Shown piece after piece: positions 1 through 64,000 of a stretch of DNA of 64,000 bases. A model generated the notes under the pieces. That model made no database searches. It saw only the letters and a program-made list of their open reading frames with translations, and had not been told where the DNA came from. Positions within the stretch are counted from its first letter, which is position 1; the number at the start of each line of letters is the position of its first letter. The translations under genes were made by a program, and so were the position numbers. This stretch comes from Symbiodinium sp. CCMP2592 (taxonomy: Eukaryota; Sar; Dinophyceae; Suessiales; Symbiodiniaceae), in NCBI GenBank assembly GCA_905221615.1, contig CAJNDT010005779.1, positions 775,752-839,751 of the forward strand, given 5' to 3'.

Positions 1-30
1 AATTCTCCCGGACTACCCTTCGAGGAGCAG
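1..30 (+). CDS. Partial exon of unrecognised gene at window edge
   Basis: The first 30 bases read NSPGLPFEEQ in frame 1 and end in CAG followed by GTTGGC, a plausible GT donor. The frame stops soon after if the intron is not removed. It joins in phase 0 to the exon at 167-220, giving one continuous reading through three exons. The gene starts left of the window. Function not recognised. Confidence 0.5.
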
Positions 31-166
31 GTTGGCGATTGAAGCCCGTGGCCGTGTGCCTGCCGGTTTGTTTTCATATTCTGATGGAGTTTCTTGGCAT
101 ATTCAACAGTAACATTTAAGTTAAAAAAATAATCATTTTGACTAACTTTTCGTATGCCAGCCTAAG

Positions 167-220
167 GTGCCCGAGAGGAAGCACAACCCTGTGCCCAAGG
201 CCAAGCAGAAGCCGGAGGTG
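167..220 (+). CDS. Internal exon of unrecognised gene (Lys/Pro-rich)
   Basis: Follows the acceptor CCTAAG|GTG and ends GAGGTG|GTAAGG, a strong GT donor. It encodes 18 residues beginning VPERKHNPVPKAK, basic and proline-rich, phase 0 at both ends. The flanking introns are 136 and 231 bp, short for this window. No family recognised. Confidence 0.55.
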
Positions 221-451
221 GTAAGGGCAGCCGGCAGTGAGGTCTCAGGCGATCGTGGCACTTCTCGCCCGGAGTCAAAGGCTCCCAAGGCTCCCAGGCT
301 CCCAGGCTTGGAGCTGTGAGCTGGTGATTTTTTAGTTTACTTTGTCCGCTCCCTGGCACGACTGTCGCTGTGTGGGCCATTGAAACCTTAGCTTGTACAG
401 TAGCCGACGATGACAATACCGACTGGCTGCACGGGAATCAAATTTCGGGAG

Positions 452-573
452 GTAGCCGATGCAGCTCGATTTGCTAGCGCGTCTTTGTCAAGACTTGTTG
501 ATGTTTTCTCTGACCAGGACAGCGGACGATTCTCGGCTAGCAGGCTCCTCCAAACCCGCGCCGAGGCGAGCCG
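452..573 (+). CDS. Internal exon of unrecognised gene
   Basis: Opens after TTCGGGAG|GTA and closes at a textbook donor GTGAGT (574). The 40 codons read VADAARFASASLSRLVDV then FSDQDSGRFSASRLLQ, helical and Ser/Ala-rich. The DQDSG segment resembles an EF-hand loop, but the spacing is not canonical, so I do not call one. Phase 0 in, phase 2 out, consistent with the two exons before it. The next exon is not found; a minisatellite begins about 115 bp further on. Confidence 0.6.
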
Positions 574-689
574 GTGAGTCTCATGCATTTGAGTCGTACT
601 TAGACCATTATTCTCGCCAGGTCCTCCTGCAGTGGGACGGGCGCCTGCGTACAGGCTGGCCAACTGCGGTCATAATGGCTTGACGGGTG

Positions 690-2155
690 ATGCATCGACC
701 CTTGAATTGCAACCTGATGACCCTTGAATGCGCTGATTCTCCGAGGTGCATTGAAGGGTCTGTTCGATGCATTGAAGGGTTGCTTCGTGGGTGCCCAACA
801 TCCCGCATGCCTACAAAGACCCTTGGATGCAACCTTGTGACCCTTGAACGCGCTGATTCTCAATAAAGGTGCATTGAAGGGTCTTTGGGATGCATTGAAG
901 GGTTGTATCGTTGGCGCCCAACATCCCGCATCCCTACTACAAAGACCCTTGGATGCAACCTTGTCACCCTTGAACGCGCTGATTCTCAAAAAAGGTGCAT
1001 TGAAGGGTCTTGTTGATGCATTGAAGGGTTGCTTCGTGGGTACCCAACATTCCGCTTAAAAAGACCCTTGGATGCAATTGGTCTATTGAAACTTCTGCTG
1101 AAGTTAAAGGGTCTTTGTACTGACAATGGCAAGGAAGTGGTGTTGCTGCAGTTGGCGCCCGAAATCTCGACATCCGTCTGGCCAGCCTGACTTGATTGAG
1201 TGCAGGGTCTGGTACATGGCGGTCATAATGGCTTGACAGTCAGCGACCCTTGGATGCAACCTTGTGACCCTTGACTGCGTTGATTCTTAAAACATGTGCA
1301 TTAAAGGGTCTTTTGGATGCCTTGAAGGGTTGCTTCGTGGATGCCTACTAACATCCAGCATCTTTGAGGGACCCTTGGATGCAACCTTGTGACCCTTGAA
1401 TGCGCTGAATCTCCGAGAAGGTGCATTGAAGGGTCTTTTCGATGCATTGAAGGGTTGCTTCGTGGGTGTCCAACATCCAGCATCTTTGAGGGACCCTTGG
1501 ATGCAACCTTGTGACCCTTGAATGCGCTGAATCTCCAAAAAGGTACATTGAAATGGTCTTTTACCCTAAACCCTAAACCAGCCTAAACCCTAAACCCCTA
1601 AACCCTAAACCTTAAACCCTAAACCCGGAAGCATTGAAGGGTTGCTTCGTGGATGCCCAACATCCAGCCATCTTTGAGGGACCCTTGGATGCAACCTTTT
1701 GACCCTTGAACGCGCTGATTCTTAAGAGAGGTGCATTGAAGGGTCTTTTCGATGCATTGAAGGGTTGTATCGTGGGTGCCCAACATCCAGCATCTTTGAG
1801 GGACCCTTGGATGCTACCTTGTGACCCTTGAACGCGCTGATTCTCAAAAAAGTTGCATTGAAGGAATTTTATCGTGGGTGCCCAACATCCAGCAGCATCT
1901 TTGAGGGACCCTTGGATGCAACCTTTTGACCCTTGAACACGCTGATTCTTAAGAGAGGTGCATTGAAGGGTCTTTTGGATGCATTGAAGGGTTTTATCGT
2001 GGGTGCCCAGCCAACATCCAGCAGCATCTTAGTCTTTGAGGGACCCTTGGATGCAACCTTGTGACCCTTGAACGCGCTGATTCTCAAAAAAGTTGCATTG
2101 AAGGGTCTTTTCTATGCATTGAAGGGTTGCTTCGTGGGTGCCCAACATCCCACCT
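690..2155. repeat. Minisatellite, ~125-bp unit
   Basis: About ten imperfect tandem copies. Each carries GACCCTTGGATGCAACC, a TTGAACGCGCTGATTCTC segment, GTGCATTGAAGGGTC and a GGGTGCCCAACATCC segment. Two sub-arrays (about 690-1075 and 1236-2155) are each preceded by the same GCGGTCATAATGGCTTGAC (near 655 and 1220) and separated by ~160 bp of unique sequence. A telomere-like block interrupts the second (1564-1626). The 60-170 codon ORFs here, mostly on the minus strand, are repeat shadows. Confidence 0.9.
1564..1626. repeat. Interstitial telomere-like block inside the minisatellite
   Basis: Degenerate CCCTAAA-type heptamers, about eight units, inserted within one minisatellite copy; the repeat unit resumes on the far side at AAGCATTGAAGGG. 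Confidence 0.85.
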
Positions 2156-2550
2156 AAAAGGACCCTGGATGATGTAATTTCACTGTCACTGCTGATAGGC
2201 AACCCAGTCGCTCCCCGTGTTGCCAGGCTGCTTTGGTGCCCACACCGGCGCCAGCCGACGCTCCGACTTTGTGGCCTGAGTTGCTGAGACTGGTTCCTAG
2301 TCATAGGTTCCCAGGCTCCCAGGCTCCCAATATTTAAGATTTTAAGGTTGCTGCCAGGCTCCATGGTTGTTCGCCTGGGTTCGCCTCTGCCACCGTCATC
2401 TGTCCACCCTTTAAGGGCGGACAGATGACCGTGGCAGAGTCGCTGAGGGAGTCTGGGGACATGGAAACCTTGCCGGTGGCCGTTCCGTGGATGTTCACTG
2501 CCGGTGCATGCAACAGAGCAGCAACAGACTTCAGGCCCCAGGCGCCACAC

Positions 2551-2608
2551 GCAGCATCAATCGAACCAGGTGTTTCCACTGGAAACACCTGGTTCGAATT
2601 GATGCTGC
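2551..2608. repeat. Near-perfect 28-bp-arm palindrome
   Basis: GCAGCATCAA-TCGAACCAGG-TGTTTCCA is followed after one base by its complement, differing by one inserted T. Could form a long hairpin or cruciform. It lies in the first satellite unit and is not repeated in the others. Confidence 0.85.
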
Positions 2609-2935
2609 GGGGAATGCACGGCGTGCACGCGGAACATCAATTGCAGGTCCAGGCTCAACGGCTTGGAAAATTAAGCATGCGCCGTGGAGTCCTCATCGTC
2701 ATCATCGATCATCAATGTCATCAGGTTCCCAGGCCCGTTCCAGGTTCATGGGCCGCAACATCATCATCACCATCATCATCATCATCAGTCATCTGAGTCA
2801 TATGCGAGGCTTCCAGGCCCAGAGGGCCCAGAGGATATGCGTGCCACGGGCTTGTAGAGTTGACTTGCAAGTTGTAGTCCAGCCGGATTGGTCTGAGAGT
2901 TTTAGGTGTCACAATTTCTGGAGAAAAACAGTGTG

Positions 2936-2962
2936 GAAGCGGCAGAGATTCTGCCGCTTCCG
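2936..2962. repeat. Short palindrome in satellite unit 1
   Basis: GAAGCGGCAGA and TCTGCCGCTTC form an 11-bp stem with a 3-base loop. A second stem-loop, GCAGGAGAG with CTCCTGC, follows at about 2984-3026 and recurs in later units. Confidence 0.75.
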
Positions 2963-5726
2963 CGCCGTCCCAGGTTCACGGGCATGCAGGAGAGCGTGTC
3001 GAAGCTCGAGGTGTTCTCCTGCATGCCGTGCCCGTGTGGTATCGGCTTCCAGGTTCAGCTCGGCTAAAATAAGTTTTCCTAACCAGTCCGGCTTCGCGAC
3101 TGTTGCCGAATTCATCTGCGGCTGAAGATCTGCCGCAAGACTCCCTCCCTGGCTGGGCCGAGACATGTGCCGTTACATGACAATCATCACGAGGCTCGGG
3201 AAAGGTTCGGTTCCTAGGTTCCCAGGCTCCCAGGTAGAATAGTTCGTTGGGTTGCCAAGCTCAGTCTGTTACCCTCAGTCAGGGAGTCTGTGTTCGGCAG
3301 AACTTTGAATTGCTCCGCTGGCAACCCAGCTCCCTGGGCTGATAAAATATAATAATAGTTCCGTGGAGTCCTCATCGTCATCATCTGTCATCAATGTCAT
3401 CAGGTTCCCAGGCCCGTTCAAGGTTCATGGGCCGCAACATCATCATCACCATCATCAGTCATCAATGTCATCAGGTTCCCAGGCCCGTTCAAGGTTCATG
3501 GGCCGCAACATCATCATCACCATCACCATCATCATCTTCAGTCATCAGTCATCAGTCGAGGTTTCCAGGCCCAGAGGGCCCAGAGGATATGCGTGCCACG
3601 GGCTTGTAGAGTTGACTTGCAAGTTGTAGTCCAGCCGGATTGGTCTGAGAGTTGAAGGTTTCACAAGGTTGCTGGGTTCTAACACTCTTTGCCTGTTAGC
3701 CTGTTCCCAGACACGGGCTGCAGGAGAGCGTGTCGAAGCTCGAGGTGTTCTCCTGCCAGCCCGTGTGGTATCGGCTTCCAGGTTCAGCTCGGCAACCGCA
3801 AATGATTAAATTTATTAAGTTTCTCCTAACCAGTCCGGCTTCGCGACTGTTGCCGAATTCATCTGCGGCTGAAGATCTGCCGCAAGACTCCCTCCCTGGC
3901 TGGGCCGAGACATGTGCCGTTACATGACAATCATCACGAGGCTCGGGAAAGGTTCGGTTCCTAGGTTCCCAGGCTCCCAGGTAGAATAGTTCGTTGGGTT
4001 GCCAGGCTCAGTCTGTTACCCTCAGTCAGGGAGTCTGTGTTCGACAGAACTTTGAATTGCTCCGCTGGCAACCCAGCTCCCTGGGCTGATAAAATATAAT
4101 AATAAAAGTTAATCATGAATTTTGAAGCATGTTCCGTGGAGTCCTCATCGTCATCATCTGTCATCAATGTCATCAGGTTCCCAGGCCCGTTCAAGGTTCA
4201 TGGGCCGCAACATCATCATCACCATCATCAGTCATCAATGTCATCAGGTTCCCAGGCCCGTTCAAGGTTCATGGGCCGCAACATCATCATCACCATCACC
4301 ATCATCATCTTCAGTCATCAGTCGAGGTTTCCAGGCCCAGAGGGCCCAGAGGATATGCGTGCCACGGGCTTGTAGAGTTGACTTGCAAGTTGTAGTCCAG
4401 CCGGATTGGTCTGAGAGTTTAGGTTTCACAAGGTTGCTGGGTTCTAACACTCTTTGCCTGTTTGCCTGTTCCCAGACACGGGCTGCAGGAGAGCGTGTCG
4501 AAGCTCGGCATGTTCTCCTTCAGCCCGTGTCGTATCGGCTTCCAGGTTCAGCTCGGCAATCGCAAATGAACTTAATTAAGTTTCTCCTAACCAGTCCGGC
4601 TTCGCGACTGTTGCCGAATTCATCTGCGGCTGAAGATCTGCCGCAAGACTCCCTCCCTGGCTGGGCTGAGACATGTGCCGTGACATGACAATCATCACGA
4701 GGCTCGGGAAAGGTTCGGTTCCTAGGTTCCCAGGCTCCCAGGTAGAATAGCTGGGCTGAGACCTGTGCCGTGGCATGACAGTCATCATCGAGGCTAATAG
4801 CATGCCCCGTGGAGTCCTCATCGTCATCATCTGTCATCAATGTCATCAGGTTCCCAGGCCCGTTCAAGGTTCATGGGCCACAACATCATCAGTCATCAAT
4901 GTCATCAGGTTCCCAGGCCCGTCCAAGGTTCATGGGCCGCAACATCATCATCACCATCATCATCATCAGTCATCAGTCATATGCGAGGCTTCCAGGCCCA
5001 GGGGGCCCAGAGGATATGCGTGCCACGGGCTTGTAGAGTTGACTTGCAAGTTGTCTGTAGTCCAGCCGGATTGGTCTGAGAGTTTCTAAAAGGTTGCTGG
5101 AGACTAACACTCTTTGCCTGTTTGCCTGTTCCCAGACACGGGCTGCAGGAGAGCGTGTGCAAGCTCGGCATGCTCTCAACCGCTACTCGGGAAGCCGGAC
5201 TGGTTAGGAGAAACATCATCATAATATGATGATGCTGCTCCTCACCAGTCCGGCTTTGCGACTGTTGCCGAATGCATCTGCGGTTGAAGATCTGCCGCAA
5301 GACTCCCTCCCTGGCTGGGCTGAGACATGTGCCGTGACATGACAATCTGACAATCATCACGAGGCTCGGCAAAGGTTCGGTTCCTAGGTTCCCAGGCTCC
5401 CAGGTAGAATAGTTCGTTGGGTTGTCAGGCTCAGCACAGGTCTCAGCCCAGGGAGCTGGGTTGCTTGCGGCGAGTCTTGTTCCGTCGCAGATTCAGTCGA
5501 ACACAGACTCCCTGACTGAGGGTAACCAGTCAGCATCGAGGCTTGGAAAATTAAGCATGCCCCGTGGAGTCCTCATCGTCATCATCTGTCATCAATGTCA
5601 TCAGGTTCCGAGGCTTGTTCAAGGTTCATGGGCCGCAACATCATCATCACCATCATCATCATCAGTCATCATCATATGCGAGGCTCCCAGGCCCAGATCC
5701 CTTAAAATTTTTCGGGAGGGTCGACG

Positions 5727-5920
5727 CACACACCAAGATTATTAATAATAACAATAACAATAATAATAATAGTAATAATAACAATAATAATAATAATAAA
5801 GATAATAATAACAAAAATAGTAACAACAATAATATTAACAATAATAATACTAATAACAATAATAACAACAATAATAACAAAAAACAATAATAACAATAAT
5901 GATAATAGTAATAATATGGA
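5727..5920. repeat. AAT/AAC trinucleotide microsatellite
   Basis: About 190 bp of nearly pure A/T/C trinucleotides (AAT, AAC, some AAG/AGT). The poly-Asn and poly-Leu ORFs over it are not genes. Confidence 0.95.
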
Positions 5921-6134
5921 CCAGTGTTCTTTGCCTTCCAGACCATCGTTTCGAGCTGAGCCATGCAAGAGCTGTATGCTCATGAACCATGTGGGTTCCT
6001 GCTGTTATGGCTGCTTAAGGTGGTGCAGATGGGAAGCGTGCCACACTCTTTGCGCAACTTCGAAGGGAACTATATGCAAGCCTCACCCGAACCACCCGAA
6101 ACATCCGGGATAAGACAACTTGCTATTCTGTGAG

Positions 6135-6192
6135 GAGTGCTCGCGCTGCTAGCTGAAGACTCAACCAACCATGAGGCCATCCGCAAGGCCGC
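6135..6192 (+). CDS. Candidate armadillo-repeat exon
   Basis: After CTGTGAG|GA the frame reads VLALLAEDSTNHEAIRKA, the helix-2/helix-3 pattern of an armadillo repeat (compare the NHEELVQAEAIP segment in the exon at 7261). It is on the same strand and upstream of the clear armadillo exon. A GC donor near 6190-6192 would avoid the stop at 6202. A further possible fragment (AKLLGNGSLR) sits near 6565-6600 but is weaker. Confidence 0.45.
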
Positions 6193-6619
6193 GCGCAAGT
6201 GAATTGCAGGGCAGGCCCCAAAGCCTACAGCAAACCCTGAACGTGAGGTTCTCAGCTTGAGTGAGGAAACTCTTAAGAGCTGAAGGCTAGAAAAGTCTAG
6301 TGCAGCATTGTGGAGCCCTCTATCGTTGAAGTTTCGGAACGTACCTGAAACACTGCACCCTAAACTCTTATAAATCCTGATCCCTACAGCCCCGAAGCCC
6401 CAAACCATCTAGGCCTCTCATACATTAAGTAGTACCACAGGATAGCTCCCATATCACCCTTACAGTAACCCATACAGTATCACCTGACAGCCATAGAACT
6501 CTTATGATGATCCCTCAGTTTCGGGAAGTGTTACTCGTCCTGTCGCGAGGCCAAACCCGGCCGGCCGCTAGCGAAACTCCTCGGCAACGGCAGCCTGCGC
6601 GGTAGGCTTAGTTTGTAGT

Positions 6620-6754
6620 ATCCTTAAGGGAGGGGGTCCAAGGGGGGTATATTAGCCTAGTGATCCCTAATTCTAGTACTCCCTAAGGTTCCCTTACAGT
6701 CCCCAAAGGATTCCTTATACCCTCTCCCCCCTTGAACCACCCTCCCTTAAGGAT
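6620..6754. mobile_element. Inverted-repeat element (unclassified)
   Basis: TCCTTAAGGGAGGGGGTCCAA at the left and its near complement ending CCTCCCTTAAGGA at the right, with an AT-rich centre. MITE-like. The surrounding 6200-7250 is otherwise non-coding. Confidence 0.65.
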
Positions 6755-7260
6755 CCTATAATTAGTCCTCTCCTTGGGGTTCCCCCAACGGTCCAAGTTC
6801 CTAAGAATCATATGCCAAAATCCAAACCTACATAACTACTATCCTAAAACCGAGTACCTAGGACCCTTGGGATTCTGTAATCCTTGCAGGCTGTTATAGG
6901 GATCAGTCCTGTCGGGTTCCTCTATCGTCCTTGTAGACGATTATACCTAGACCCTCAAAAGTGGGTACAATAATGGCCCGAAACCTATAGCAAAGGCTAT
7001 AATTCTACATACTTGTGGGGTCCAGGCAGGGACTCAACTACGGGCAATTATTCAGGTTTCATCTCGAGCTTTGAAGGCCTTATTACGGTCTTACGAGAGT
7101 TGATGGAGCTAACACGGTCTTTTGTGGGCTCATAAGGAGATCCCCACAATGCCACACAGCTACACCCTACCTGGAGAATTACTAACTAAGATCGTATATG
7201 ATTGGCCTTGCATTTTTGTCCTAGATGGCACACTCTTGACGACGAGCAGTGAGTACTGAG

Positions 7261-7560
7261 GCGGCCGGGAAAACGCAGCGAAAACCATGGCGAGTCTTGC
7301 CACGAACGAAGCGAACCACGAAGAGCTGGTCCAGGCGGAAGCCATCCCGATCTTGGTTGGGGTGCTTACAACAGGCAGTCCTGACGCCCAAGCCTTTGCT
7401 GCAGGGACCTTGGAACACCTGGCGATCCGAAAGGAACGTCAAACCGACATCCTCGCAGCTGGCGCTGTGGAACCATTGGTCCTCCTCCTGTCAACTGGCA
7501 CGGCGAAAGCCAAGGAGAATGCTGCCGGAGCTTTAGGCAACCTAGCGGTGAATGGCGACC
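7261..7560 (+). CDS. Armadillo (ARM) repeat protein, internal exon
   Basis: After the acceptor TACTGAG|GC the frame runs about 100 codons: GRENAAKTMASLATNEANHE, then EAIPILVGVLTTGSPDAQ, then AAGTLEHLAIRK, then AGAVEPLVLLLSTG, then AKENAAGALGNLAVNGD. This is two and a half armadillo repeats of about 42 residues with the expected A-x-x-A-L-x-x-L-A helices and GA-(I/V)-P-x-L-V turns. ARM proteins are helical scaffolds for protein binding; the partner cannot be inferred. The internal ATG (7287) is within a repeat helix and is unlikely to be the start. The 3' boundary is uncertain, with a stop at 7578. Possible further exons of the gene lie at 6135 and 9058. Confidence 0.8.
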
Positions 7561-7579
7561 AGATAAGCTGGGAATGTTG

Positions 7580-9050
7580 ATTCGGTGGACTCCCGCAAAC
7601 TTCTTACTACTTTGATTGCAACAGGGTCAATTACGACCCACTTTGTACCTGTCCGTAGAAAATTCTACATGCTGGTGAAAAGACCAGCATGACTGCGCAC
7701 CTTCTTTGCAGCCATGCTCCCTAATTCCACACGTCACAATCCCAACCTTGCCAAGGCTTCTGTACCAGAAATCCAAGCCCTAAACCCTGACATGACTTCC
7801 CCAAAGGGTCTTGAGTACCTAGATGGTGGAATGTAGGGTTTTGCATAACGGGAGGTACCATTAGTTATGATTTGGGAAAGCATCCTCCAGAACACCAGCT
7901 AGGACCCTTTGGGTTCGCCCGTGGAGACTCTGCAGGTGCTCTCTAATGAATTGCGCCTGCGAAGCAGGTCAGCACCTAAAATCGGTGCCCAGTGCCATAG
8001 CAGCAGGCAGTTTACGAGACATCCGTGCCGGGTACACCTGCATGGCTGCAGGCTGCTAGGCCTCTCCGCATTCAGAGAAAAGCGCTGCTGCTCCGACGGT
8101 TTTGGCGGGTTTGCTTTGAGAGCTTCGTGGCAGTTGGCAGTTCATGCAGCCTCGACAGTCGAGGCACCTAGATGCGACAGGCCGAATAATAGAGCTCGGA
8201 ACTAGAATGGTAAGAATACTTTCCTACTTTCCTATAGCCCCGAACAAAAAACCATGCTTCAGCATTCAGTATGCCCCCCTAATACCTGTTCTAAGTACTG
8301 TAAGGCCCCTAGATACAAGTATTTTTGCAGACAAGAGTATCAGTCCTTGTCGTAGCAATCAGAATCCTCACGTACATGCTGAGAGTAAGAGGTGCGGGTT
8401 CTTTAGATCAAGCGCTTGGGCGGCGTGTCGGAGTGCTTAGTCAGGAATTTCAGTGGCAGTCGGTTCAGGCTTCAGGGTCCCATGAAGCTGCTAACATATG
8501 GAGACCAGGTATGTGTCAGGATTAGGATTGGGCCTGTAGGCTTGAGAGTTTTTAGATGAAGAGAGGATTAGCAAAGGTAACGCGATGCATTTGCCGTGCT
8601 CCTCTGTGGACTTTCCGCCTGCCAGCTTGACCACTGCTGAGTACCTCCTGCCCTCGTTTTTCCGCTGTGGGAGCCCGCCAAGGAAACTGCCCTCAATCGG
8701 TGTCTTCAGCCCAGCAAGCAAGCGTTCCCTCAAACCCTAAACCTCTAAACTCTCAATTAAATGGCCTTTGGGGGGGTCCTGGTAAACCTTTGGAAGGACC
8801 CCTGCACCACGGTCGGCGCCTCAAGTTGAGTGAGAGTCGAGAACTTGTTTGTCGAATTGAGGAGACGTTGCTGCATTATCTATGTCATGCTTTCTTTTTC
8901 ATATCAAGACCCCAGACTCTCCAGCTCAAGCACATGATTATCGCCCGGCCCGGAGCTAACCTGAAGTCCATAAAACCCTGAAGCTCATAAAACCTTGAAG
9001 CCTGTAAAACCCTGAGGTGCGCAATAATCCGCCCCCCCCCCCCGCGCAGT
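7580..9050. other. Non-coding stretch, no convincing gene
   Basis: Scattered CCCTAAA-like heptamers and several 60-100 codon ORFs that lack family features. One minus-strand reading (about 8580-8730, containing NEGRRYSAVVKLAGGKSTEE) is protein-like and might be an exon of an opposite-strand gene, but no splice site fixes it. Confidence 0.5.
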
Positions 9051-9057
9051 TTCACAG

Positions 9058-9146
9058 GTGATCTCTTTCTCGCACTTCCTGCCGAGACAAGAGCTCTTGC
9101 CCGAGAAGCGCTGCTTGCCTCAATGCTCGAGGAGGGCACCCCAGAG
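9058..9146 (+). CDS. Candidate exon, unrecognised (possibly ARM gene)
   Basis: After TTTCACAG|GT the frame reads DLFLALPAETRALAREALLA then SMLEEGTPE. It is helical, and the ending LEEGTPE resembles the D/E-G-T-P-E turn seen before armadillo helices. It may belong to the ARM gene upstream. The start follows AG|G like other exons here. Confidence 0.4.
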
Positions 9147-9416
9147 AGCTCCATATCCTTCCATAAAGAAATATACTAGAAGCTGCCCCCACCCTGTAAT
9201 AGTGACTACAAGGATTATATTAGGGCCCTATTATATTCCTGTTATACCACTCTTACAGGGTGGGGCCTGCTTTTTAAGAAATACACCCTGAAGGACAGGT
9301 GGTTCATATTATGCGTTGAACATGATGGGGCATTGGGCTCTGGGCCTCTTGGTTGTGTACAGGCTCTGGAAGAAACAGCGAGCAACGAGGCTTCGTGAAC
9401 GGAGGATGCGGGATAC

Positions 9417-9510
9417 GCTTGATGATATAAATCCTGCATTACCTCAAGGACCCTAAACTATGGGAGTTGTGGTATATTCCTTACTATGGGTAATGCAGGA
9501 TTTACATCAT
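9417..9510. mobile_element. Inverted-repeat element interrupting a protein-like reading
   Basis: Arms TTGATGATATAAATCCTGCA and the near complement ending ATTTACATCATCAA, ~26 bp each. It follows a reading (about 9320-9420) of a hydrophobic run (HWALGLLVVYRLW) and a basic helix (KKQRATRLRERRMRDTL), possibly an exon ended by the element. Confidence 0.65.
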
Positions 9511-9623
9511 CAACCGTACACCGTGCAGCTGTTGAAGGTCGGTTGTCTTTGATATCCCCTGTGTATCCAAAACCCTTCCGTTTTGGGGGTCGTTAGGCAT
9601 TTGCCTGGTTCTGTAGTATCTGT

Positions 9624-9733
9624 CCCACTAAAACTAGGTAAAATGCATTTGGCCCACTAAAACTTGGTAAAATGCGTTTGACCCGCTAAAACTTGGTAAA
9701 ATGCGTTTGACCCGCTAAAAGTAGGTAATATGC
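9624..9733. repeat. Short tandem repeat, ~32-bp unit, about 3.5 copies
   Basis: CCCACTAAAACTTGGTAAAA plus TGCGTTTGAC recurs in tandem with few differences. Confidence 0.85.
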
Positions 9734-10094
9734 CAATTCACCCACCCAGGGAACAGATTCAGGAAGGAGACTAGCCCAAGTCAAGGCTTCGATGCTCGAC
9801 ATCCGCCGAAGCTTCAAACCCCAAACGGAGCTCTGAAGACCCTCCCGCAAAACATCCTATGCACTAAAATACGAAAATCTAAATCTTGAACCTCAACCCC
9901 TGAACGATCCCTAAACGCTCGACCCTAAAACCCTAAAAAACATCAAACAAAGCCTAAGCTCTCAGAGCCCTGTCGCCCAGGACTTCTCTACTTTCCTCCC
10001 ATCGCCAAAGCCGTGGGATCTCGACATCTGGGCGAACGCATACGAGCTTTAGCTCCGGTACCTCGGCTCAGTAGAGTTGTAGAGTCAAAGCCAG

Positions 10095-10185
10095 AAGGTT
10101 GGAATATGATTATCCTAAACCCTTTATGGTAAATTATAAGGTAATTATCCTACCCTGAAACCATATTCCAACTTTCTGGAGTTCC
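10095..10185. mobile_element. Inverted-repeat element (unclassified)
   Basis: CCAGAAGGTTGGAATATG-type arm matched by CATATTCCAACTTTCTGG, with an AT-rich core of about 50 bp. The rest of 9740-11350 shows only CCCTAAA heptamers and low-complexity GTTGCTGCTG-type sequence; no gene seen. Confidence 0.65.
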
Positions 10186-11352
10186 CTGTAGAGGGTTTTG
10201 GATTTATGGGGTTCAAGGCTTCCAGGTGTTTAGATGTTAAAGTTTTATGTGTTTTAGGGTCTGTAGGGTTTTTGTACTTTACGTTTTTTAATGAGGATTT
10301 GGGTTTTTGTTGGGGGTTGTCGGCAGGCTTGTATTCAAGGATGCATGGCATGGATGTGGCATAGTACGTTGCTTGGTTGAGGCTTGGCGTTCGCGACTTT
10401 CGAGCTCATGTCGAGCATATACCCACACTGGTAGATTGTATAATGCGTCCGCACGACCACATGCACATGTCGATGCAATGTCGATGTGAATGTTATATCC
10501 AGTGTCTTTTCTTGTGAGTGCATGTTTGGATTCCATTTGCAACTTTTAAAGCATTGCTTTGTTATCTGCAATGTTGCGAGTCTTACGGCTGCGACCAATT
10601 GGTACTAGCACAGGTCCCCTTGCTACTGCCGAATGATGTTCGCTAGCAGGACTGTCGTTCCTGCATGTTGCTGCTGCTACTGTTGCTGCACATTGCCGCG
10701 CTTGTAGTCATTGCTTGCTGTTGCTGCTTTCGTTGTGGTTACGGTTGGTACAGGTGTTGCGGTGTTGCTGCCTACTGGTAATGGCAAGGATTTCTGCTGT
10801 ATTGCTGTGACGGTGGCCTCGGGGTGCTCATTCTCGGGGTTTCAGGCGTTAGGGGTGGAGGGATACGGGGAGTTCATGGCAGCATAGAATGGGCATACAA
10901 GACACGTTATTTACTTTCCACAGTGGATGCTTCCGGATCTTATGCACAATCTTCTTCTATCGGTTTTAATCATATTCAATCCCATAGCCCGGACCGGTAA
11001 GATAGATTATGAGATGGCGCACCCACGCGACGTGCCCGGCAAATGTCCAGTGTCGTGAACTTTCCTGGGTTTTTGTTAACGAGTTTAATGTTATTTAACA
11101 TGATAGGGATCTTTAGTAAATGATATGGCTTCCTTGTTATGGTGACCTAGATATTTAATCCTTTAACAAGAACCCTAGACCCTATACGTCCCTTCTAGAT
11201 CCCGTAAAGGAACCCTAGGTATTCCTTGTTATGGTAACTTAGACTGACTCCTTTAACAAGAGCCCAGTGGAGTCTCGGATTGGAGGTTGGCTGGCTGATG
11301 GCGAGGCCCAGATCCCTTGCACGTGAACCTCCACGAACAGCATGAGCAGTTT

Positions 11353-11456
11353 GGGAGTTTCCGACAATTAGGGGTACAGCATTTTGGGGTCCTTATATAA
11401 TAGGGATCCTACTATTTAGGGTACTATATTAGGGTCCCCTATTTTCGGAAACTCCC
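11353..11456. mobile_element. Family-1 inverted-repeat element (GGGAGTTTCCGA)
   Basis: Ends GGGAGTTTCCGACAAT and ATTTTCGGAAACTCCC; core contains the family motif GGATCCTACTATTTAGGG. Flanked by GTTT / GTTC, a near 4-bp duplication. Confidence 0.85.
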
Positions 11457-11576
11457 GTTCAGAGACAAGCCGGTTTGCACTTAAGAGCAGCTTAGCCCTG
11501 AACCCTAAACCTAAATGAACTCGCCCCTCGCCCCGCAAGAACAGCAGAAGCACCCCCAAATACGCAGCGAAGTCAG

Positions 11577-11680
11577 GATCTGCACATTTTCGGTCATACC
11601 CACTACGGCTGGAGCACGCAGCTGGAGGGGACCCGCTATCTCCAAGCGTGTGTCCTGGCCGCCCACAATCGATGTACTAA
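11577..11680 (+). CDS. Calcineurin-like metallophosphoesterase, exon with GHTH motif
   Basis: After GAAGTCAG|GAT the frame reads DLHIFGHTHYGWSTQLEG then TRYLQACVLAAHNR. The GHTH block supplies two metal-ligand histidines of the calcineurin-like phosphoesterase fold. The following hydrophobic-x-G-x-R-Y-x-Q segment is typical of the C-terminal strand of these proteins, which hydrolyse phosphomono- or diesters at a di-metal centre. The upstream metal-binding motifs (D-x-H, GDxxD, GNHE) were not found, so they must lie in other exons or be lost. The exon runs into a family-5 element at 11680, which may define the intron start. Substrate unknown. Confidence 0.7.
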
Positions 11681-11771
11681 AGGGGCCTTAGCAATTATAT
11701 AGAGTACGGCAAATTATACTGTAATTCTAATAAGGAGCCCCAAAACCCTATTCTGGCTAGTAAGGCCCCGA
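11680..11771. mobile_element. Family-5 inverted-repeat element (GGGGCCTTA)
   Basis: AGGGGCCTTAGCAATTATA at the left, CTATTCTGGCTAGTAAGGCCCC at the right. It sits between a + strand exon end and a minus-strand exon end. Confidence 0.8.
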
Positions 11772-11777
11772 CATTAC

Positions 11778-11901
11778 TTTTGCGCTTGCTACGCGGTTTG
11801 AGGGTCGCTGGAGTTTGATGGGCGCGGCTGAGGGCATCAGACACTTCAGCTTCTGAAAGGTTCAGGTTTCTTTGGTTGAGGAGTGGGGGCAAAGAGTACT
11901 C
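11778..11901 (-). CDS. Candidate minus-strand exon, unrecognised
   Basis: On the minus strand, after CCGTGCAG|GAG, the frame reads EYSLPPLLNQRNLNLSEAEV then SDALSRAHQTPATLKP and RSKRKS, before a GT donor (AAAA|GTAATG). AG|G at the acceptor and coherent composition favour a real exon. It ends in a basic cluster. The gene would run leftwards, opposite to most genes here, and interleave with the phosphoesterase gene. Confidence 0.5.
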
Positions 11902-12043
11902 CTGCACGGCAAAAAATGACGCTCAGAAGCTCCAGTGCAGCTGTCCCGGTATGACGGTAAAGTTGACCGAGCGGTGTCAAACCCTCTCTCTGTTGTGCGA
12001 GTAACCCCATGACGAGAACCTTGTGCTTCCATGCACGGCTGAG

Positions 12044-12151
12044 GTGTGGCCTACCCGCGTGAGCGCTCTGATCGCCCTTTCTCCATCTACTGCAGAGGGG
12101 AGGCGAGCTCTCCTTGCACGCTTGTGCTTACTCGAACGAAGAGAACTATAG
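12044..12151 (+). CDS. Candidate exon, unrecognised
   Basis: After GGCTGAG|GTG the frame reads VWPTRVSALIALSPSTAEGR then RALLARLCLLERREL and a stop. Leu/Arg-rich helix. It might be a 3' exon of the phosphoesterase gene, but nothing ties it there. Confidence 0.3.
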   Translation: MWPTRVSALIALSPSTAEGRRALLARLCLLERREL

Positions 12152-12159
12152 GTCTATCG

Positions 12160-13400
12160 AAATTTCAGCGCCCTGTGCTGTTCGGGCTGGGTTTCGAGGT
12201 TGTGTTCTAGTGCCCTGACCTGCCGGGTGCGGGCGTCGGAGAGGGGTTGGACAAATTTACTAGGGCCACTAGAAAGATCGTAGTAGACGGTAATCAGGCA
12301 GAGTGTCCGCATGTTGTGCCGGCCGCGAAGCTGCGGCTTTGAACTTTCATGCCATGCCCAGACACCAAAAGTAGGTAAATAATGGCCCGAAACGTATCGA
12401 ACATCTACAATTCCAGATATTTTTGGGGTCCAGGTAAAGGCGAGAAACCTCGTGCCCTTCTTCGGTCGCTCATGTGAAATATACTGCGAGCAGCGAGCAC
12501 AATTTGTTTTGCAACCTTCCAGATTTTTTTCGCTTGGGAAGGGTACAAGGGCCTAACAGATCTGGAGCTCCAGGGCTTCACTTCTAATTTTGGGCTCCTT
12601 TAAAGGGGTCTATAAAGGTTACTATAAGGGATCCATAAGGGTACTATTATAATGTGGGAACCCTGGTTAAGAAACCTTGGGCCTTCATTAGGGTTCCTTA
12701 TATGAATCCTACTATCTTTGGGGTTATAGGCCCTGGATTTCTCAAGCAGGTTCCTACATTACAACCCCTGATACACGCTGCTGTTTGGCCTTTCTTGTTG
12801 CTGTGTGTTAGCTTCACTCGTCAGGCCTCCAACCACATGCCTCGCTTGCATCGTCTGAGTGCGAACGCCGAAACCCTAAACCCTGAAACCTGGGTCACTG
12901 TTGAGGCGGGTGCTGCGTCGGCTCCTCCGCTCTTGGCGCGGGTCTCAAGTTTCCGTGGCTGGGGAGCGAGCTCCGTCACAGACATGTGTTACATTCGGTG
13001 CTACTCAAACAACGAATGCCCACCCTAAACTCCTATTAGTACTAGTAGCCGGGTAGGTAACCTTTAACCTTTTTGGCGCATAGTAACCTAACATGATAGC
13101 AAAGGTTAACCTTTTGGGGGCTATGGCTTTAAGGTACTGAGCGCCTAAGAGCTCCTAAGCCCATAGCAAAGAGCCAGCAGCTGAGGTTTACAACTATTTG
13201 GGTACCTTGGACCCTTATACCTTAAACCCTATAGAACCTTTTTATGGTACCCTTATAGAACTAATATGGTACCCTTTACATGGAAAGAGTCAGCTGAGGT
13301 TTACAGCCACGCAGGCCGCAATTTTCCAGCCTACGAAGGCTTCTGGTCGAAGTATTACGAGGAGAGCTTCTCAATGCGCTGCATCCTGCACGGTTTGAAG
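12160..13400. other. Non-coding stretch with repeats
   Basis: Contains a copy of the dispersed GCGCCGAAA repeat (about 12820-12890), a family-4 element (13051-13120) and inverted GGTACC-rich blocks at 12600-12770 and 13195-13290. One reading after GTTGAG|GCG (AGAASAPPLLARVSSF, near 12905) is possible but ambiguous in frame. Confidence 0.5.
13051..13120. mobile_element. Family-4 element (TAGGTAACCTTTAACC)
   Basis: TAGGTAACCTTTAACCTTTTT at the left and AAAGGTTAACCTTTTGGGGG at the right. Same head as the copies at 19208, 44551 and 56880. Confidence 0.65.
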
Positions 13401-13525
13401 CTATAGTCTCCGTCGTAGTTCCTCTTTTGGGGGTTAACCAATTTAAGTTGCCAATCCTAAAAAATACATTATTAAGTTGGATAATATAAATTAGGATGAC
13501 CTACGGAACTACAACGGAGACTATA
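13401..13525. mobile_element. Family-3 inverted-repeat element (CTATAGTCTCC)
   Basis: CTATAGTCTCCGTCGTAGTTCC and its complement GGAACTACAACGGAGACTATA bound an AT-rich core. Divergent copy (GTCG in place of ATTG). Confidence 0.85.
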
Positions 13526-13775
13526 TCCCAGGGCAATGGAGCAGCAGAGCTGTGTGATTGGTTCGGGTTCGACGCAGATGTAACCACAAAGACCTAAAAC
13601 CCTAAAGTCAGTTGACCCAACGAGCCTTGCAAAAACCTTTAAGTTTCAACAAGAGCAGACACACAGCGGCGGTGCGGCATGGTAGCACATCAAAATGCAA
13701 TCGTAAACGAACACACACGCACACCCTCTATCGGCATGTCATGCTTGCTCATTTTCATCTTCTGTGTTTATACAG

Positions 13776-13929
13776 GACCACCCGTCAATTTGCCCAGAGA
13801 AGAACACCCCAAACCCGTGGTTACCGTGGTTCGCACAGCCTGTGACGTCCGCAGGAGCATCCGCGATGTCCACAGGACCTCCGGTGGATATACAGACCAC
13901 CACGGAATCAGGCGCAACTATCGGGGAGG
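13776..13929 (+). CDS. Candidate exon, unrecognised, low-complexity Pro/Thr
   Basis: After TTTATACAG|GAC the frame reads DHPSICPEKNTPNPWLPWFA then QPVTSAGASAMSTGPPVDI and QTTTESGATIGEG, closing at a GT donor (G|GTACC). Two other frames are also open here, so the choice rests on AG|G, the donor and composition. Function not recognised. Confidence 0.45.
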
Positions 13930-14564
13930 GTACCGTATAGTACTCCAACGACGAGAGGATATGTATTGGTTTAGATATAACTACGAAGTTAAATGGTTGG
14001 TTATCTAGCTAGGTAACCAAATAGATAATTAGACGATTTTGATAGTCTTAGAGATAGGTTGGTAGAGGTGGAGATAGTTCGATCGAATGTATTGTTTACG
14101 GCCCAGCTCACCTGTCGAGGAAGTGTCGAGTTCAATCTTGGGGTTTGCTCTGCCCAGACTCTCGTGACATCTTGGAACCTGTTCAGACATCCCGTGCCAG
14201 TACGGTTGCCTGGACGATGAGCCCTAAACGGCCCTGAACCCTCAGGAATCCTACTTGTCGGATTTAGGGTTTCGGCGCTCGCACTCGGAAAATCCAGGCA
14301 AGGCATACAGTTCGACGTCTGCTGAGTGAGACTGCAACCTATGTGAGAATGACTCACAACAACTGAGCCCAATACCGACGTGGAATACCCCAAACAGAAC
14401 AGAAACTCTTCCCGGCCAAGGTCCCAAGCTATAAGTTGCACCTAGTTGTCGGACCTAGGACCCTACCATCTCTAGATCGCTTCCTTGGGGAGTCCGGGTG
14501 CGAACAAAGGCCATAGGGATGATACAGCGGAAGATCAGGGGTTTTGCGGCACTAAACTCCTAAA

Positions 14565-14660
14565 CTGCAAGCTCTAAACCCATAGACCCTAAACCCCTAA
14601 ACCTTAAACCCCTAAACCCCTAAACTGCAAGCTCTAAACTCATAGACCCTAAACCCCTAA
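14565..14660. repeat. Interstitial telomere-like tract
   Basis: CCCTAAACCC heptamers in two near-identical sub-blocks each starting AAACTGCAAGCTCTAAAC. Confidence 0.85.
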
Positions 14661-14671
14661 GCTGTCGTTTC

Positions 14672-14735
14672 ACTTTACAGACGCGAACTCATATGCCTCG
14701 CCTGGATTGTCCGAGTGTCAGCGCCGAAACTGCAA
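14672..14735. repeat. Dispersed GCGCCGAAA repeat, copy
   Basis: GACGCGAACTCATATGCCTC, then GCCTGGATTGTCCGAGTGT, then CAGCGCCGAAA. Related copies: about 12820-12890, 14270-14325 (minus), 35563-35612 and 43340-43388. Usually adjoins CCCTAAA tracts. Confidence 0.85.
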
Positions 14736-15579
14736 GCTTTAAACTCAAACCCCCAAGTTTTCGGACCTCAGAGGCTTCCGTCACAGCGGCTGTCCGGCGC
14801 TTCGTCGGAGTGCCTCGTGCCGCAATCCCTAAAAGGTCCTAGGTAGTGTTATTGGGGGATACTTGTAGTTTCCCAAATCATAATCGTAATGCCTAATAGA
14901 GAAACCGCACATTCTACTACATAGGTGATTACTTTTGACCATGTGGGATTAGCAGCCTTGAGGGTTTCAGTGTCGGAGGTTTCGGGTTTTCGCGGCCTGG
15001 ATGCAAAAAAAGGTGTTTAAGGTTTAGGATTCAGGTTTTGGGGCTTGGGCTTTGGGGTTTTTGCAGGCCGGCGGTTCAGGGAATTTTTATAGGGTAGCAA
15101 TGGGTAGTACAAGGTTAATTCTTTTGCGTGTTCTACAGAGGCTTCCTGCCTGGTTTGCCTTTGCGCCTTCCTCACCTTTGGTTAGTAGGGAATGGAAGAA
15201 TGGTAGTAATAGTGGTTATAATTGTACCCCATTCCTCCATTCCCGACTAACCAGAGCTAAGCTTCTTCAACTCGGAGATTTTAGGGCCACGTCGCTGCTT
15301 CGGGGCTGCTTCCGAGTCGAGGTCGTAGCTTAAGGGGCGCGTATAGATAATTCTGAATTTGTGGCTCCTTTAATCCCTCAGAAACAGCTAAAATTGTAAT
15401 TTCTGCTAGGGGTCTGAATTCAGTATATGTAGGTGGGGTGCGGGGTTTGAGGGTGTTTTGGGACTGCCTTAAGGGCCTTATCCTTTAGGTTTCAGGTTGC
15501 CTTAGGCCCAAACAACCTACCTCTCTTCAGCACTTGGCAAGAAAGGTAGGTTTTTTGGAGGAGGTTTGGGTTTATGGAG

Positions 15580-15718
15580 GATTCCGTTCCATTCGCCCCT
15601 CGGCCGTGCATCCCTCGTATTTCCTGTCTCTACAACCGAAGCCCTCGAGCTACTTGCTCCCCCGAACCCCAATGAAGAAGCCGGAATACTTACTAAAACT
15701 ATTCCTGAAGGGTTCCAA
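15580..15718 (+). CDS. Candidate exon, unrecognised
   Basis: Opens after TTATGGAG|G and closes at the strong donor CCAA|GTAAGTC. It encodes IPFHSPLGRASLVFPVSTTE then ALELLAPPNPNEEAG and ILTKTIPEGFQ: 46 codons with both splice sites good. The family is not recognised. It is preceded by a short inverted repeat (about 15509-15553, AACCTACCTC...AAGGTAGGTT). Confidence 0.55.
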
Positions 15719-16293
15719 GTAAGTCTAGTTATTTGTTCCCCATTTTTCCCCCAAAACCCCTCGTCGAATTATTAAACCTTCTGAGCCGCAAGCCCTCAAG
15801 CCATCCCCTTCGGCAGCAAGGGGCAGCGCGGCTTGGTGACGGATGAAGGGATCTCCGCACTACTCTGACTCAGGGCCAAGGGCTTCGGTCGGCTTAGGAC
15901 GATTGCGGTTGAAGCTCTGAGATTGCGAATGGAACAGATTTACTCAGCGTCTGGCAGTTTAGGGCTTAGTGACTATTCTAGTGTCCTGGAAGGAATTCAG
16001 GATTTGAAGAGTCTATTTCGGACTTGACGTTTATACGTTGCAAGGGATTAGACTTTCAGGTTTGATGGTGTGCCGTACCGGGTTTTCATGCATAATAAGG
16101 TTCAGGTCGGATCGCGTTTTGACTTAGTTGAGGGTTCACGGTTGAGACTGTTAGTGGTAGAGGCATCAGGAACGAAGCTTTGAACCTGAAACCCTAAACC
16201 CTAAACCCCTATACACTTTCTGTCTGCGCAAACTGTTCAGGGTGCAACGTCCAGCTCGGCCCGCCTTACACGGACGAGCTTTGTGGAATAATG

Positions 16294-16390
16294 TAGGGGC
16301 CTCAATAGTTACCAATACTATTGTGGGTATTCCTTTTTATGATTGTAGTAGGATTTGCTCAAAACCCTATTCTGATCATTAAGCTCCTAC
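16294..16390. mobile_element. Family-5 inverted-repeat element
   Basis: TAGGGGCCTCAATAGTTACC at the left, AACCCTATTCTGATCATTAAG and CTCCTAC at the right. Confidence 0.75.
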
Positions 16391-16435
16391 ATCATAGAAC
16401 CCTATTATGGACCCCGTTTCAAGGGGCCCTTTAAG

Positions 16436-16527
16436 CGCCTTGTCATGACCTTTTCCGGGGAGAAGTCTTTGATGAGATCCTACTCATCGCAATGGGACCT
16501 GCCGATGCGAGAAGTCCATGGTTGCAG
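16436..16527 (+). CDS. Candidate exon, unrecognised
   Basis: After CTTTAAG|CG the frame reads PCHDLFRGEVFDEILLIAMG then PADARSPWLQ and reaches the consensus donor CAG|GTCAGC. Amphipathic helix followed by a Pro-rich turn. It lies between two family-5 elements (16294 and 16548), which may be intronic. Possibly the same gene as 15580-15718. Confidence 0.5.
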
Positions 16528-16547
16528 GTCAGCCAGCAAGGCTATTA

Positions 16548-16664
16548 TAGGGGCCTTAATGATTACCTATATTCTACTACCTTGGCCTTGGAAGTTCCCC
16601 CATCATAAGTATAACAGCATAATAGACGTACCCCAAAACCCTATTGTAATCATTGAGGCCCCTA
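16548..16664. mobile_element. Family-5 inverted-repeat element
   Basis: TAGGGGCCTTAATGATTACC at the left, CCCCAAAACCCTATTGTAAT then CATTGAGGCCCCTA at the right. The GGCCTTGG centre is atypical. Confidence 0.75.
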
Positions 16665-17318
16665 CATTAGAGATGGATGTACAGGCAGAGAGGGGGAAAG
16701 GTGACCAAACATGTTGCGAGCCAACTAGGCGATCGATTCTGATAGCACAAAGAAGAGCAGAAGGACAGCAGCGAAGTAGACCAGCACGACAACTGGGTTC
16801 TTGTTAAGGGATGTACTGTATGTTACCAAAATAATGGGGATCGATAGTAAATAATATGGTTTCCCTTTTATAGTTACTTAATGAATTATAGCAAGAACCC
16901 AGACAAGTGTTACGACATCATTTGCAACAAAGCCGTTAGTAGCAGTAGCCGTCGTCATCGTAGTGACGGTGGATGATCGGTGGCGTCGTGCTGGTAGTGG
17001 ACGGTTTCGTCGAAGATAATTCTGAACTGGTGATACGGTGGCTGGGTACCAGTAGTCCTGTTCATTTTGTTAGTAGCCATGCCGATACTGCTTCTTGTGT
17101 TGCTTTTGTGGCGGGTAGCGGTGCTGGTTCTGGTTTCGGTGTTGTTGCTTCTTGCTGTCGGCACCATGGTAATACCTGGCTGTGGTTGATCATGGACGTG
17201 GCCGTTTTGCGAGCGGTGTGGTACTGCCGTCGTCGTACGAGTGCGAGCCGCATCATTCAAGCCTCGGAAAATGAAGCTTGATTGTCGTTGACTCTGCGCT
17301 TCACATAGTTTGGGCTGG

Positions 17319-17478
17319 TTTAAGTGCGGTTCCGGGCCCTATCCGTCCAGGGATAGGAACGAAGCGGACCGTGTTCGGTCACGGCCCATGTCTTTCACCC
17401 AGACATCAGCAAGGCTGGCCAGCAGCAAAAAGAGCCGAACCCGTCTGCTCCAAAATCGCTTCGGTCAGGCGTCGTTAG
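17319..17478 (+). CDS. Candidate exon, basic Ser/Arg/Lys-rich
   Basis: Open frame after GTTTAAG|TGC reading CGSGPYPSRDRNEADRVRSR then PMSFTQTSARLASSKKSRTR and LLQNRFGQASLVDSNPE. Basic and hydrophilic. It continues into a CCCTAAA tract, so the 3' boundary is unknown. No family recognised. Confidence 0.35.
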
Positions 17479-17492
17479 TCGACTCCAACCCT

Positions 17493-17645
17493 GAGCTCCT
17501 AAACCCTATATATAAAGCCTTAAAACCCCTAAACCCTATAAGGCCTAAACCCCTAAACCCTAAATTCCTTAAGCCCTAGACCCTAAATCCCTTAAGGCCT
17601 AAACCCCCAAAGCCCTAAACCCAAAGCCCTAAGCCCGAATCCCAA
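17493..17645. repeat. Interstitial telomere-like tract
   Basis: About fifteen degenerate CCCTAAA heptamers with spacers (CTATAAGGCCTAAACCCC). Confidence 0.85.
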
Positions 17646-17715
17646 GCCTGTATGCACGCAGGGATATGAAGGCCCTGAGCCGAGAACCTCCAGGCCGTTT
17701 TATACTGCGTTGTAA

Positions 17716-17815
17716 ATCTGAAACTGAAGAAGCACAATATACCAAAATTTGACATAATAGTAATATTATATTTATATTATGTTACATGTTGGTATATTGT
17801 GTTCTGAATTTGATA
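17716..17815. mobile_element. Inverted-repeat element (unclassified)
   Basis: GAAGCACAATATACCAAAAT matched by ATGTTGGTATATTGTGTTC, core almost entirely A/T. Confidence 0.65.
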
Positions 17816-18054
17816 TTATGAACCACCTGGTGGTTTCTGTCGAAGATCTTCTTTGAGTTTCGTGCACTTACCGGATAGATCCGGTACACCAAACGCCATA
17901 GAAAAGGCTGGTCCTCGGCCTAAATCCTAAACCCCTACACCTTCAACCCCTAAACAGGCAAACCTTGAAACCCCTAAACCCTAACCCCTAAGCCAAGGGC
18001 AAGATCCGACAAACAAAAACAAAACTGCCCAAGCGCCAAAGATCTAATGTATCA

Positions 18055-18187
18055 TAGGGACCCTTAGGGGGGGAGGCGGGTAGGGGACTATACTTCCTTA
18101 AAATAGACCTATATTAAATCCTTAATATAGGTACTAAGGCTCCCTACCCCCCTACCCCCCACCCCCCTAAGGGTCCTTATGAATGTA
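18055..18187. mobile_element. Inverted-repeat element, G/C-rich arms
   Basis: CATAGGGACCCTTAGGGGGG arm and complement CCCCCCTAAGGGTCCTTATG, with TATATTAA core. Confidence 0.7.
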
Positions 18188-18261
18188 GCAGCCTTAATAA
18201 CTAGACTAGGTCATAGGGTTGCTTGAAAAGGGGTCCATAAGGGTTACTGTGAGGATTCTAT

Positions 18262-18372
18262 GATATAAGGGCTTTCATAATTGGAATAGGGTTTGGTCGT
18301 ATATTATACTGATGACTATAATAGTTATAAGGAGAAACCCCGAAACACTATTCTAGTTAATGAGGCTCCTAC
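18262..18372. mobile_element. Family-5 inverted-repeat element
   Basis: Imperfect copy with GGAATAGGGTTTGG on the left and CACTATTCTAGTTAATGAGG on the right. A family-6-like block (GTTCATGGGTAGTTATAAG inverted) ends at about 18572. No gene in 17650-19440. Confidence 0.6.
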
Positions 18373-19207
18373 AGGAATCAAAAAGTTGAGCGCATTATAC
18401 GGCCTGTTGTGCACTCACACCCTAAACCCTACACCCTCAGATTTCGGATGTCTAGCCGTTGGAGTTTGCTCTTGGTGCTTGGGGCTGAGTGGGGCTATAA
18501 GACCCATTGTAGGAGTAATACTTCTAGTTACCCTACTGAAAACTCCACTTATAACTACCCATGAACCTCCAAGTGCCGAGGATCGTGGGCAGCTTCTCCG
18601 TGGATGGGCGCCCTGGGTCTAAACTGGAAACCGGTGCTCGATCAAACTGAGGGCTGAAGGTATATGATAGTGTATAACTGTATTACGGTATCGTATGACA
18701 CTGCATGATGCTGCAACTTAGGCACACTAGACTACTCTACCGGTATGTTGATTACTGGGATAGTAGCTCTACAGGTATTCAGGCGCCTGTGTTAAACCTC
18801 CAAGCTTTATAAACCCTAAACCCTCCGCTAAAGCGTCGGATTTCATGCTCTGGGTCTGATAATGCAGGAGCCTTAATAGTCAGAATATGTTTTTTTTTTT
18901 TGGGGGGGGGGGGTTGGGTCCATATTACAAGGGTAGTATAATGGTTCCAAAAACCCGATTGTTTAGGCCCTGATATTAGTCAGTCTTGGGAGACGTCCGG
19001 CAATGGCTTGGGCAAGCGGTTTAGGCTTCGTTGTTGCTAGTACGTTACATTTTGCTATAGTGTAATATACCCAGAGTTTAGGGTTCTTAGTATATGACGG
19101 TAGTATACTCGGAGGCTGACATCGGTCCTCTTGTGGTCCCAGGGTTCAAGTAGCCGGAGTCAGCGGGACCACCACACCGGGACCAACCTCGGCCATGGAA
19201 GACCTAG

Positions 19208-19385
19208 TAGTAGAGTAGGTAACCTTTAACCTTTTTTGGGTAGCAAAGTCCCTGTATAATCCCTATATATATATATATATATGTGGATTTTACAGGGATT
19301 ATACTACCCAAAAAACGTTAAAGTATACCATATAACCACAAAGGCTAACCTTTAGTTCCCCATGATACCCGACAAGTAGGAAGAG
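19208..19385. mobile_element. Family-4 element with TA-repeat core
   Basis: Head TAGGTAACCTTTAACC, (TA)n centre flanked by an inverted ACAGGGATTATA pair, tail AAAGGCTAACCTTTAG and GACAAGTAGG. Preceded by GTAGAG, as at 56874. Confidence 0.7.
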
Positions 19386-19450
19386 GCGAGATGAGTGAAG
19401 TCGACTCCAAACCCTCGGTGCCGATCTGATGTAGGGTGACGTGTCTTTTT

Positions 19451-19551
19451 GGGAGGTTCCGAAAATTAGGGGTTCCTTATTTTGGGGTCCTTATAATAAG
19501 GATCCGACTATTTAGGGTACTATATTAGGCCTCCTAGTTTTGGAAACCCTC
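19451..19551. mobile_element. Family-1 inverted-repeat element
   Basis: GGGAGGTTCCGAAAATTAGG and TTTTGGAAACCCTC ends; core GGATCCGACTATTTAGGG. Confidence 0.8.
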
Positions 19552-19990
19552 ATATCTGTACCAAAATCCTTAAGCCCGGCGCAACTCGTACTCGCGGGCT
19601 TGAAGTCGAAGACCTGGCCGCCTAGGCTGCACGTCCATGAGGACCTCATCTTCAGATCTCAAGCTGATGAAGTCACTCACACATACATATATACATATTG
19701 TGTATATATATATATATAGAGGTATACGTATGTGTGTGTATATATATATGTGTGTATGTATACTGTTCGATCTCATGGCATACCAAACATTAATCCAAAA
19801 CCAGACCCAGAAGCCTTCCATCCTAACCTCGACACCCGAAGCAAGACGCCTCAGCCCTGATCAGTAGTGCTGTACAGCAAACCCCATAGAGTTGGAAACC
19901 GGATTAAGACCAAATAGTGCTGGCATTCTTTATACATTACTCGTAAGGATTGAGGCCATTGGGTTTCCAAGTCTTGGGCTTCTGCTTTAG

Positions 19991-20026
19991 GATGACCTGC
20001 GCATCGTGTGCGGCTTGCCTGCAGTG
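19991..20026 (+). CDS. P1B-type (copper/heavy-metal) ATPase: N-terminal metal-binding motif exon
   Basis: The first of at least nine collinear + strand exons of one transporter. After the acceptor GCTTTAG|G the frame reads MTCASCAACLQ; with the split Gly codon this gives GMTCASC, the metal-binding loop of heavy-metal-associated (HMA) domains. P1B ATPases use ATP to export Cu+ or similar ions across membranes; the HMA domain delivers or senses the metal through the two Cys of CxxC. The frame stops at 20037, so a donor lies before that, and the exact end is uncertain. Upstream exons of the gene are not identified. The rest of the series is at 22252, 34316, 35654, 37849, 44159, 47687, 54741, 55707, (56819), 58262 and 61960. 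Confidence 0.65.
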
Positions 20027-20029
20027 GCG

Positions 20030-22140
20030 GAAGTGCAGTTGAGAGCCTGAGATCCGGGGGATGGAGAGTTTCGGCTTTAGGGTTCCAGGCGGGCATGTGC
20101 AAGTCTGTGCAAAAAGGGAACTATATTGTTGATAGGTTTAGAGGCAAGCAGCCAACACTAACAAGATTTGTTGATAGAACCCTGGCAAAGACCTCGGTAA
20201 GTCGGGCTATGTAGGTCAGATCGCTGCAATCTGGACACCTGTCCACCGAACCCGAATCCAGTTTAGGGTTTAGGGGTATAGGTGTCAGCGGGGGCCCAGG
20301 CTAAGACTGGCCTAGAGTTCGGGATAGCCTAGACTAGCCTGCCAGGACCTGCCGTTTGCAGGCTCCGTGTAAGTTCCATATTAGACAAAAGAAGCTGCAA
20401 AAAAGGTAGGTTAAGATAGGTGAAGGTAGAGTCTAGAGCACGGCTACGCCGTAGAATAACTCTCGCATAGCGACCACTTCTGAAGTTCCGCACGATGTTG
20501 CGCACAGCTTCCCAGTGGCATACGAGGGAGAAGTCCAACGATAATGTGGAGCACGTTTGAGGTGAGTGGCGTGCATGCAGGTTGATTTAGTGTTACCTGT
20601 TGTGCGGTCAGGGTTCGTGGTGTCAGGTATTTGGGTGGATGCAAGCCGAACAAGCATAGTCGCCGTCGTTTTGCGTTAAAAACTCCCCTGACATGCTGTT
20701 GTATGGGTGATGGAGTCGCGCTTGCGGTCTACCGGACCTTCAAACATGTAAGTCTCATCAATGAAGTGAACTGTACTACTTGCTAGTTGCGGCGGGCCCC
20801 CGATTGCAGTTATTTTGAGGTCGGGGCCGTCGAGCGGGCCATCACAGCAGTGCAGGGCGTGGAGAGCTTCAGCTGAGATTGGCTCACAACCTAACACGGG
20901 CCGAGCGTTTGGATGGTCCTGCCGCACTTTCATTCATGCTTCCGACCAGCTTGAAAACCTGCTGTGCATATTTCAATATTCATTCAACACTATGCCGCAA
21001 GCGGCACCTGTCAAGCCCCAACCCCCCCCCCCCCCCCCCCCCCCCCCCCTCTCCACAGCTTGTTTGCAAGATTCGAAAATGAGTTTCAGCACATAGGAAG
21101 CACTACGGAACTACGAACGAAACCCCTAAATCCCAAGGCCCTAGCACCATGTGACTGACAAAGGAAACCATGCCATAAACCCTAACGACGCCCCAAACCA
21201 GCCAAACTCTAGGCTCGAACCTGGCTTGGGTGTTCGATGGTTTTGATGGGTTTCGGGTTGAAGGTTTTATTGGGAAGTTCCGCTCGGTTTAGGGCTCGGG
21301 TTTTTCAACCTTCCTAAACCATATACCCTCCGGTCCACGTTCTAGAGCGAACTGACAGGTCTGCAGATGTCTCCTTGACTGCTCACAGGGCGGAGGCATG
21401 GTGACATCACCCGGTTTGCAGACCTCTCCTTGACCCCACCATTGAAAATTGAAATAGTATCCTTGAGTCAAGTACTCGCAGAGAGGATCCCTATCAAGGA
21501 TGCGTCGCTTGGGGAAAACTCGCGGCCTTCATCTCACTTACGTTACCTGCATAGCAAAGGGTGCAAACTCCTGCTAGTCTCTTGTATCCTTATTTCAACT
21601 CTTCCTACCTCCCTCCGGCATTTCAGAGAGGCTCTCGAAAGCCCCAAGCATCACGAAATTCGCCACCAGGCCCCTATCGTGCTACACACACCCTACTATG
21701 TCCCTGCCGTGCCTCCTAGAACCCAAGGGGTCCAAGTACCATTATAGTAGGTACTCAGTAGGTATTTGGTCCCCAAAAGTACATACTATACTATTGCTTG
21801 GACCCTAAACCCATAAACCCTGTACCGTGGCCACTTGGAGGTTCGATTTCGTGCGCCGGCGCAGGCTGCAGATATCGTCCACTCCTCAGATTACCAATGA
21901 GCGGACTTTGGGGTTGCATCCGTATGAGAGTTTCCGAAAATAGGGGGCCCTAGTATAGTAGGATCCTTATTAGGACCCAAGATCAGGTACCCCCAGGCTT
22001 CGGAAACTCCCAAATGCAGAACGACCATCTATGTATAGAGACCCTTAAATGGGTTCGGCTACCTGACAGAGAACCCCGCAGCCCCACACAGCGCTCGAAG
22101 CCGCAGGGTGCGGCATCCTACCAACTACCATGAACGATCC
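20030..22140. other. Intron of the ATPase gene, with repeats and unassigned ORFs
   Basis: Holds a (C)n tract at 21020-21048, a family-1 element (21926-22011) and several 60-100 codon ORFs on both strands, none with a family signature. One + reading (about 21430-21570, LKIEIVSLSQVLAERIPIKD) is protein-like but unsupported by splice sites. Confidence 0.45.
21926..22011. mobile_element. Family-1 inverted-repeat element
   Basis: GAGAGTTTCCGAAAATAGGG at the left, GCTTCGGAAACTCCC at the right; internally deleted copy. Confidence 0.8.
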
Positions 22141-22145
22141 TGAAA

Positions 22146-22249
22146 GGGGGTGCTTGTCAAAATTATGGTCCCTTTTTGGGTCCCTAATATAGTACGGCAC
22201 CTAAGGTTTTGGGGTACCCAAACAGGGACCATACTTTTGACAACAACCC
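22146..22249. mobile_element. Family-2 inverted-repeat element (TTGTCAAAAT...TTGACAACAACCC)
   Basis: GGTGCTTGTCAAAATTATGG at the left; CATACTTTTGACAACAACCC at the right, with TAGTACGGCACCTAA in the core. Its right end plus AG forms the acceptor of the next ATPase exon. Confidence 0.85.
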
Positions 22250-22251
22250 AG

Positions 22252-22332
22252 ATGAATGCAACGAGGTTTCTGCCGTGGAAGACATCGGCTTCGAAGCCGA
22301 ATTCCGCAACGAGGTCCTTGCTTTGCTACGAA
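22252..22332 (+). CDS. P1B ATPase: end of HMA metal-binding domain
   Basis: After ACAACCCAG|AT the frame reads ECNEVSAVEDIGFEAEFRNE then VLALLR. AVEDIGFEAE is the closing helix-strand of HMA domains, about 60 residues after GMTCxxC. Donor CGAA|GTTGTA. The acceptor AG lies immediately at the right end of a family-2 element, so the element may be part or all of the intron. The missing ~45 middle residues of the domain must lie between 20.03 and 22.15 kb (a frame ending MNDPE just before 22146 is a possible piece). Confidence 0.65.
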
Positions 22333-22772
22333 GTTGTAGGGATTGAGGGTTTAGGGTTTATAGGGTGTAAGGGGGTTGACAGGTGAAGTGGTCTTGTCAG
22401 GAAGTTGATCTCGTTAGGATGGTGAAGGGGCCTCGACTTGTCGCATCTTGTCGCCATAGCAAGTACAGGACCTGGGTCGTGCATCAGTTGAAGAACATGT
22501 CTGAAACTAGGCCGTAAAATCTAGCAACAACTCCTGCATGCACTTCATGGTTAGGTCCGAACAGGCAGCATCCTGGGGATGGCCTTTAGATCGAGATTGC
22601 GAGCAATATGGGGCATGATCCGTCAATCGTATGCAACCTTTGTTGACTCGATTCTCTTCTTCTGAGCTTCTGTCTGCGTTAGCTTATACTTTTCCTGACC
22701 TGGAACATCAGCACAACTTGAACCTTCAAACCTTGGGCTTCTATAATTCTATAATCCGCAGGGATTCTATAT

Positions 22773-22873
22773 GGGGTGCTGTCAAAATGATGGTCCCTGT
22801 TTGGGTACCCTAAATATTAGGTGCCGTACTATATTAGGGACCCAGAAAGGTGACATAATTTTGACAACCACCC
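22773..22873. mobile_element. Family-2 inverted-repeat element
   Basis: GGTGCTGTCAAAATGATGG at the left, ATAATTTTGACAACCACCC at the right. Immediately followed by a degenerate family-6 block to about 22956. Confidence 0.8.
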
Positions 22874-23065
22874 ATAAGTGGGGATATAAGTCCCCTAATA
22901 GGAGTTATAGTTATAGTTACCCTGCTTATAACTCCACTTATAACTACATGCCTCCAAGAAGGGCCTTGAGAGTTCTGGGTCCTATAGAGGCCTTGACAGG
23001 AAAGTACCGAGCTTGGTGTTACGGCTGCCATCCCCGAGCACCGGTGAATTCGGAACCGCCAATTC

Positions 23066-23174
23066 GGGATTTCCGAAAATCGGGGACCCTAATATGGTAC
23101 CCTATAAGTTTCGTAGGATCCCTACTGTAAGAACCTCCCCCAAAAAAGGGTACCCCTAATTTTCGGAAACTCCC
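23066..23174. mobile_element. Family-1 inverted-repeat element
   Basis: GGGATTTCCGAAAATCGGGG and CCTAATTTTCGGAAACTCCC ends, with a GGATCC centre. Confidence 0.85.
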
Positions 23175-23886
23175 AAATCGTGGCTTTGTGCCTCCGGGAA
23201 GGTTCAAGTCTCAGCGGAGCGGAGCGATCGGCCGTCAGAGCTGTCCCTCGCGCTGATACAGAGGTTAATATAGGGGCCTTAAGACCTAGAAAAATGTTCT
23301 GGGGCCCATTGTACTACAGTTATAGACGGAACCCCCCAAAACAGCATTGGTAGTCGCAGCTACGACAAATTCGCAGCAGGCGTGATAACCCTAAGCCCTA
23401 AGACCCCACTGCCGCGCATGAAACCACATCATGTCCCTAGGTTTCCATAATTGTCCGACGTAAAGGTCCTCCAGGCAGTATGGTCAGGGGTGTAAGGCTC
23501 CAGGATTCTTCGTGACATTCCTTCCCAGGGTTTGCTATTGTTTAGATTTCTAGTTGTTCTGGTTCGGATGCTGCTGGGTCCAGGGCTTTTCGAGCACCTT
23601 CAGGAATTTGGGGTGGACGGACTTAGATGCAAGATGCTGTTATAGACATTTCCCAGAAGCACAACTGACATGTGCTGAGACTGCTCGGGAGCTAGGTGAC
23701 CCCGGAAACCCACCCCAAACCCCAAACTCTTTGTCGGAAACCCCAGGCTAATCAGCTGCACAGGCCCAAGGCCACTGGCATTCATATTTAAAAGAAACAC
23801 GATCCCCGAAAAGCGAAGGTCAATAATCAAACTAAGCGACAACATACAACATATAGCATATACTATGTATCATTAAGCACACCATC

Positions 23887-23889
<3 letters not shown>

Positions 23890-23917
<28 letters not shown>

Positions 23918-23925
23918 GTATACAC
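23890..23925. repeat. TA microsatellite
   Basis: (TA)n of about 30 bp followed by (CA)n. Confidence 0.9.
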
Positions 23926-24167
23926 ACACATTAAAATATGTAAGCCGCACCCCTTCAGGGTGGTCCTACAGCTTGTTTGAGCCTGCGGCCCGATGCCTTT
24001 GACCCTGAAAAAGTTTAAACCCGGGATGAACCTATATACTATAAAACTGTTAAAATCACTATAAGACCTTAATGTAACATAAGCCCTGTACCATCTACAA
24101 TCTTTTCAACCTGTATACTTTCTGATATGTTTGCGTACTCGAATCGCAGAATATGCTTCAGCTCCAG

Positions 24168-24232
24168 GTGTGTGGCTCTGCGCGGCGGCGCCTCCGAGTC
24201 GGAACTCCGCAAGGCCAACTCCCCAAGCGCCG
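24168..24232 (+). CDS. Candidate exon, unrecognised
   Basis: After GCTCCAG|G the frame reads CVALRGGASESELRKANSPS then AG. It ends a dozen bases before a family-3 element (24245), a placement seen with other exons here. It lies between ATPase exons in the same orientation, but matches no ATPase segment I know. Confidence 0.35.
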
Positions 24233-24244
24233 GTTTTAGGGGTG

Positions 24245-24364
24245 TACCTACAGTCTCCATTGTAGTTCCGTTTTTGGTTAACCAAAACTTCCAAATCTCT
24301 ATTATAAGGTTCTAACCACAAAACTGATTAACAAAAGAAGGAACTACAATGGATGCTATAGGTA
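24245..24364. mobile_element. Family-3 inverted-repeat element
   Basis: TACCTACAGTCTCCATTGTA and its complement ACAATGGATGCTATAGGTA; AT-rich core. Confidence 0.85.
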
Positions 24365-25117
24365 GGGATTGGGGTTCACTTTGCAGGGGCCCAAGGTGCC
24401 ATGTTTAGGCTTTTTCGGGAGCTCTTCAAGCTGGCATGAGGGTCCTGGGAAGGGATGTTAGGTGTGGCGGTGCCGACTTAAACCCCTGCTCGGGCTTGAG
24501 GGTCTTTGGGTGGGTCTTCCCAGCTTTAGGACGGCAGGGATCTGAGGGTCGAGGGTTTGAGGTTCCAGCTGTGGTGCAAGATTCGAAGGCTTTTCGTGAG
24601 TTCGGGTTTAGGCGAGATTCATGTTGCTTTCAGTGCCATGCCAAACTTCATCACAATCGAGGAAGACGTGTGAGACCCTGGACCAAACGTTGGTTTAGGG
24701 CTTAGGGTTTAGGCGGTTTAGGTATATAATTGCCAAACCCATACCCCAGAACCCCATTCTACTCGTCAAGAGAGAGCAGCTATTCCTCAAAAATATTCTA
24801 CAGACCCCAGAGTTTGCACCATGGATTTGCTGGGTACCATACTGGCATACTTGTTCTGGCACCTGTTCCTTAAGGGAACCATCATGAAGTAGCAGTTTCT
24901 ACATTTTCTCCTTGGTCACTTCCAAGTGCAGCATCTTGAGATTTCGAATGTTTCAAGCATCAACCCTAAGCACTAAGCCCATTCTTCGGTTTCTTGGTTT
25001 CTTTGACCTTCCATCTGCAGTAGATTGAGCTACCAAACCTACTGTTCTGTAGGGTCCATACAATACTCTATATTGGGGTTTACATGGTTTACAGTTAGAG
25101 CCTACAAAAACTTAGCT

Positions 25118-25227
25118 TACCCATAGTTTCCATTGTAGTTCCTTCTTTTTGTTAACCAGTTTTATGGTTAGGATCCTATAACAAAGATTTTGTTTAAACA
25201 AAGGAACTACAATGGAGACTATAGGTA
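25118..25227. mobile_element. Family-3 inverted-repeat element
   Basis: TACCCATAGTTTCCATTGTA and complement ACAATGGAGACTATAGGTA. Confidence 0.85.
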
Positions 25228-25496
25228 TGGCAGTAAGCCCAGAACCCGATGCCAAAGTGCCTGGAAGCAGGCTGCCTCCGTTGTGCATGGAGCAGCTCGA
25301 CTGCGCGGGATGAGTTCATCCCACCCCTTGGCGTTCGGATTCTCGAGGTTTGTGATAGCCTTACCTAATTTTTTATTATACTGTTTTATGGATTCCTTGT
25401 TGGGCAACGAGCACGAGCACAGATTTTGTGCCTGCAGTGCAGGTTCGTCTAAGTTAGGCAGTTGAGGCTGGTTTTCAGGATGGAAGTTCCTCTACT

Positions 25497-25594
25497 ATAG
25501 GGGCCTTAATAAAAACCAGTACTACTGTGGGGTTCCTTATTGTAATTGTAGCATAATGGCCCCCAAAACCCTATTCTAGTTATTAAGGCCCCCA
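25497..25594. mobile_element. Family-5 inverted-repeat element
   Basis: TATAGGGGCCTTAATAAAAA left; CCCTATTCTAGTTATTAAGG right; a well-preserved copy. Confidence 0.8.
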
Positions 25595-25691
25595 TATTAG
25601 ACCTCGAACCCCTCAGCCCCGCTTTCATGTGCTTGTGCCGTTCAAGCTTCAGAGGGCTATTTGAGGCCAGGTTGCAGGTGTCCAAGAACCA

Positions 25692-25800
25692 CCCAGAGAG
25701 CCTTTTACCCCTTAATTCAGGAATAGACCTTTAATCATAATATGAAGCCCTATACATTTTAAGCCATCTTCGCTAATTAAGGGGCATTGGGCTCTCTGGG
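25692..25800. mobile_element. Family-7 inverted-repeat element (CCCAGAGAGCC)
   Basis: CCCAGAGAGCCTTTTACCCC left; GGGGCATTGGGCTCTCTGGG right. Same ends as 44963-45075. Confidence 0.85.
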
Positions 25801-26321
25801 CAACGGTTTTACTCAAACTCCGCACCTCAAGCGCAACATGTTTGTCCGAAGAGAAGATCGGGCAGAAGGACAGGGGAGTGTGTGAAGATGTGTGGTGACG
25901 ACATCGTGAGAATGCTCTTGCCTAGGGTTAGAGTGTAAGAAGCAGCTGGCAAGTGGGGCCTCCGAAAGATTGTGTGCCGCAACACCTTTTGCCATGCTTC
26001 ATCCTACACGGCGCACAACAACAACTACTACTGCTGCTCCTCCTCCTCCTCCTGCTGCTCCTGCTGCTCCTGCTGTACTACTACGACGACGAAAGGCTAT
26101 CATGGAGAGTTCTCCAAGCCTGGGAGGTAAGCTCCAGTATTTACCCCTCCCCTCTAACCCCGTTCTGTGTATTCAGCCTCCTGCATTCGAGAATGAACGC
26201 CGAGGTTCACACTCCACCTTTCAAATGCTCATCGCTCGTGCAAGGTGCAGGGCATCGTGATGCAGAAGACCGAGCAACATGCCGCTCAGCTACACTTTCT
26301 GCTGTCTGGGAAGTTCAATAT

Positions 26322-26424
26322 GGGAGTTTCCGAAAATAGGGGACCCCAATATAGTACCCTAAATAGTAGGATCCTTATTATAAGGACCCCCAAAACAAGG
26401 TACCCCTAATTTTCGGAAAGTCCC
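26322..26424. mobile_element. Family-1 inverted-repeat element with ATAT target duplication
   Basis: GGGAGTTTCCGAAAATAGGG and TAATTTTCGGAAAGTCCC ends; directly flanked by ATAT on both sides. Confidence 0.88.
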
Positions 26425-28117
26425 ATATTCCGGCTCGTCGACCTTCTTCACCGGCGGAAGTCGATGGGGTTGTTGTACGTAGTATCTTCCAGATGTGCAG
26501 AACGTGAGGATGTCGGGCTTCTGCTCTTCATGCTGTTGTGTTACTACCTATAATAAAGAGCCCTACGATTTTGGGGTGACGAGGCGTCATGGTGGCTCCT
26601 ACAGTGGAGACAAGGTAGCCAGGAAAGGACGCACTTTTGATGGCAAAGTCGAGGCAACGTCCGGATCTCAACAGTAGTCCGGCCAAGACCAGGGGTGCCA
26701 GAAATCCTTGTTTCGACCAGGTGTTCAAAATGCGAGATGAGGTTCTGACCAAAGATGTTTGCACCCTGAGCGGATCCTCTCACACATGTTTTAAGTTTGG
26801 AAAAGATCGACTATGTATCCCGATAATGATGGGCTGTTTGGTGCCATCCCGAGACAGGGTTCGATATATCGATATGCAGTTTAGCATATACTTATTGACT
26901 GGAACCAGAGCGTGGCCAGTGATGGATCGCAGGTTTGTTGCATCCCCTTCCGGAGCCATGAAATGTAACAAAAGCTTGAATGCCCAGAACTTACGAATGC
27001 CCCTCTGAAGCAAAACTTCAGACAGCTGCAAGCTCGAAAGCTCCCCCGGCCGCGGTGATGCTAGCGGCACTAAGGCTCGCATCCTCTACAATCCGTCCAA
27101 GGCTCTCCCCACATTGTCAGTTGGGTCTTCTTGACCGTGTCTAACCATTGATATTGGGGGAGCTAAGGAGCCAGGGATGATGATAATCCCTACTAGATAA
27201 GGAGCTAAAGGGCCAAGGGAACCCCCAAAACCACTGGTTAGGTGTTCTCATTTGGATGCAAAAAAGGGTGGCCTAGGGGTGCAGGGCTTTCACGCATCTC
27301 ATTTAACCCCTCCCCTCCTGACATTAAAGAGACAGTCACTGAGCACCCCCCCTTCCCCAACCCTAAACCCTAAACCTTCAACCCGAAACCCTACAAACTC
27401 AGAAAAACAGCCCTATAAGTTTAACCAGGGAGGGTTCGCGGGTTCGGCAGGCTTGCTGTAGTCTTGCCCCTGTTCAAAAGTTCTTCGGGCGCATTTCGGG
27501 CCAAATGCTCCCCGATTTTTTTATAGTAGGGTAGGAGAAGAAGATCACTGTCAAGCGAATCCGCATTGAAAGACTGGACTGAAATTCAGCAATTGTGTTA
27601 GTCGCGTCGGTGTTTGGCTTCTTGAGTCTGCTGCCCAGCATCAACACTGTCACTGCCTGAAGCTGAGAACCCGTGACGAAGCACAAAGAAAGGTTGCTAA
27701 CTTGACTACTCCACACTCCAAGCTTTGACTTTAAAACTGACATCCTGAAAGCATTATGTGCCCTTATGCCCCTCAACTCCGAAAGCCTTATGTGCAAGCA
27801 GCTCTAGCCGAGCGCGAACGCTGAGAACAGGTCGGCGCAAGGGTTCTGCTTCGAGAGCTGCAAGGAGCGCCCAGGTAAGAAAAAGCTTACGTTTCGTATT
27901 CGGATGTTCGGGATTTCGGCAGTTTGGGCTGAAGGTTGTATCGAATTCCCGGGAAAACCCTAAACCCTGGCTTTGTCCGAGTGTGAGTGTCAAAAACAGG
28001 CCACTAAAACTCTAAAGCTTCAACCCCCGACATGGCCAGGGTCAGGGGAAGAGGAGGTCCCTCGCAAAAGGGGGTGATGATGAAGGCAGCTGGCCGTTTG
28101 TAACCAACAACTTTTGC

Positions 28118-28232
28118 TAAACCTTGGGTACGGCCCCCACTCAGTAACAGTTGGGTAATATTCATAATATAGATATATAAGGCCCTTAATAGTAGCCCTA
28201 TTATAGACTGTTACTGTATGGGGGCCGTAACG
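28118..28232. mobile_element. Inverted-repeat element (unclassified)
   Basis: TACGGCCCCCACTCAGTAACAG left; CTGTTACTGTATGGGGGCCGTA right; core of ATATAT. Confidence 0.75.
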
Positions 28233-31200
28233 AAGCTAAACCCTGAACCCCAAAACTTTTACCAAATTCTGAGCCGCCTCGTTCGGCGACCATGCCATGA
28301 ACCATTTAGGGTTCCTGAATTGGGTGACACTTCTGAGGGTTTTCGCAACTAACCGGAGTCTCTCTTAGAGATCCGCTGGTTTTGCAAACTCTCGATTTGC
28401 GTTAGACTCAATAGTCGGATGAACATAGAACCTGGCGGAACTGGCCAAGTTCCCTGAAAGATTAGCCCTACACCCCTAAACCCTAAGCCCCTTAACCCTA
28501 GCTGTGGCCACGGGCATGAGATCTTTTGAGCAGGATGAACGCAAAGGAACATTGCATAGCAGCAAAAAACAGTGGACCAGCTGAAACAAACAAGCGCTGG
28601 TCGTTTCGGTGTGATCTCTGCTTTCTATGTTGTGCCGGCATCTTAACAGCTTTAGCATAAATGCTTGGGATGCATCGTCGAGTGGTCAGTTATCAATTTG
28701 TTGAGGAGGTTCTTCCCTCACAGGTTTTCTTGACTCGCGGAGCGGAAGGCAAGAGCCCGAATAAATCCGCTGCCAGCTGTACACTCCAGATGAACCTGGC
28801 TTTCAAGCAGATCTTGCTCTCGGAATTGTGGAAATTGGTTTAGGGCTTCAGGTGGAGTAAGGACAACAGACTTCAGGGGTACATAAGTGGAGAGTATGGG
28901 GGTAAACCCTAAGCCGTCAGCTGCAAGCCATATACCTTAAGAGCTTAGGTTCAGGATTCAAGCACAGCTGAGGTGTGTGAGTACAACCAGCATGTCGCTG
29001 ACGATCCATCGTTGCACATGTTGACAAAGCTCCCTGGCTGGCAGAGTGGGGCTTGGGTTGTACGGTGCATTACACGACTTCTGCCAGTCAGGGTGCTGCT
29101 GATGATGAGTATTGCGATTCTTCTCAGGGGTTGGTGTTGAACATTTCCAATCCCAGCTCGTCACTGCCATGTGCTGTGACTACATGCAGATTTCAGTGAT
29201 GTTATCGGGATTCGCCTCGTACATTTGAGGAGGAGCTCTCGACGTATAGAATCAGCAGCAGCCTTATCAGCCCCGCAAACAGGGGCGCTGATTTAGCACC
29301 GCTTGCTCGAGCGATGCAGCTCACCCTAACGCAAGGCTCCCCTAAACCCTAAACCCTAAACCCACAGTTCGGCTTGCTTCGGTTTGCAAATCCAAGGTTT
29401 CGGGTTGAGTAGAGGAGTCGGATTGACAGGTAATCTTCGCAATAAATGTCTATCCTCAAGATATACTGAAATTTATAACATCCCTCCAGAACCCTTTTCT
29501 AACCCTATATAGACCCTAAGAGCCCTACTCTACCATGTTCGTAGTTTCCGAGCTGCGGGTTGATCTGTGGAGCGTCAGGTTGCGAAGCCGCTTTTTCCTG
29601 TCGCTGGCGCCCACTGTGCTGATGCTTGGCACGCAGCTTTTGAGAACTCACTAAAACCTTATAGAAGCCCTCAACAGCATTGCAGGGTTAGGTTTTAGCT
29701 TTCGGATCTAAGTACCTTTAGGTGCATTGATGTTGCGCTTCTGCCTGTCACGTTGCATGCCTCCGTCCACCGGTTGCTGAACGTGCAAGCTGGTCGAACT
29801 CTGCTGCTCTTCGGTGTCTGCGATTGGCGACTGCTGCCCAGACATGATCGTGCCGGGGCTTCCTTCTTAAAGCTTATGACAACCGGCGACATGGTTTTAA
29901 GCTCTTCAAGATTGCTCGCGTAGGTCTTAAGGTTGGCCTGTGCAGAGCCGCACCACATCCCTGTTGCGACCCTTCTCGGAACATGCATCCATCCATCCTT
30001 CGATCCATCCATCTGCATGCAGGCATGCATTCATACATGCATACAGACTACTACATGCATGCACACATACATACAGACATCCTTACATCCTTATATGTAA
30101 CTATGTAACATGTCTACATACTTCCCTCCATATTTTCCTACCTACCTACGTACCTACATGTACCTACATACATAGATGCGGGCATGCATGCATGTGTTTG
30201 TGCGCGCGTGCGTGTGTATGTGTATGTTCAGTTGGGAACATCAGTTCAGTTGCTTTTGCATTACATCGACTCTTGACTCGTGTGTGTTTTTTTCCATGGC
30301 GAAGGGCTGGTAGAGTTGGCACCCTGCGACTGTGAGGATTGTCTTACTTGCCGAAGATTTCTGGCCGGATGCCTGGGACAATGACTCTCGGCTGCATTGG
30401 ATGATAGCTGCTGCGAGGTTCTGGCGGTCCTCAGCCGCAAGAACGATCAACAGGCATTGAGCCGACGTATTATGGATCCATTGTACTGACTTCGAAGCTG
30501 TCAATGCGGCAGGCTAAACCAGCTAAACCCAACTAAGACTGTGGACGGCATACCGTTTGCCTTCCTGCTGCTTGGCATCCACCTTTAGCGCGCTGTCTGG
30601 ACTTCGGAAGCAGGCCCCGGCAGAGAATGCCCGTTTTGATGGACAGGCATAGGGGCATTTATAAACTACACTGCCAAAGAGTGAGGTTTTACAGCCATCT
30701 TTGCTGCAATACACCAAGCAGTGCTACCACCTGACATTTCCCTTCTCGCCCCTCTCTGCTCCCGCATCCACCTCCACTCTGGTGCGTCGCGTCGTTGATT
30801 AAGTTAGGGTGAGCGCATGTCCTTCTTCAGGGACAGGCTAGGGGCCAGCAAAGCATGCTTCGTGTGCCTCGTCATTGAATCGGCTTTGTCCTTAGCACTA
30901 ACCTCGCCATTTCTTCGCGCAGTTCTTGTCCGAACTCCCAGCTCCGGAACGCTCCGGAAATTGCCATCTCCATTTCAGGATCAGGTTTAGGGTTTTGGGT
31001 TATTGGATTTAGGTTTGCGGCTTAACGGAATTTCTGAGCTGCGAGCGGAGAGACAGGAATAGTAATGTCACGTTTACTAAGGGGCAGGAATCATCAGCAG
31101 TAAGTTAAAAGTCCTTATATAGCCCTACAGTAGTGTCCTCCAAAGCCCCATAATTTTCCTAGGCGCAGATACCAAACTGTACAAACCCTATATTCAGACT

Positions 31201-31451
31201 CCCTTACATGCACCTTTTAACTACATTCAGGTTCCTGCACTGCGCTCAACCCTAAACACCAAACCCTTAGCCGTAACCCCAAACGCTAAACTTGCTCTGA
31301 TGCTGTTGATCATAAGCCCTTAACCCTACACCCCAAAGCCTCAACCTCAACCAAAACTTATTGTATTGCATTGGAATTGAATGAGGTTTGAGTATATAGA
31401 CATATCAGGCCCGTTCTAGTAGCCCTATGACAGTATTGCCCTTAAGCATAT

Positions 31452-31551
31452 GGGCGGTTGTCAAGATTATGGTTCCTTTTTGGGTCCCTAGGATAATACG
31501 GCGCCTAATATCTAGGGTGCCCGAAAAGGGACCCTAATTTTGACAACCGAC
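31452..31551. mobile_element. Family-2 inverted-repeat element
   Basis: GGGCGGTTGTCAAGATTATG left; CCTAATTTTGACAACCGAC right. Confidence 0.82.
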
Positions 31552-31638
31552 ATACGACCCCAACCTGCTCAGGTATCTCATCCTTCTCTCGGGGTTTGTC
31601 CAGTTGAGACCTCAGATGGCCGTCCTTTTTTGCGTGTA

Positions 31639-31733
31639 TACCCAGAGGCCCCAAAGGTAGTTCCTTTTTGGGGTCCATATTTAGAATCCTATATGGTAAT
31701 CCCAAAAAGGAACTACTTTGGGGCCTTCGGGCA
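31639..31733. mobile_element. Family-8 inverted-repeat element (copy 1)
   Basis: TACCCAGAGGCCCCAAAGGT, TAGTTCCTTTTTGGGGTCC and complement CTACTTTGGGGCCTTCGGG. Nearly identical to 38401-38497. Confidence 0.85.
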
Positions 31734-31793
31734 AGCAACATTGAGCAGAGTAGGACTTCACGAACACACCCCTGCGCTACCGTTCTGCGTGGT

Positions 31794-31893
31794 ACTTGGA
31801 GGTTCACGGGTAATTGTAATAAGTTAATTACAGCCCTATTAGGGGACTTATAACCACACTTATAACTTACAACTAACCCACGAACCTCCAAGT
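31794..31893. mobile_element. Family-6 inverted-repeat element (ACTTGGAGGTTC)
   Basis: ACTTGGAGGTTCACGGGTAA left; AACCCACGAACCTCCAAGT right. Confidence 0.85.
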
Positions 31894-32369
31894 ATGCCAG
31901 ACTCTAAAACCTCATCGAGCCTCAATCTGGACATTCTCCGCTTTGCTCACGGAAGCCCGACATCCCAGAATCTCAGATCCAACAAGTCCAGAAAGGTTCA
32001 GGGATTACCAAAATCCGGATGGACCAGAAGGGGTTTAGGGTTTATTGCGAAACAGCCGTGCCGGTCGCAGAAAACATATGTTTTTGTTGACAGAGTTCTT
32101 TGCGTCCTGCCGCGCGAGTTCGACGTCGTATTGTGCTAGATGAGAGCAGCCCTAAACTTTAAACCATGAGACCAGTCGAATCCAAACAGCAACAAAACCC
32201 CAAAGCCTTAAACTCCCTCGAGGCCCCGTGAAGGAACCTGAGCAACTAAGACTGTCCTGGCTCTAAGCCCCCCAACAAAGCACCAGACTCTTTACCATAT
32301 CATGGGTCTCACGCCTAAACCCTAAACCGCTCAGACCTTCGAGGGCTTTCCAAGCTCAGTCGAAAATCT

Positions 32370-32462
32370 GGGAGTTTCCGAAATCGGGGACCTTGATATA
32401 GTTAGTATGATCCTACTATGCGGAACCCCAAAATAAGGTATCTCCAATTTTCGGGAACTCCC
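32370..32462. mobile_element. Family-1 inverted-repeat element with ATCT target duplication
   Basis: GGGAGTTTCCGAAATCGGGG and AATTTTCGGGAACTCCC ends; ATCT directly on both sides. Confidence 0.88.
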
Positions 32463-32950
32463 ATCTAGAGGTTCTGGTGCGGGCACGTCTTTCACTCCTC
32501 GGCGCTCTCGGCGCTGCAACACGGGGATCTGACCTCGGAGAAGGGTTTCGTGTTCACAGCTCCTGTCCGAACTGTAGTGTTTAGGTTTTAGGCATAGGGA
32601 CTGCAATTTTGATGTTGTAGAGCCCTCGCATTGAGTTTTTTTGGGCACCAAAGGTTTGCAGGACTTTTCTGTCAGGGGAGGGTCTTCAGCTCTTCCTGTG
32701 GGGGTGGGGCGGTAAACATGAGCGTACTGGTTATCAGCGTCCTGTCTGGGCTTGTGGCACATGTCAGAGTTTTTTTGGGTTCTGTGTTGAGAAAGACACC
32801 TTCGTGCTCCGGTTCAGGGTCAAATGTTTTTCAGGGTTTGGGGTTTCGGGGCGAAGAGTTTTTCAAGCTTTTCGGCCTCGACTCCACCAGCTTAAAGAGG
32901 CCTGTAGGGTGTAGCCATGCGTGCGAGCAAGCCAGATTGCAAAGCTTGGG

Positions 32951-32954
<4 letters not shown>

Positions 32955-32992
<38 letters not shown>

Positions 32993-33006
32993 ATGTGTGT
33001 GTGTGT
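32955..33006. repeat. GT microsatellite
   Basis: (GT)n with one GCAT interruption. The poly-Val/Cys and His/Thr ORFs across it are artefacts. Confidence 0.95.
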
Positions 33007-34315
33007 GGTTAGTGAGTGTAGTTTGTTTGATATGGTTGGTCCACAAGTGCCGCGTTAAGTTGCAGATTCATAGTAGTTCGGTGGCATAGCATCCCATTCT
33101 TACACCGACATTCATCAACGTGTGTACAGATGTACATGCAGACAACTGGGAAGCACTTCACCTGCTGGCAGGCATGAGGGACATGGGAGCTTCAGGCTTA
33201 ATGAACCAATAGGCCAATAGGATTGTTATCGGCCCCCTAACCTAAGTGTCCCATGTACCAAAATAGTATATACTTCGGCCTTAAAGTAGCAGTAGTCCCT
33301 CTATGGGTCATGGACCCTTTTTGTAAACCCTGAAGGCCGGCCAAAAGTGTGCGATATCATCGTCAGAGTTACATGAAAGGTTGTTTGGCTGGCAGCTGCA
33401 AGAACAAGAATGCCAAAAATGTCGTCATCAAAATCATCTTTTGATAGAGATCAAGCTGAGGGCGACTGCTAGCAATACGAGTAGTAGTAATCTTGCGGTT
33501 CGTAGTAGTAGCAGAAACCCTTAATCCCAATGGCCATGTGTCGCTTCCTGAGGCAACGACCATGAACACGTTGGTCTCGTTGTCCACTACGGTAGCTCGT
33601 TGGCATTTTGTCGTTATTTTTGCGCCATGACGGGTCCCCAGTCTTTGTGGCGCATAGGTTTCTCGAATTCTATGTTGAACTCTTCCAGGTTAGCACCACA
33701 GAACAGCCAAGAGCACGGCGTCATCAATGAGTGCAAACTTGGGCGAGGCAGTCCACAAATCCGAGATTCCTGAACGAGTGCAAATCAACTCCTAGAGTCC
33801 AGCCTCCGTTTTGTCCTGCAGCTTGTCTTTTCTCCTGTATTTCTCTATGACGTTCTTGCGCTGCCACCAAGGATGCTTCGTTCTACTTCACACCGTCCTC
33901 AAGAATATATGAATTTAGTTATATATATACACACATAGAGATATATACATATACACACTTAGATCCGAGACCTGTAAACCCTGAACCCAGAAAGCACTAA
34001 AACCAAAAGACCTAAAGCCCCCAAACCTAGACTCAAAACCCCATTGCCCCCAGCCCTGAACCCCAAGTTTAGCAAATCTAAAGCATACTTACTCGAGGCG
34101 TCGAGCTCTGATGCCGAGTAGCGATTCTCAAATCGCTTATGCCGACTCAGTCCCCCCCCCCCCCCAAACAGAAGCCCCATCCCAAGCATCTTACAAAACT
34201 ATGGTATACTAGACCGTACTACGTATATTTTGCTATAGTAAACTTTACTAATTTACTACAGTATACTGTAAGATACTATCATGTATCACAACATACTATT
34301 CTGCACATGTCTGAG

Positions 34316-34410
34316 ATGTCATTCCTCTATGGTGCTGCCGGCGGCCTTTACGACGCTGCATTCAGCAGCATCAGCTTTGACATGCACATGGCGGCCATGT
34401 TTTGCTTTTC
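34316..34410 (+). CDS. P1B ATPase: candidate membrane-segment exon before the A-domain
   Basis: After CATGTCTGAG|ATG the frame reads MSFLYGAAGGLYDAAFSSIS then FDMHMAAMFCF. The FDxxAM...F pattern corresponds to the membrane segment that in P1B ATPases leads into LLGRxLE (typically F-D/E-x-x-A-M-L-x-x-F). It ends phase 2 at a possible GC donor (TTTTC|GC). Using CAG|C at 35650 for the next acceptor keeps frame and gives ...MFCFS-E-VLLGGRLLE. Divergent and less certain than its neighbours. Confidence 0.45.
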
Positions 34411-35562
34411 GCCTGCATTTGGTCGAGTTGGCAGCTGATCGTCCTACCTAAACCCTAAACCTTATCTAGACCCCCAAGAGTAGGTAAAACAATGGCCCCA
34501 GCGTGCTTGTGGGGTCCCTATAAATCCCAAACCTATCGAGCTTTCCTCTGCAGAGTTTTTGTTTGCTCGGCTTCATCGCTGCCGGGACTCTGCTGCTGTT
34601 TTGGTCGTGATGATGCAGGAGTCTTGCCAGATTGAGGCTTCGACTTGGGTTTCCTTGTTGGGTAACTATTCGGGCTCTAAGGGGTTCAGGGTTTGGACTC
34701 AGTTTAGAGTTTTTGTTTCAGGGTTTTAGGCTTAGGGGTGCCGCGTCAGGCGAGACAAGTTCGGTCTTGATTTCGGTCACTCGGCTGCAAGAGAGGGTGC
34801 TGAACCAGCCTCCTTGATTGCGCGACAGTGCCATAGCTTTCCCAAGCAGCCGAAGCACTACAGTTGACATGAAGGAGCTGGGTCTGTGCAGCTGGCGCAG
34901 AAGAACGCCCGCTGTAGTCATATTACCATCTCCTGCTTAGCAGTTTGCAAGGTTTCCCCGTCGCAGAGGTAGCCCCCCCACTTGCCGCAGTTTTTTTGGA
35001 ACATAAGTTTGCAATCTTTGGCCTTGCAATGCTTTGCTGCGAGCAGTACAGTTCTCTTGAACGGTGCAGGTCGTCAGTTTCTACAATACATCGTAGACAT
35101 GGCCGTCGTCTTCTTATAACGTGCAGAGCCGCCTGGTGTTTGGGGAAGGTAAATACACATGTTGTCACAAAAAATCCTGTATAGTTTTGTCGTTCCAGAG
35201 CTCCTACATGGACATACCCTGTAAAACTATGCTAACTAAAGCCTGTTCCGTGATGGGCAACTGCACAGTCATCTTCCTGATGACGTTGCTGCTGATGCAA
35301 ACGATATGTTTGTTAAGACTGTTTGAGTTTGTAGAGCTCTTGGGTGCCAACCTACGGTACCAGCACCTTAAGCAGTTTCCAGGCCAGGGACGCAATGCAA
35401 CACACCTGTGCGGCTCAACTCTCCTATACAAATCCTGACCCCCAACCTTCAACCCAACATCAGTCTAGTGTGTTCTCTGCAGTGCGACTCAGGCGCCTAT
35501 GCGGGTGGTGCACGAATACGCACCTAAGCCCTAAATCCTGAACCCTAAACCCCTACCCTGCA

Positions 35563-35612
35563 GACGCGAGCCCATATGCCTCGCCTGGATTGTCCGAGTG
35601 TGAGCGCCGAAA
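35563..35612. repeat. Dispersed GCGCCGAAA repeat, copy
   Basis: GACGCGAGCCCATATGCCTC then GCCTGGATTGTCCGAGTGT then GAGCGCCGAAA, differing from the 14672 copy at few positions. Confidence 0.85.
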
Positions 35613-35653
35613 CCCCTATACTCGTACACCGTACCTCGGCACTACCCAGCGAG

Positions 35654-35733
35654 GTGCTTCTCGGAGGCCGCTTGCTGGAAATCTTGGCCAAGACTCGGAC
35701 AACTTCGGCAGTCAAGCAGATTTCGGCCAAGAG
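35654..35733 (+). CDS. P1B ATPase: A-domain entry exon (LLGxxLE...TS)
   Basis: After CCCAGCGAG|GTG the frame reads VLLGGRLLEILAKTRTTSAV then KQISAK. This matches the conserved P1B stretch LLGRxLExxAKxxTSxAIxxL at the cytoplasmic end of the membrane helix preceding the actuator domain. A GC donor (AAGAG|GCGAGT) ends it in phase 2; if ignored, the frame stops at 35738. About 20 linker residues before the next recognised exon (37849) are missing. Confidence 0.65.
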
Positions 35734-36539
35734 GCGAGTTTAGGGCTCTTGGTTCAGGGTGAGGGGTTCAGGTTTTAGGTTAAGCCAAGCTTGGGCACAC
35801 GTTCTTAGCAGAGGGAGCCCCCGGGCGACGAAGCAAGCCTGCTGCAAAAGGTTAAGAAAAGCGCGTAGGGTTCAGCTTGAGACTGGCCTTGGGTTGGCAA
35901 CGAGGTGCAGGGCTGTTGGGAATGCCCTCCGGGCAACTCCGATCTGAATAGGCAGCAGATTATGGAAAACAACCAGGAGACATGCCGATGAAACGCCTAA
36001 GTTCTTAGAATTTAGGGTTTAGGGATTCAGGGCTTAGCTCAAAAAAGGGCAGACCCTAAACCCTCCGGCCCGCATCACGTCGTGAGGTTTTCCGGAACTC
36101 GCTTCCGGGACAGATCAACACAGGACTTTTAATCAATACATGCGCAGACCCTGAACCTTAGCAAACTTGTAGAGCAGTTGCCCACAGACCCGCGTCAATC
36201 CTTGAGGGCGTGTGTTGTCTAAAGTCTTGAAACCCTAAACTCTACAACCGTGATATCTCAAGCTGCAGTCAAGCAGGAAGTCTGAGTCGGGTTCAGGGTC
36301 TCTGGAAACCTTACAATGTTCATCCCTGCTCTTTGCTCTCGCAAGCTTTTAGAATCCCTGCCCGACCTGAACTTATTAGGGTTTAGTGTTTAGGGTTTCA
36401 TCATCTAGGGGGTCTGGATAACTTGGTACCAGTAGCCCCCGGCAATGTTAAATGCAATGAAAGAACCCTACACTCCCGTCTACGAAACCCCCAAAACCCG
36501 GGCCTGAATATTCAGGGCGGCCCCAAGCCCGAAATTCTT

Positions 36540-36690
36540 AATCTGAACCCTAAACCTTATAAACTCCTAAACACTAAACCCCTTAACCCTCAACCCCTAA
36601 AACCTAAACCCTAAACACTAAAACACTAAACCCCTATAAACCCTAAACCCTTAAAACCAGAAATAAACCCTAAAACCTAAATTTGAAATC
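36540..36690. repeat. Interstitial telomere-like tract
   Basis: About fifteen degenerate CCCTAAA heptamers. TTTAGGG heptamers on the opposite orientation occur nearby (about 36010 and 36380). Confidence 0.85.
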
Positions 36691-36835
36691 TCAAGCCCAT
36701 GACGGCGCCAGGCCGGAATACGCTCGCCTCTTAGAAGAGCCCGGGGATACGGAGACGAACGTCAGAAGTTTGGCGGAAGTTTTATGTACTAGAATACAAC
36801 ATGATACGTAATGACACAACATAATTTCACAGAAC

Positions 36836-36900
36836 ATATATATATATATATATATAGATATGTTTTAAATATACATATATATATATATATGTATAGAGAG
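36836..36900. repeat. TA microsatellites
   Basis: Two (TA)n runs separated by GATATGTTTTAAATA. Confidence 0.9.
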
Positions 36901-37848
36901 GGTCGGTTTTAGACTTCGGAGTCCTTCGGAGTTGGATGCAGGCGTTCAGGGGCTGGGGAACTGCAGGAACGAGTAGCTGGGGCTCCTTGCTTGCCCGTGG
37001 CTGGATCGTCCTCTGGGATCTTTTTTAATTTCCCCCACTATTTTGTAGAGAACCATATTAGTAAATGATCTTCAATGAGCTTAAAGGACAACTCGGGTGG
37101 CTGCATTTTTGTTGCTCAAATCTTGATGTCACCCACCTTGGGGCGACGATTGTGTTGTGTCGGTGCGTAGTCTCCCGGAATCTTTGGCCATGATCTCTAG
37201 GGCCAGTCTGGGGCACTAGGACGTAGATGAAGTAGGGCTCAGAGGCTTTGGCGAGTGTATGTTTTGTGGGTTTTGATGGGGATGCCAGCAGAACGAACCT
37301 ACTCCACACGGTTTCGATGTGGGATTTGAGAACCTGATGACGGCGAGACTCGCTGAGACGGTGGTTGAATGCAAGATGCTTGTCGCGGATGTCATTACAA
37401 ATGCTCTGCGGCTCCTAAATTAAACGTCCTAAGCACCAGCGACATCAGCGCCAAACAATGTCGTCCAACGAACCAGTTGTAAGCATTCGCTCAGAATTTC
37501 TTGACGTTCAACAGTGAGGAATGCCGTCATTTAGATCAAATCACTATGTTCAGCCACGGTGGCAAGTGTTTTTCTGTTCATCAAAGCTACATGGCATAAA
37601 AAGTGTGGAATGAACTGTTTTGATGAGTGCCACCAGAAAGATGATGCTCTTGCAAAGTTCGAGTGCCCAAACCACCACCAATACGGATGACTGCAAAACT
37701 AGTACCTCCTTCGGGCACCTTATTATTGCCACGGTGATTATTGTTATGCGTCTTATCTTCTGTAGAAGACCACCCACCGAAACCCTGTTGAAGTCGCTTG
37801 GGCCCTTAACCCCTAAACCGTCTACAGAGCCCTTGAGCGAAATGTCAG

Positions 37849-37916
37849 GATACGACCTATTGCAGATTGGCGATCTTCTTCGGGTGCTGCCGGGGGACGT
37901 GGTGCCGGTGGACGGG
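37849..37916 (+). CDS. P1B ATPase: A-domain exon (GDLLRVLPGD...VDG)
   Basis: After AAATGTCAG|GA the frame reads YDLLQIGDLLRVLPGDVVPV then DG. This is the actuator-domain beta strand pair (LLQxGDxLxVxPGxxxPVDG) found in every P1B ATPase. The reading stops at 37934, so a donor is needed near GACGGG|GAG (GA) or at G|GG. About eight residues (VVxxGxSxV) before the next exon are unaccounted for, suggesting a micro-exon. Confidence 0.75.
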
Positions 37917-37919
37917 GAG

Positions 37920-39200
37920 CCTCGTCTAGCTTAGTTAACGAAGCCAATATGCGATGGAAAGCTTGCAGGCAGTGCAAGCATGCGGATAGTCTGGAAGCAT
38001 CCATGTACTAGTTGGCCTGTTTCGGATGATACTGCTGTTGTTGTTGTTGGTTGTTGCTTTCTCTGCTCCCAAGTCACGAAGTGCTTACTGCTGTCGCTGA
38101 AGCTTCTGTTGCCTTTACACTACTTCTTCTGTTGTTGATGGTGGAGGTGATGACGGTTAAGTTAACATTCAGTTCTGCATAAGCATTCCCATGCTCGTGT
38201 AGTCTGCTTTTGGGACGGCATTTTGAAAGAACGAGGCCGGAAATGACGTCGATGAAGTCACTCCTTCATGTTGATCGTGTGACAGGTGTTGGTCATGATA
38301 CATGAGGATGGTAGCCAAGACAGTGTGGATGAGGTTTGGATGGTTGCAGATCCCGGATCCTGCTTCGCAAGATGCAAAGCCGAGCAACAGTGGTAATTGT
38401 TACCCAGAGGCCTCAAAGTAGTTCCTTTTTTGGGGTCCATATATAGAATCCTATATGGTAACCCCCCAAAAGGCACTACTTTGGGGCCTTTGGGTAAGTT
38501 ATTACAACTTAGAGCTGATGGCGCTGCTCGTCGCTGCTGTTGCTGTTGGTTTGCGTGCGGTTGCTTTCCGGTCCAAAGCGCCGCTTTCGCTAACTTTTCA
38601 CTGTGTGGTCATCGACTTGGCGAGAGGGAAGCTGTCAGCCGTCAGTTGGTGTACCTGAACCGTGAGGGAACCTTAAGCCCTCCCTGAAGCCTCAACCTGA
38701 AACCCTAAACCCTAAACCGGTAACCCTTTGTAAAAATTGCAATAGAAAAATAATTAACTCTCAATACTATTCCTTGGGCTTCCTTGCTGCGATTGCTTTA
38801 TTTTATTCTCTAGCCCCGCTTTCTCACTACATGTGGCATTGCCACTGTACAAATCCCTTAGGATGGTAAGCTAAAGAACCCTTTTGGGGGTACCCTTCTC
38901 TTAGTCCCTGTCTTTTGGCTAAGCCAAGCAGGAAGTCCTGACTGACTGCATCGCGTTCTGCATCTGGGCTTGAAATCTCGGGTTCAGGGGCTTAGGGTTT
39001 AAGGGTTTAAGGGTTTAGGGTTAGAGATTATTGGGGTCGTAACTTGGCTTCAAAAATGAGGCTCGGAATAATTCATAGCATTCCTGCGGGTTCCCGCGTA
39101 TAAGGGTAGAATATTGTCCCCAAAAAATCCACGTCTTATCATTAAGGCCCCTATCGTCTCTGAGGGGCCTGCTGTGTTTGAAGCTTTTTGCCATGCTCTA
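37920..39200. other. ATPase intron, 5' part
   Basis: Contains the family-8 copy at 38401, a CCCTAAA tract at 38700 and TTTAGGG heptamers at 38990-39030. ORFs of 60-100 codons lack family features. Confidence 0.5.
38401..38497. mobile_element. Family-8 inverted-repeat element (copy 2)
   Basis: TACCCAGAGGCCTCAAAGTA and complement CTACTTTGGGGCCTTTGGGTA. Confidence 0.85.
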
Positions 39201-39201
39201 T

Positions 39202-39310
39202 GGGAGCTACCGACAATAGGGGACCCCGATATAGTACCCTAAAGAGTAGGATCCTTTCTATAAGGACCCCCCAAATACCGTACCCCCTCATTTTCGGAAC
39301 CCCCCCCCCA
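39202..39310. mobile_element. Family-1 element ending in poly-C
   Basis: GGGAGCTACCGACAATAGGG left; CTCATTTTCGGAA then ten C right. The usual ACTCCC end is replaced by the C run. Its right part is inside the 248-bp duplication. Confidence 0.75.
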
Positions 39311-39487
39311 TATGAAGGTCTTAAGGGTGGATGTTGCAATAAGCGAGATTTATGATCGATGTCATTGTGGGTTTAGGATTTAGGGGTTTAGGGGTTAAGG
39401 GTTAAGGCTAAGGGGTTTAGGGATTTTTAAGGTTTAGGGTTTATCATGCTACTTTGACAACCCCCCACGGTTTTTGGTGGCTATGCT
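39241..39487 (+). repeat. Left copy of ~248-bp direct repeat flanking the ORF cassette
   Basis: From AAAGAGTAGGATCC to GTGGCTATGCT. Identical by eye to 43386-43634 except for two homopolymer lengths (10 versus 13 C; 6 versus 5 C). Contains the right part of a family-1 element, a TTTAGGG-rich stretch and a remnant resembling a family-2 end (TTTGACAACC). No TG...CA ends or flanking target duplication, so not an ordinary LTR. Confidence 0.9.
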
Positions 39488-39791
39488 CGCTAGTGTATGA
39501 TCATCCCTGTTCGGTCCTCTTTATGTGTTGTTCTGTTGTTGTTCTTGCTCCAATAAGTACGCACAGGCCAATGCATGAGAATATGAATTTGTTGCATGAA
39601 GCATGAGGGAGGTCCGTAAGTGATTCCCGTTATTATGCAAGAAATGCATGACATCCTCTGCCTGCACGACAGTCTAGTGACGCGCGAGAAATCCCGCCGG
39701 TGAAATCACCCAGCGTGAGTGAGTTTCTACTTCGCTTTTGTACCGCTCGAGCTAGTGACATTTGCAGCCTTCAGCCTCAAAGTCACTGGTA

Positions 39792-40430
39792 ATGGGATAT
39801 ATACTTGACACTTTGCCTACGGCAATGCCGTTTGACATTGCGAATGGCCTAGATGAGGGTCTGCCTTTTCAGGTAGGTCTTGCTTCGGGGATCCTGATCT
39901 TCTTGCATGGGTGCCTTAGTTTAGGTCTGTGGTTTAGGAGAGTTGTCCAACATTTGTATCATTTCATGGTCACACATTTTGTGGTGTCGAGTGAAGTGGA
40001 TCAGGAGAAACTTGAAGCAGTTGCACGCATAGACCGTAGGGTTGCCAAACTGGAATACCAGCTTTACGATCTTAAAGAATTCCTACTAAAGCTTGAAATT
40101 GAAATGAGGGACCTTAAGGCCACTGCAACGGAAGCCATTGAGCTACCCAATAATGTATGTGAGGTCTTGGTTGATATTGAGGACTCGATGAAAACCCTTG
40201 CTCCAAAACTCGATAGACTAGTGAGCTCTGTTAAACATCGTGTTGACAATCAGAACTCGGTACTGCAGTGCATGTACTATTCACTTGACGAGCACTTCAT
40301 GCTGCTATGCGATGTCGCCAACATCCTAGAAGAGGCTATTGACCCCACCTGTCCCTATCCTTTTACCCTCAGACTCGCCAATCGCCCCAGAGGACAGGGA
40401 CCACGACCTAGGAACAGACAATATTACTAA
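39792..40430 (+). CDS. Cassette ORF1: membrane-anchored coiled-coil protein
   Basis: First of four closely packed + strand ORFs. Starting at the ATG at 39792 the product is 212 residues. A hydrophobic segment (about 27-50, VGLASGILIFLHG onward) could span a membrane. It is followed by a charged heptad-like region (about 70-115, KLEAVARIDRRVAKLEYQLY then KEFLLKLEIEMRDL) that should form a coiled coil, and the end is basic (RPRGQGPRPRNRQYY). No intron is needed, unlike every other gene here. Position and features suggest a structural or particle/membrane-associated protein of a mobile element, but no family is recognised. The open frame begins upstream at 39762, without an ATG. Confidence 0.7.
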   Translation: MGYILDTLPTAMPFDIANGLDEGLPFQVGLASGILIFLHGCLSLGLWFRRVVQHLYHFMVTHFVVSSEVDQEKLEAVARIDRRVAKLEYQLYDLKEFLLKLEIEMRDLKATATEAIELPNNVCEVLVDIEDSMKTLAPKLDRLVSSVKHRVDNQNSVLQCMYYSLDEHFMLLCDVANILEEAIDPTCPYPFTLRLANRPRGQGPRPRNRQYY

Positions 40431-40491
40431 GATGCATTAGCGCCCACAGGCAGCTCTGCTCGAAGTATACTTGCTGTTCCTGGTCCTAGGT

Positions 40492-41013
40492 ATGAATGTG
40501 CACATGGCCACGTCTTGTCAGGAGGTGAGACGAGGGGTCATATGGGCACGGGAACTACATGATGCATTAATTGCCTTCCCGCCCGAACTCACATATGTAG
40601 CAGCTTCCCGATTGCTCACTCGACTACGACGTATGCGAGCGATCCTTCCCATTTTGAACTCCACTAGCATCCTCTGGCCATTTTGGTGTGCTATTTGGGA
40701 TGTTTGTATTGCTATTCTGGTGGCACATGAGGAAGATCGCCCGGATACGGTGTCTATCAACGACAATAACATGTTATACCGGTGGGCTGAGAACACTGCA
40801 AGACGGATTTACATGAGTCTTGATGATTACAGTGGTATCTATTCGGGATGGAATTTACCCCTATCTTGGCCTAGTGGTGAAACCCGTCCACTCTGCGAAC
40901 GCATTTCTTTTGTCCCCAAACCTCTCCCTTCCCTTGAAGAGCACTATAGGCTCCTACACGCAGTACCACCAAGGCTCATGACAAGACAAGCAAGCTTCAG
41001 CACTACACTTTAG
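40492..41013 (+). CDS. Cassette ORF2: unrecognised protein, related to ORF3
   Basis: Starts at the ATG at 40492, 61 bp after the ORF1 stop, in a different frame; 173 residues. It contains a helix ELHDALIAFPPELTYVAASR, a hydrophobic stretch around ILWPFWCAIWDVCIAILVAH and later RWAENTARRIYMSLDD. By eye it aligns with ORF3: PP-x3-(V/I)AxxxL near the start, VS...W...R-x-(I/L)-Y-x-S later. The two may be ancient tandem duplicates. No enzyme motif seen. Confidence 0.65.
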   Translation: MNVHMATSCQEVRRGVIWARELHDALIAFPPELTYVAASRLLTRLRRMRAILPILNSTSILWPFWCAIWDVCIAILVAHEEDRPDTVSINDNNMLYRWAENTARRIYMSLDDYSGIYSGWNLPLSWPSGETRPLCERISFVPKPLPSLEEHYRLLHAVPPRLMTRQASFSTTL

Positions 41014-41017
41014 TGTC

Positions 41018-41482
41018 ATGGCATTATCGCCCTCTGTGTTCCGAGAACGCTTGCTGTCGGAGCTGCGGTCGATGCCACCGGGAGTGTCACGGATAGCTGT
41101 GGATTCATTGTTTAGTCTTATTGCCCGTAATCGTCACACTTATCCTTTAGGAGGCTATTCTTTGTTGCATGATGTTATGATGGATGCTTCACCTTTCTGG
41201 CTGAATCCACAGAACGATCCCGTGTCTCCCCGAATCAGAGAAAATACCGCTAGAGAAGTCAATGATTGGGTATTGTGGGTTGAGCGTAAGCTGTACTCTA
41301 GTGTGGTTGAGCTCTCGCGATCAGAAGCTCCCGAAGTGAACACAAGCTCTGAGGATGAAGATCGTATTTCCTGCACTGTCTATCACTCCAACTCTAGATC
41401 GGTTGCTTCCCAAACCTCGTCATCTTTTGAGCTTGGCTCCAGGGAGCGAGAGCTCTCACGCCACCATGGAAGCCCCAACTGA
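41018..41482 (+). CDS. Cassette ORF3: unrecognised protein, related to ORF2
   Basis: ATG at 41018, four bases after the ORF2 stop, in the third frame; 154 residues. The N-terminal part has ERLLSELRSMPPGVSRIAVD and NTAREVNDWVLWVERKLYSS, similar in layout to ORF2. The C-terminal third is Ser/Glu-rich and probably disordered (SSEDEDRISC; SRSVASQTSSSF). It overlaps the ORF4 start by 17 bp. Function unknown. Confidence 0.65.
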   Translation: MALSPSVFRERLLSELRSMPPGVSRIAVDSLFSLIARNRHTYPLGGYSLLHDVMMDASPFWLNPQNDPVSPRIRENTAREVNDWVLWVERKLYSSVVELSRSEAPEVNTSSEDEDRISCTVYHSNSRSVASQTSSSFELGSRERELSRHHGSPN

Positions 41483-42338
41483 TTCGGGGACTAGCTCGGT
41501 AGAACAGATGAGGCGCTCTATCTTAGAAAGCTTTGACCGAGTTAGTGTAAAACACAAGGCTTCAGAAGACGGTGGTCAGGTCCTTCACCTAGGTTTGAAT
41601 CCTAGGGACTTATCTAGGCTTACCTCGGCGACGGCCCCGTGCATGCACCTTCTTAGCCTGATCACCGCCTTCCTTCACAACATAGCCCCAAATCATAAGT
41701 ATAGCTCAGTGATAATTCGTGACAGTGCCGGCAAGGACATTCATAAGGACCTTAGGAACTCTCATTATCCTCAGGGGATTGTCCGACTTTCTCCTTTTGA
41801 AAACGGTGGTCTCTGGGTTGAATCCCCCACTGGCTTTAGTATTAGGTCGTATATGGGGGTCAACATTGCTGGCACAGTCTGCGATATCCCTGGGGACCGA
41901 CTCCTTATGTTTAGCGGTAAACGTCTCCTCCACTGCACTGAGCCCTGGCTGGGGCGCCGGGTAGTCCTTGTTGCTTATACCCTCATGGGCACCATGTCGA
42001 TCCCCAGGGAAATAGAAGAGAGATTGCAAGCCATAGGAATTCAGACACCAACCAGCAGCGAAATTGAATATTTCTTTCAGCACCCCGTTGGGCCTGGTCA
42101 ACCCACTCAGCGTAAACTCTCTTTTCGCAAACGGACCGGTGTCTGGCAAGCTGGACGTCTCAACCTGTTGCCTCATGAACCGTCAATAGAGGTAGATAGC
42201 CAAGAGAATGGTGATGTTGTTCAGCTACCTTCTCAACTTGATGATTGTGTCTCTTCGGTTCCTCCCCATGAGACGGTTCATGACAGCGACTCGGCAGAGA
42301 CCCTCATGCTTCCTAGGCTAGCGGGAGATGGTGTGTAA
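41466..42338 (+). CDS. Cassette ORF4: 2OG-Fe(II) dioxygenase-like protein
   Basis: 290 residues from the ATG at 41466, in the context GCCACCATGG, overlapping ORF3. The centre carries the double-stranded beta-helix dioxygenase signature: H93-x-D95 in IHKDLRNS, a GGLWVE strand at 114-119, a distal H156 in LLHCTEPW and basic residues R164/R165 in LGRRVVLVAYT. HxD...H binds Fe(II) and the Arg about eight residues later binds 2-oxoglutarate. The HxD-x-x-N...F-x-x-GG-x-LW...H-x-x-x-PW-x-G-x-R layout resembles the TET/JBP-like and dinoflagellate mobile-element oxygenases I know, some of which act on nucleic-acid bases. The C-terminal 110 residues are unassigned. The substrate is not deducible. The frame is open from 41355, but the ATG fits better. 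Confidence 0.72.
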   Translation: MEAPTDSGTSSVEQMRRSILESFDRVSVKHKASEDGGQVLHLGLNPRDLSRLTSATAPCMHLLSLITAFLHNIAPNHKYSSVIIRDSAGKDIHKDLRNSHYPQGIVRLSPFENGGLWVESPTGFSIRSYMGVNIAGTVCDIPGDRLLMFSGKRLLHCTEPWLGRRVVLVAYTLMGTMSIPREIEERLQAIGIQTPTSSEIEYFFQHPVGPGQPTQRKLSFRKRTGVWQAGRLNLLPHEPSIEVDSQENGDVVQLPSQLDDCVSSVPPHETVHDSDSAETLMLPRLAGDGV

Positions 42339-42349
42339 CGCACCCGTAC

Positions 42350-43345
42350 ATAGACTAAACCAAAGCATAGATGTTCCCGAACAGACTCATTATTGTGTAG
42401 ACTCATGGTAGCTCCATGCCTTTTAGTCCAAACCACTAACCCACGCCCGCGCGCCATGGCTTGCGAGTGTCCACTGCGCTTTATGCCTACGTCTGCATGC
42501 TGCATGGAGGAGTATGCCTGCAACGATGGCAGAAACATGTTGCGTTCAGCGGTTGGCCATGGTGATGGCATGCTCTAGAACTCACCCTGATTGCACCAGT
42601 GGAAAGCATTGCTTTGATGCGGGCAGTATGCTGTGCATGGATCGTGGCATACTGTTACAGGGAGAAACACTGTCGGACGATGACTGGAATGAGCTGCCTG
42701 ATGCTGGGTATGTGGTCGAGTGCCTGCAATTCCGACAGACAAGAAAATGGCAACACTGAATACAGGTTGGGGCACCTGCATGTGCATGATTTGCTGCATG
42801 AGTTGTTGAGTGTGGAGAATTCAGCCGAGCCAGCCTGGGCAGTTTGCCTTGCGAGAGTCTGCTACGCGCAGCACATCCGAACACAGAATGGTGTTGGGCA
42901 ATGGAGCACCTGATTGAGAATACATACTTTGCACGTCGCCCGCCGCCTGAAATTTTGCTGCAACTGGTCCCTGTGGGGTATACTATGGCTGCATGAATTC
43001 GTAATTCGTTTGCATGCTCTGCAAGTGCATGGTGCATGCATAGTCCACGCAAATCCATGCCTCTCAATCGCCGTGTCACCACGTTGTTTCACCCCGCCAG
43101 TAACGTGTTGTTTGGGAATGCTAACTAGTGTATTCCGCTGTGATTGGTAAATGCCGATCCCCGGGACTCTTCATTCAGGATGAGTCTCTCTAGTGCAGAT
43201 GTCTAGGCCCTTGCAGTTATAGTGTCTTGGGCGTGTAAGGGCCTAGGCTGAGGAAGGGTCACTTAGCACAGTTACTTCATCTGTTCCCAAGTTGTGATAG
43301 TTTCTGATGCTCCCTCTTAGAGATGTCTCACTTTGTACGACTCCG
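42350..43345. other. 3' part of the cassette insert
   Basis: About 1 kb rich in GCATG and TGCATGC words, without CCCTAAA tracts, so it appears to belong to the insert. Both strands have ORFs up to 166 codons, none recognisable. The + reading CMDRGILLQGETLSDDDWNE (to a stop at 42759) is the most protein-like. Confidence 0.5.
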
Positions 43346-43388
43346 AACCACATGCCTCGCCTGGATTGTCCGAGTGTGAGCGCCGAAA
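43340..43388. repeat. Dispersed GCGCCGAAA repeat, copy at the insert's right junction
   Basis: CACATGCCTCGCCTGGATTG then TCCGAGTGTGAGCGCCGAAA; runs directly into the right direct repeat at AAAGAGTAGG. Confidence 0.85.
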
Positions 43389-43634
43389 GAGTAGGATCCT
43401 TTCTATAAGGACCCCCCAAATACCGTACCCCCTCATTTTCGGAACCCCCCCCCCCCCATATGAAGGTCTTAAGGGTGGATGTTGCAATAAGCGAGATTTA
43501 TGATCGATGTCATTGTGGGTTTAGGATTTAGGGGTTTAGGGGTTAAGGGTTAAGGCTAAGGGGTTTAGGGATTTTTAAGGTTTAGGGTTTATCATGCTAC
43601 TTTGACAACCCCCACGGTTTTTGGTGGCTATGCT
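43386..43634 (+). repeat. Right copy of ~248-bp direct repeat
   Basis: Same extent as 39241-39487. The left portion of the family-1 element present before the left copy is absent here, so the duplication starts inside that element. Confidence 0.9.
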
Positions 43635-43792
43635 ACCGGTGTCAGCCTGACTGCAGGGGTCGGGATGACGACTACTGATATTATGTGCCCATAGACTCCC
43701 CATAGAGGTGTGCGGCAATACACCCCAAGGCTTCAGGTTTAAGGCCCCTATAGTACCCTAACCCCACCATTTTTGAGGCTCCAGTAGTACCC

Positions 43793-43915
43793 TACTTGGA
43801 AGGGCAGGGGACTTAGTAAGTAGGTTGTAAGTAGAGTTATAAGTACCCTAAATGGAGATACCCCAATTATAACCCTACTTATAAGCTACTTACTAAGTCC
43901 CCTGCCCTTCCAAGT
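43793..43915. mobile_element. Family-6-like element with long perfect arms
   Basis: TACTTGGAAGGGCAGGGGAC continuing TTAGTAAGTAG, and its exact complement at the right; core rich in TTATAAGT. The best-preserved arms in the window (~31 bp). Confidence 0.88.
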
Positions 43916-44158
43916 AAACCCCATACCCGATAGCCCCATTCAGGTCCTGCAGCACCAGAAAGGCTACGCATCCCAAAACTCGTTTAACAAGGCCTCCATC
44001 ATGAGGCCCCTACTCCAAGCCCCCAAAAATAGGGAGACCCCCATGCCCCCCAATTCTATTCCTAAGGCCCTTAGCCCAACACACTTTGATCAGGCCCTTG
44101 GGGTTATGTAGTTTAACCTTAAACCCGAAACCCCTAAACCCTAAACCCCCGAAAGCAG

Positions 44159-44225
44159 GCGATGAGTCTCTGCTCACCGGCGAGTCCGTGCCAGTGAAGA
44201 AGGTGAAGGGTAGCCAGGTCGTAGG
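44159..44225 (+). CDS. P1B ATPase: A-domain exon with TGES
   Basis: After CGAAAGCAG|GC the frame reads DESLLTGESVPVKKVKGSQV then VG. TGES is the actuator-domain loop whose Glu drives dephosphorylation. DES(L/M)LTGES(V/L)PVxK is the hallmark of P1B pumps. The likely end is GTCGTA|GGC or G|GC; a GC donor again seems required, as the reading leaves homology after VVG. Confidence 0.8.
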
Positions 44226-44550
44226 CCTGCTCCCTAAACCCTACACCGTGCCGGCTTTCTGGAATCCCGGTGTTTAGGGTTTGGGGTTTTGCAGGTTTGA
44301 GGCTTTGGGTTTAGGGCTGTAGGTTTTCAGGGTTTCGGATAAAGGCTTCGGGTTTAGAGGTTAGGGCTTCGGGTTTAGAGATTATGTTTAGAGGTTAAGG
44401 AATCAGGAAGTAGGTCTCTAGGGGTTAGATGGGGTTCGGGTTTGGGGTTGGGCCTTGGGGCAGTAGCATCAGTGGACGCAACATCAGTTCTAAGTAGGCG
44501 ATAGACGGAAGATGCAAGTAAATTGCCTATGCTACCCCCGCCAGTTTCTT

Positions 44551-44630
44551 AGTAACTGAGTAGGTAACCTTAACCTTTCGGGGGTTGTATAATCCTACCA
44601 TAATTGAAGAGGTTACCCTTCTTGGGCAAG
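44551..44630. mobile_element. Family-4 element
   Basis: GAGTAGGTAACCTTAACCTT head and AGAGGTTACCCTTCTTGGG tail. Confidence 0.65.
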
Positions 44631-44752
44631 GGTATTCAGCCCCTGAGCCCAACCGATGTGGGGAAAAAGGAAGTCCTCGTCGAGGAACCATGCTTCGGTT
44701 TTTTCGAGTATTGAGGAAAGCAATTTGAATCAAAGACTCGTGATGATGGCAC

Positions 44753-44756
<4 letters not shown>

Positions 44757-44793
<37 letters not shown>
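44757..44793. repeat. GA microsatellite
   Basis: (GA)n of ~37 bp ending 11 bases before an ATG (44804) that opens a protein-like frame. Confidence 0.95.
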
Positions 44794-44795
<2 letters not shown>

Positions 44796-44803
44796 ATTTG
44801 AGC

Positions 44804-44962
44804 ATGGACAAGGCGCCAGCATCCTGGTCGGAAGCTGGCGAAGTGCCAGCCTGCACGTGGGAGCAAGTGGAGAACATCCGCCTGGCCTCCGTTCGAAAAG
44901 GAGAAGAGCAAATGCTGGAGAAGCGCCGCCTGGAGGAAATCCAAGAAAGCGGAGGAGTTGCC
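44804..44962 (+). CDS. Small charged-protein gene, exon 1
   Basis: From the ATG at 44804: MDKAPASWSEAGEVPACTWE then QVENIRLASVRKGEEQMLEK and RRLEEIQESGGVASK. Acidic then strongly helical and charged. The coding reading ends at a family-7 element (44963). Two other protein-like segments follow after such elements (45084, 45326), suggesting one small intron-bearing gene nested in the ATPase intron. Not recognised. Confidence 0.5.
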
Positions 44963-45075
44963 TCCAAGAGAGCCCAATACCCCTTAATTATGGAATATAT
45001 ACCTTAAATCATAATTTCATGGCCCCTATAATTTAAGGTATATTCCTTAATTAAGGGGTATTGGGTTCTCTGGGC
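44963..45075. mobile_element. Family-7 inverted-repeat element between coding segments
   Basis: CCAAGAGAGCCCAATACCCC left; GGGGTATTGGGTTCTCTGGG right; core TTAATTA/TTTAAGGTATA. Likely acts as an intron. Confidence 0.82.
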
Positions 45076-45083
45076 ATGTGCCG

Positions 45084-45170
45084 ATGGATGCAGGAGCTTT
45101 GGCCCGCATCGGCGCGGACCAGGACTCCCCGAGTCTCGAGGTAAAGTTGACAGCACCCAGAGACTCCAAG
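45084..45170 (+). CDS. Small charged-protein gene, middle segment
   Basis: Frame MDAGALARIGADQDSPSLE to 45140, where GAG|GTAAAG is a good donor, or on to 45170 (VKLTAPRDSK), where the next inverted-repeat element begins. Which end is used cannot be told. Joins the readings before and after it by position only. Confidence 0.45.
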
Positions 45171-45317
45171 ATCCCTTAATTAAGGAATATTCCTTAAGTC
45201 ATAGTAGGATCCCGAATATGATTTAAGGAATATCCCTTAATTAAGGAATATTCCTTAAGTTATAGTAGGACCCCTAGTATGATTTAAGGAATATTCCTAA
45301 ATTAAGGGATATTCGAG
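45164..45317. mobile_element. Inverted-repeat element with internal TTAATTAAGGAATATTCC repeats
   Basis: AAGATCCCTTAATTAAGG left and AAATTAAGGGATATTCGAG right. The inner module AAGGAATATTCCTTAA is itself palindromic and repeated. It separates two protein-like segments. Confidence 0.8.
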
Positions 45318-45442
45318 TGGGGGCAATGACAGAATTGTCGGTCCCCAGTTCTGACGACGAGCGGAAGGACAGAGAGTTTGAATCAAGCTGCGCAAGACTG
45401 CAGACTATCTGTCTGGGCACCCTTGACACGCATAATGAGTAG
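45318..45442 (+). CDS. Small charged-protein gene, last exon
   Basis: After ATATTCGAG|TG the frame reads GAMTELSVPSSDDERKDREF then ESSCARLQTICLGTLDTHNE and stops (TAG, 45440). The acidic SSDDERKDREFESS part looks disordered. The stop makes this a terminal exon. Confidence 0.5.
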
Positions 45443-45671
45443 AGGGAAGGCATTACACGCTTGGAACTCCAAAGGGGAGGCAGAAATGGAAAGCTTCCTG
45501 AAGCCAGGCGAGGTTAGGCATGTGGGGTAAACAGTGGTCCGACTTAGGACTTGTTCATGGTTAGGCTTTTGAGGACTAGAGCTGGGGGTTTCGGTTTAAG
45601 GGCTTGAGGCTTCAGGGCGAAGTCTGAGGAGTCTAGCGGATGTCCCCTTGCAGGGTCGTTTAGTTACATAT

Positions 45672-45779
45672 GGGTGTTTGTCAAAATTGTGTTCCCTTTT
45701 TGGGTCCCTAATGTAATACGGCACCTATTATTTAAGGTACCCCAAAAGTTACCCTAATTTTGAATTTTGACACCTACCC
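45672..45779. mobile_element. Family-2 inverted-repeat element with ACATAT flanks
   Basis: GGGTGTTTGTCAAAATTGTG left; TTTTGACACCTACCC right; ACATAT occurs directly on both sides. Confidence 0.87.
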
Positions 45780-46181
45780 ACATATCTAGCTCTTGGTTCC
45801 TGGAACTTTATGCATATAGAAGGAGGTCGATTCGTTGCGAACAGTCAGGAACTTCGCGTAAAGACGCCATAGCAGACTGCTTGGACCCGTCAAGTCTGCC
45901 ACAGGTGGCTCCGCTGTAGTGCAGACCGGTTTCGTCATGAAGGTGGCTTATGCGGTTTAGGGTATCAGATTTCGGGTTCAGGGGTTTTGGCATTTCGAAT
46001 GCCTGGGAGGGAGGGAGAGAGGGAGGGGTTTTGGCGGTTTTAGGGTTCAGCGCTTTTTGGGGAGCACAGAAGTGTTCTATCTACCTGTCGTAGGGTTTGC
46101 ACGTCCTATACCGTCGTCAGCCGGGCAGGCGATCAACCGTTGAACCCTGGCGTCCGGATGCACGTCAGGGCAAGTGGTATA

Positions 46182-46280
46182 TAGGGGGCTAAATAAATAC
46201 CAATACTATTTCGGGTGGCTCCTTATAAGCATACTAGTATAATGGACCCCCAAACCCTATTCTAATTATTCAGGCCCCTA
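46182..46280. mobile_element. Family-5 inverted-repeat element
   Basis: TATAGGGGGCTAAATAAATA left; CCCTATTCTAATTATTCAGG then CCCCTA right. Confidence 0.78.
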
Positions 46281-46650
46281 AAGTGAGCTTCAGGTGTCGC
46301 CGATTCGGAGAACTTCTGCAAAGGTTGAGCAATCCCCAAAGCCCGAGCCCCAAATCCTAACCCTAAACCCAAAGGACTTGTTCAAGGCCCTATCACAGTG
46401 GACATAGCTCCTCGCAGTGCCAGACGGGAAACAAAAAAAAGCAAACAACCTGCCCAAAAACACACAACTTCTCCGGGGGAACATGTCAAGACAAACCATA
46501 ACTTCAAAATAGCCTACTCAGGGTTCCTTTTAACGGCTTCTTTATCGTCCCTTACCAAAGGTAAGATATGTTGAGGGTCCAGGAAGTTTACAATTGTTAG
46601 TGGCGTTCAGGCACCCCCCAGGCAAGTTCTGTGCGCAATATACCTATTAA

Positions 46651-46740
46651 ACTACCAAACCCTACTTTTTTGTAGGTTCTTGTTATAAACCCTGATATGG
46701 AATCTATAGGGACCCTACAAAAAAAGTAGGTTTTGGTAGG
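46651..46740. mobile_element. Family-10 inverted-repeat element (CTACTTTTTTGTAGG)
   Basis: ACTACCAAACCCTACTTTTT left and its complement AAAAAGTAGGTTTTGGTAG right. Confidence 0.82.
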
Positions 46741-46837
46741 TTCAGGTAGGAACCTGAATATCATTGTAATTCGACTCAAGGCTTCCCCAAAGCCAAAGCC
46801 CTATCTCAAGTGCTAAGGCCTGGGTTTTTACAAAAGG

Positions 46838-46912
46838 GTGTAGGGTTTAGGGTTTAGGGTTTAGGGTTTAGGGTGTAGGGTGTAGGGTGTAGGGTGTAGG
46901 GTTTAGGTTAAG
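46838..46912. repeat. Interstitial TTTAGGG tract
   Basis: Ten or so near-perfect heptamers, alternating TTTAGGG and GTGTAGGG variants. Confidence 0.92.
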
Positions 46913-47143
46913 GTGAGCACTGTCGATGCGCGATGCTTGATGCTTCTTGTCTCCACACTTCGTCAAGCGAATGTGGGGATTACCGGGCGGTGGTAAAGGC
47001 CCGATGCAAAAAAAGGTTAAGGCCTTTCAGTACATATTATCTAGCCTTCACCATGGCAGTTCGGGTTGAGAGCTGAGGGTGTAGTACTTCTATTCCATAG
47101 TGACGGTGCGACCTCGCAACTTCTTTTTTTTTGAATTGGGGAG

Positions 47144-47288
47144 GGCAGAGCTAGCCAGCAGTCAAAAACCCGAAGAAAAGGGCGGGCTTGGGGATTTGGA
47201 GCAATGTTTGTCTAAAGCTTCGGTGGCGCCTATTGCAACCTATACTATACTATTCCTTGCGGCATCAGTCCTCCCTTTAACAGCATAG
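47144..47288 (+). CDS. Candidate exon, unrecognised, hydrophobic C-terminus
   Basis: Reading GRAELASSQKPEEKGGLGDL then EQCLSKASVAPIATYTILFL and AASVLPLTA before a stop. The last ~25 residues could be a membrane helix. It lies in the ATPase intron in the same direction but does not match a known ATPase segment. Confidence 0.3.
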
Positions 47289-47579
47289 TTGCACTTCATA
47301 CACCACTCTCCCGCCCCAACCCCCCAAAGCCCAACTTTAATCATATAGGGAAGTTACAGACAGCTTGATCCTGTCCTGACTTTGCCAACTCAGGACAGAA
47401 AACCCCAACGACGATAGGCCCCAATGTCTACAACCCTAACACCGAAACCCGAAAATCCTAAACCGCTAAATTCCGAAACCATTTTCCCTGAACCCTACTC
47501 GGTTCTTCTTTATAGGTGCCTTGATAATTAGAATAGGCTTTCGGATTATGGTGTACTTGTCATGTCCCAGTCCAGAATC

Positions 47580-47674
47580 TAGAATTAGGGGTGGATTATT
47601 TGGGGTCCTTATAGTATTATACTAAGGATCCGATTATTTAGGGTACTCTATTAGGGTCCCCTATTTTTAGAGTC
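47580..47674. mobile_element. Degenerate family-1 element
   Basis: AGAATTAGGGGTGGATTATT, GGATCCGATTATTTAGGG and GGGTCCCCTATTTTTAGAG. It ends 12 bp before the ATPase exon at 47687. Confidence 0.7.
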
Positions 47675-47686
47675 AGCTCGATGGAG

Positions 47687-47771
47687 GCTAGCAGTGCTGG
47701 CAACTCCACCACCTTAGCTCGGATCTTGCAGCTTGTGGAGGAGAGGAAAGATTTTTCGGCCCCTACCGAAT
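47687..47771 (+). CDS. P1B ATPase: A-domain exit exon (TTLARILQLVEE)
   Basis: After CGATGGAG|GCT the frame reads ASSAGNSTTLARILQLVEER then KDFSAPTE. This corresponds to the conserved G-x-D-T-x-L-A-x-I-x-x-L-V-E-x-A-Q-x-x-K-A-P-x-Q that leads from the A-domain to the next membrane helix. Divergences: GNST for GxDT, ERKDFS for AQxSK, TE for IQ. The donor GTGAGT is the first six bases of the adjoining family-1 element, whose consensus GGGAGT has become GTGAGT here. Phase 1 exit. Confidence 0.75.
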
Positions 47772-47874
47772 GTGAGTTTCCGAAAATTAGGGGTACCTTA
47801 TTTTGGGGTCCTCAAAATAAGGCTCCTACTATTTAGGATACTATACTGGGGTCCACTAATTTTCGGAAACTCCC
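47772..47874. mobile_element. Family-1 element whose end supplies a splice donor
   Basis: GTGAGTTTCCGAAAATTAGG left; CTAATTTTCGGAAACTCCC right. The G-to-T change at base 2 creates a perfect GTGAGT donor directly after an ATPase exon. Confidence 0.87.
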
Positions 47875-47879
47875 ATATG

Positions 47880-48430
47880 GACCTGGGCATCGGGGTTTTT
47901 GGGGCTTCATCTGAAGAGCGCATTGCAGCTTTCTCCAGGGCAGAGCTAGAAAGCGACGAATCCGTGTTCTGAGCATTGAGGGCCAGGATCATGGGTCTTA
48001 GGGTGTCGGGGGAAGAGTGTAGAGTTTAGAAACAAGGACTGCCCTAAACCCTAAACCCTACACCGACTGAAGCATGAAGAGCGTTGCTGAGACTGGAATC
48101 TCATCGACACGCTGAAACCTTCAAGCATGAAGTTTCAGTCCGCAAGGTTCCCACACACGAGGGGCAACAGGGGCGAAAGGAGCCTAATAAACGTGAGTGA
48201 CACTACAGCCGCTAAACCGAAACCTCGCCGGCAGCATCAGGGATCAGACGTAGTCGGTATGTTACAAATACCTTAGTGCGGCCATAGATTTCATAGATTC
48301 CTATGAGTGCTGTTGACCTGCTTGTAACCCTGCTTACTGAGTCCCCTGACTCTTTAAGTAGCCCGACAAATCCTCAAACTTTGAACACTGTCGTACGCAA
48401 AGGGAAGTTTCTACAGTACTCACTCCTACA
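47880..48430. other. ATPase intron: ambiguous ORFs
   Basis: Just after the element both strands read protein-like (plus LGIGVFGASSEERIAAFSRA; minus NTDSSLSSSALEKAAMRSSD), so no call is made. CCCTAAA heptamers follow at 48040. Confidence 0.4.
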
Positions 48431-48444
48431 ACTCTAGACCCGAG

Positions 48445-48496
48445 GTTAAAGACAGTCCTTGACGCCGTCCAAGAAGCTGGGGCCACGTTTGTGAAA
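48445..48496 (+). CDS. Candidate short exon, unrecognised
   Basis: After GACCCGAG|G the frame reads LKTVLDAVQEAGATFVK and meets the donor GTAACA. A helix-turn-strand piece. No assigned gene. Confidence 0.3.
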
Positions 48497-49521
48497 GTAA
48501 CAAGGAACCCTACATTATGGAATTTCTGCCCTTGCGTGACGTGTTCGAGTCATGTTCGAGGCTGTCAGACAAATTGTAGACCGCCAAAGCCTAAATGAAT
48601 GCTCCAACTTAAGTTCTTGGCTTTGGTGCAGGACGCGCAGACACGCCGACCAACAGTTCAACGAACAGTTGACCTGTTGGCATCCTACTTCACGCCAGCC
48701 GGGGTCCTACTCTTGCTGCACTGCAAAGCCCGAGCTTTACATAAATGCCCATGACGCATTTGCACCCTTGCAATTGTAAATGCAAAGCCCATTAACCTCA
48801 TACTCCTATCGGCTTCCAGTACGGGTAGACAGAGCTTGGAGTCTAGACTCAGCCAGCGAGAAAGCACAGCAGTAATACAGGAGCCTGAACAAGTGTTATT
48901 ACTATTTCCTAATGTTCCGTTTTTTCTCACCCCTCAGAAACTCTTACGATGAAAAAGCGGTGCCGCAACATTTTTTCTTATCTGGTCCCCACATATGAAG
49001 GAACCCTTGACGGGTAGTATCCTGGCTATGCAGACCCCTGCATGCAGTGATTTTTTAGTTCTCATTTCTCAGCTGGTGAGGATGAGGAACCATGAGCCCG
49101 AAAAAGGGCCCTTGGGGGGCCCTGGTAAACCCTCTACATTAGGAGCCCAAAAGTTGGAAACCCAATAGCCTCGATCCTCAAGAGTAATGTTTTGGGGAAC
49201 TTATATAGGGAATTCCAGCACTATTTGGCCTTAGTCCGGTTTCGAACTTTGTTGGGTTTACTGTATCTCAGCTGGTCCTCACCATCTCCCTGGCGACCTT
49301 CGTCGTTTGGCTGCTGCTAACCACCTCTGGGGCAGTCACCCGGGCCGCAGAGCTGGGATGCACGGCTATAGGCTTTAGGGTTTAGGGCTTAGGGTATGGG
49401 CATGTTCTGGTGATGTCTAGAGGCTCTGGTTTCCTATCTTAAGAGGTTCCTTAATAATGTTGGTTTGTTAGCGGGCTTTGCAGGTTAAGGTTGTCTTTCT
49501 ACCGTTTCTCTAAACTGCTAG

Positions 49522-49750
49522 CACCGATTGCACTGAAACCCAAGCGTTAGAACGTCTTCCCAAATTCACTTCCTGTGTTGGGAGGCGCCTTCGTAAATGC
49601 GGCTGCGACAGTGACATCAACAGCGAGCTTGGAAAACTGCGGAAACTACGAGTGGTTGAACAAATCGCACAGCAAACCACAGCATCAACATTGCCCAGAA
49701 TTTGCCGAAGAGACTGGCTCTGCCAAGAGCAGAACACGACAAGTACAATG
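49522..49750 (+). CDS. Candidate exon of a nested gene
   Basis: Long + reading (TDCTETQALERLPKF..., GRRLRKCGCDSDINSELGKL, RVVEQIAQQTTASTLPRICR) that ends exactly at ACAATG|GTAAGG, a strong donor in phase 0. The next exon candidate (49843) is in the matching phase across a 92-bp intron. Cys-rich and basic. No family recognised. It precedes the UBL-ankyrin gene. Confidence 0.42.
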
Positions 49751-49842
49751 GTAAGGGGCTAAGTCTTCAACTCTACATATGCGACTGAAGGGAAGACTCA
49801 CCTGAAGCGACCCGGACATAGGACAGCTGTCTTCTCTTATAG

Positions 49843-49878
49843 TCCGCAGAAGAAGCAGCCATTCCGTGGGTTGCAGCC
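49843..49878 (+). CDS. Candidate short exon following 49522-49750
   Basis: After CTTATAG|TCC the frame reads SAEEAAIPWVAA, ending at the donor GTAAGC. Phase 0 on both sides. Confidence 0.38.
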
Positions 49879-50325
49879 GTAAGCTCACCCTGCCATTAAA
49901 AGCTGCGTTGTACCGTGTTGCGCGACCAGCCTGGAATCAGACGAAACACTTGAACGGTTTCTTTATCAGAAAGCCAGAAAGCCTCTGGGTATGGAGTTTG
50001 AGTAGACATACCGACATACCCGGAGCCCTAACGACTGAGCCTCTCGCCGCTGGCTGGGTCGAAGACAGGTGGACGTCGGCACGTCCGGCATCACCTTCGC
50101 GATCACCAGGCTTACAGTTTCTTCCTGCACGTAGGATCGAAGCTCGCTCTCTCGCAAGTTGTTGTTACAGTCTGCTTGTTTTAAGGTGTGGCTTTGAAGG
50201 ATATGCACTCCTTAAGTACTCTAGGATGTGACCATGAATATCATTGAGTCTTGTCTGTGATTTCTGAAGCCGCCGCCGGAAGCCTCTCGGCTCCTACTTC
50301 TGCTCCTGGCTACGGGGAGAGAGAT

Positions 50326-50427
50326 GGGAGTTTCCGAAAATTAGGGGTACCGTATTTTGGGGTCCTTATAATAAGGATCCTACTATTTAGGGAACCATAT
50401 CAGGGTCCCCTATTTTCGGAATCTCCC
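50326..50427. mobile_element. Family-1 element with AGAT target duplication, just upstream of the UBL gene
   Basis: GGGAGTTTCCGAAAATTAGG left; CTATTTTCGGAATCTCCC right; AGAT directly on both sides. Ends 7 bp before the UBL-ankyrin start codon, so it would lie in the 5' leader or promoter. Confidence 0.9.
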
Positions 50428-50434
50428 AGATCTC

Positions 50435-50645
50435 ATGCTGCGCGTGTCCTCCTCGCTGGGGGAGGAGGTAACAGAGGTACCTCTAGCCGACGTCACCGAC
50501 GTCAAGAGCTTGAAGAGATGTTTGACCAAAGCCGGGAAGCCACCACGATTCCAACAGCGGCTCATACACCAGGGTGAGATCTTGGAGGATGGAGACACGA
50601 TCTCTAGACTTGAGCCTCAACTGCTTTCAGCACTCCTTTTCGGGC
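50435..50645 (+). CDS. UBL-ankyrin protein, exon 1: ubiquitin-like domain
   Basis: ATG at 50435 opens MLRVSSSLGEEVTEVPLADV then TDVKSLKRCLTKAGKPPRFQ and QRLIHQGEILEDGDTI, a ubiquitin-like beta-grasp domain (first strand LRV, helix SLKRCLTKA, PPRFQQRLIHQGE as the ubiquitin Q-Q-R-L-I-F-A-G-K equivalent). There is no terminal GG, so it is not conjugatable, and probably serves binding. I recall proteins starting MLRV...PPRFRQRLL...G and followed by ankyrin repeats as common in dinoflagellates. The frame stops at 50648; a GC donor (TTTTCGG|GCC) is likely. Downstream exons: 52623, 53103, 53339. The gene lies wholly within a P1B ATPase intron, same strand. Confidence 0.75.
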
Positions 50646-51137
50646 CTTGACAGCCATTGTAATCCCTGCTAGACTTTCTATCCCTGATACCCGTAAGCCT
50701 TATTCTGAACACAAAACGTTCAGCCCTAAACTTTGGGGTACTTAGAAATAGTTTCTAATCTTTGGTTATTATAATCCGTAAGAAGCAGCTAAAATCACAA
50801 TTTTTGCTAGGGTTCTAAGTTCGGTATCGTAAACCACAGAGATGCATCTCTGGGGCTTGGGAGTCGGAGTGCCATGGGCCCCTGTCTACAAGAGCTCCTA
50901 CCCTCGCCCAGTGCACAGGCGGTGAAACCGAGCTTGCCAACACAAGCGATTTTTGGGGAAGTGCAAGTAAAACAACGCAAGCGACAGATAGAGAGAGCGA
51001 GAGAGAGAAGCAACAACAAATGAAGGGGGGCGAGGAAAGAAGAGCAGGAGAGAAAGAGAGCACTTAAGGTCTTCTCAGAAGTGTACCCCACGTTTTCCCG
51101 TCAAGTCCTGCTAATCCTGGAATCCTTGCATAAAGGT

Positions 51138-51239
51138 GGGAGTTTCCGAAAATAGGGGACCCTGATATAGTACCCTACATAGTAGGATCGTTATTATGAG
51201 GACCCCCAAACAAGGTACCCCTAATTTTCGGAAACTCCC
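51138..51239. mobile_element. Family-1 element with AGGT target duplication
   Basis: GGGAGTTTCCGAAAATAGGG left; CCTAATTTTCGGAAACTCCC right; AGGT directly on both sides. In the intron of the UBL-ankyrin gene. Confidence 0.9.
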
Positions 51240-51329
51240 AGGTAGAGAGCCCAAAGGCCCGGAGGCCCACCGTCTAACAGATGCAGATCCTTCTCTCAGC
51301 TCACCCTAAACCCAAAAATCCTCAAACCC

Positions 51330-51422
51330 TACCTTAACCCCGAAGAACCTACCTTTTTTAGGGTGCCCTAGTATGATTTCTTTATATAAGTCCTTAAAAA
51401 GGTAGGTTATTTGTGGTTAAGG
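51330..51422. mobile_element. Family-10 inverted-repeat element
   Basis: ACCTTAACCCCGAAGAACCT with ACCTTTTTTAGGG left; CCTTAAAAAGGTAGGTTATT then TGTGGTTAAGGT right. Confidence 0.78.
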
Positions 51423-52070
51423 TAAACCCCAAACCAGAAAGGATCCAGAAAGGCACCGAAGCTTGAGCCGTGAAGGCCCCAGAACAAGACAAGCTCAAGC
51501 GCCAAAGCCCTTGCCCCACAGACCCTGAAGCCTAAACCCTTGAGCAAAAAATTGCACCACAGACCCTAAGCTTGATTCCTAAACCCGGTAGGCAAAAAAA
51601 ACGCCCCAAAGCCCCTAAACTCGCTCGAAGCCCTGACCATTTCAAGTTTCTGCGGTCTTTTATGCAAAACCCCAAGGGCCTTCTGATAATCCAGGGGCTT
51701 CAGTGTTCTTTTAACTACGGGCCCTTTTGGGAGGGACCTCCATCACAATCTTACGAAGTTCTGGCGTGATATCTGTTTTGTGTATTTGTTGAAGGGGTGG
51801 GGGTAACTTGGCATAACTTGGCCGTGAAGAGTATATGAATCTTTGAGCAAAGGAACCTCCGGCAGTTGAGTTGGTTCTGCTGCCCCTCAACGAGGACGGG
51901 ATTCTCCGATGGCTTTTGGTGTGGTAACCCGAGGGCCGACCCACGTATTTATTCAAATACTAGAGATCATGAAATCATGGACGTTGAAGATGTTACTACT
52001 CCTGTTTATGGACAAACACGGTTATTAGTATGACCCAAAAGGTAATTTCCAGTGCAATCGGCTTTTTGAG

Positions 52071-52142
52071 GAGGTTTCCATCGAAGATCGCGCGGCCAGC
52101 GCCGTGGCTCGCGGGATCAATGCCCTGGAGATTGAAACTGGG
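52071..52142 (+). CDS. Candidate exon, possibly of the UBL-ankyrin gene
   Basis: After CTTTTTGAG|GAG the frame reads EVSIEDRAASAVARGINALE then IETG. It lies between the UBL and ankyrin exons in the same orientation and starts with AG|G, but could be chance. Confidence 0.35.
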
Positions 52143-52295
52143 CTTAGGGTTTGTAAGCCTTAAAACACTAAACCCCAAGTCCTACAAGCCCTAAACCCTA
52201 CAAAACCCTACACTCTGTCAGCTGGGAAGCTAACTGAAGAAACCCCAGAACCTCAACCCCCTCAAACTTTGAACCTGAGGTTGAAGTCCCGGAAA

Positions 52296-52445
52296 GGTTA
52301 ATCTTTATCCAAGGGTAAAAGGAGGGACTTAATACGGACCCCTAGGTATATACCCTTAATATAGCTCTTATATACCCATTATATAGCCCATTATAGGGTA
52401 GGGGTCCCCGTTCAGGGTCCCTCCTTTTCCCCTTTGACTTTAGTT
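52296..52445. mobile_element. Inverted-repeat element (unclassified)
   Basis: AAGGGTAAAAGGAGGGAC left; GTCCCTCCTTTTCCCCTTTG right; inner ATATACCC repeats. Confidence 0.65.
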
Positions 52446-52622
52446 CCCCCGGATGCTGCACAAGAAGGCATCTTGAGTTTGTAATCCGTCCGCCTTTTGC
52501 GAGGTTTCTGGGTTTGAGCTGGAGTACGGGGTTATCAAGCTGGCAGGGTTCTGGGGGAATCCGAGGCGACCGATTTTAAACGCAACTTACACGGTGAGTT
52601 TCGGGGATGACCCCTTCCAAAG

Positions 52623-52873
52623 GCAGTGAAGAAAAGACAAATCAAATCTCACAGAGACTGGGCCGACCTGCTTGAAAACCAGGACCGACTTCTCAATACG
52701 CCACAAGATCCTGACTGGCGGGATGAAGCGGGTGATACTGCACTCATTCGGGCATGCGGTGAAGGGCATGTGGATACCGTCCGCTTGCTCCTGGAAGCGC
52801 GTGCGAACGTCAATGCCCAGAACAAGGAAGGCACTTCGCCTCTCATGGGTGCCGCAGCGATGGGGAGCCGCAT
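52623..52873 (+). CDS. UBL-ankyrin protein, ankyrin exon A
   Basis: After TTCCAAAG|GCA the frame reads AVKKRQIKSHRDWADLLENQ, then NTPQDPDWRDEAGDTALIRA, CGEGHVDTVRLLLEARANVN, AQNKEGTSPLMGAAAMGS. It contains one complete ankyrin repeat (DTALIRACGEGHVDTVRLLLEARANVN) and the start of a second. The donor CAT|GTTGCT at 52874 in phase 2 joins to 53103 so that the second repeat has exactly 33 residues, the canonical length. Ankyrin repeats are protein-binding scaffolds. Confidence 0.82.
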
Positions 52874-52970
52874 GTTGCTAGACATCAGTTTCATCAGGAG
52901 TTTCCGCTTATTTGGTTCAACAGACTTAGCCCTTCAGACACAGAAGAAGTCTTGTCTTGACGGTTTTTGC

Positions 52971-53094
52971 CCAGCTAGGTTCCTGAGTAGTGCCCTTTTG
53001 CCCTTTTTAGTTTAGGGTCCCCTTATTAAAACCAAATAGTAGGAAAAAGGGTAGCCTTATTATAAAGGGGTTATATACTCAGAAACCTAGCCAG
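52971..53094. mobile_element. Inverted-repeat element inside the ankyrin intron
   Basis: CAGCTAGGTTCCTGAGTAG left; ATACTCAGAAACCTAGCCAGC right. It ends eight bases before the acceptor AG (53101-53102). An alternative splice from TAG|GTTCC to CCTAG|CC also keeps frame but would insert ~40 residues in the repeat. Confidence 0.82.
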
Positions 53095-53102
53095 CAATCA
53101 AG

Positions 53103-53246
53103 GCTCGTGACCTGGCTGCTGGCTGCTGGGGCAGATGTGAATCTGAGGAATGCGGAGGGCAAGTGCGCCTCTGACCTGGCAAGCGAACGGAGAGGAGAGG
53201 AGCACCAGAAGATCGTTAAGCAACTCTACCGAGAGGAAGAGACTAG
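53103..53246 (+). CDS. UBL-ankyrin protein, ankyrin exon B
   Basis: After GCAATCAAG|G the frame reads LVTWLLAAGADVNLRNAEGK then CASDLASERRGEEHQKIVKQ and LYREEET. It completes the second ankyrin repeat (LVTWLLAAGADVNLRNAEG) and begins a capping helix region (ASDLASERRGEEHQKIVKQL). It ends ACTAG|GTTGGC, a canonical donor. Confidence 0.85.
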
Positions 53247-53338
53247 GTTGGCTTTTGGGACTTCTTTGTTTTCATTATTTGGGTTTATAAGGGACCCTAT
53301 ATATAAATATTTTTGAGGGTGTTTAAAGGCCAACCCAG
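53247..53338. mobile_element. 92-bp intron that is itself an inverted-repeat element (introner-like)
   Basis: GT...AG intron with complementary ends: GGTTGGCTTTTGG near the donor and AAAGGCCAACCCAG at the acceptor. Removing it keeps frame: ACT AG|G AGA AGA. A related element occurs at about 63321-63412 (shared AATATTTTT, GGCTTTAAAAGGCCxACC). Confidence 0.85.
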
Positions 53339-53420
53339 GAGAAGACGGATAGAGAAGCCCGCCGACCCGCTCGATAGCAGGGAGGCCTCCAGTGAGCCGA
53401 GCCACTTGCGATCACTTTGA
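53339..53420 (+). CDS. UBL-ankyrin protein, last exon
   Basis: After CAACCCAG|G the frame reads RRRIEKPADPLDSREASSEP then SHLRSL and stops at TGA (53418). A basic then Ser/Glu-rich tail. The intact frame through three consecutive exons argues that the gene is functional rather than decayed. Confidence 0.75.
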
Positions 53421-53424
53421 GAGA

Positions 53425-54735
53425 GTTGCTTGAGGCCTACAGCAGTCGTAGCTTTCTCTGTATCTGCATCTCTATCTATACCTATAATGTCTCCTTCTAT
53501 ACATCTCTATCCCTATCTATACATATATCCATATCTCCAAAGAGCACATATGTTGACAGATAGAACATAGATAGACAGATAGATAGATCGATCGATAGCT
53601 GCTCTATGCATTTGTTTAGGTTTTTGATCTTTGCACATTTCATTTACTTATACAACATTAGGAGTACACTTGAGATGCTGTTTTCGGCCTGCGTTGCAGC
53701 ACTCAGAGTTTCGGATGCGTACTACAAGGCTTCCGGCGACAGTTGAATGCATATGCCTGGAAAAAAGCCATCGTCAGGGCTTTGGCTTTGGGGTTTAGTT
53801 GAGGGATGCTTGGAGGCTCATGGGTAATTAGTTATAAGTGGGGTTATAAGTAAGGTAACTATAACTATAACTCCCATTAGGCGACGTATAACCGTATACC
53901 CCCCCTTATAACTACCCATGACCCTCCAAGTGAGGGTGTCCTGGCCAACGTATCAGTACCGATGACAGGGTTTTCCGTCCTGCATCCCCTAGATCACACG
54001 AGCGTTTCTTCTGGCTTGCACCAGCATTTTAGGTTTCAGGTTTGGGCGTCGGGATTCATACTTAGTCTCTGCCCTTGCCGGTGAACATTCTGAACTGGGT
54101 GTTTTTTTTGTGCCGGTGAGCTTGTTAAAGCCACGATTCCGCTGCTCCATATTATAAGCCTGTTTGCCAGGTAGGAGAGCGCAGATCCTGAGCATGATGA
54201 CAATCGTCTTGCCCTTTGTGATTGCGATGATGATGACGATGATGATGATGATGACGAGGTATATGATGATAATGATGTTGCTGATGACGAAGTTAAAGAA
54301 TAATAGCCTGGTGATGAAGTTAAAGAAGAATAACCTGGTGATGATGCGGCGGAAGAAACAAGATAATGGGCGGCCATGTCAGTTATTACAGTGAAGGCAA
54401 TCCTGGACGTCGTGTTGGTGATGATGGCGCTGTTTTGACCCCAGTGGGGCGGTGGCGATGGAATTGAACCTGCTGACATGATAGTGTGACGAGAAGGAGG
54501 TGCCAACAATCACGATCAAGTGGCCCATGATTGTATGCTGGTGATGCTTGTAATGCCCTGATCGTTGTGAAGATGAGGCGGAGGTATGCTGCTGCTGATA
54601 GTAAACAGAAGATCGAGATGCCGATGCTCGAAACCGCTGAACTCTAGTCTCTACGCCCAAAAACTCTCAACCTGAGCTCTAAACCCCCTGAACTTTTTCA
54701 TTGCAAACTGCTGAACTCTAGCCTAACCCTAAACC
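53425..54735. other. ATPase intron with microsatellites
   Basis: TCTA/GATA runs at 53455-53600, a family-6 element (53810) and a GAT-rich stretch (54225-54360). The 157-codon Ser-rich minus ORF and the Met-rich plus ORF over the GAT run look like low-complexity artefacts. Confidence 0.6.
53810..53931. mobile_element. Family-6 inverted-repeat element
   Basis: CTTGGAGGCTCATGGGTAAT left; AACTACCCATGACCCTCCAAG right; inner TTATAAGT/ACTATAACT repeats. Confidence 0.85.
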
Positions 54736-54740
54736 AGCAG

Positions 54741-54791
54741 GGCCGTCAGCGTTCTGGTCATCGCTTGCCCTTGCTCTTTCGGCCTCGCAAC
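54741..54791 (+). CDS. P1B ATPase: membrane helix with CPC metal site
   Basis: After AACCAGCAG|G the frame reads AVSVLVIACPCSFGLAT (last Thr split). CPC in this helix coordinates the transported ion in P1B pumps; canonical form CPCALGLATPTA, here CPCSFGLAT. The codon interrupted after AC is completed by the G at 55707, giving GLAT-PTAVMVATG exactly as expected, so the intron 54792-55706 must begin GC (GC-AG). This is the cleanest exon junction in the ATPase series. Confidence 0.88.
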
Positions 54792-54865
54792 GCGGGCACC
54801 CGAGAATCCGAGTAATTTCAGACCGACAGGCGTAGTCTATACAGGGTTTAGGGTGTAGGGTACCT

Positions 54866-54981
54866 ATACTAGGACCTAGAGTAGGCTGTTATTCCCTTTT
54901 TAAGGGTTCAAATTCTCTTATAAGCTCCTTTAAACCAAAATGGGCACCCTTTCTATTCCCAGGTTACTCTTGGGTCTAGTA
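54866..54981. mobile_element. Family-9 element (ACTAGGACCTAGAGTAGG)
   Basis: TACTAGGACCTAGAGTAGGC left; GGTTACTCTTGGGTCTAGTA right. Closely matches 60422-60546. Confidence 0.82.
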
Positions 54982-55067
54982 TAGTCTCCATTGTAGTTCC
55001 TTTGTGGGATTACCTTATAGGATTCGATATATCAACCCCAAAAAGGAACTACTGTACTAGACTATAC
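54976..55067. mobile_element. Family-3 element (first of a tandem pair)
   Basis: TATAGTCTCCATTGTAGTTC left; GGAACTACTGTACTAGACTATA right. Shares its ends with the neighbours on both sides. Confidence 0.75.
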
Positions 55068-55105
55068 CTATAGTATCCATTGTAGTTTCCCTTTTTCGTT
55101 CACCC

Positions 55106-55136
<31 letters not shown>

Positions 55137-55186
55137 GGATCCTATAAGGTAACCCCCAAAAGGAACTACAATGGAGACGATAGGTA
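55066..55186. mobile_element. Family-3 element with (TA)n core (second of pair)
   Basis: TACCTATAGTATCCATTGTA left; GGAACTACAATGGAGACGAT then AGGTA right; (TA)n inside. Confidence 0.85.
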
Positions 55187-55706
55187 CTATACGACAAAAC
55201 ACTGTATCATAATGTAATATGAGTCCAGGACAGCTTTGTATCAGGTTTGGATAGCTTTTTGGCAACAAGGTGTTGTAAGGTTTTGTGCGGTTCTCGTTTG
55301 TTTTCACGCGGGTTTCGGTTGGAGGCACTAGCCGCAAGCGGCTTCTAGCAATGTTGGGTCACGCTTGTGTTTCTGTGAGCCCGTGGTCTTTTATTCGCCA
55401 CGCAGTGTCTGTGAACCTGACTACCGAGTGAAATTTAGTGCCCAGACGAGTGGAGCTTGGGCTGCATTGCGCGATGTCTCCCGTAGCACACGCAAGGTTA
55501 TGCGTAAGGCCTGGCAACAGTCTGCAAAGCCTTAGCCTATTATCTGGGACTAGGTTTAATCTAGGGGCTTAAATCACCAACCATTTTGGCGTTCCTCAGT
55601 TATACTCATTTATTTTTGTATAATTGTATATAGCATACCCCCAGACTATGTTCTGACAATCTTACCCTAAACCCTAAAGCCTCACAGCGTTTATAAGAAA
55701 AGCAAG

Positions 55707-55769
55707 GCCTACGGCGGTGATGGTGGCCACGGGGGTGGCCGCGCAGCACGGCTGCCTCGTCAAGGAAGG
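55707..55769 (+). CDS. P1B ATPase: post-CPC exon (PTAVMVATG)
   Basis: After AAGCAAG|G the frame reads PTAVMVATGVAAQHGCLVKE then G. It matches the invariant P1B stretch ATPTAxMVxTGxxAxxGxLxKGG after the CPC helix, leading into the phosphorylation domain. A GC (GG|GCC) or GA (AAG|GAA) donor is needed because homology ends at KEG; which one depends on the next exon. Confidence 0.85.
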
Positions 55770-55847
55770 GCCAAATGCCGTTCCTTGCAGTTTGTACGGC
55801 CGATGGGGGTCGACACGTTTCTGGGTTTACTTGGACCCTAAGACACC

Positions 55848-55922
55848 TACAGTACCGTCTTAGGGTTCCTTAATATGATTTCCTTATACAAGTCCTTAAG
55901 ACGGCAGGTTATTTGGGGTTGA
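55848..55922. mobile_element. Family-10 inverted-repeat element
   Basis: ACAGTACCGTCTTAGGGTTC left; GTCCTTAAGACGGCAGGTTA right. Confidence 0.7.
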
Positions 55923-56818
55923 TGCGGGGCTTGGAGGTTTAAGATAGCCGTTGTCCATATCCTCCCTGGTCTGTTGTGAAGCGGCTTGATTGCCTCATGC
56001 CTTTCTGCTTCTTTCAGCAGTTCCTCCTTTTTGCTCTTTGCTCTCTGTCTTTGCTATTTCGTTCCGTGTTGTGCTTTTCCGTCTGCCTGGTATCGTTTTG
56101 TTTGGTTAAGTACATCCACTCCTATTCTGCGGCAAGCTCCTTAAAACTTGCAAGCTGAAGCTGTTCTGTTAAACAGCAGAGGTACCGTGTGTTCTCCCAT
56201 TACCTCACGGTTTAGGGATGTTTGCGGCTTATCGGGGCTTAGCAATCGCACGTCCCGGTATCCTACTACATAGTGAGGGCTTTTTTCCGGTTTAAGCACA
56301 TCTCCCAACTGCATGCCACCGGTCGTTGTCCTGGTGAAGCCTCTGCCCGCGAGTAGTGTTCTGATCGTGCCGATGTTGAGGGATTAAGTTGCTTCTTGAT
56401 CTTTCGCAGGGCGGTCACACGAGCCGATTGTTTCGATACTGGTTTCTTAGTTTCTGGATCCTTGGCAACAGGTCGGAGGGTCAGTCCTGGCAGCCAGCAA
56501 GCCCGGGTTCAAAAAAATCGGGGCTTAGCAAACTGTAGCGAATCAGGACATTGCCAATTCTGACCCCCGCACCGGATGAGATGTTCCTTTACGAATGTTT
56601 GGTTTAAACCCTGAAACCTAAACTCTGAACCCGAATGCTAAACCCTACCCTAGTAGCTGAGTGGATACACTTTACACTTTTTGGGATAGTCTTACCCACT
56701 ATAAAACTAAAAGTGTACACATTTTGGGGGGGGCATTATGAACTCAGCAACGAAGCTACGAGTACCCTACGGATGTTTGATTTCGGGATGAGGATGTGTT
56801 TTTTAAGAATGTTTCAGG

Positions 56819-56879
56819 CAAGCCTCCCGGCAATCGCCTGGACCTGGAAGTTTGATGCCCTCGAGCAATCTCTCGCCTC
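56819..56879 (+). CDS. P1B ATPase: candidate pre-DKTG exon (DALEQSLAS)
   Basis: After TGTTTCAG|GCA the frame contains FDALEQSLAS before GTAGAG. P1B pumps have (G/E)-x-ALE-x-A-x-x-(L/V) between KGG and the DKTG strand, so DALEQSLAS fits in place and order. The upstream half (ASLPAIAWTWK) does not fit, so the true exon may start later, and the phase to the DKTG exon does not close cleanly. It directly precedes a family-4 element. Confidence 0.4.
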
Positions 56880-57001
56880 GGTAGAGTAGGTAACCTTTAA
56901 CCTTTTCGGGGTAGTGTAATCCGTTGTACATATGTATATATATATATATACATATGTATTTCCAAAGGCTAACCTTCAGTTTGCCTAGTATACTGGACAA
57001 C
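56880..57001. mobile_element. Family-4 element with (TA)n core
   Basis: GTAGAGTAGGTAACCTTTAA head, palindromic ACATATG-(TA)n-CATATGT core and GGCTAACCTTCAG tail with GGACAACTAG. Near-relative of 19208-19385. Confidence 0.75.
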
Positions 57002-57094
57002 TAGACTTGAATCCTCACTCGAGCCTGACCCCACTAACTCTTGCCGGTGTGTGTATTTGATTAAGAGTTGAAAACATGTGAGTTGAACAAACCC

Positions 57095-57195
57095 AAAACC
57101 CCTAAACCCTGATCCCTAAACCCTAAACCCTAAACCCTAAACCCTAAAACCCTAAACCCTAAACCCTAAAACCCTAAACCCTAAACCCTAAACCA
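57095..57195. repeat. Interstitial CCCTAAA tract (best preserved)
   Basis: About thirteen CCCTAAA units, mostly perfect, with occasional extra A. The longest telomere-like run in the window. Confidence 0.95.
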
Positions 57196-57199
57196 AGCG

Positions 57200-57940
57200 G
57201 AGGCCCGCACCTTTACCCCCCTACGGCATTGGACTCTGAAGCCTCGACACGGAACGTTCGAAGTGCGGGCTGAGCTCCTGCTCGAGTACTCTTAAGCCGA
57301 ACTTGTTTAGGTGATCCAAGATCCATGAAAGTCGCAAGCTGCCTGCCGCAGGATGCTGTGGTTTGGGAGAAGGCCGGGATCACGTGAGGATGTCAGGTTT
57401 CACATCGGTGATGCATATACGCCATGCAGAATAACGTGAAGGGACATCTCCTCGAGTCATCAGTGTCGACCCAGGTTTCATGTGTCTGCGAGTTTGGCTA
57501 TGGTGGTTGCTGTCGGACTTTGGCTGGGGTTTGGGAAAGGGCTGTTTTGGTAGATTTCTGTGGCACGCTGGGTAGGGTTATATAAAATCGGCTTACTATA
57601 CTCGGAGCTCAACGTGCGTAGTGTGAGAAATCCCGACACATGGCTCCTGGCCTATGGTGATGTGAACACAGACAGTCCCGATGTGCGGTTCAGGATGTCA
57701 CATTCCCCGAGCTATCAAAGCTCCATTAAACCCAGCCAGCAAAAAAATCAACTCGAATGCGACAGCTTGATCGACTAGAGGACATACTGTGCGGGCCTGA
57801 ATGCCTAGTAATAATGATAGAGCCTAAACCCTAAACCCCTAAACCGACAGTTGTGCTGGAGCTTTCGCCTAAATCACCGAGAAGCTCATCTGTGAGATCT
57901 TCGGGGCTGCACGAAACTTCGGATACCCAAAACCCTGACC
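57200..57940. other. ATPase intron, no gene seen
   Basis: Unstructured apart from a + ORF (57560-57778, including RNPDTWLLAYGDVNTDSPDV) without family features, and a CCCTAAA patch at 57825. Confidence 0.45.
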
Positions 57941-57943
57941 ATG

Positions 57944-58044
57944 TACCTATAGTCTCCATTGTAGTTCCTTTTGGGCGTTACCTTATAGGATTCTAACTAT
58001 ATATTTTGTTTACAAAAAGGAACTACAATGGAGACTATAGGTAG
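57944..58044. mobile_element. Family-3 inverted-repeat element
   Basis: TACCTATAGTCTCCATTGTA left and its exact complement right. Confidence 0.92.
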
Positions 58045-58261
58045 GACCTAAAACCATAGAACCCTGAACCCCTAATAGAAGCGTGACAGAGCCCTAAACC
58101 TCATGGAGCTTAAACCCCAAACCCTAAACTCTACAAACTGGCAAGTCCGAGTTGCGAGAGCGTAAATAACCCCAAACCCTGAACCATAAACCCTAGAGTG
58201 AAAACTCTCTCAGAACTAAACTCAAAAGCCTACAAACTTTGACAACTGCGAGGTCGGCAGG

Positions 58262-58323
58262 CTGACCCAAGCAGTCCTCGACAAGACCGGCACCCTGACC
58301 AAGGGGGAACCAGAGGCCACAGG
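58262..58323 (+). CDS. P1B ATPase: phosphorylation-site exon (DKTGTLTKG)
   Basis: After GTCGGCAG|G (or CTGCGAG|GTC) the frame reads [25 protein letters not shown] is the P-type ATPase signature: the Asp (codon at 58280) is phosphorylated in each cycle. TLTxG with Pro two residues later is typical of the P1B class. The exon must end before the CT microsatellite at 58329; ACAG|GAACC (GA donor) is a candidate. Confidence 0.85.
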
Positions 58324-58326
58324 AAC

Positions 58327-58327
<1 letters not shown>

Positions 58328-58375
<48 letters not shown>

Positions 58376-58460
58376 GCTCTCTCTCTCGCTCTCTCTCTCT
58401 CTCTATCTCTCGCTCTCTCTCTCGCTCTCTCTCTCTGCCTCTCACTGTCTCTCTCCTTCT
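58328..58460. repeat. CT microsatellite
   Basis: (CT)n with ATCTCTCG interruptions in three sub-blocks. The Arg/Glu-alternating minus ORF is an artefact. It starts within a few bases of the DKTG exon end. Confidence 0.95.
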
Positions 58461-60127
58461 CTCTTTCTATATGTTTCAGAGTCTAGGAGCCACAAGAAAC
58501 TCTACAAGTGTTCAAGAGTTTGCCAATTTCAGGTTTGGGGGCTTTTTTTGAGCTTTGGGTGGAGGCACCCCTACAAAAGGGTTTAGGGGTTGGGGCTTGA
58601 GGGTTTAGCGAGAAGGTTCTGCGGTTGAGGAGTGTTGGCTGACACGCAATCCAAGCCCATGCCGACGCCGAAACGGCGGAGAAACCTCAAGGCGCAGGGC
58701 TTAGGCAACCCTACCCTACGGCCCAAATACAAACTCGTTGAGGGAACCCCTGTTTCATGAAGGAAACAGAAAAGGATTCATATGACCAGGAACCCTAAGC
58801 CGTGGCGCTCGGAGCGTTGAATCGTTGAGTAGTTGTAGAATTTTTTGGGTCTTGGAGATTGGGAGGCGTTGGGTTCAACGTCACTCAAGGCTGAGATCCG
58901 CTCAAATCCACAACTGGGTTGCACACAAACCATGCGCCGAACCTCGGTCCCTTGGCGATCCCGATGGACAGGTCGTTGCTGTGGCTTTGCTGCCAGGCTC
59001 GGCCCATCTTTGAGAGCTGAAGGTATGGAGGTAACGGTGTTTTCACGGTTTTCAGGTGAGGCACTGATGACGGCCACAGCTTGGAGCTGCTAGCTGTTTA
59101 ATTCACGCAATGCGACATGCGCCAAGCGAGTTTCAGTGATGTTGCAGTTAACCGAAAGATACCACGTTGCATCAGTTTCTTTTGAATCGCAGTATGGCGT
59201 CCACTGGGATGCACTCTGATAATTGTCGCAGTTTGCCCATGGCTTTTCGTCAAGCTTTCAGGTGGTGCAAATCGCCCTTCCCAAACTACAACATGCCTGC
59301 CAACAACCGGTTGCTTTGCAGCAGTGTCCTTCCCTGAAGGTCTTCGACTCTGGTCAGGTCCCATCAGAATGGTAAGAACGGTACCAGGAATCCCCTACCG
59401 CGAACGCCTGCTCGAAGCATATCAGGATCGGCCTCTGCTTCCTGGCCCAGCGATGCCACCCAGGCGACACCCACCCGCAGTGTGAGGTTTCAACTGCTGA
59501 TATTTCTGCTGCGATCAGAGACAAGAGACCACTTGCCGGAGGCAAAACTGTATCCTCCATCCCCGTCTGTTTATGGGCTTCAATCCGCATGATTCTCATC
59601 CTTTCATGTCTGATCTGAGTTCAAGCCTTCGTATGTATGTAAAATATGTGTTCGCACGTGCAAACAATCGTACATGCATACCTGCGTACAGCATGCAATG
59701 CACGTCTGTGTGCATGTACACAGGCATAGATATGACTTCTGCTTTGTGCCTTTCCAACCTGTCGCAGGCAGCCGCATCTGCAACACGTGCGGTGAAGCAG
59801 ACAGACTGCCTTGGGATTCAGGCGAGGTGGAGGGTTTCGCGTTTACCAGGACCCCCCCAAGTGCCCTATGATAGAGCCCTTATGGTCCTTAATAGTGGCT
59901 GTTTAGGGTATAACAGAGGGTTGGTGGAGGGTTTAGGGTCAATTTATGAGGGTCGTTGTTGTTGGAGCGTCGCAAGTCTTGGAGATGTTCTGCCGGTGTC
60001 CTGGTGTTGAGGATTCGATAATTCAGGGCTACTAGAATCAGGGCTTATGTCATCGCCGAGTTACACATACAGATGAAATTACCTCGAGGTCCGGACTTCT
60101 GACTCTGCACATGACCTAGTTCCAAAT

Positions 60128-60228
60128 GGGTGGTTGTCAAAATCTCGGTCCATTTTTGGGGTTCCTATTATAGGACGGCACCGAATATTGAAGGTACCCA
60201 AAAAGGGCCCTAATGTTGACAACCACCC
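60128..60228. mobile_element. Family-2 inverted-repeat element with AAAT target duplication
   Basis: GGGTGGTTGTCAAAATCTCG left; CTAATGTTGACAACCACCC right; AAAT directly on both sides. Confidence 0.9.
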
Positions 60229-60421
60229 AAATCTCCCGATACACCAAATCAAGCTTTAGGGATGGAAGGCTTAAACCGTCTAAGGCCCTCGGTTTAAGAC
60301 TGGTGACTTTGGGGGAAGGGCTCGGGGTTGGTGGCGAAATTTGACCGCCATCCTCCGTCATTCCTGCATATTTCCAGCATTTGCGACAGATCAGGGCAGT
60401 ATGTCTAGCGGCAATCTTGAA

Positions 60422-60546
60422 ACTAGTCTAGGACCCGGAGTAGGCCCTTATTCCCTTTTTTAGGGTTTAGGTTTAGGTTCCCTTATAACACCCTTTAAAC
60501 CAAAAAGGGCACCCTTTTTATTCCTAGGTTACTCTTAGGTCTAGTA
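60422..60546. mobile_element. Family-9 element
   Basis: ACTAGTCTAGGACCCGGAGT left; TAGGTTACTCTTAGGTCTAGT right; TTTAGGTTTAGG within. Confidence 0.82.
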
Positions 60547-61959
60547 GCTGCACAGGAGCCGAAAGCCCGACCCAAGCCCGAATCTGAAATGAGAGATGCT
60601 ATGCTTGCTGGGACGTGCCCGTGTTTGCTGCCGTAGTGCCGTAGTCAATGCTGATAAGCCCCGCTATTTGGATGTTTTGTATTGTCTTGCTATGTTACTG
60701 TTCGTTGTTCCTGTCATCACGCTTAACGTCGCGGTTCTGTTGCGATGCACAGCGCTGCTACATGTTCGTGCAACAAAGTTTTTCCAACCCTGGCCAGAGG
60801 CAAAGTCAAACGGGACTCACGTCACATGTATGTAAGATGATTGAGCTGAAAGGGCACCTGACGATTCGTTGAGTGGAGGATGGGGTACTAAACCAGCAGT
60901 GCTCAGTGCGAATCTGAGATCTGCTGTGCTTTGCCGTTGGAAGGTTGACAAGACCGAGATGGTAGCTGTCGTCGGATGGTCCTCTGGCTGTGCACTTTGG
61001 GTTTGGGGACTGCAAGACTTTGTCACACCCTTGATGGCTTGTGAGTGCAGAGCGTGGAAAAAAGGGGTCATGCCTTGAGAAATATGCTGGATGCCATCGC
61101 CCTCGTAGGATCCCCAGCGTCAGGCAACTCCGAGTTTACCCGAGCATACCACATGCCTCGGGACGCTTCAACTTGAAGACTCGAAGTCTGAGTCTGGATG
61201 TTCGACTCATGGTAACTGTAGGGGGCGATCGAAAATGGACGGCCATACCTGGCATGACTCTTCGCCCCAACTTCTTTCACTAGACGACAGCCTCTGTCAC
61301 ATGGGCTTCCGGGACGACGTCAGTGGTATAATTGTCATGCGAGTAAGAAGCTATACTGTACCAAGAAATCGGTCTCCCGTGCTATAAAGTCTGAGTCGCT
61401 CTAAAGTCTGAGTCGACTTTGCCATATATGTTCTGACAGCGGCAGGCAGCAATCCCCACCCGAACTCATTTAGCGCCGCCCAGCGAGCCAGGGCCCTAAG
61501 TGCCTAGGCTGCTCCGTGCCGTGGAAGCCAACAGCGAGCATCCACTTGCCAAGGTCCGATGTTTTATGTTTTGCATGCCCGGTTGGATTTGTGCTGGGTG
61601 CTGCTTGTATCATACATGCTTGCGCAGACCGTAAACCAGGCCGAAACCGGGTTCGTCGACGCCCTCGGTTCACCATTCCAAACCTTCAGAGTTCGCGACT
61701 GCTTTGAAGATTCGATACCCCTACACTGGCCCTACACTTGAAAGGCCAAACTTTGAGGAATATTACAGTCCCTGATTATACACGCAGCCCTATGCCAAGT
61801 AAAGCGGCCCCTACACCCTAAGCCGAAACCCCAGCCCAACTTTCTCTTTTCAAAAGTTGAATGAAACCTCATGAATCCTGACCCAGCCCGCCATGACTCC
61901 TTATAGAGTCCTTATATACCCTTATAGCCCTGATGATATTCTCTTGCAAGCAATTGCAG

Positions 61960-62038
61960 GCCCTGCTTCGTTGGGCCGAATCCACCTCAACCGGTCCGGC
62001 TGCCGCTGCCCGTGCGGCCGCGCACGTGCCGGGGCAAG
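61960..62038 (+). CDS. P1B ATPase: nucleotide-binding domain exon with altered HP motif
   Basis: After AATTGCAG|GCC the frame reads ALLRWAESTSTGPAAAARAA then AHVPGQ, ending CAAG|GTGGAC (GT donor, phase 1). It aligns with the N-domain start LLxxAAxxExxSEHPLAxAIxxxA...PGxG of P1B pumps. The normally invariant His of SEHP, which contacts the adenine of ATP, is replaced by Gly (STGP), and the following L is Ala. Either a divergent pump, a pseudogene, or a wrong frame over a GC-rich stretch; the overall match favours a real exon. Later exons (GDG/GDN hinge) were not found and may lie beyond the window. Confidence 0.6.
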
Positions 62039-62622
62039 GTGGACCGATGTTCGGTGGGCCCTGAATACTGAGTTTATAGGTTCTGGGATAATGGGATAGT
62101 TCCATAGGGGGAGAACCGGTCTGAGTTTGAAGGTTCTAGGATAGTTCCATACTTTATTATAGGAGAACTAGTATGTGTTTGAAGGTTCGAGAATAGTTCT
62201 GTACAGAAACAGTTAGATATCATATCATCCTCAAGTGGGAGCTCCCCCTAAACCTTGTTGGAAAAGCCCCAACTAAGTCCTAAACCGTCCTGAACCTAAA
62301 CCTTCTGGCTGCACACGAGTTGCGAGAGCGTAAAGCCTAAGCCAAGAAGAAAAGTCTCGGAATCCTGTCCCCACAGAAGCCTTCCCGAGTATCGAGAGGT
62401 TTGCAGGCCCGGTAATCACAAAATATTCTGAAGCCCTGAAGAGACCCCCATCTATCGGTGCAAGCTACGTAAACCCAGAATATTATGACCAAGCCCTGCA
62501 GATACCGGCAATTCGCATAAGTTCCTGCGCAGGTGTGAGCTGTCACATCGATCCTTTGGGCGCCTCGTCTTTCGCTGGAGTGTCTGTTTAAAGGTTCAGG
62601 AGTTTGAGGTTCAAAGCCTTCC

Positions 62623-63018
62623 ATGAACGTCGAGCCATGCAAACGCAGTGCTACAGGTTTGTTTTGGAAGGATTTTGGAATACAAGTCTTCGCCACGCAG
62701 GAGATGGTCACCTTGAAGCCTGAAGAAGCTGTCATGCCAAACTCATCTCGTGGCCTGCTTCCGGACGGTGGACTACTGACAACTGCAGGCTTGATATGGT
62801 TTATGCACAGTCTCCTGGCCCGGTTCAACAGCCCAGGTTGTGTACACAATTTGAGTGTGGTGGGCTACAGACATTCCGAAATCCCGAACGGACCTTTCGA
62901 ACTGCTCCGTGCCTCTCACAGCTTATACCCGTTGCTTCAAGCCAGCTTCAAGTCCGAAGCACAAACTCCCAAGACCTTCAACTCCTCACCCCATGCACAA
63001 CCCCAGTCCAGACCCTAA
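62623..63018 (+). CDS. Unassigned 131-codon ORF
   Basis: ATG-initiated frame reading GLFWKDFGIQVFATQEMVTL and LLPDGGLLTTAGLIWFMHSL; ends in a CCCTAAA-like tail. An overlapping 170-codon minus ORF (62337-62849) is equally long, so strand and reality are unresolved. Confidence 0.2.
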   Translation: MNVEPCKRSATGLFWKDFGIQVFATQEMVTLKPEEAVMPNSSRGLLPDGGLLTTAGLIWFMHSLLARFNSPGCVHNLSVVGYRHSEIPNGPFELLRASHSLYPLLQASFKSEAQTPKTFNSSPHAQPQSRP

Positions 63019-63090
63019 AGCCCACCCTCCTAAAACAAATCAAACTTTACGCCCCGCTTTCAACCCTAATTAGAAGCCCTGTTTAAACCC

Positions 63091-63194
63091 TACCTATAGT
63101 CTCCATTGTAGTTCCTGTTGGGGGTTACCTTATAGGATCCTAATTATATATTTGATTAAAGCAAAAAAGGAATTACTTTGGAGACTATAGGTAA
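63091..63194. mobile_element. Family-3 inverted-repeat element
   Basis: TACCTATAGTCTCCATTGTA left; AATTACTTTGGAGACTATAG then GTA right. Confidence 0.9.
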
Positions 63195-63210
63195 ACACTA
63201 CTCTAAAACC

Positions 63211-63320
63211 TCAGCTTCGATGGGCGTTCAGGAACGGTTCGCTGCCAAAGCCTTGCAGCGTGGCAGGACGGGTGCACTTCCTGAAAAGCCCCGATCGATG
63301 CTCCGTCCCGCTTCTACACT
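63211..63320 (+). CDS. Candidate exon before an introner-like element
   Basis: Frame MGVQERFAAKALQRGRTGAL then PEKPRSMLRPAST, ending ACACTAG|GTAGGG. The donor belongs to an inverted-repeat element of the same family as the 53247 intron. Basic, unrecognised. Confidence 0.4.
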
Positions 63321-63412
63321 AGGTAGGGCTTTGGGATATTTTATATTTTCCGTTGTTGGGCTGAAGAGGATCTTATTTACTAATATTTTTCAAAGGCTTT
63401 AAAAGGCCCACC
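63321..63412. mobile_element. Introner-like element, relative of the 53247-53338 intron
   Basis: AGGTAGGGCTTTGGGATATT left; AATATTTTTCAAAGGCTTTA then AAAGGCCCACCTTG right. Starts with GT after AG and shares several blocks with the UBL-ankyrin intron. Confidence 0.65.
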
Positions 63413-63522
63413 TTGTACAGTTGTCTGGTTGGGAGCAGGGTATCCGTATCACCTTATAGTCCCTACATAACTTCATCGTGATGTACCAGCGGAACCCTTC
63501 ATAATTATTAAGGCCCCTATAT

Positions 63523-63623
63523 GGGTGGTTGTCAAAATTAGGGTCCCTTTTTGGGTACCCTAAACATTAGGTGCCGTACTATGTTAGGGACCCGGACAGG
63601 GACCCTAATTTTGACAACCACCC
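63523..63623. mobile_element. Family-2 inverted-repeat element
   Basis: GGGTGGTTGTCAAAATTAGG left; CCTAATTTTGACAACCACCC right, 20-bp perfect arms; flanks ATAT / ATGT. Confidence 0.9.
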
Positions 63624-63742
63624 ATGTAGGAGCCAGATGCCCAACAGTGGCAATGGGCGGAGAAGCAGCAAGAAGACGGCTGCGCAACACAGCTGCATTG
63701 CACCACCAGCCTGCTAGCGAGCTCTTCGGCAGGTGAGGTCCT

Positions 63743-63842
63743 GTAGGGGCCTAAATGATTGCCAACTATTTTGGGAGTTCCAGATTATAAATATGTAGTA
63801 TGATGGGCCCCGAAACCCTATGCTAATCATTAAGGCCCCTAT
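63743..63842. mobile_element. Family-5 inverted-repeat element
   Basis: GTAGGGGCCTAAATGATTGC left; CCCTATGCTAATCATTAAGG then CCCCTATAA right. Confidence 0.8.
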
Positions 63843-64000
63843 AATTAAGTGCATGTACATCCGGTGCATTGACATCATACCGGCTGCCTTCCCTCTATCA
63901 CTCCTACTATCTACCCGGCTGGTGCACCTACCGCTGCCACTGCTCGTACTGCACCAAGAACCTCCCCTGGCTTGTTCGAGTGTTTTTGTTAGCCGAAGTC

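What the first reader, a model, noticed from the sequence alone, without database searches (positions are those of the whole stretch)
39488..43385. Compact four-ORF cassette with a dioxygenase, inserted in an ATPase intron
Four intronless + strand ORFs are packed end to end (gaps of 61 and 4 bp, then a 17-bp overlap) in rotating frames, as in a virus or bacterial operon and unlike the rest of the window. ORF1 has a probable membrane anchor plus coiled coil, ORF2 and ORF3 are novel, ORF4 has a 2OG-Fe(II) dioxygenase signature (HxD, distal H, Arg). No reverse transcriptase, integrase, transposase or polymerase is visible, and the insert lacks the host-like CCCTAAA tracts. This could be an undescribed mobile element or endogenised virus-like unit carrying a nucleic-acid-modifying enzyme, or a fragment of a larger one.
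Basis: partly seen in the sequence, partly recalled or inferred. Interest (0 to 1): 0.9.

Follow-up and report, generated by a model that had tools for sequence, protein, structure and literature searches.

The report
Hitch-hiking retroelement with dioxygenase gene
A 3.9-kb piece of DNA carrying four small genes, one of them a predicted iron-dependent dioxygenase, appears to have been copied through RNA into an intron of a dinoflagellate-like genome by borrowed retrotransposon machinery, which would make it an unusual protein-coding hitch-hiker.

Summary
In detail: four intronless plus-strand ORFs (39792-42338) in a 3.9-kb insert within a P-type ATPase intron. The insert is flanked by 247/249-bp direct repeats differing only in C-run length. 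These duplicate pre-existing host DNA: the left copy continues a dispersed host repeat, and the right copy starts inside it exactly where the insert's 3' tail ends. That ~60-nt tail (…CGCCG) recurs four more times in the window without the ORFs, each time followed by AAA. Three copies have a recognisable target duplication (one weak); all three begin at CCCT|AAA. I read this as target-primed reverse transcription by a helper LINE preferring the telomere-like CCCTAAA. No reverse transcriptase, transposase or recombinase domain was found in what I scanned. ORF4 has invariant HxD…H…RR and a 2OG-Fe(II) dioxygenase fold; its only named 2OG sequence match is sub-threshold TET/JBP, in relatives. ORF1 is a helical rod, usually with an N-terminal hydrophobic segment. 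ORF1 and ORF4 relatives seem to share a contig twice. ORF2 has no detected relatives; ORF3 was barely searched. Closest published kind: SymbioLINE-Dnmt. The helper, substrate and genome-wide distribution are untested, because the genome search did not complete.

The parts
39488..43385 (+). whole inserted element (3.9 kb)
   Evidence: bounded by direct repeats; 3' end coincides with the end of the shared tail
39241..39487 (.). left target-site duplication, 247 bp, junction CCCT|AAAGAG
   Evidence: identical to the right copy except C-run lengths; junction
43386..43634 (.). right target-site duplication, 249 bp, begins directly after CGCCG
   Evidence: starts inside the host repeat that continues upstream on the left
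39201..39305 (.). host dispersed repeat (MITE/introner-like) in which the duplication begins
   Evidence: 7 other matches in the window at 75-87% identity, six over 100-106 aligned positions and one over 77, besides shorter ones
39792..40430 (+). ORF1, 212 aa: hydrophobic N-terminal segment, long helices, conserved C-terminus
   Evidence: 35 related proteins; alignment of 17 of them; model of two long helices, mean pLDDT 72.2, pTM 0.29
40492..41013 (+). ORF2, 173 aa, unknown
   Evidence: open frame only; no relatives among 59 candidates, no Pfam match
41018..41482 (+). ORF3, 154 aa, unknown
   Evidence: open frame only; no Pfam match, no viral relatives; not searched in the large protein collection
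41466..42338 (+). ORF4, 290 aa, 2OG-Fe(II) dioxygenase-like; start codon in GCCACCATGG, overlaps the ORF3 stop by 17 nt
   Evidence: 10 relatives; H93, D95, H156, R164, R165 invariant where present; fold matches
42339..43324 (+). 3' region, about 1 kb, no recognised domain
   Evidence: three open frames in it have no Pfam match; stretches with stops were not scanned
43325..43385 (+). shared 3' tail, about 60 nt, ending GAGCGCCG
   Evidence: BLAST and pattern matches; nhmmer E 1.8e-19 to 2.3e-16 for the 5 copies, which also built the profile
14643..14726 (+). tail-only insertion (84 nt) with 21-nt target duplication 14622-14642 / 14727-14747
35556..35609 (+). tail-only insertion (54 nt) with 9-nt target duplication 35547-35555 / 35610-35618
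   Evidence: weak alone: 10 of 150 control positions score as high
14273..14332 (-). tail copy, right flank AAACCCTAAA, no convincing duplication
12811..12870 (+). tail copy, right flank AAACCCTAAA, no convincing duplication
37854..37916 (+). host P-type ATPase exon piece upstream of the insert
   Evidence: Pfam PF00122, E 0.011
44161..44223 (+). host P-type ATPase exon piece downstream of the insert
   Evidence: Pfam PF00122, E 6.7e-05

Best explanation
The insert is a non-autonomous non-LTR retroelement of a dinoflagellate-like genome. Shown: one 3.9-kb unit inserted with a ~247-bp duplication of pre-existing host sequence; its 3' end is a ~60-nt tail found on other, ORF-less insertions; the recognisable target duplications begin at CCCT|AAA; it encodes a member of a 2OG-Fe(II)-type dioxygenase family and a helical ORF1 with a hydrophobic N-terminal segment. 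Inferred: its multi-ORF RNA is bound through the tail by the reverse transcriptase of a separate LINE, whose endonuclease nicks the bottom strand opposite CCCT|AAA; [quoted passage not shown] Downstream ORFs may be made by re-initiation (4-nt gap, 17-nt stop/start overlap, strong start context at ORF4). The dioxygenase most likely oxidises methylated bases and counters host silencing, parallel to fungal TET/JBP transposons and opposite to SymbioLINE-Dnmt; this last step is the least certain.
Against: No helper LINE or RT was found, and the genome search could not be run. A ~247-bp duplication is far longer than usual for LINEs (recalled). The 9-nt duplication is weak, the 21-nt one is matched or exceeded by 6 of 150 control positions, and two of five tail copies gave no convincing duplication. 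The tail copies with duplications sit near CCCTAAA-rich sequence, so the local rate of CCCT|AAA may exceed 7.5%. AAA could belong to the tail rather than the target. The tail does not fold better than shuffles. The ORF4 model is weak (mean pLDDT 52.9, 10 sequences) and Foldseek TM-scores by query length are only 0.25-0.38 for the listed PDB rows. TET/JBP matches are sub-threshold in 3 of 10 members, best E 0.01, and absent for the window protein. ORF2 has no relatives, and codon usage does not support ORF2 or ORF3. 'Multicopy' rests on cluster sizes, which may count several assemblies of one locus.
Confidence: 0.6

Rival explanations
1. Deletion derivative of an autonomous LINE. The four ORFs are the 5' part of a larger element whose RT ORF was lost between ORF4 and the tail; such a derivative would still move in trans.
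For: About 1 kb without a recognised gene sits between ORF4 and the tail; dinoflagellate LINEs carry an extra enzyme ORF upstream of RT.
Against: No RT domain in the three open frames of the 3' region that were scanned. RT remnants in frames with stops were not tested.
Confidence: 0.22
2. A virus-derived unit: a small polycistronic viral RNA copied into the genome by host LINE machinery, as proposed for dinoRNAV insertions.
For: Compact overlapping ORFs; LINE-mediated integration is proposed for dinoRNAV in Symbiodiniaceae (passages); viral 2OG enzymes share the fold, the best being from Aureococcus anophagefferens virus, E 2.6e-06.
Against: No relatives of ORF1, ORF3 or ORF4 in IMG/VR scans nor of ORF4 in phage records; no polymerase or capsid domain by Pfam in the four ORFs; no spliced-leader relic in the window; the 3' tail is also on ORF-less insertions; ORF1's model has no viral match at E<=0.001. 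ORF2 was not tried against viral contigs.
Confidence: 0.09
3. DNA-level integration: a circle bearing the 247-bp sequence recombined with the chromosome, or the unit is a non-autonomous tyrosine-recombinase element.
For: Long near-identical direct repeats; P0005 continues into a C-terminus unlike the other family members that looks recombinase-like to me from memory.
Against: One repeat end coincides exactly with the end of the dispersed tail, and the repeat is host sequence; P0005 has no Pfam match at E<=0.1.
Confidence: 0.06
4. Exons of an ordinary host gene, or a chance run of ORFs.
For: The insert lies in a gene in sense orientation.
Against: ORFs in different frames with an overlap, a flanking duplication, widespread relatives, and 0 of 2000 random sequences with two or more such ORFs.
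Confidence: 0.02

Closest known systems
SymbioLINE-Dnmt (de Mendoza et al. 2018, PMC5890265; section 6 and passages read)
   Same: dinoflagellate LINE-type element with a DNA-modification-class enzyme in an upstream ORF, target duplications, conserved UTRs, no poly-A tail
   Different: no endonuclease/RT ORF found here; four ORFs; dioxygenase instead of methyltransferase; ~247-bp duplication
TET/JBP-carrying fungal DNA transposons (Kojima 2025, PMC12730594; abstract and passages read)
   Same: mobile element carrying a 2OG-Fe(II) enzyme, proposed there to counter silencing
   Different: those are DNA transposons including Helitrons; [quoted passage not shown] the TET/JBP match here is sub-threshold
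SART1/TRAS1 telomere-repeat LINEs (PMC7265360; passages read)
   Same: insertion at a telomere-repeat motif; 3'-UTR-dependent movement of another RNA in trans shown for SART1
   Different: autonomous silkworm elements on (TTAGG)n arrays; here scattered heptamers and no RT seen
R9 rotifer LINE (title seen in the reference list of PMC2861651; its 126-bp figure is recalled)
   Same: exceptionally long target duplication in a non-LTR element
   Different: rDNA-specific

Membership tests
Non-LTR (LINE/SINE-type) retroelement | target-site duplications of variable length | tested here: met
   247/249, 21 and 9 nt for three of five tail copies; the 9-nt one is weak
Non-LTR (LINE/SINE-type) retroelement | fixed 3' end shared by copies of different length | tested here: met
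   tail in 5 copies, all ending CGCCG then AAA
Non-LTR (LINE/SINE-type) retroelement | own or partner reverse transcriptase with endonuclease | tested here: inconclusive
   none by Pfam in ORF1-4 or in the other window ORFs scanned; genome search did not complete
LTR retrotransposon | terminal repeats belong to the element | tested here: not met
   the repeat is host sequence that continues upstream only on the left
2OG-Fe(II) dioxygenase superfamily | HxD...H triad plus 2OG-binding Arg | tested here: met
   invariant in the 7, 10 and 9 sequences that cover the sites
2OG-Fe(II) dioxygenase superfamily | double-stranded beta-helix fold | tested here: met
TET/JBP (PF12851) | sequence profile match above the curated cut-off | tested here: not met
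   best 15.5 bits against 34.9; 3 of 10 members at E<=1, not the window protein
TET/JBP (PF12851) | oxidation of 5mC or T in DNA | not testable with these tools
   needs an enzyme assay
SymbioLINE-Dnmt | DNMT ORF plus endonuclease/RT ORF | tested here: not met
   neither domain by Pfam in ORF1-4

The most novel reading that the evidence does not exclude
The first RT-less retroelement family that encodes its own multi-protein cassette, including a TET/JBP-type dioxygenase, and is copied into telomere-like CCCTAAA motifs by a helper LINE: a hitch-hiker that pays its way by erasing or rewriting DNA modification at the sites where it and its helper live, opposing the DNA-methylating dinoflagellate LINEs.
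Probability: 0.22. Interest if true: 0.82.

Novelty: new variant of a known kind. Interest (0 to 1): 0.62.

Why it matters
Non-autonomous LINE partners are normally short and non-coding (established knowledge, recalled). A multi-ORF, enzyme-encoding element that seems to lack RT but carries a LINE-type tail would show that such partners can carry protein cassettes. A dioxygenase would be the counterpart of the DNA methyltransferases known in dinoflagellate LINEs, and would extend dioxygenase capture from DNA transposons to retroelements. It also offers a reason why the telomere-like heptamer matters for insertion in these introns.

Tried and rejected
Endogenous virus: rejected as main reading. 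LTR element: rejected because the direct repeats are host sequence. Retrogene with spliced leader: no DinoSL with up to 3 mismatches, nor its 14-nt core with up to 2. ORF2 and ORF3 as duplicates of each other: no significant similarity. RNA structure: none of six stretches folded clearly better than shuffles (z -0.44 to 0.97). Rfam: nothing at gathering score in the window; one sub-threshold match, DUF805b, E 0.035, in the left flanking repeat at 39216-39252, not used. tRNA-derived head: no tRNA found, bacterial settings. PDB sequence profile of ORF4: no match at E<=10. PHROGs: no match at E<=0.1; NCBIfam: one match of the window protein at E 0.055, an RNA-binding protein model far below its cut-off. 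ORF1 in Pfam: scattered weak matches, several to coiled-coil-type families, best E 0.00022 in one of 18 members, not used. GTDB genome scans with ORF1 and ORF4: no relatives. The collection scans may leave out records of the window's own or a very near genome, as their answers say. P0005's extra C-terminus as a tyrosine recombinase: recalled impression only, Pfam found nothing.

Literature: no report of a TET/JBP or 2OG enzyme in a retrotransposon or dinoflagellate element among the papers listed (20 of 78 shown; 7 of 7; 1 of 1). No dinoflagellate LINE targeting telomere-like repeats among those listed (15 of 734; 12 of 306; 12 of 23; 0 found). (10 of 14 shown) was for long target duplications. 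Listings were read as titles and abstract starts; of six papers I saw more: PMC5890265 (passages, section 6), PMC12730594 (abstract, outline, passages), and passages of PMC7265360, PMC2861651, PMC10235124 and PMC11453091.
Full report
What is there. Four plus-strand ORFs of 212, 173, 154 and 290 aa run from 39792 to 42338. Their number is far above chance: 0 of 2000 Markov sequences of insert length had two or more ATG-started ORFs of at least 150 aa on one strand. The insert's minus strand also has two such ORFs, one opposite ORF4 and one opposite the 3' region; the latter has no Pfam match. The host context is an intron of a P-type ATPase: exon pieces at 37854-37916 and 44161-44223 match neighbouring parts of Pfam E1-E2_ATPase, below its cut-off. 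No tool names the organism; 'dinoflagellate' rests on the one relative with an organism name, P0045 from Symbiodinium sp. CCMP2592, and on TTTAGGG-like repeats, the reported dinoflagellate telomere unit (passages).

The ends. Direct repeats of 247 bp (39241-39487) and 249 bp (43386-43634) flank the insert and are identical except for the lengths of two C runs. They are not LTRs. The left repeat continues upstream into 39201-39305, which matches seven other places in the window at 75-87% identity (six over 100-106 aligned positions, 19525 over 77) besides shorter matches; most of those copies have inverted ends. The right repeat starts in the middle of that unit. So the repeat is older host DNA duplicated by the insertion. 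Its near-identity suggests a recent insertion, in line with four open ORFs.

The tail. The last ~60 nt before the right repeat recur at 14667-14726 (+), 14273-14332 (-), 35550-35609 (+) and 12811-12870 (+), without the ORFs. BLAST similarity does not reach upstream of 43325. The profile was built from these five copies, so its E-values are not independent; independent evidence is the BLAST and a 23-nt core, which matches the element and three of the four others with up to 3 mismatches against 0 in 100 shuffles. All five copies end CGCCG followed by AAA. Sequence beginning at that AAA recurs upstream as 247, 21 (nearly exact) and 9 nt for three of the five; the other two gave nothing convincing. 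Of 150 random control positions, 6 scored at least as high as the 21-nt case and 10 as high as the 9-nt case, because the window is repeat-rich; no such control was run for the 247-bp case. The strength lies in the fixed starting point. All three left junctions read CCCT|AAA; on the plus strand 7.5% of AAA triplets are preceded by CCCT, though the rate near the two short copies may be higher. The other two copies have the right flank AAACCCTAAA.

Mechanism. A fixed 3' end, variable duplications, very short tail-only copies and a shared target motif are the marks of target-primed reverse transcription. No RT, endonuclease, transposase or recombinase domain was found by Pfam in the four ORFs, in three open frames of the 3' region, or in the other window ORFs scanned; only a part of the 53 stop-to-stop frames of at least 110 aa was scanned. 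The simplest model is a helper LINE in trans, as shown for SART1, where the 3' UTR lets the helper move a foreign mRNA into telomeric repeats (passages). A ~247-bp duplication is unusual; a long one is on record for the rotifer element R9 (title in a reference list). The ORF spacing (4-nt gap, then 17-nt overlap with GCCACCATGG at ORF4) would suit re-initiation; this is inference.

ORF1. 35 relatives; I aligned 17 of them with the window protein and left out 18, most of them 208-aa hits of which the three I read (P0017, P0022, P0024) are nearly identical to P0016. Of the 18 aligned sequences, 12 have a 19-residue segment of mean hydropathy at least 1.6, all in the N-terminal half; the other six score lower. 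The C-terminal stretch ending PYPFTLRLAxRPRGxGxRPxxRxYY is strongly conserved among most members that reach it. The model is two long helices (mean pLDDT 72.2, pTM 0.29). It could be an RNA-binding or membrane-docking partner; this is a guess.

Recurrence. P0001 (ORF4) and P0012 (ORF1) are each listed on one contig of 12,914 bases; P0005 (ORF4) and P0033 (ORF1) list 509,567 bases as longest contig. These are most simply the same contigs, but they could not be opened. ORF2 found nothing among 59 candidates. ORF3 was searched only in Pfam and viral contigs. Large cluster sizes suggest many copies, but may count several assemblies of one locus.

Comparison. SymbioLINE-Dnmt (section 6 read) is the nearest kind: dinoflagellate LINEs with a DNA methyltransferase ORF, target duplications, conserved UTRs and no poly-A. 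This element differs by lacking a detected RT and by carrying a dioxygenase. [quoted passage not shown] The papers listed showed no report of one in dinoflagellates; they cover only the held library. I rate it a new variant of a known kind.

Limits. The genome search did not complete, so copy number, the helper, full length and the empty site are untested. Everything about the tail rests on one 64-kb window.

Noticed in passing
window 1-64000: CCCTAAA/TTTAGGG occurs 149 times against about 14 expected from a first-order Markov model, in every 4-kb bin of the window but not inside the insert.
   Followed up: partly
26320, 50428(-), 51137, 11456(-), 47876(-), 19525(-), 23073, 39201: A family of roughly 100-bp repeats, most with inverted ends near GGGAGTTTCCGAAAA / TTTTCGGAAACTCCC; looks like a MITE or introner family.
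   Followed up: partly
43793-43916 and 45163-45318: Other strong inverted repeats (94% over 50 nt; 83% over 78 nt), possibly further hairpin-type elements.
   Followed up: no
P0005, from about residue 290: A C-terminal extension unlike other ORF4 relatives; reminded me of a tyrosine recombinase, but Pfam gave no match.
   Followed up: partly
P0009: Gene model in which the C-terminal half of an ORF4 relative is fused to an ion-channel domain (PF00520): exonisation of a copy or a mis-joined gene model.
   Followed up: no
52611-53015: Open frame with ankyrin repeats (PF12796, E 9.5e-11), probably a host gene exon.
   Followed up: no
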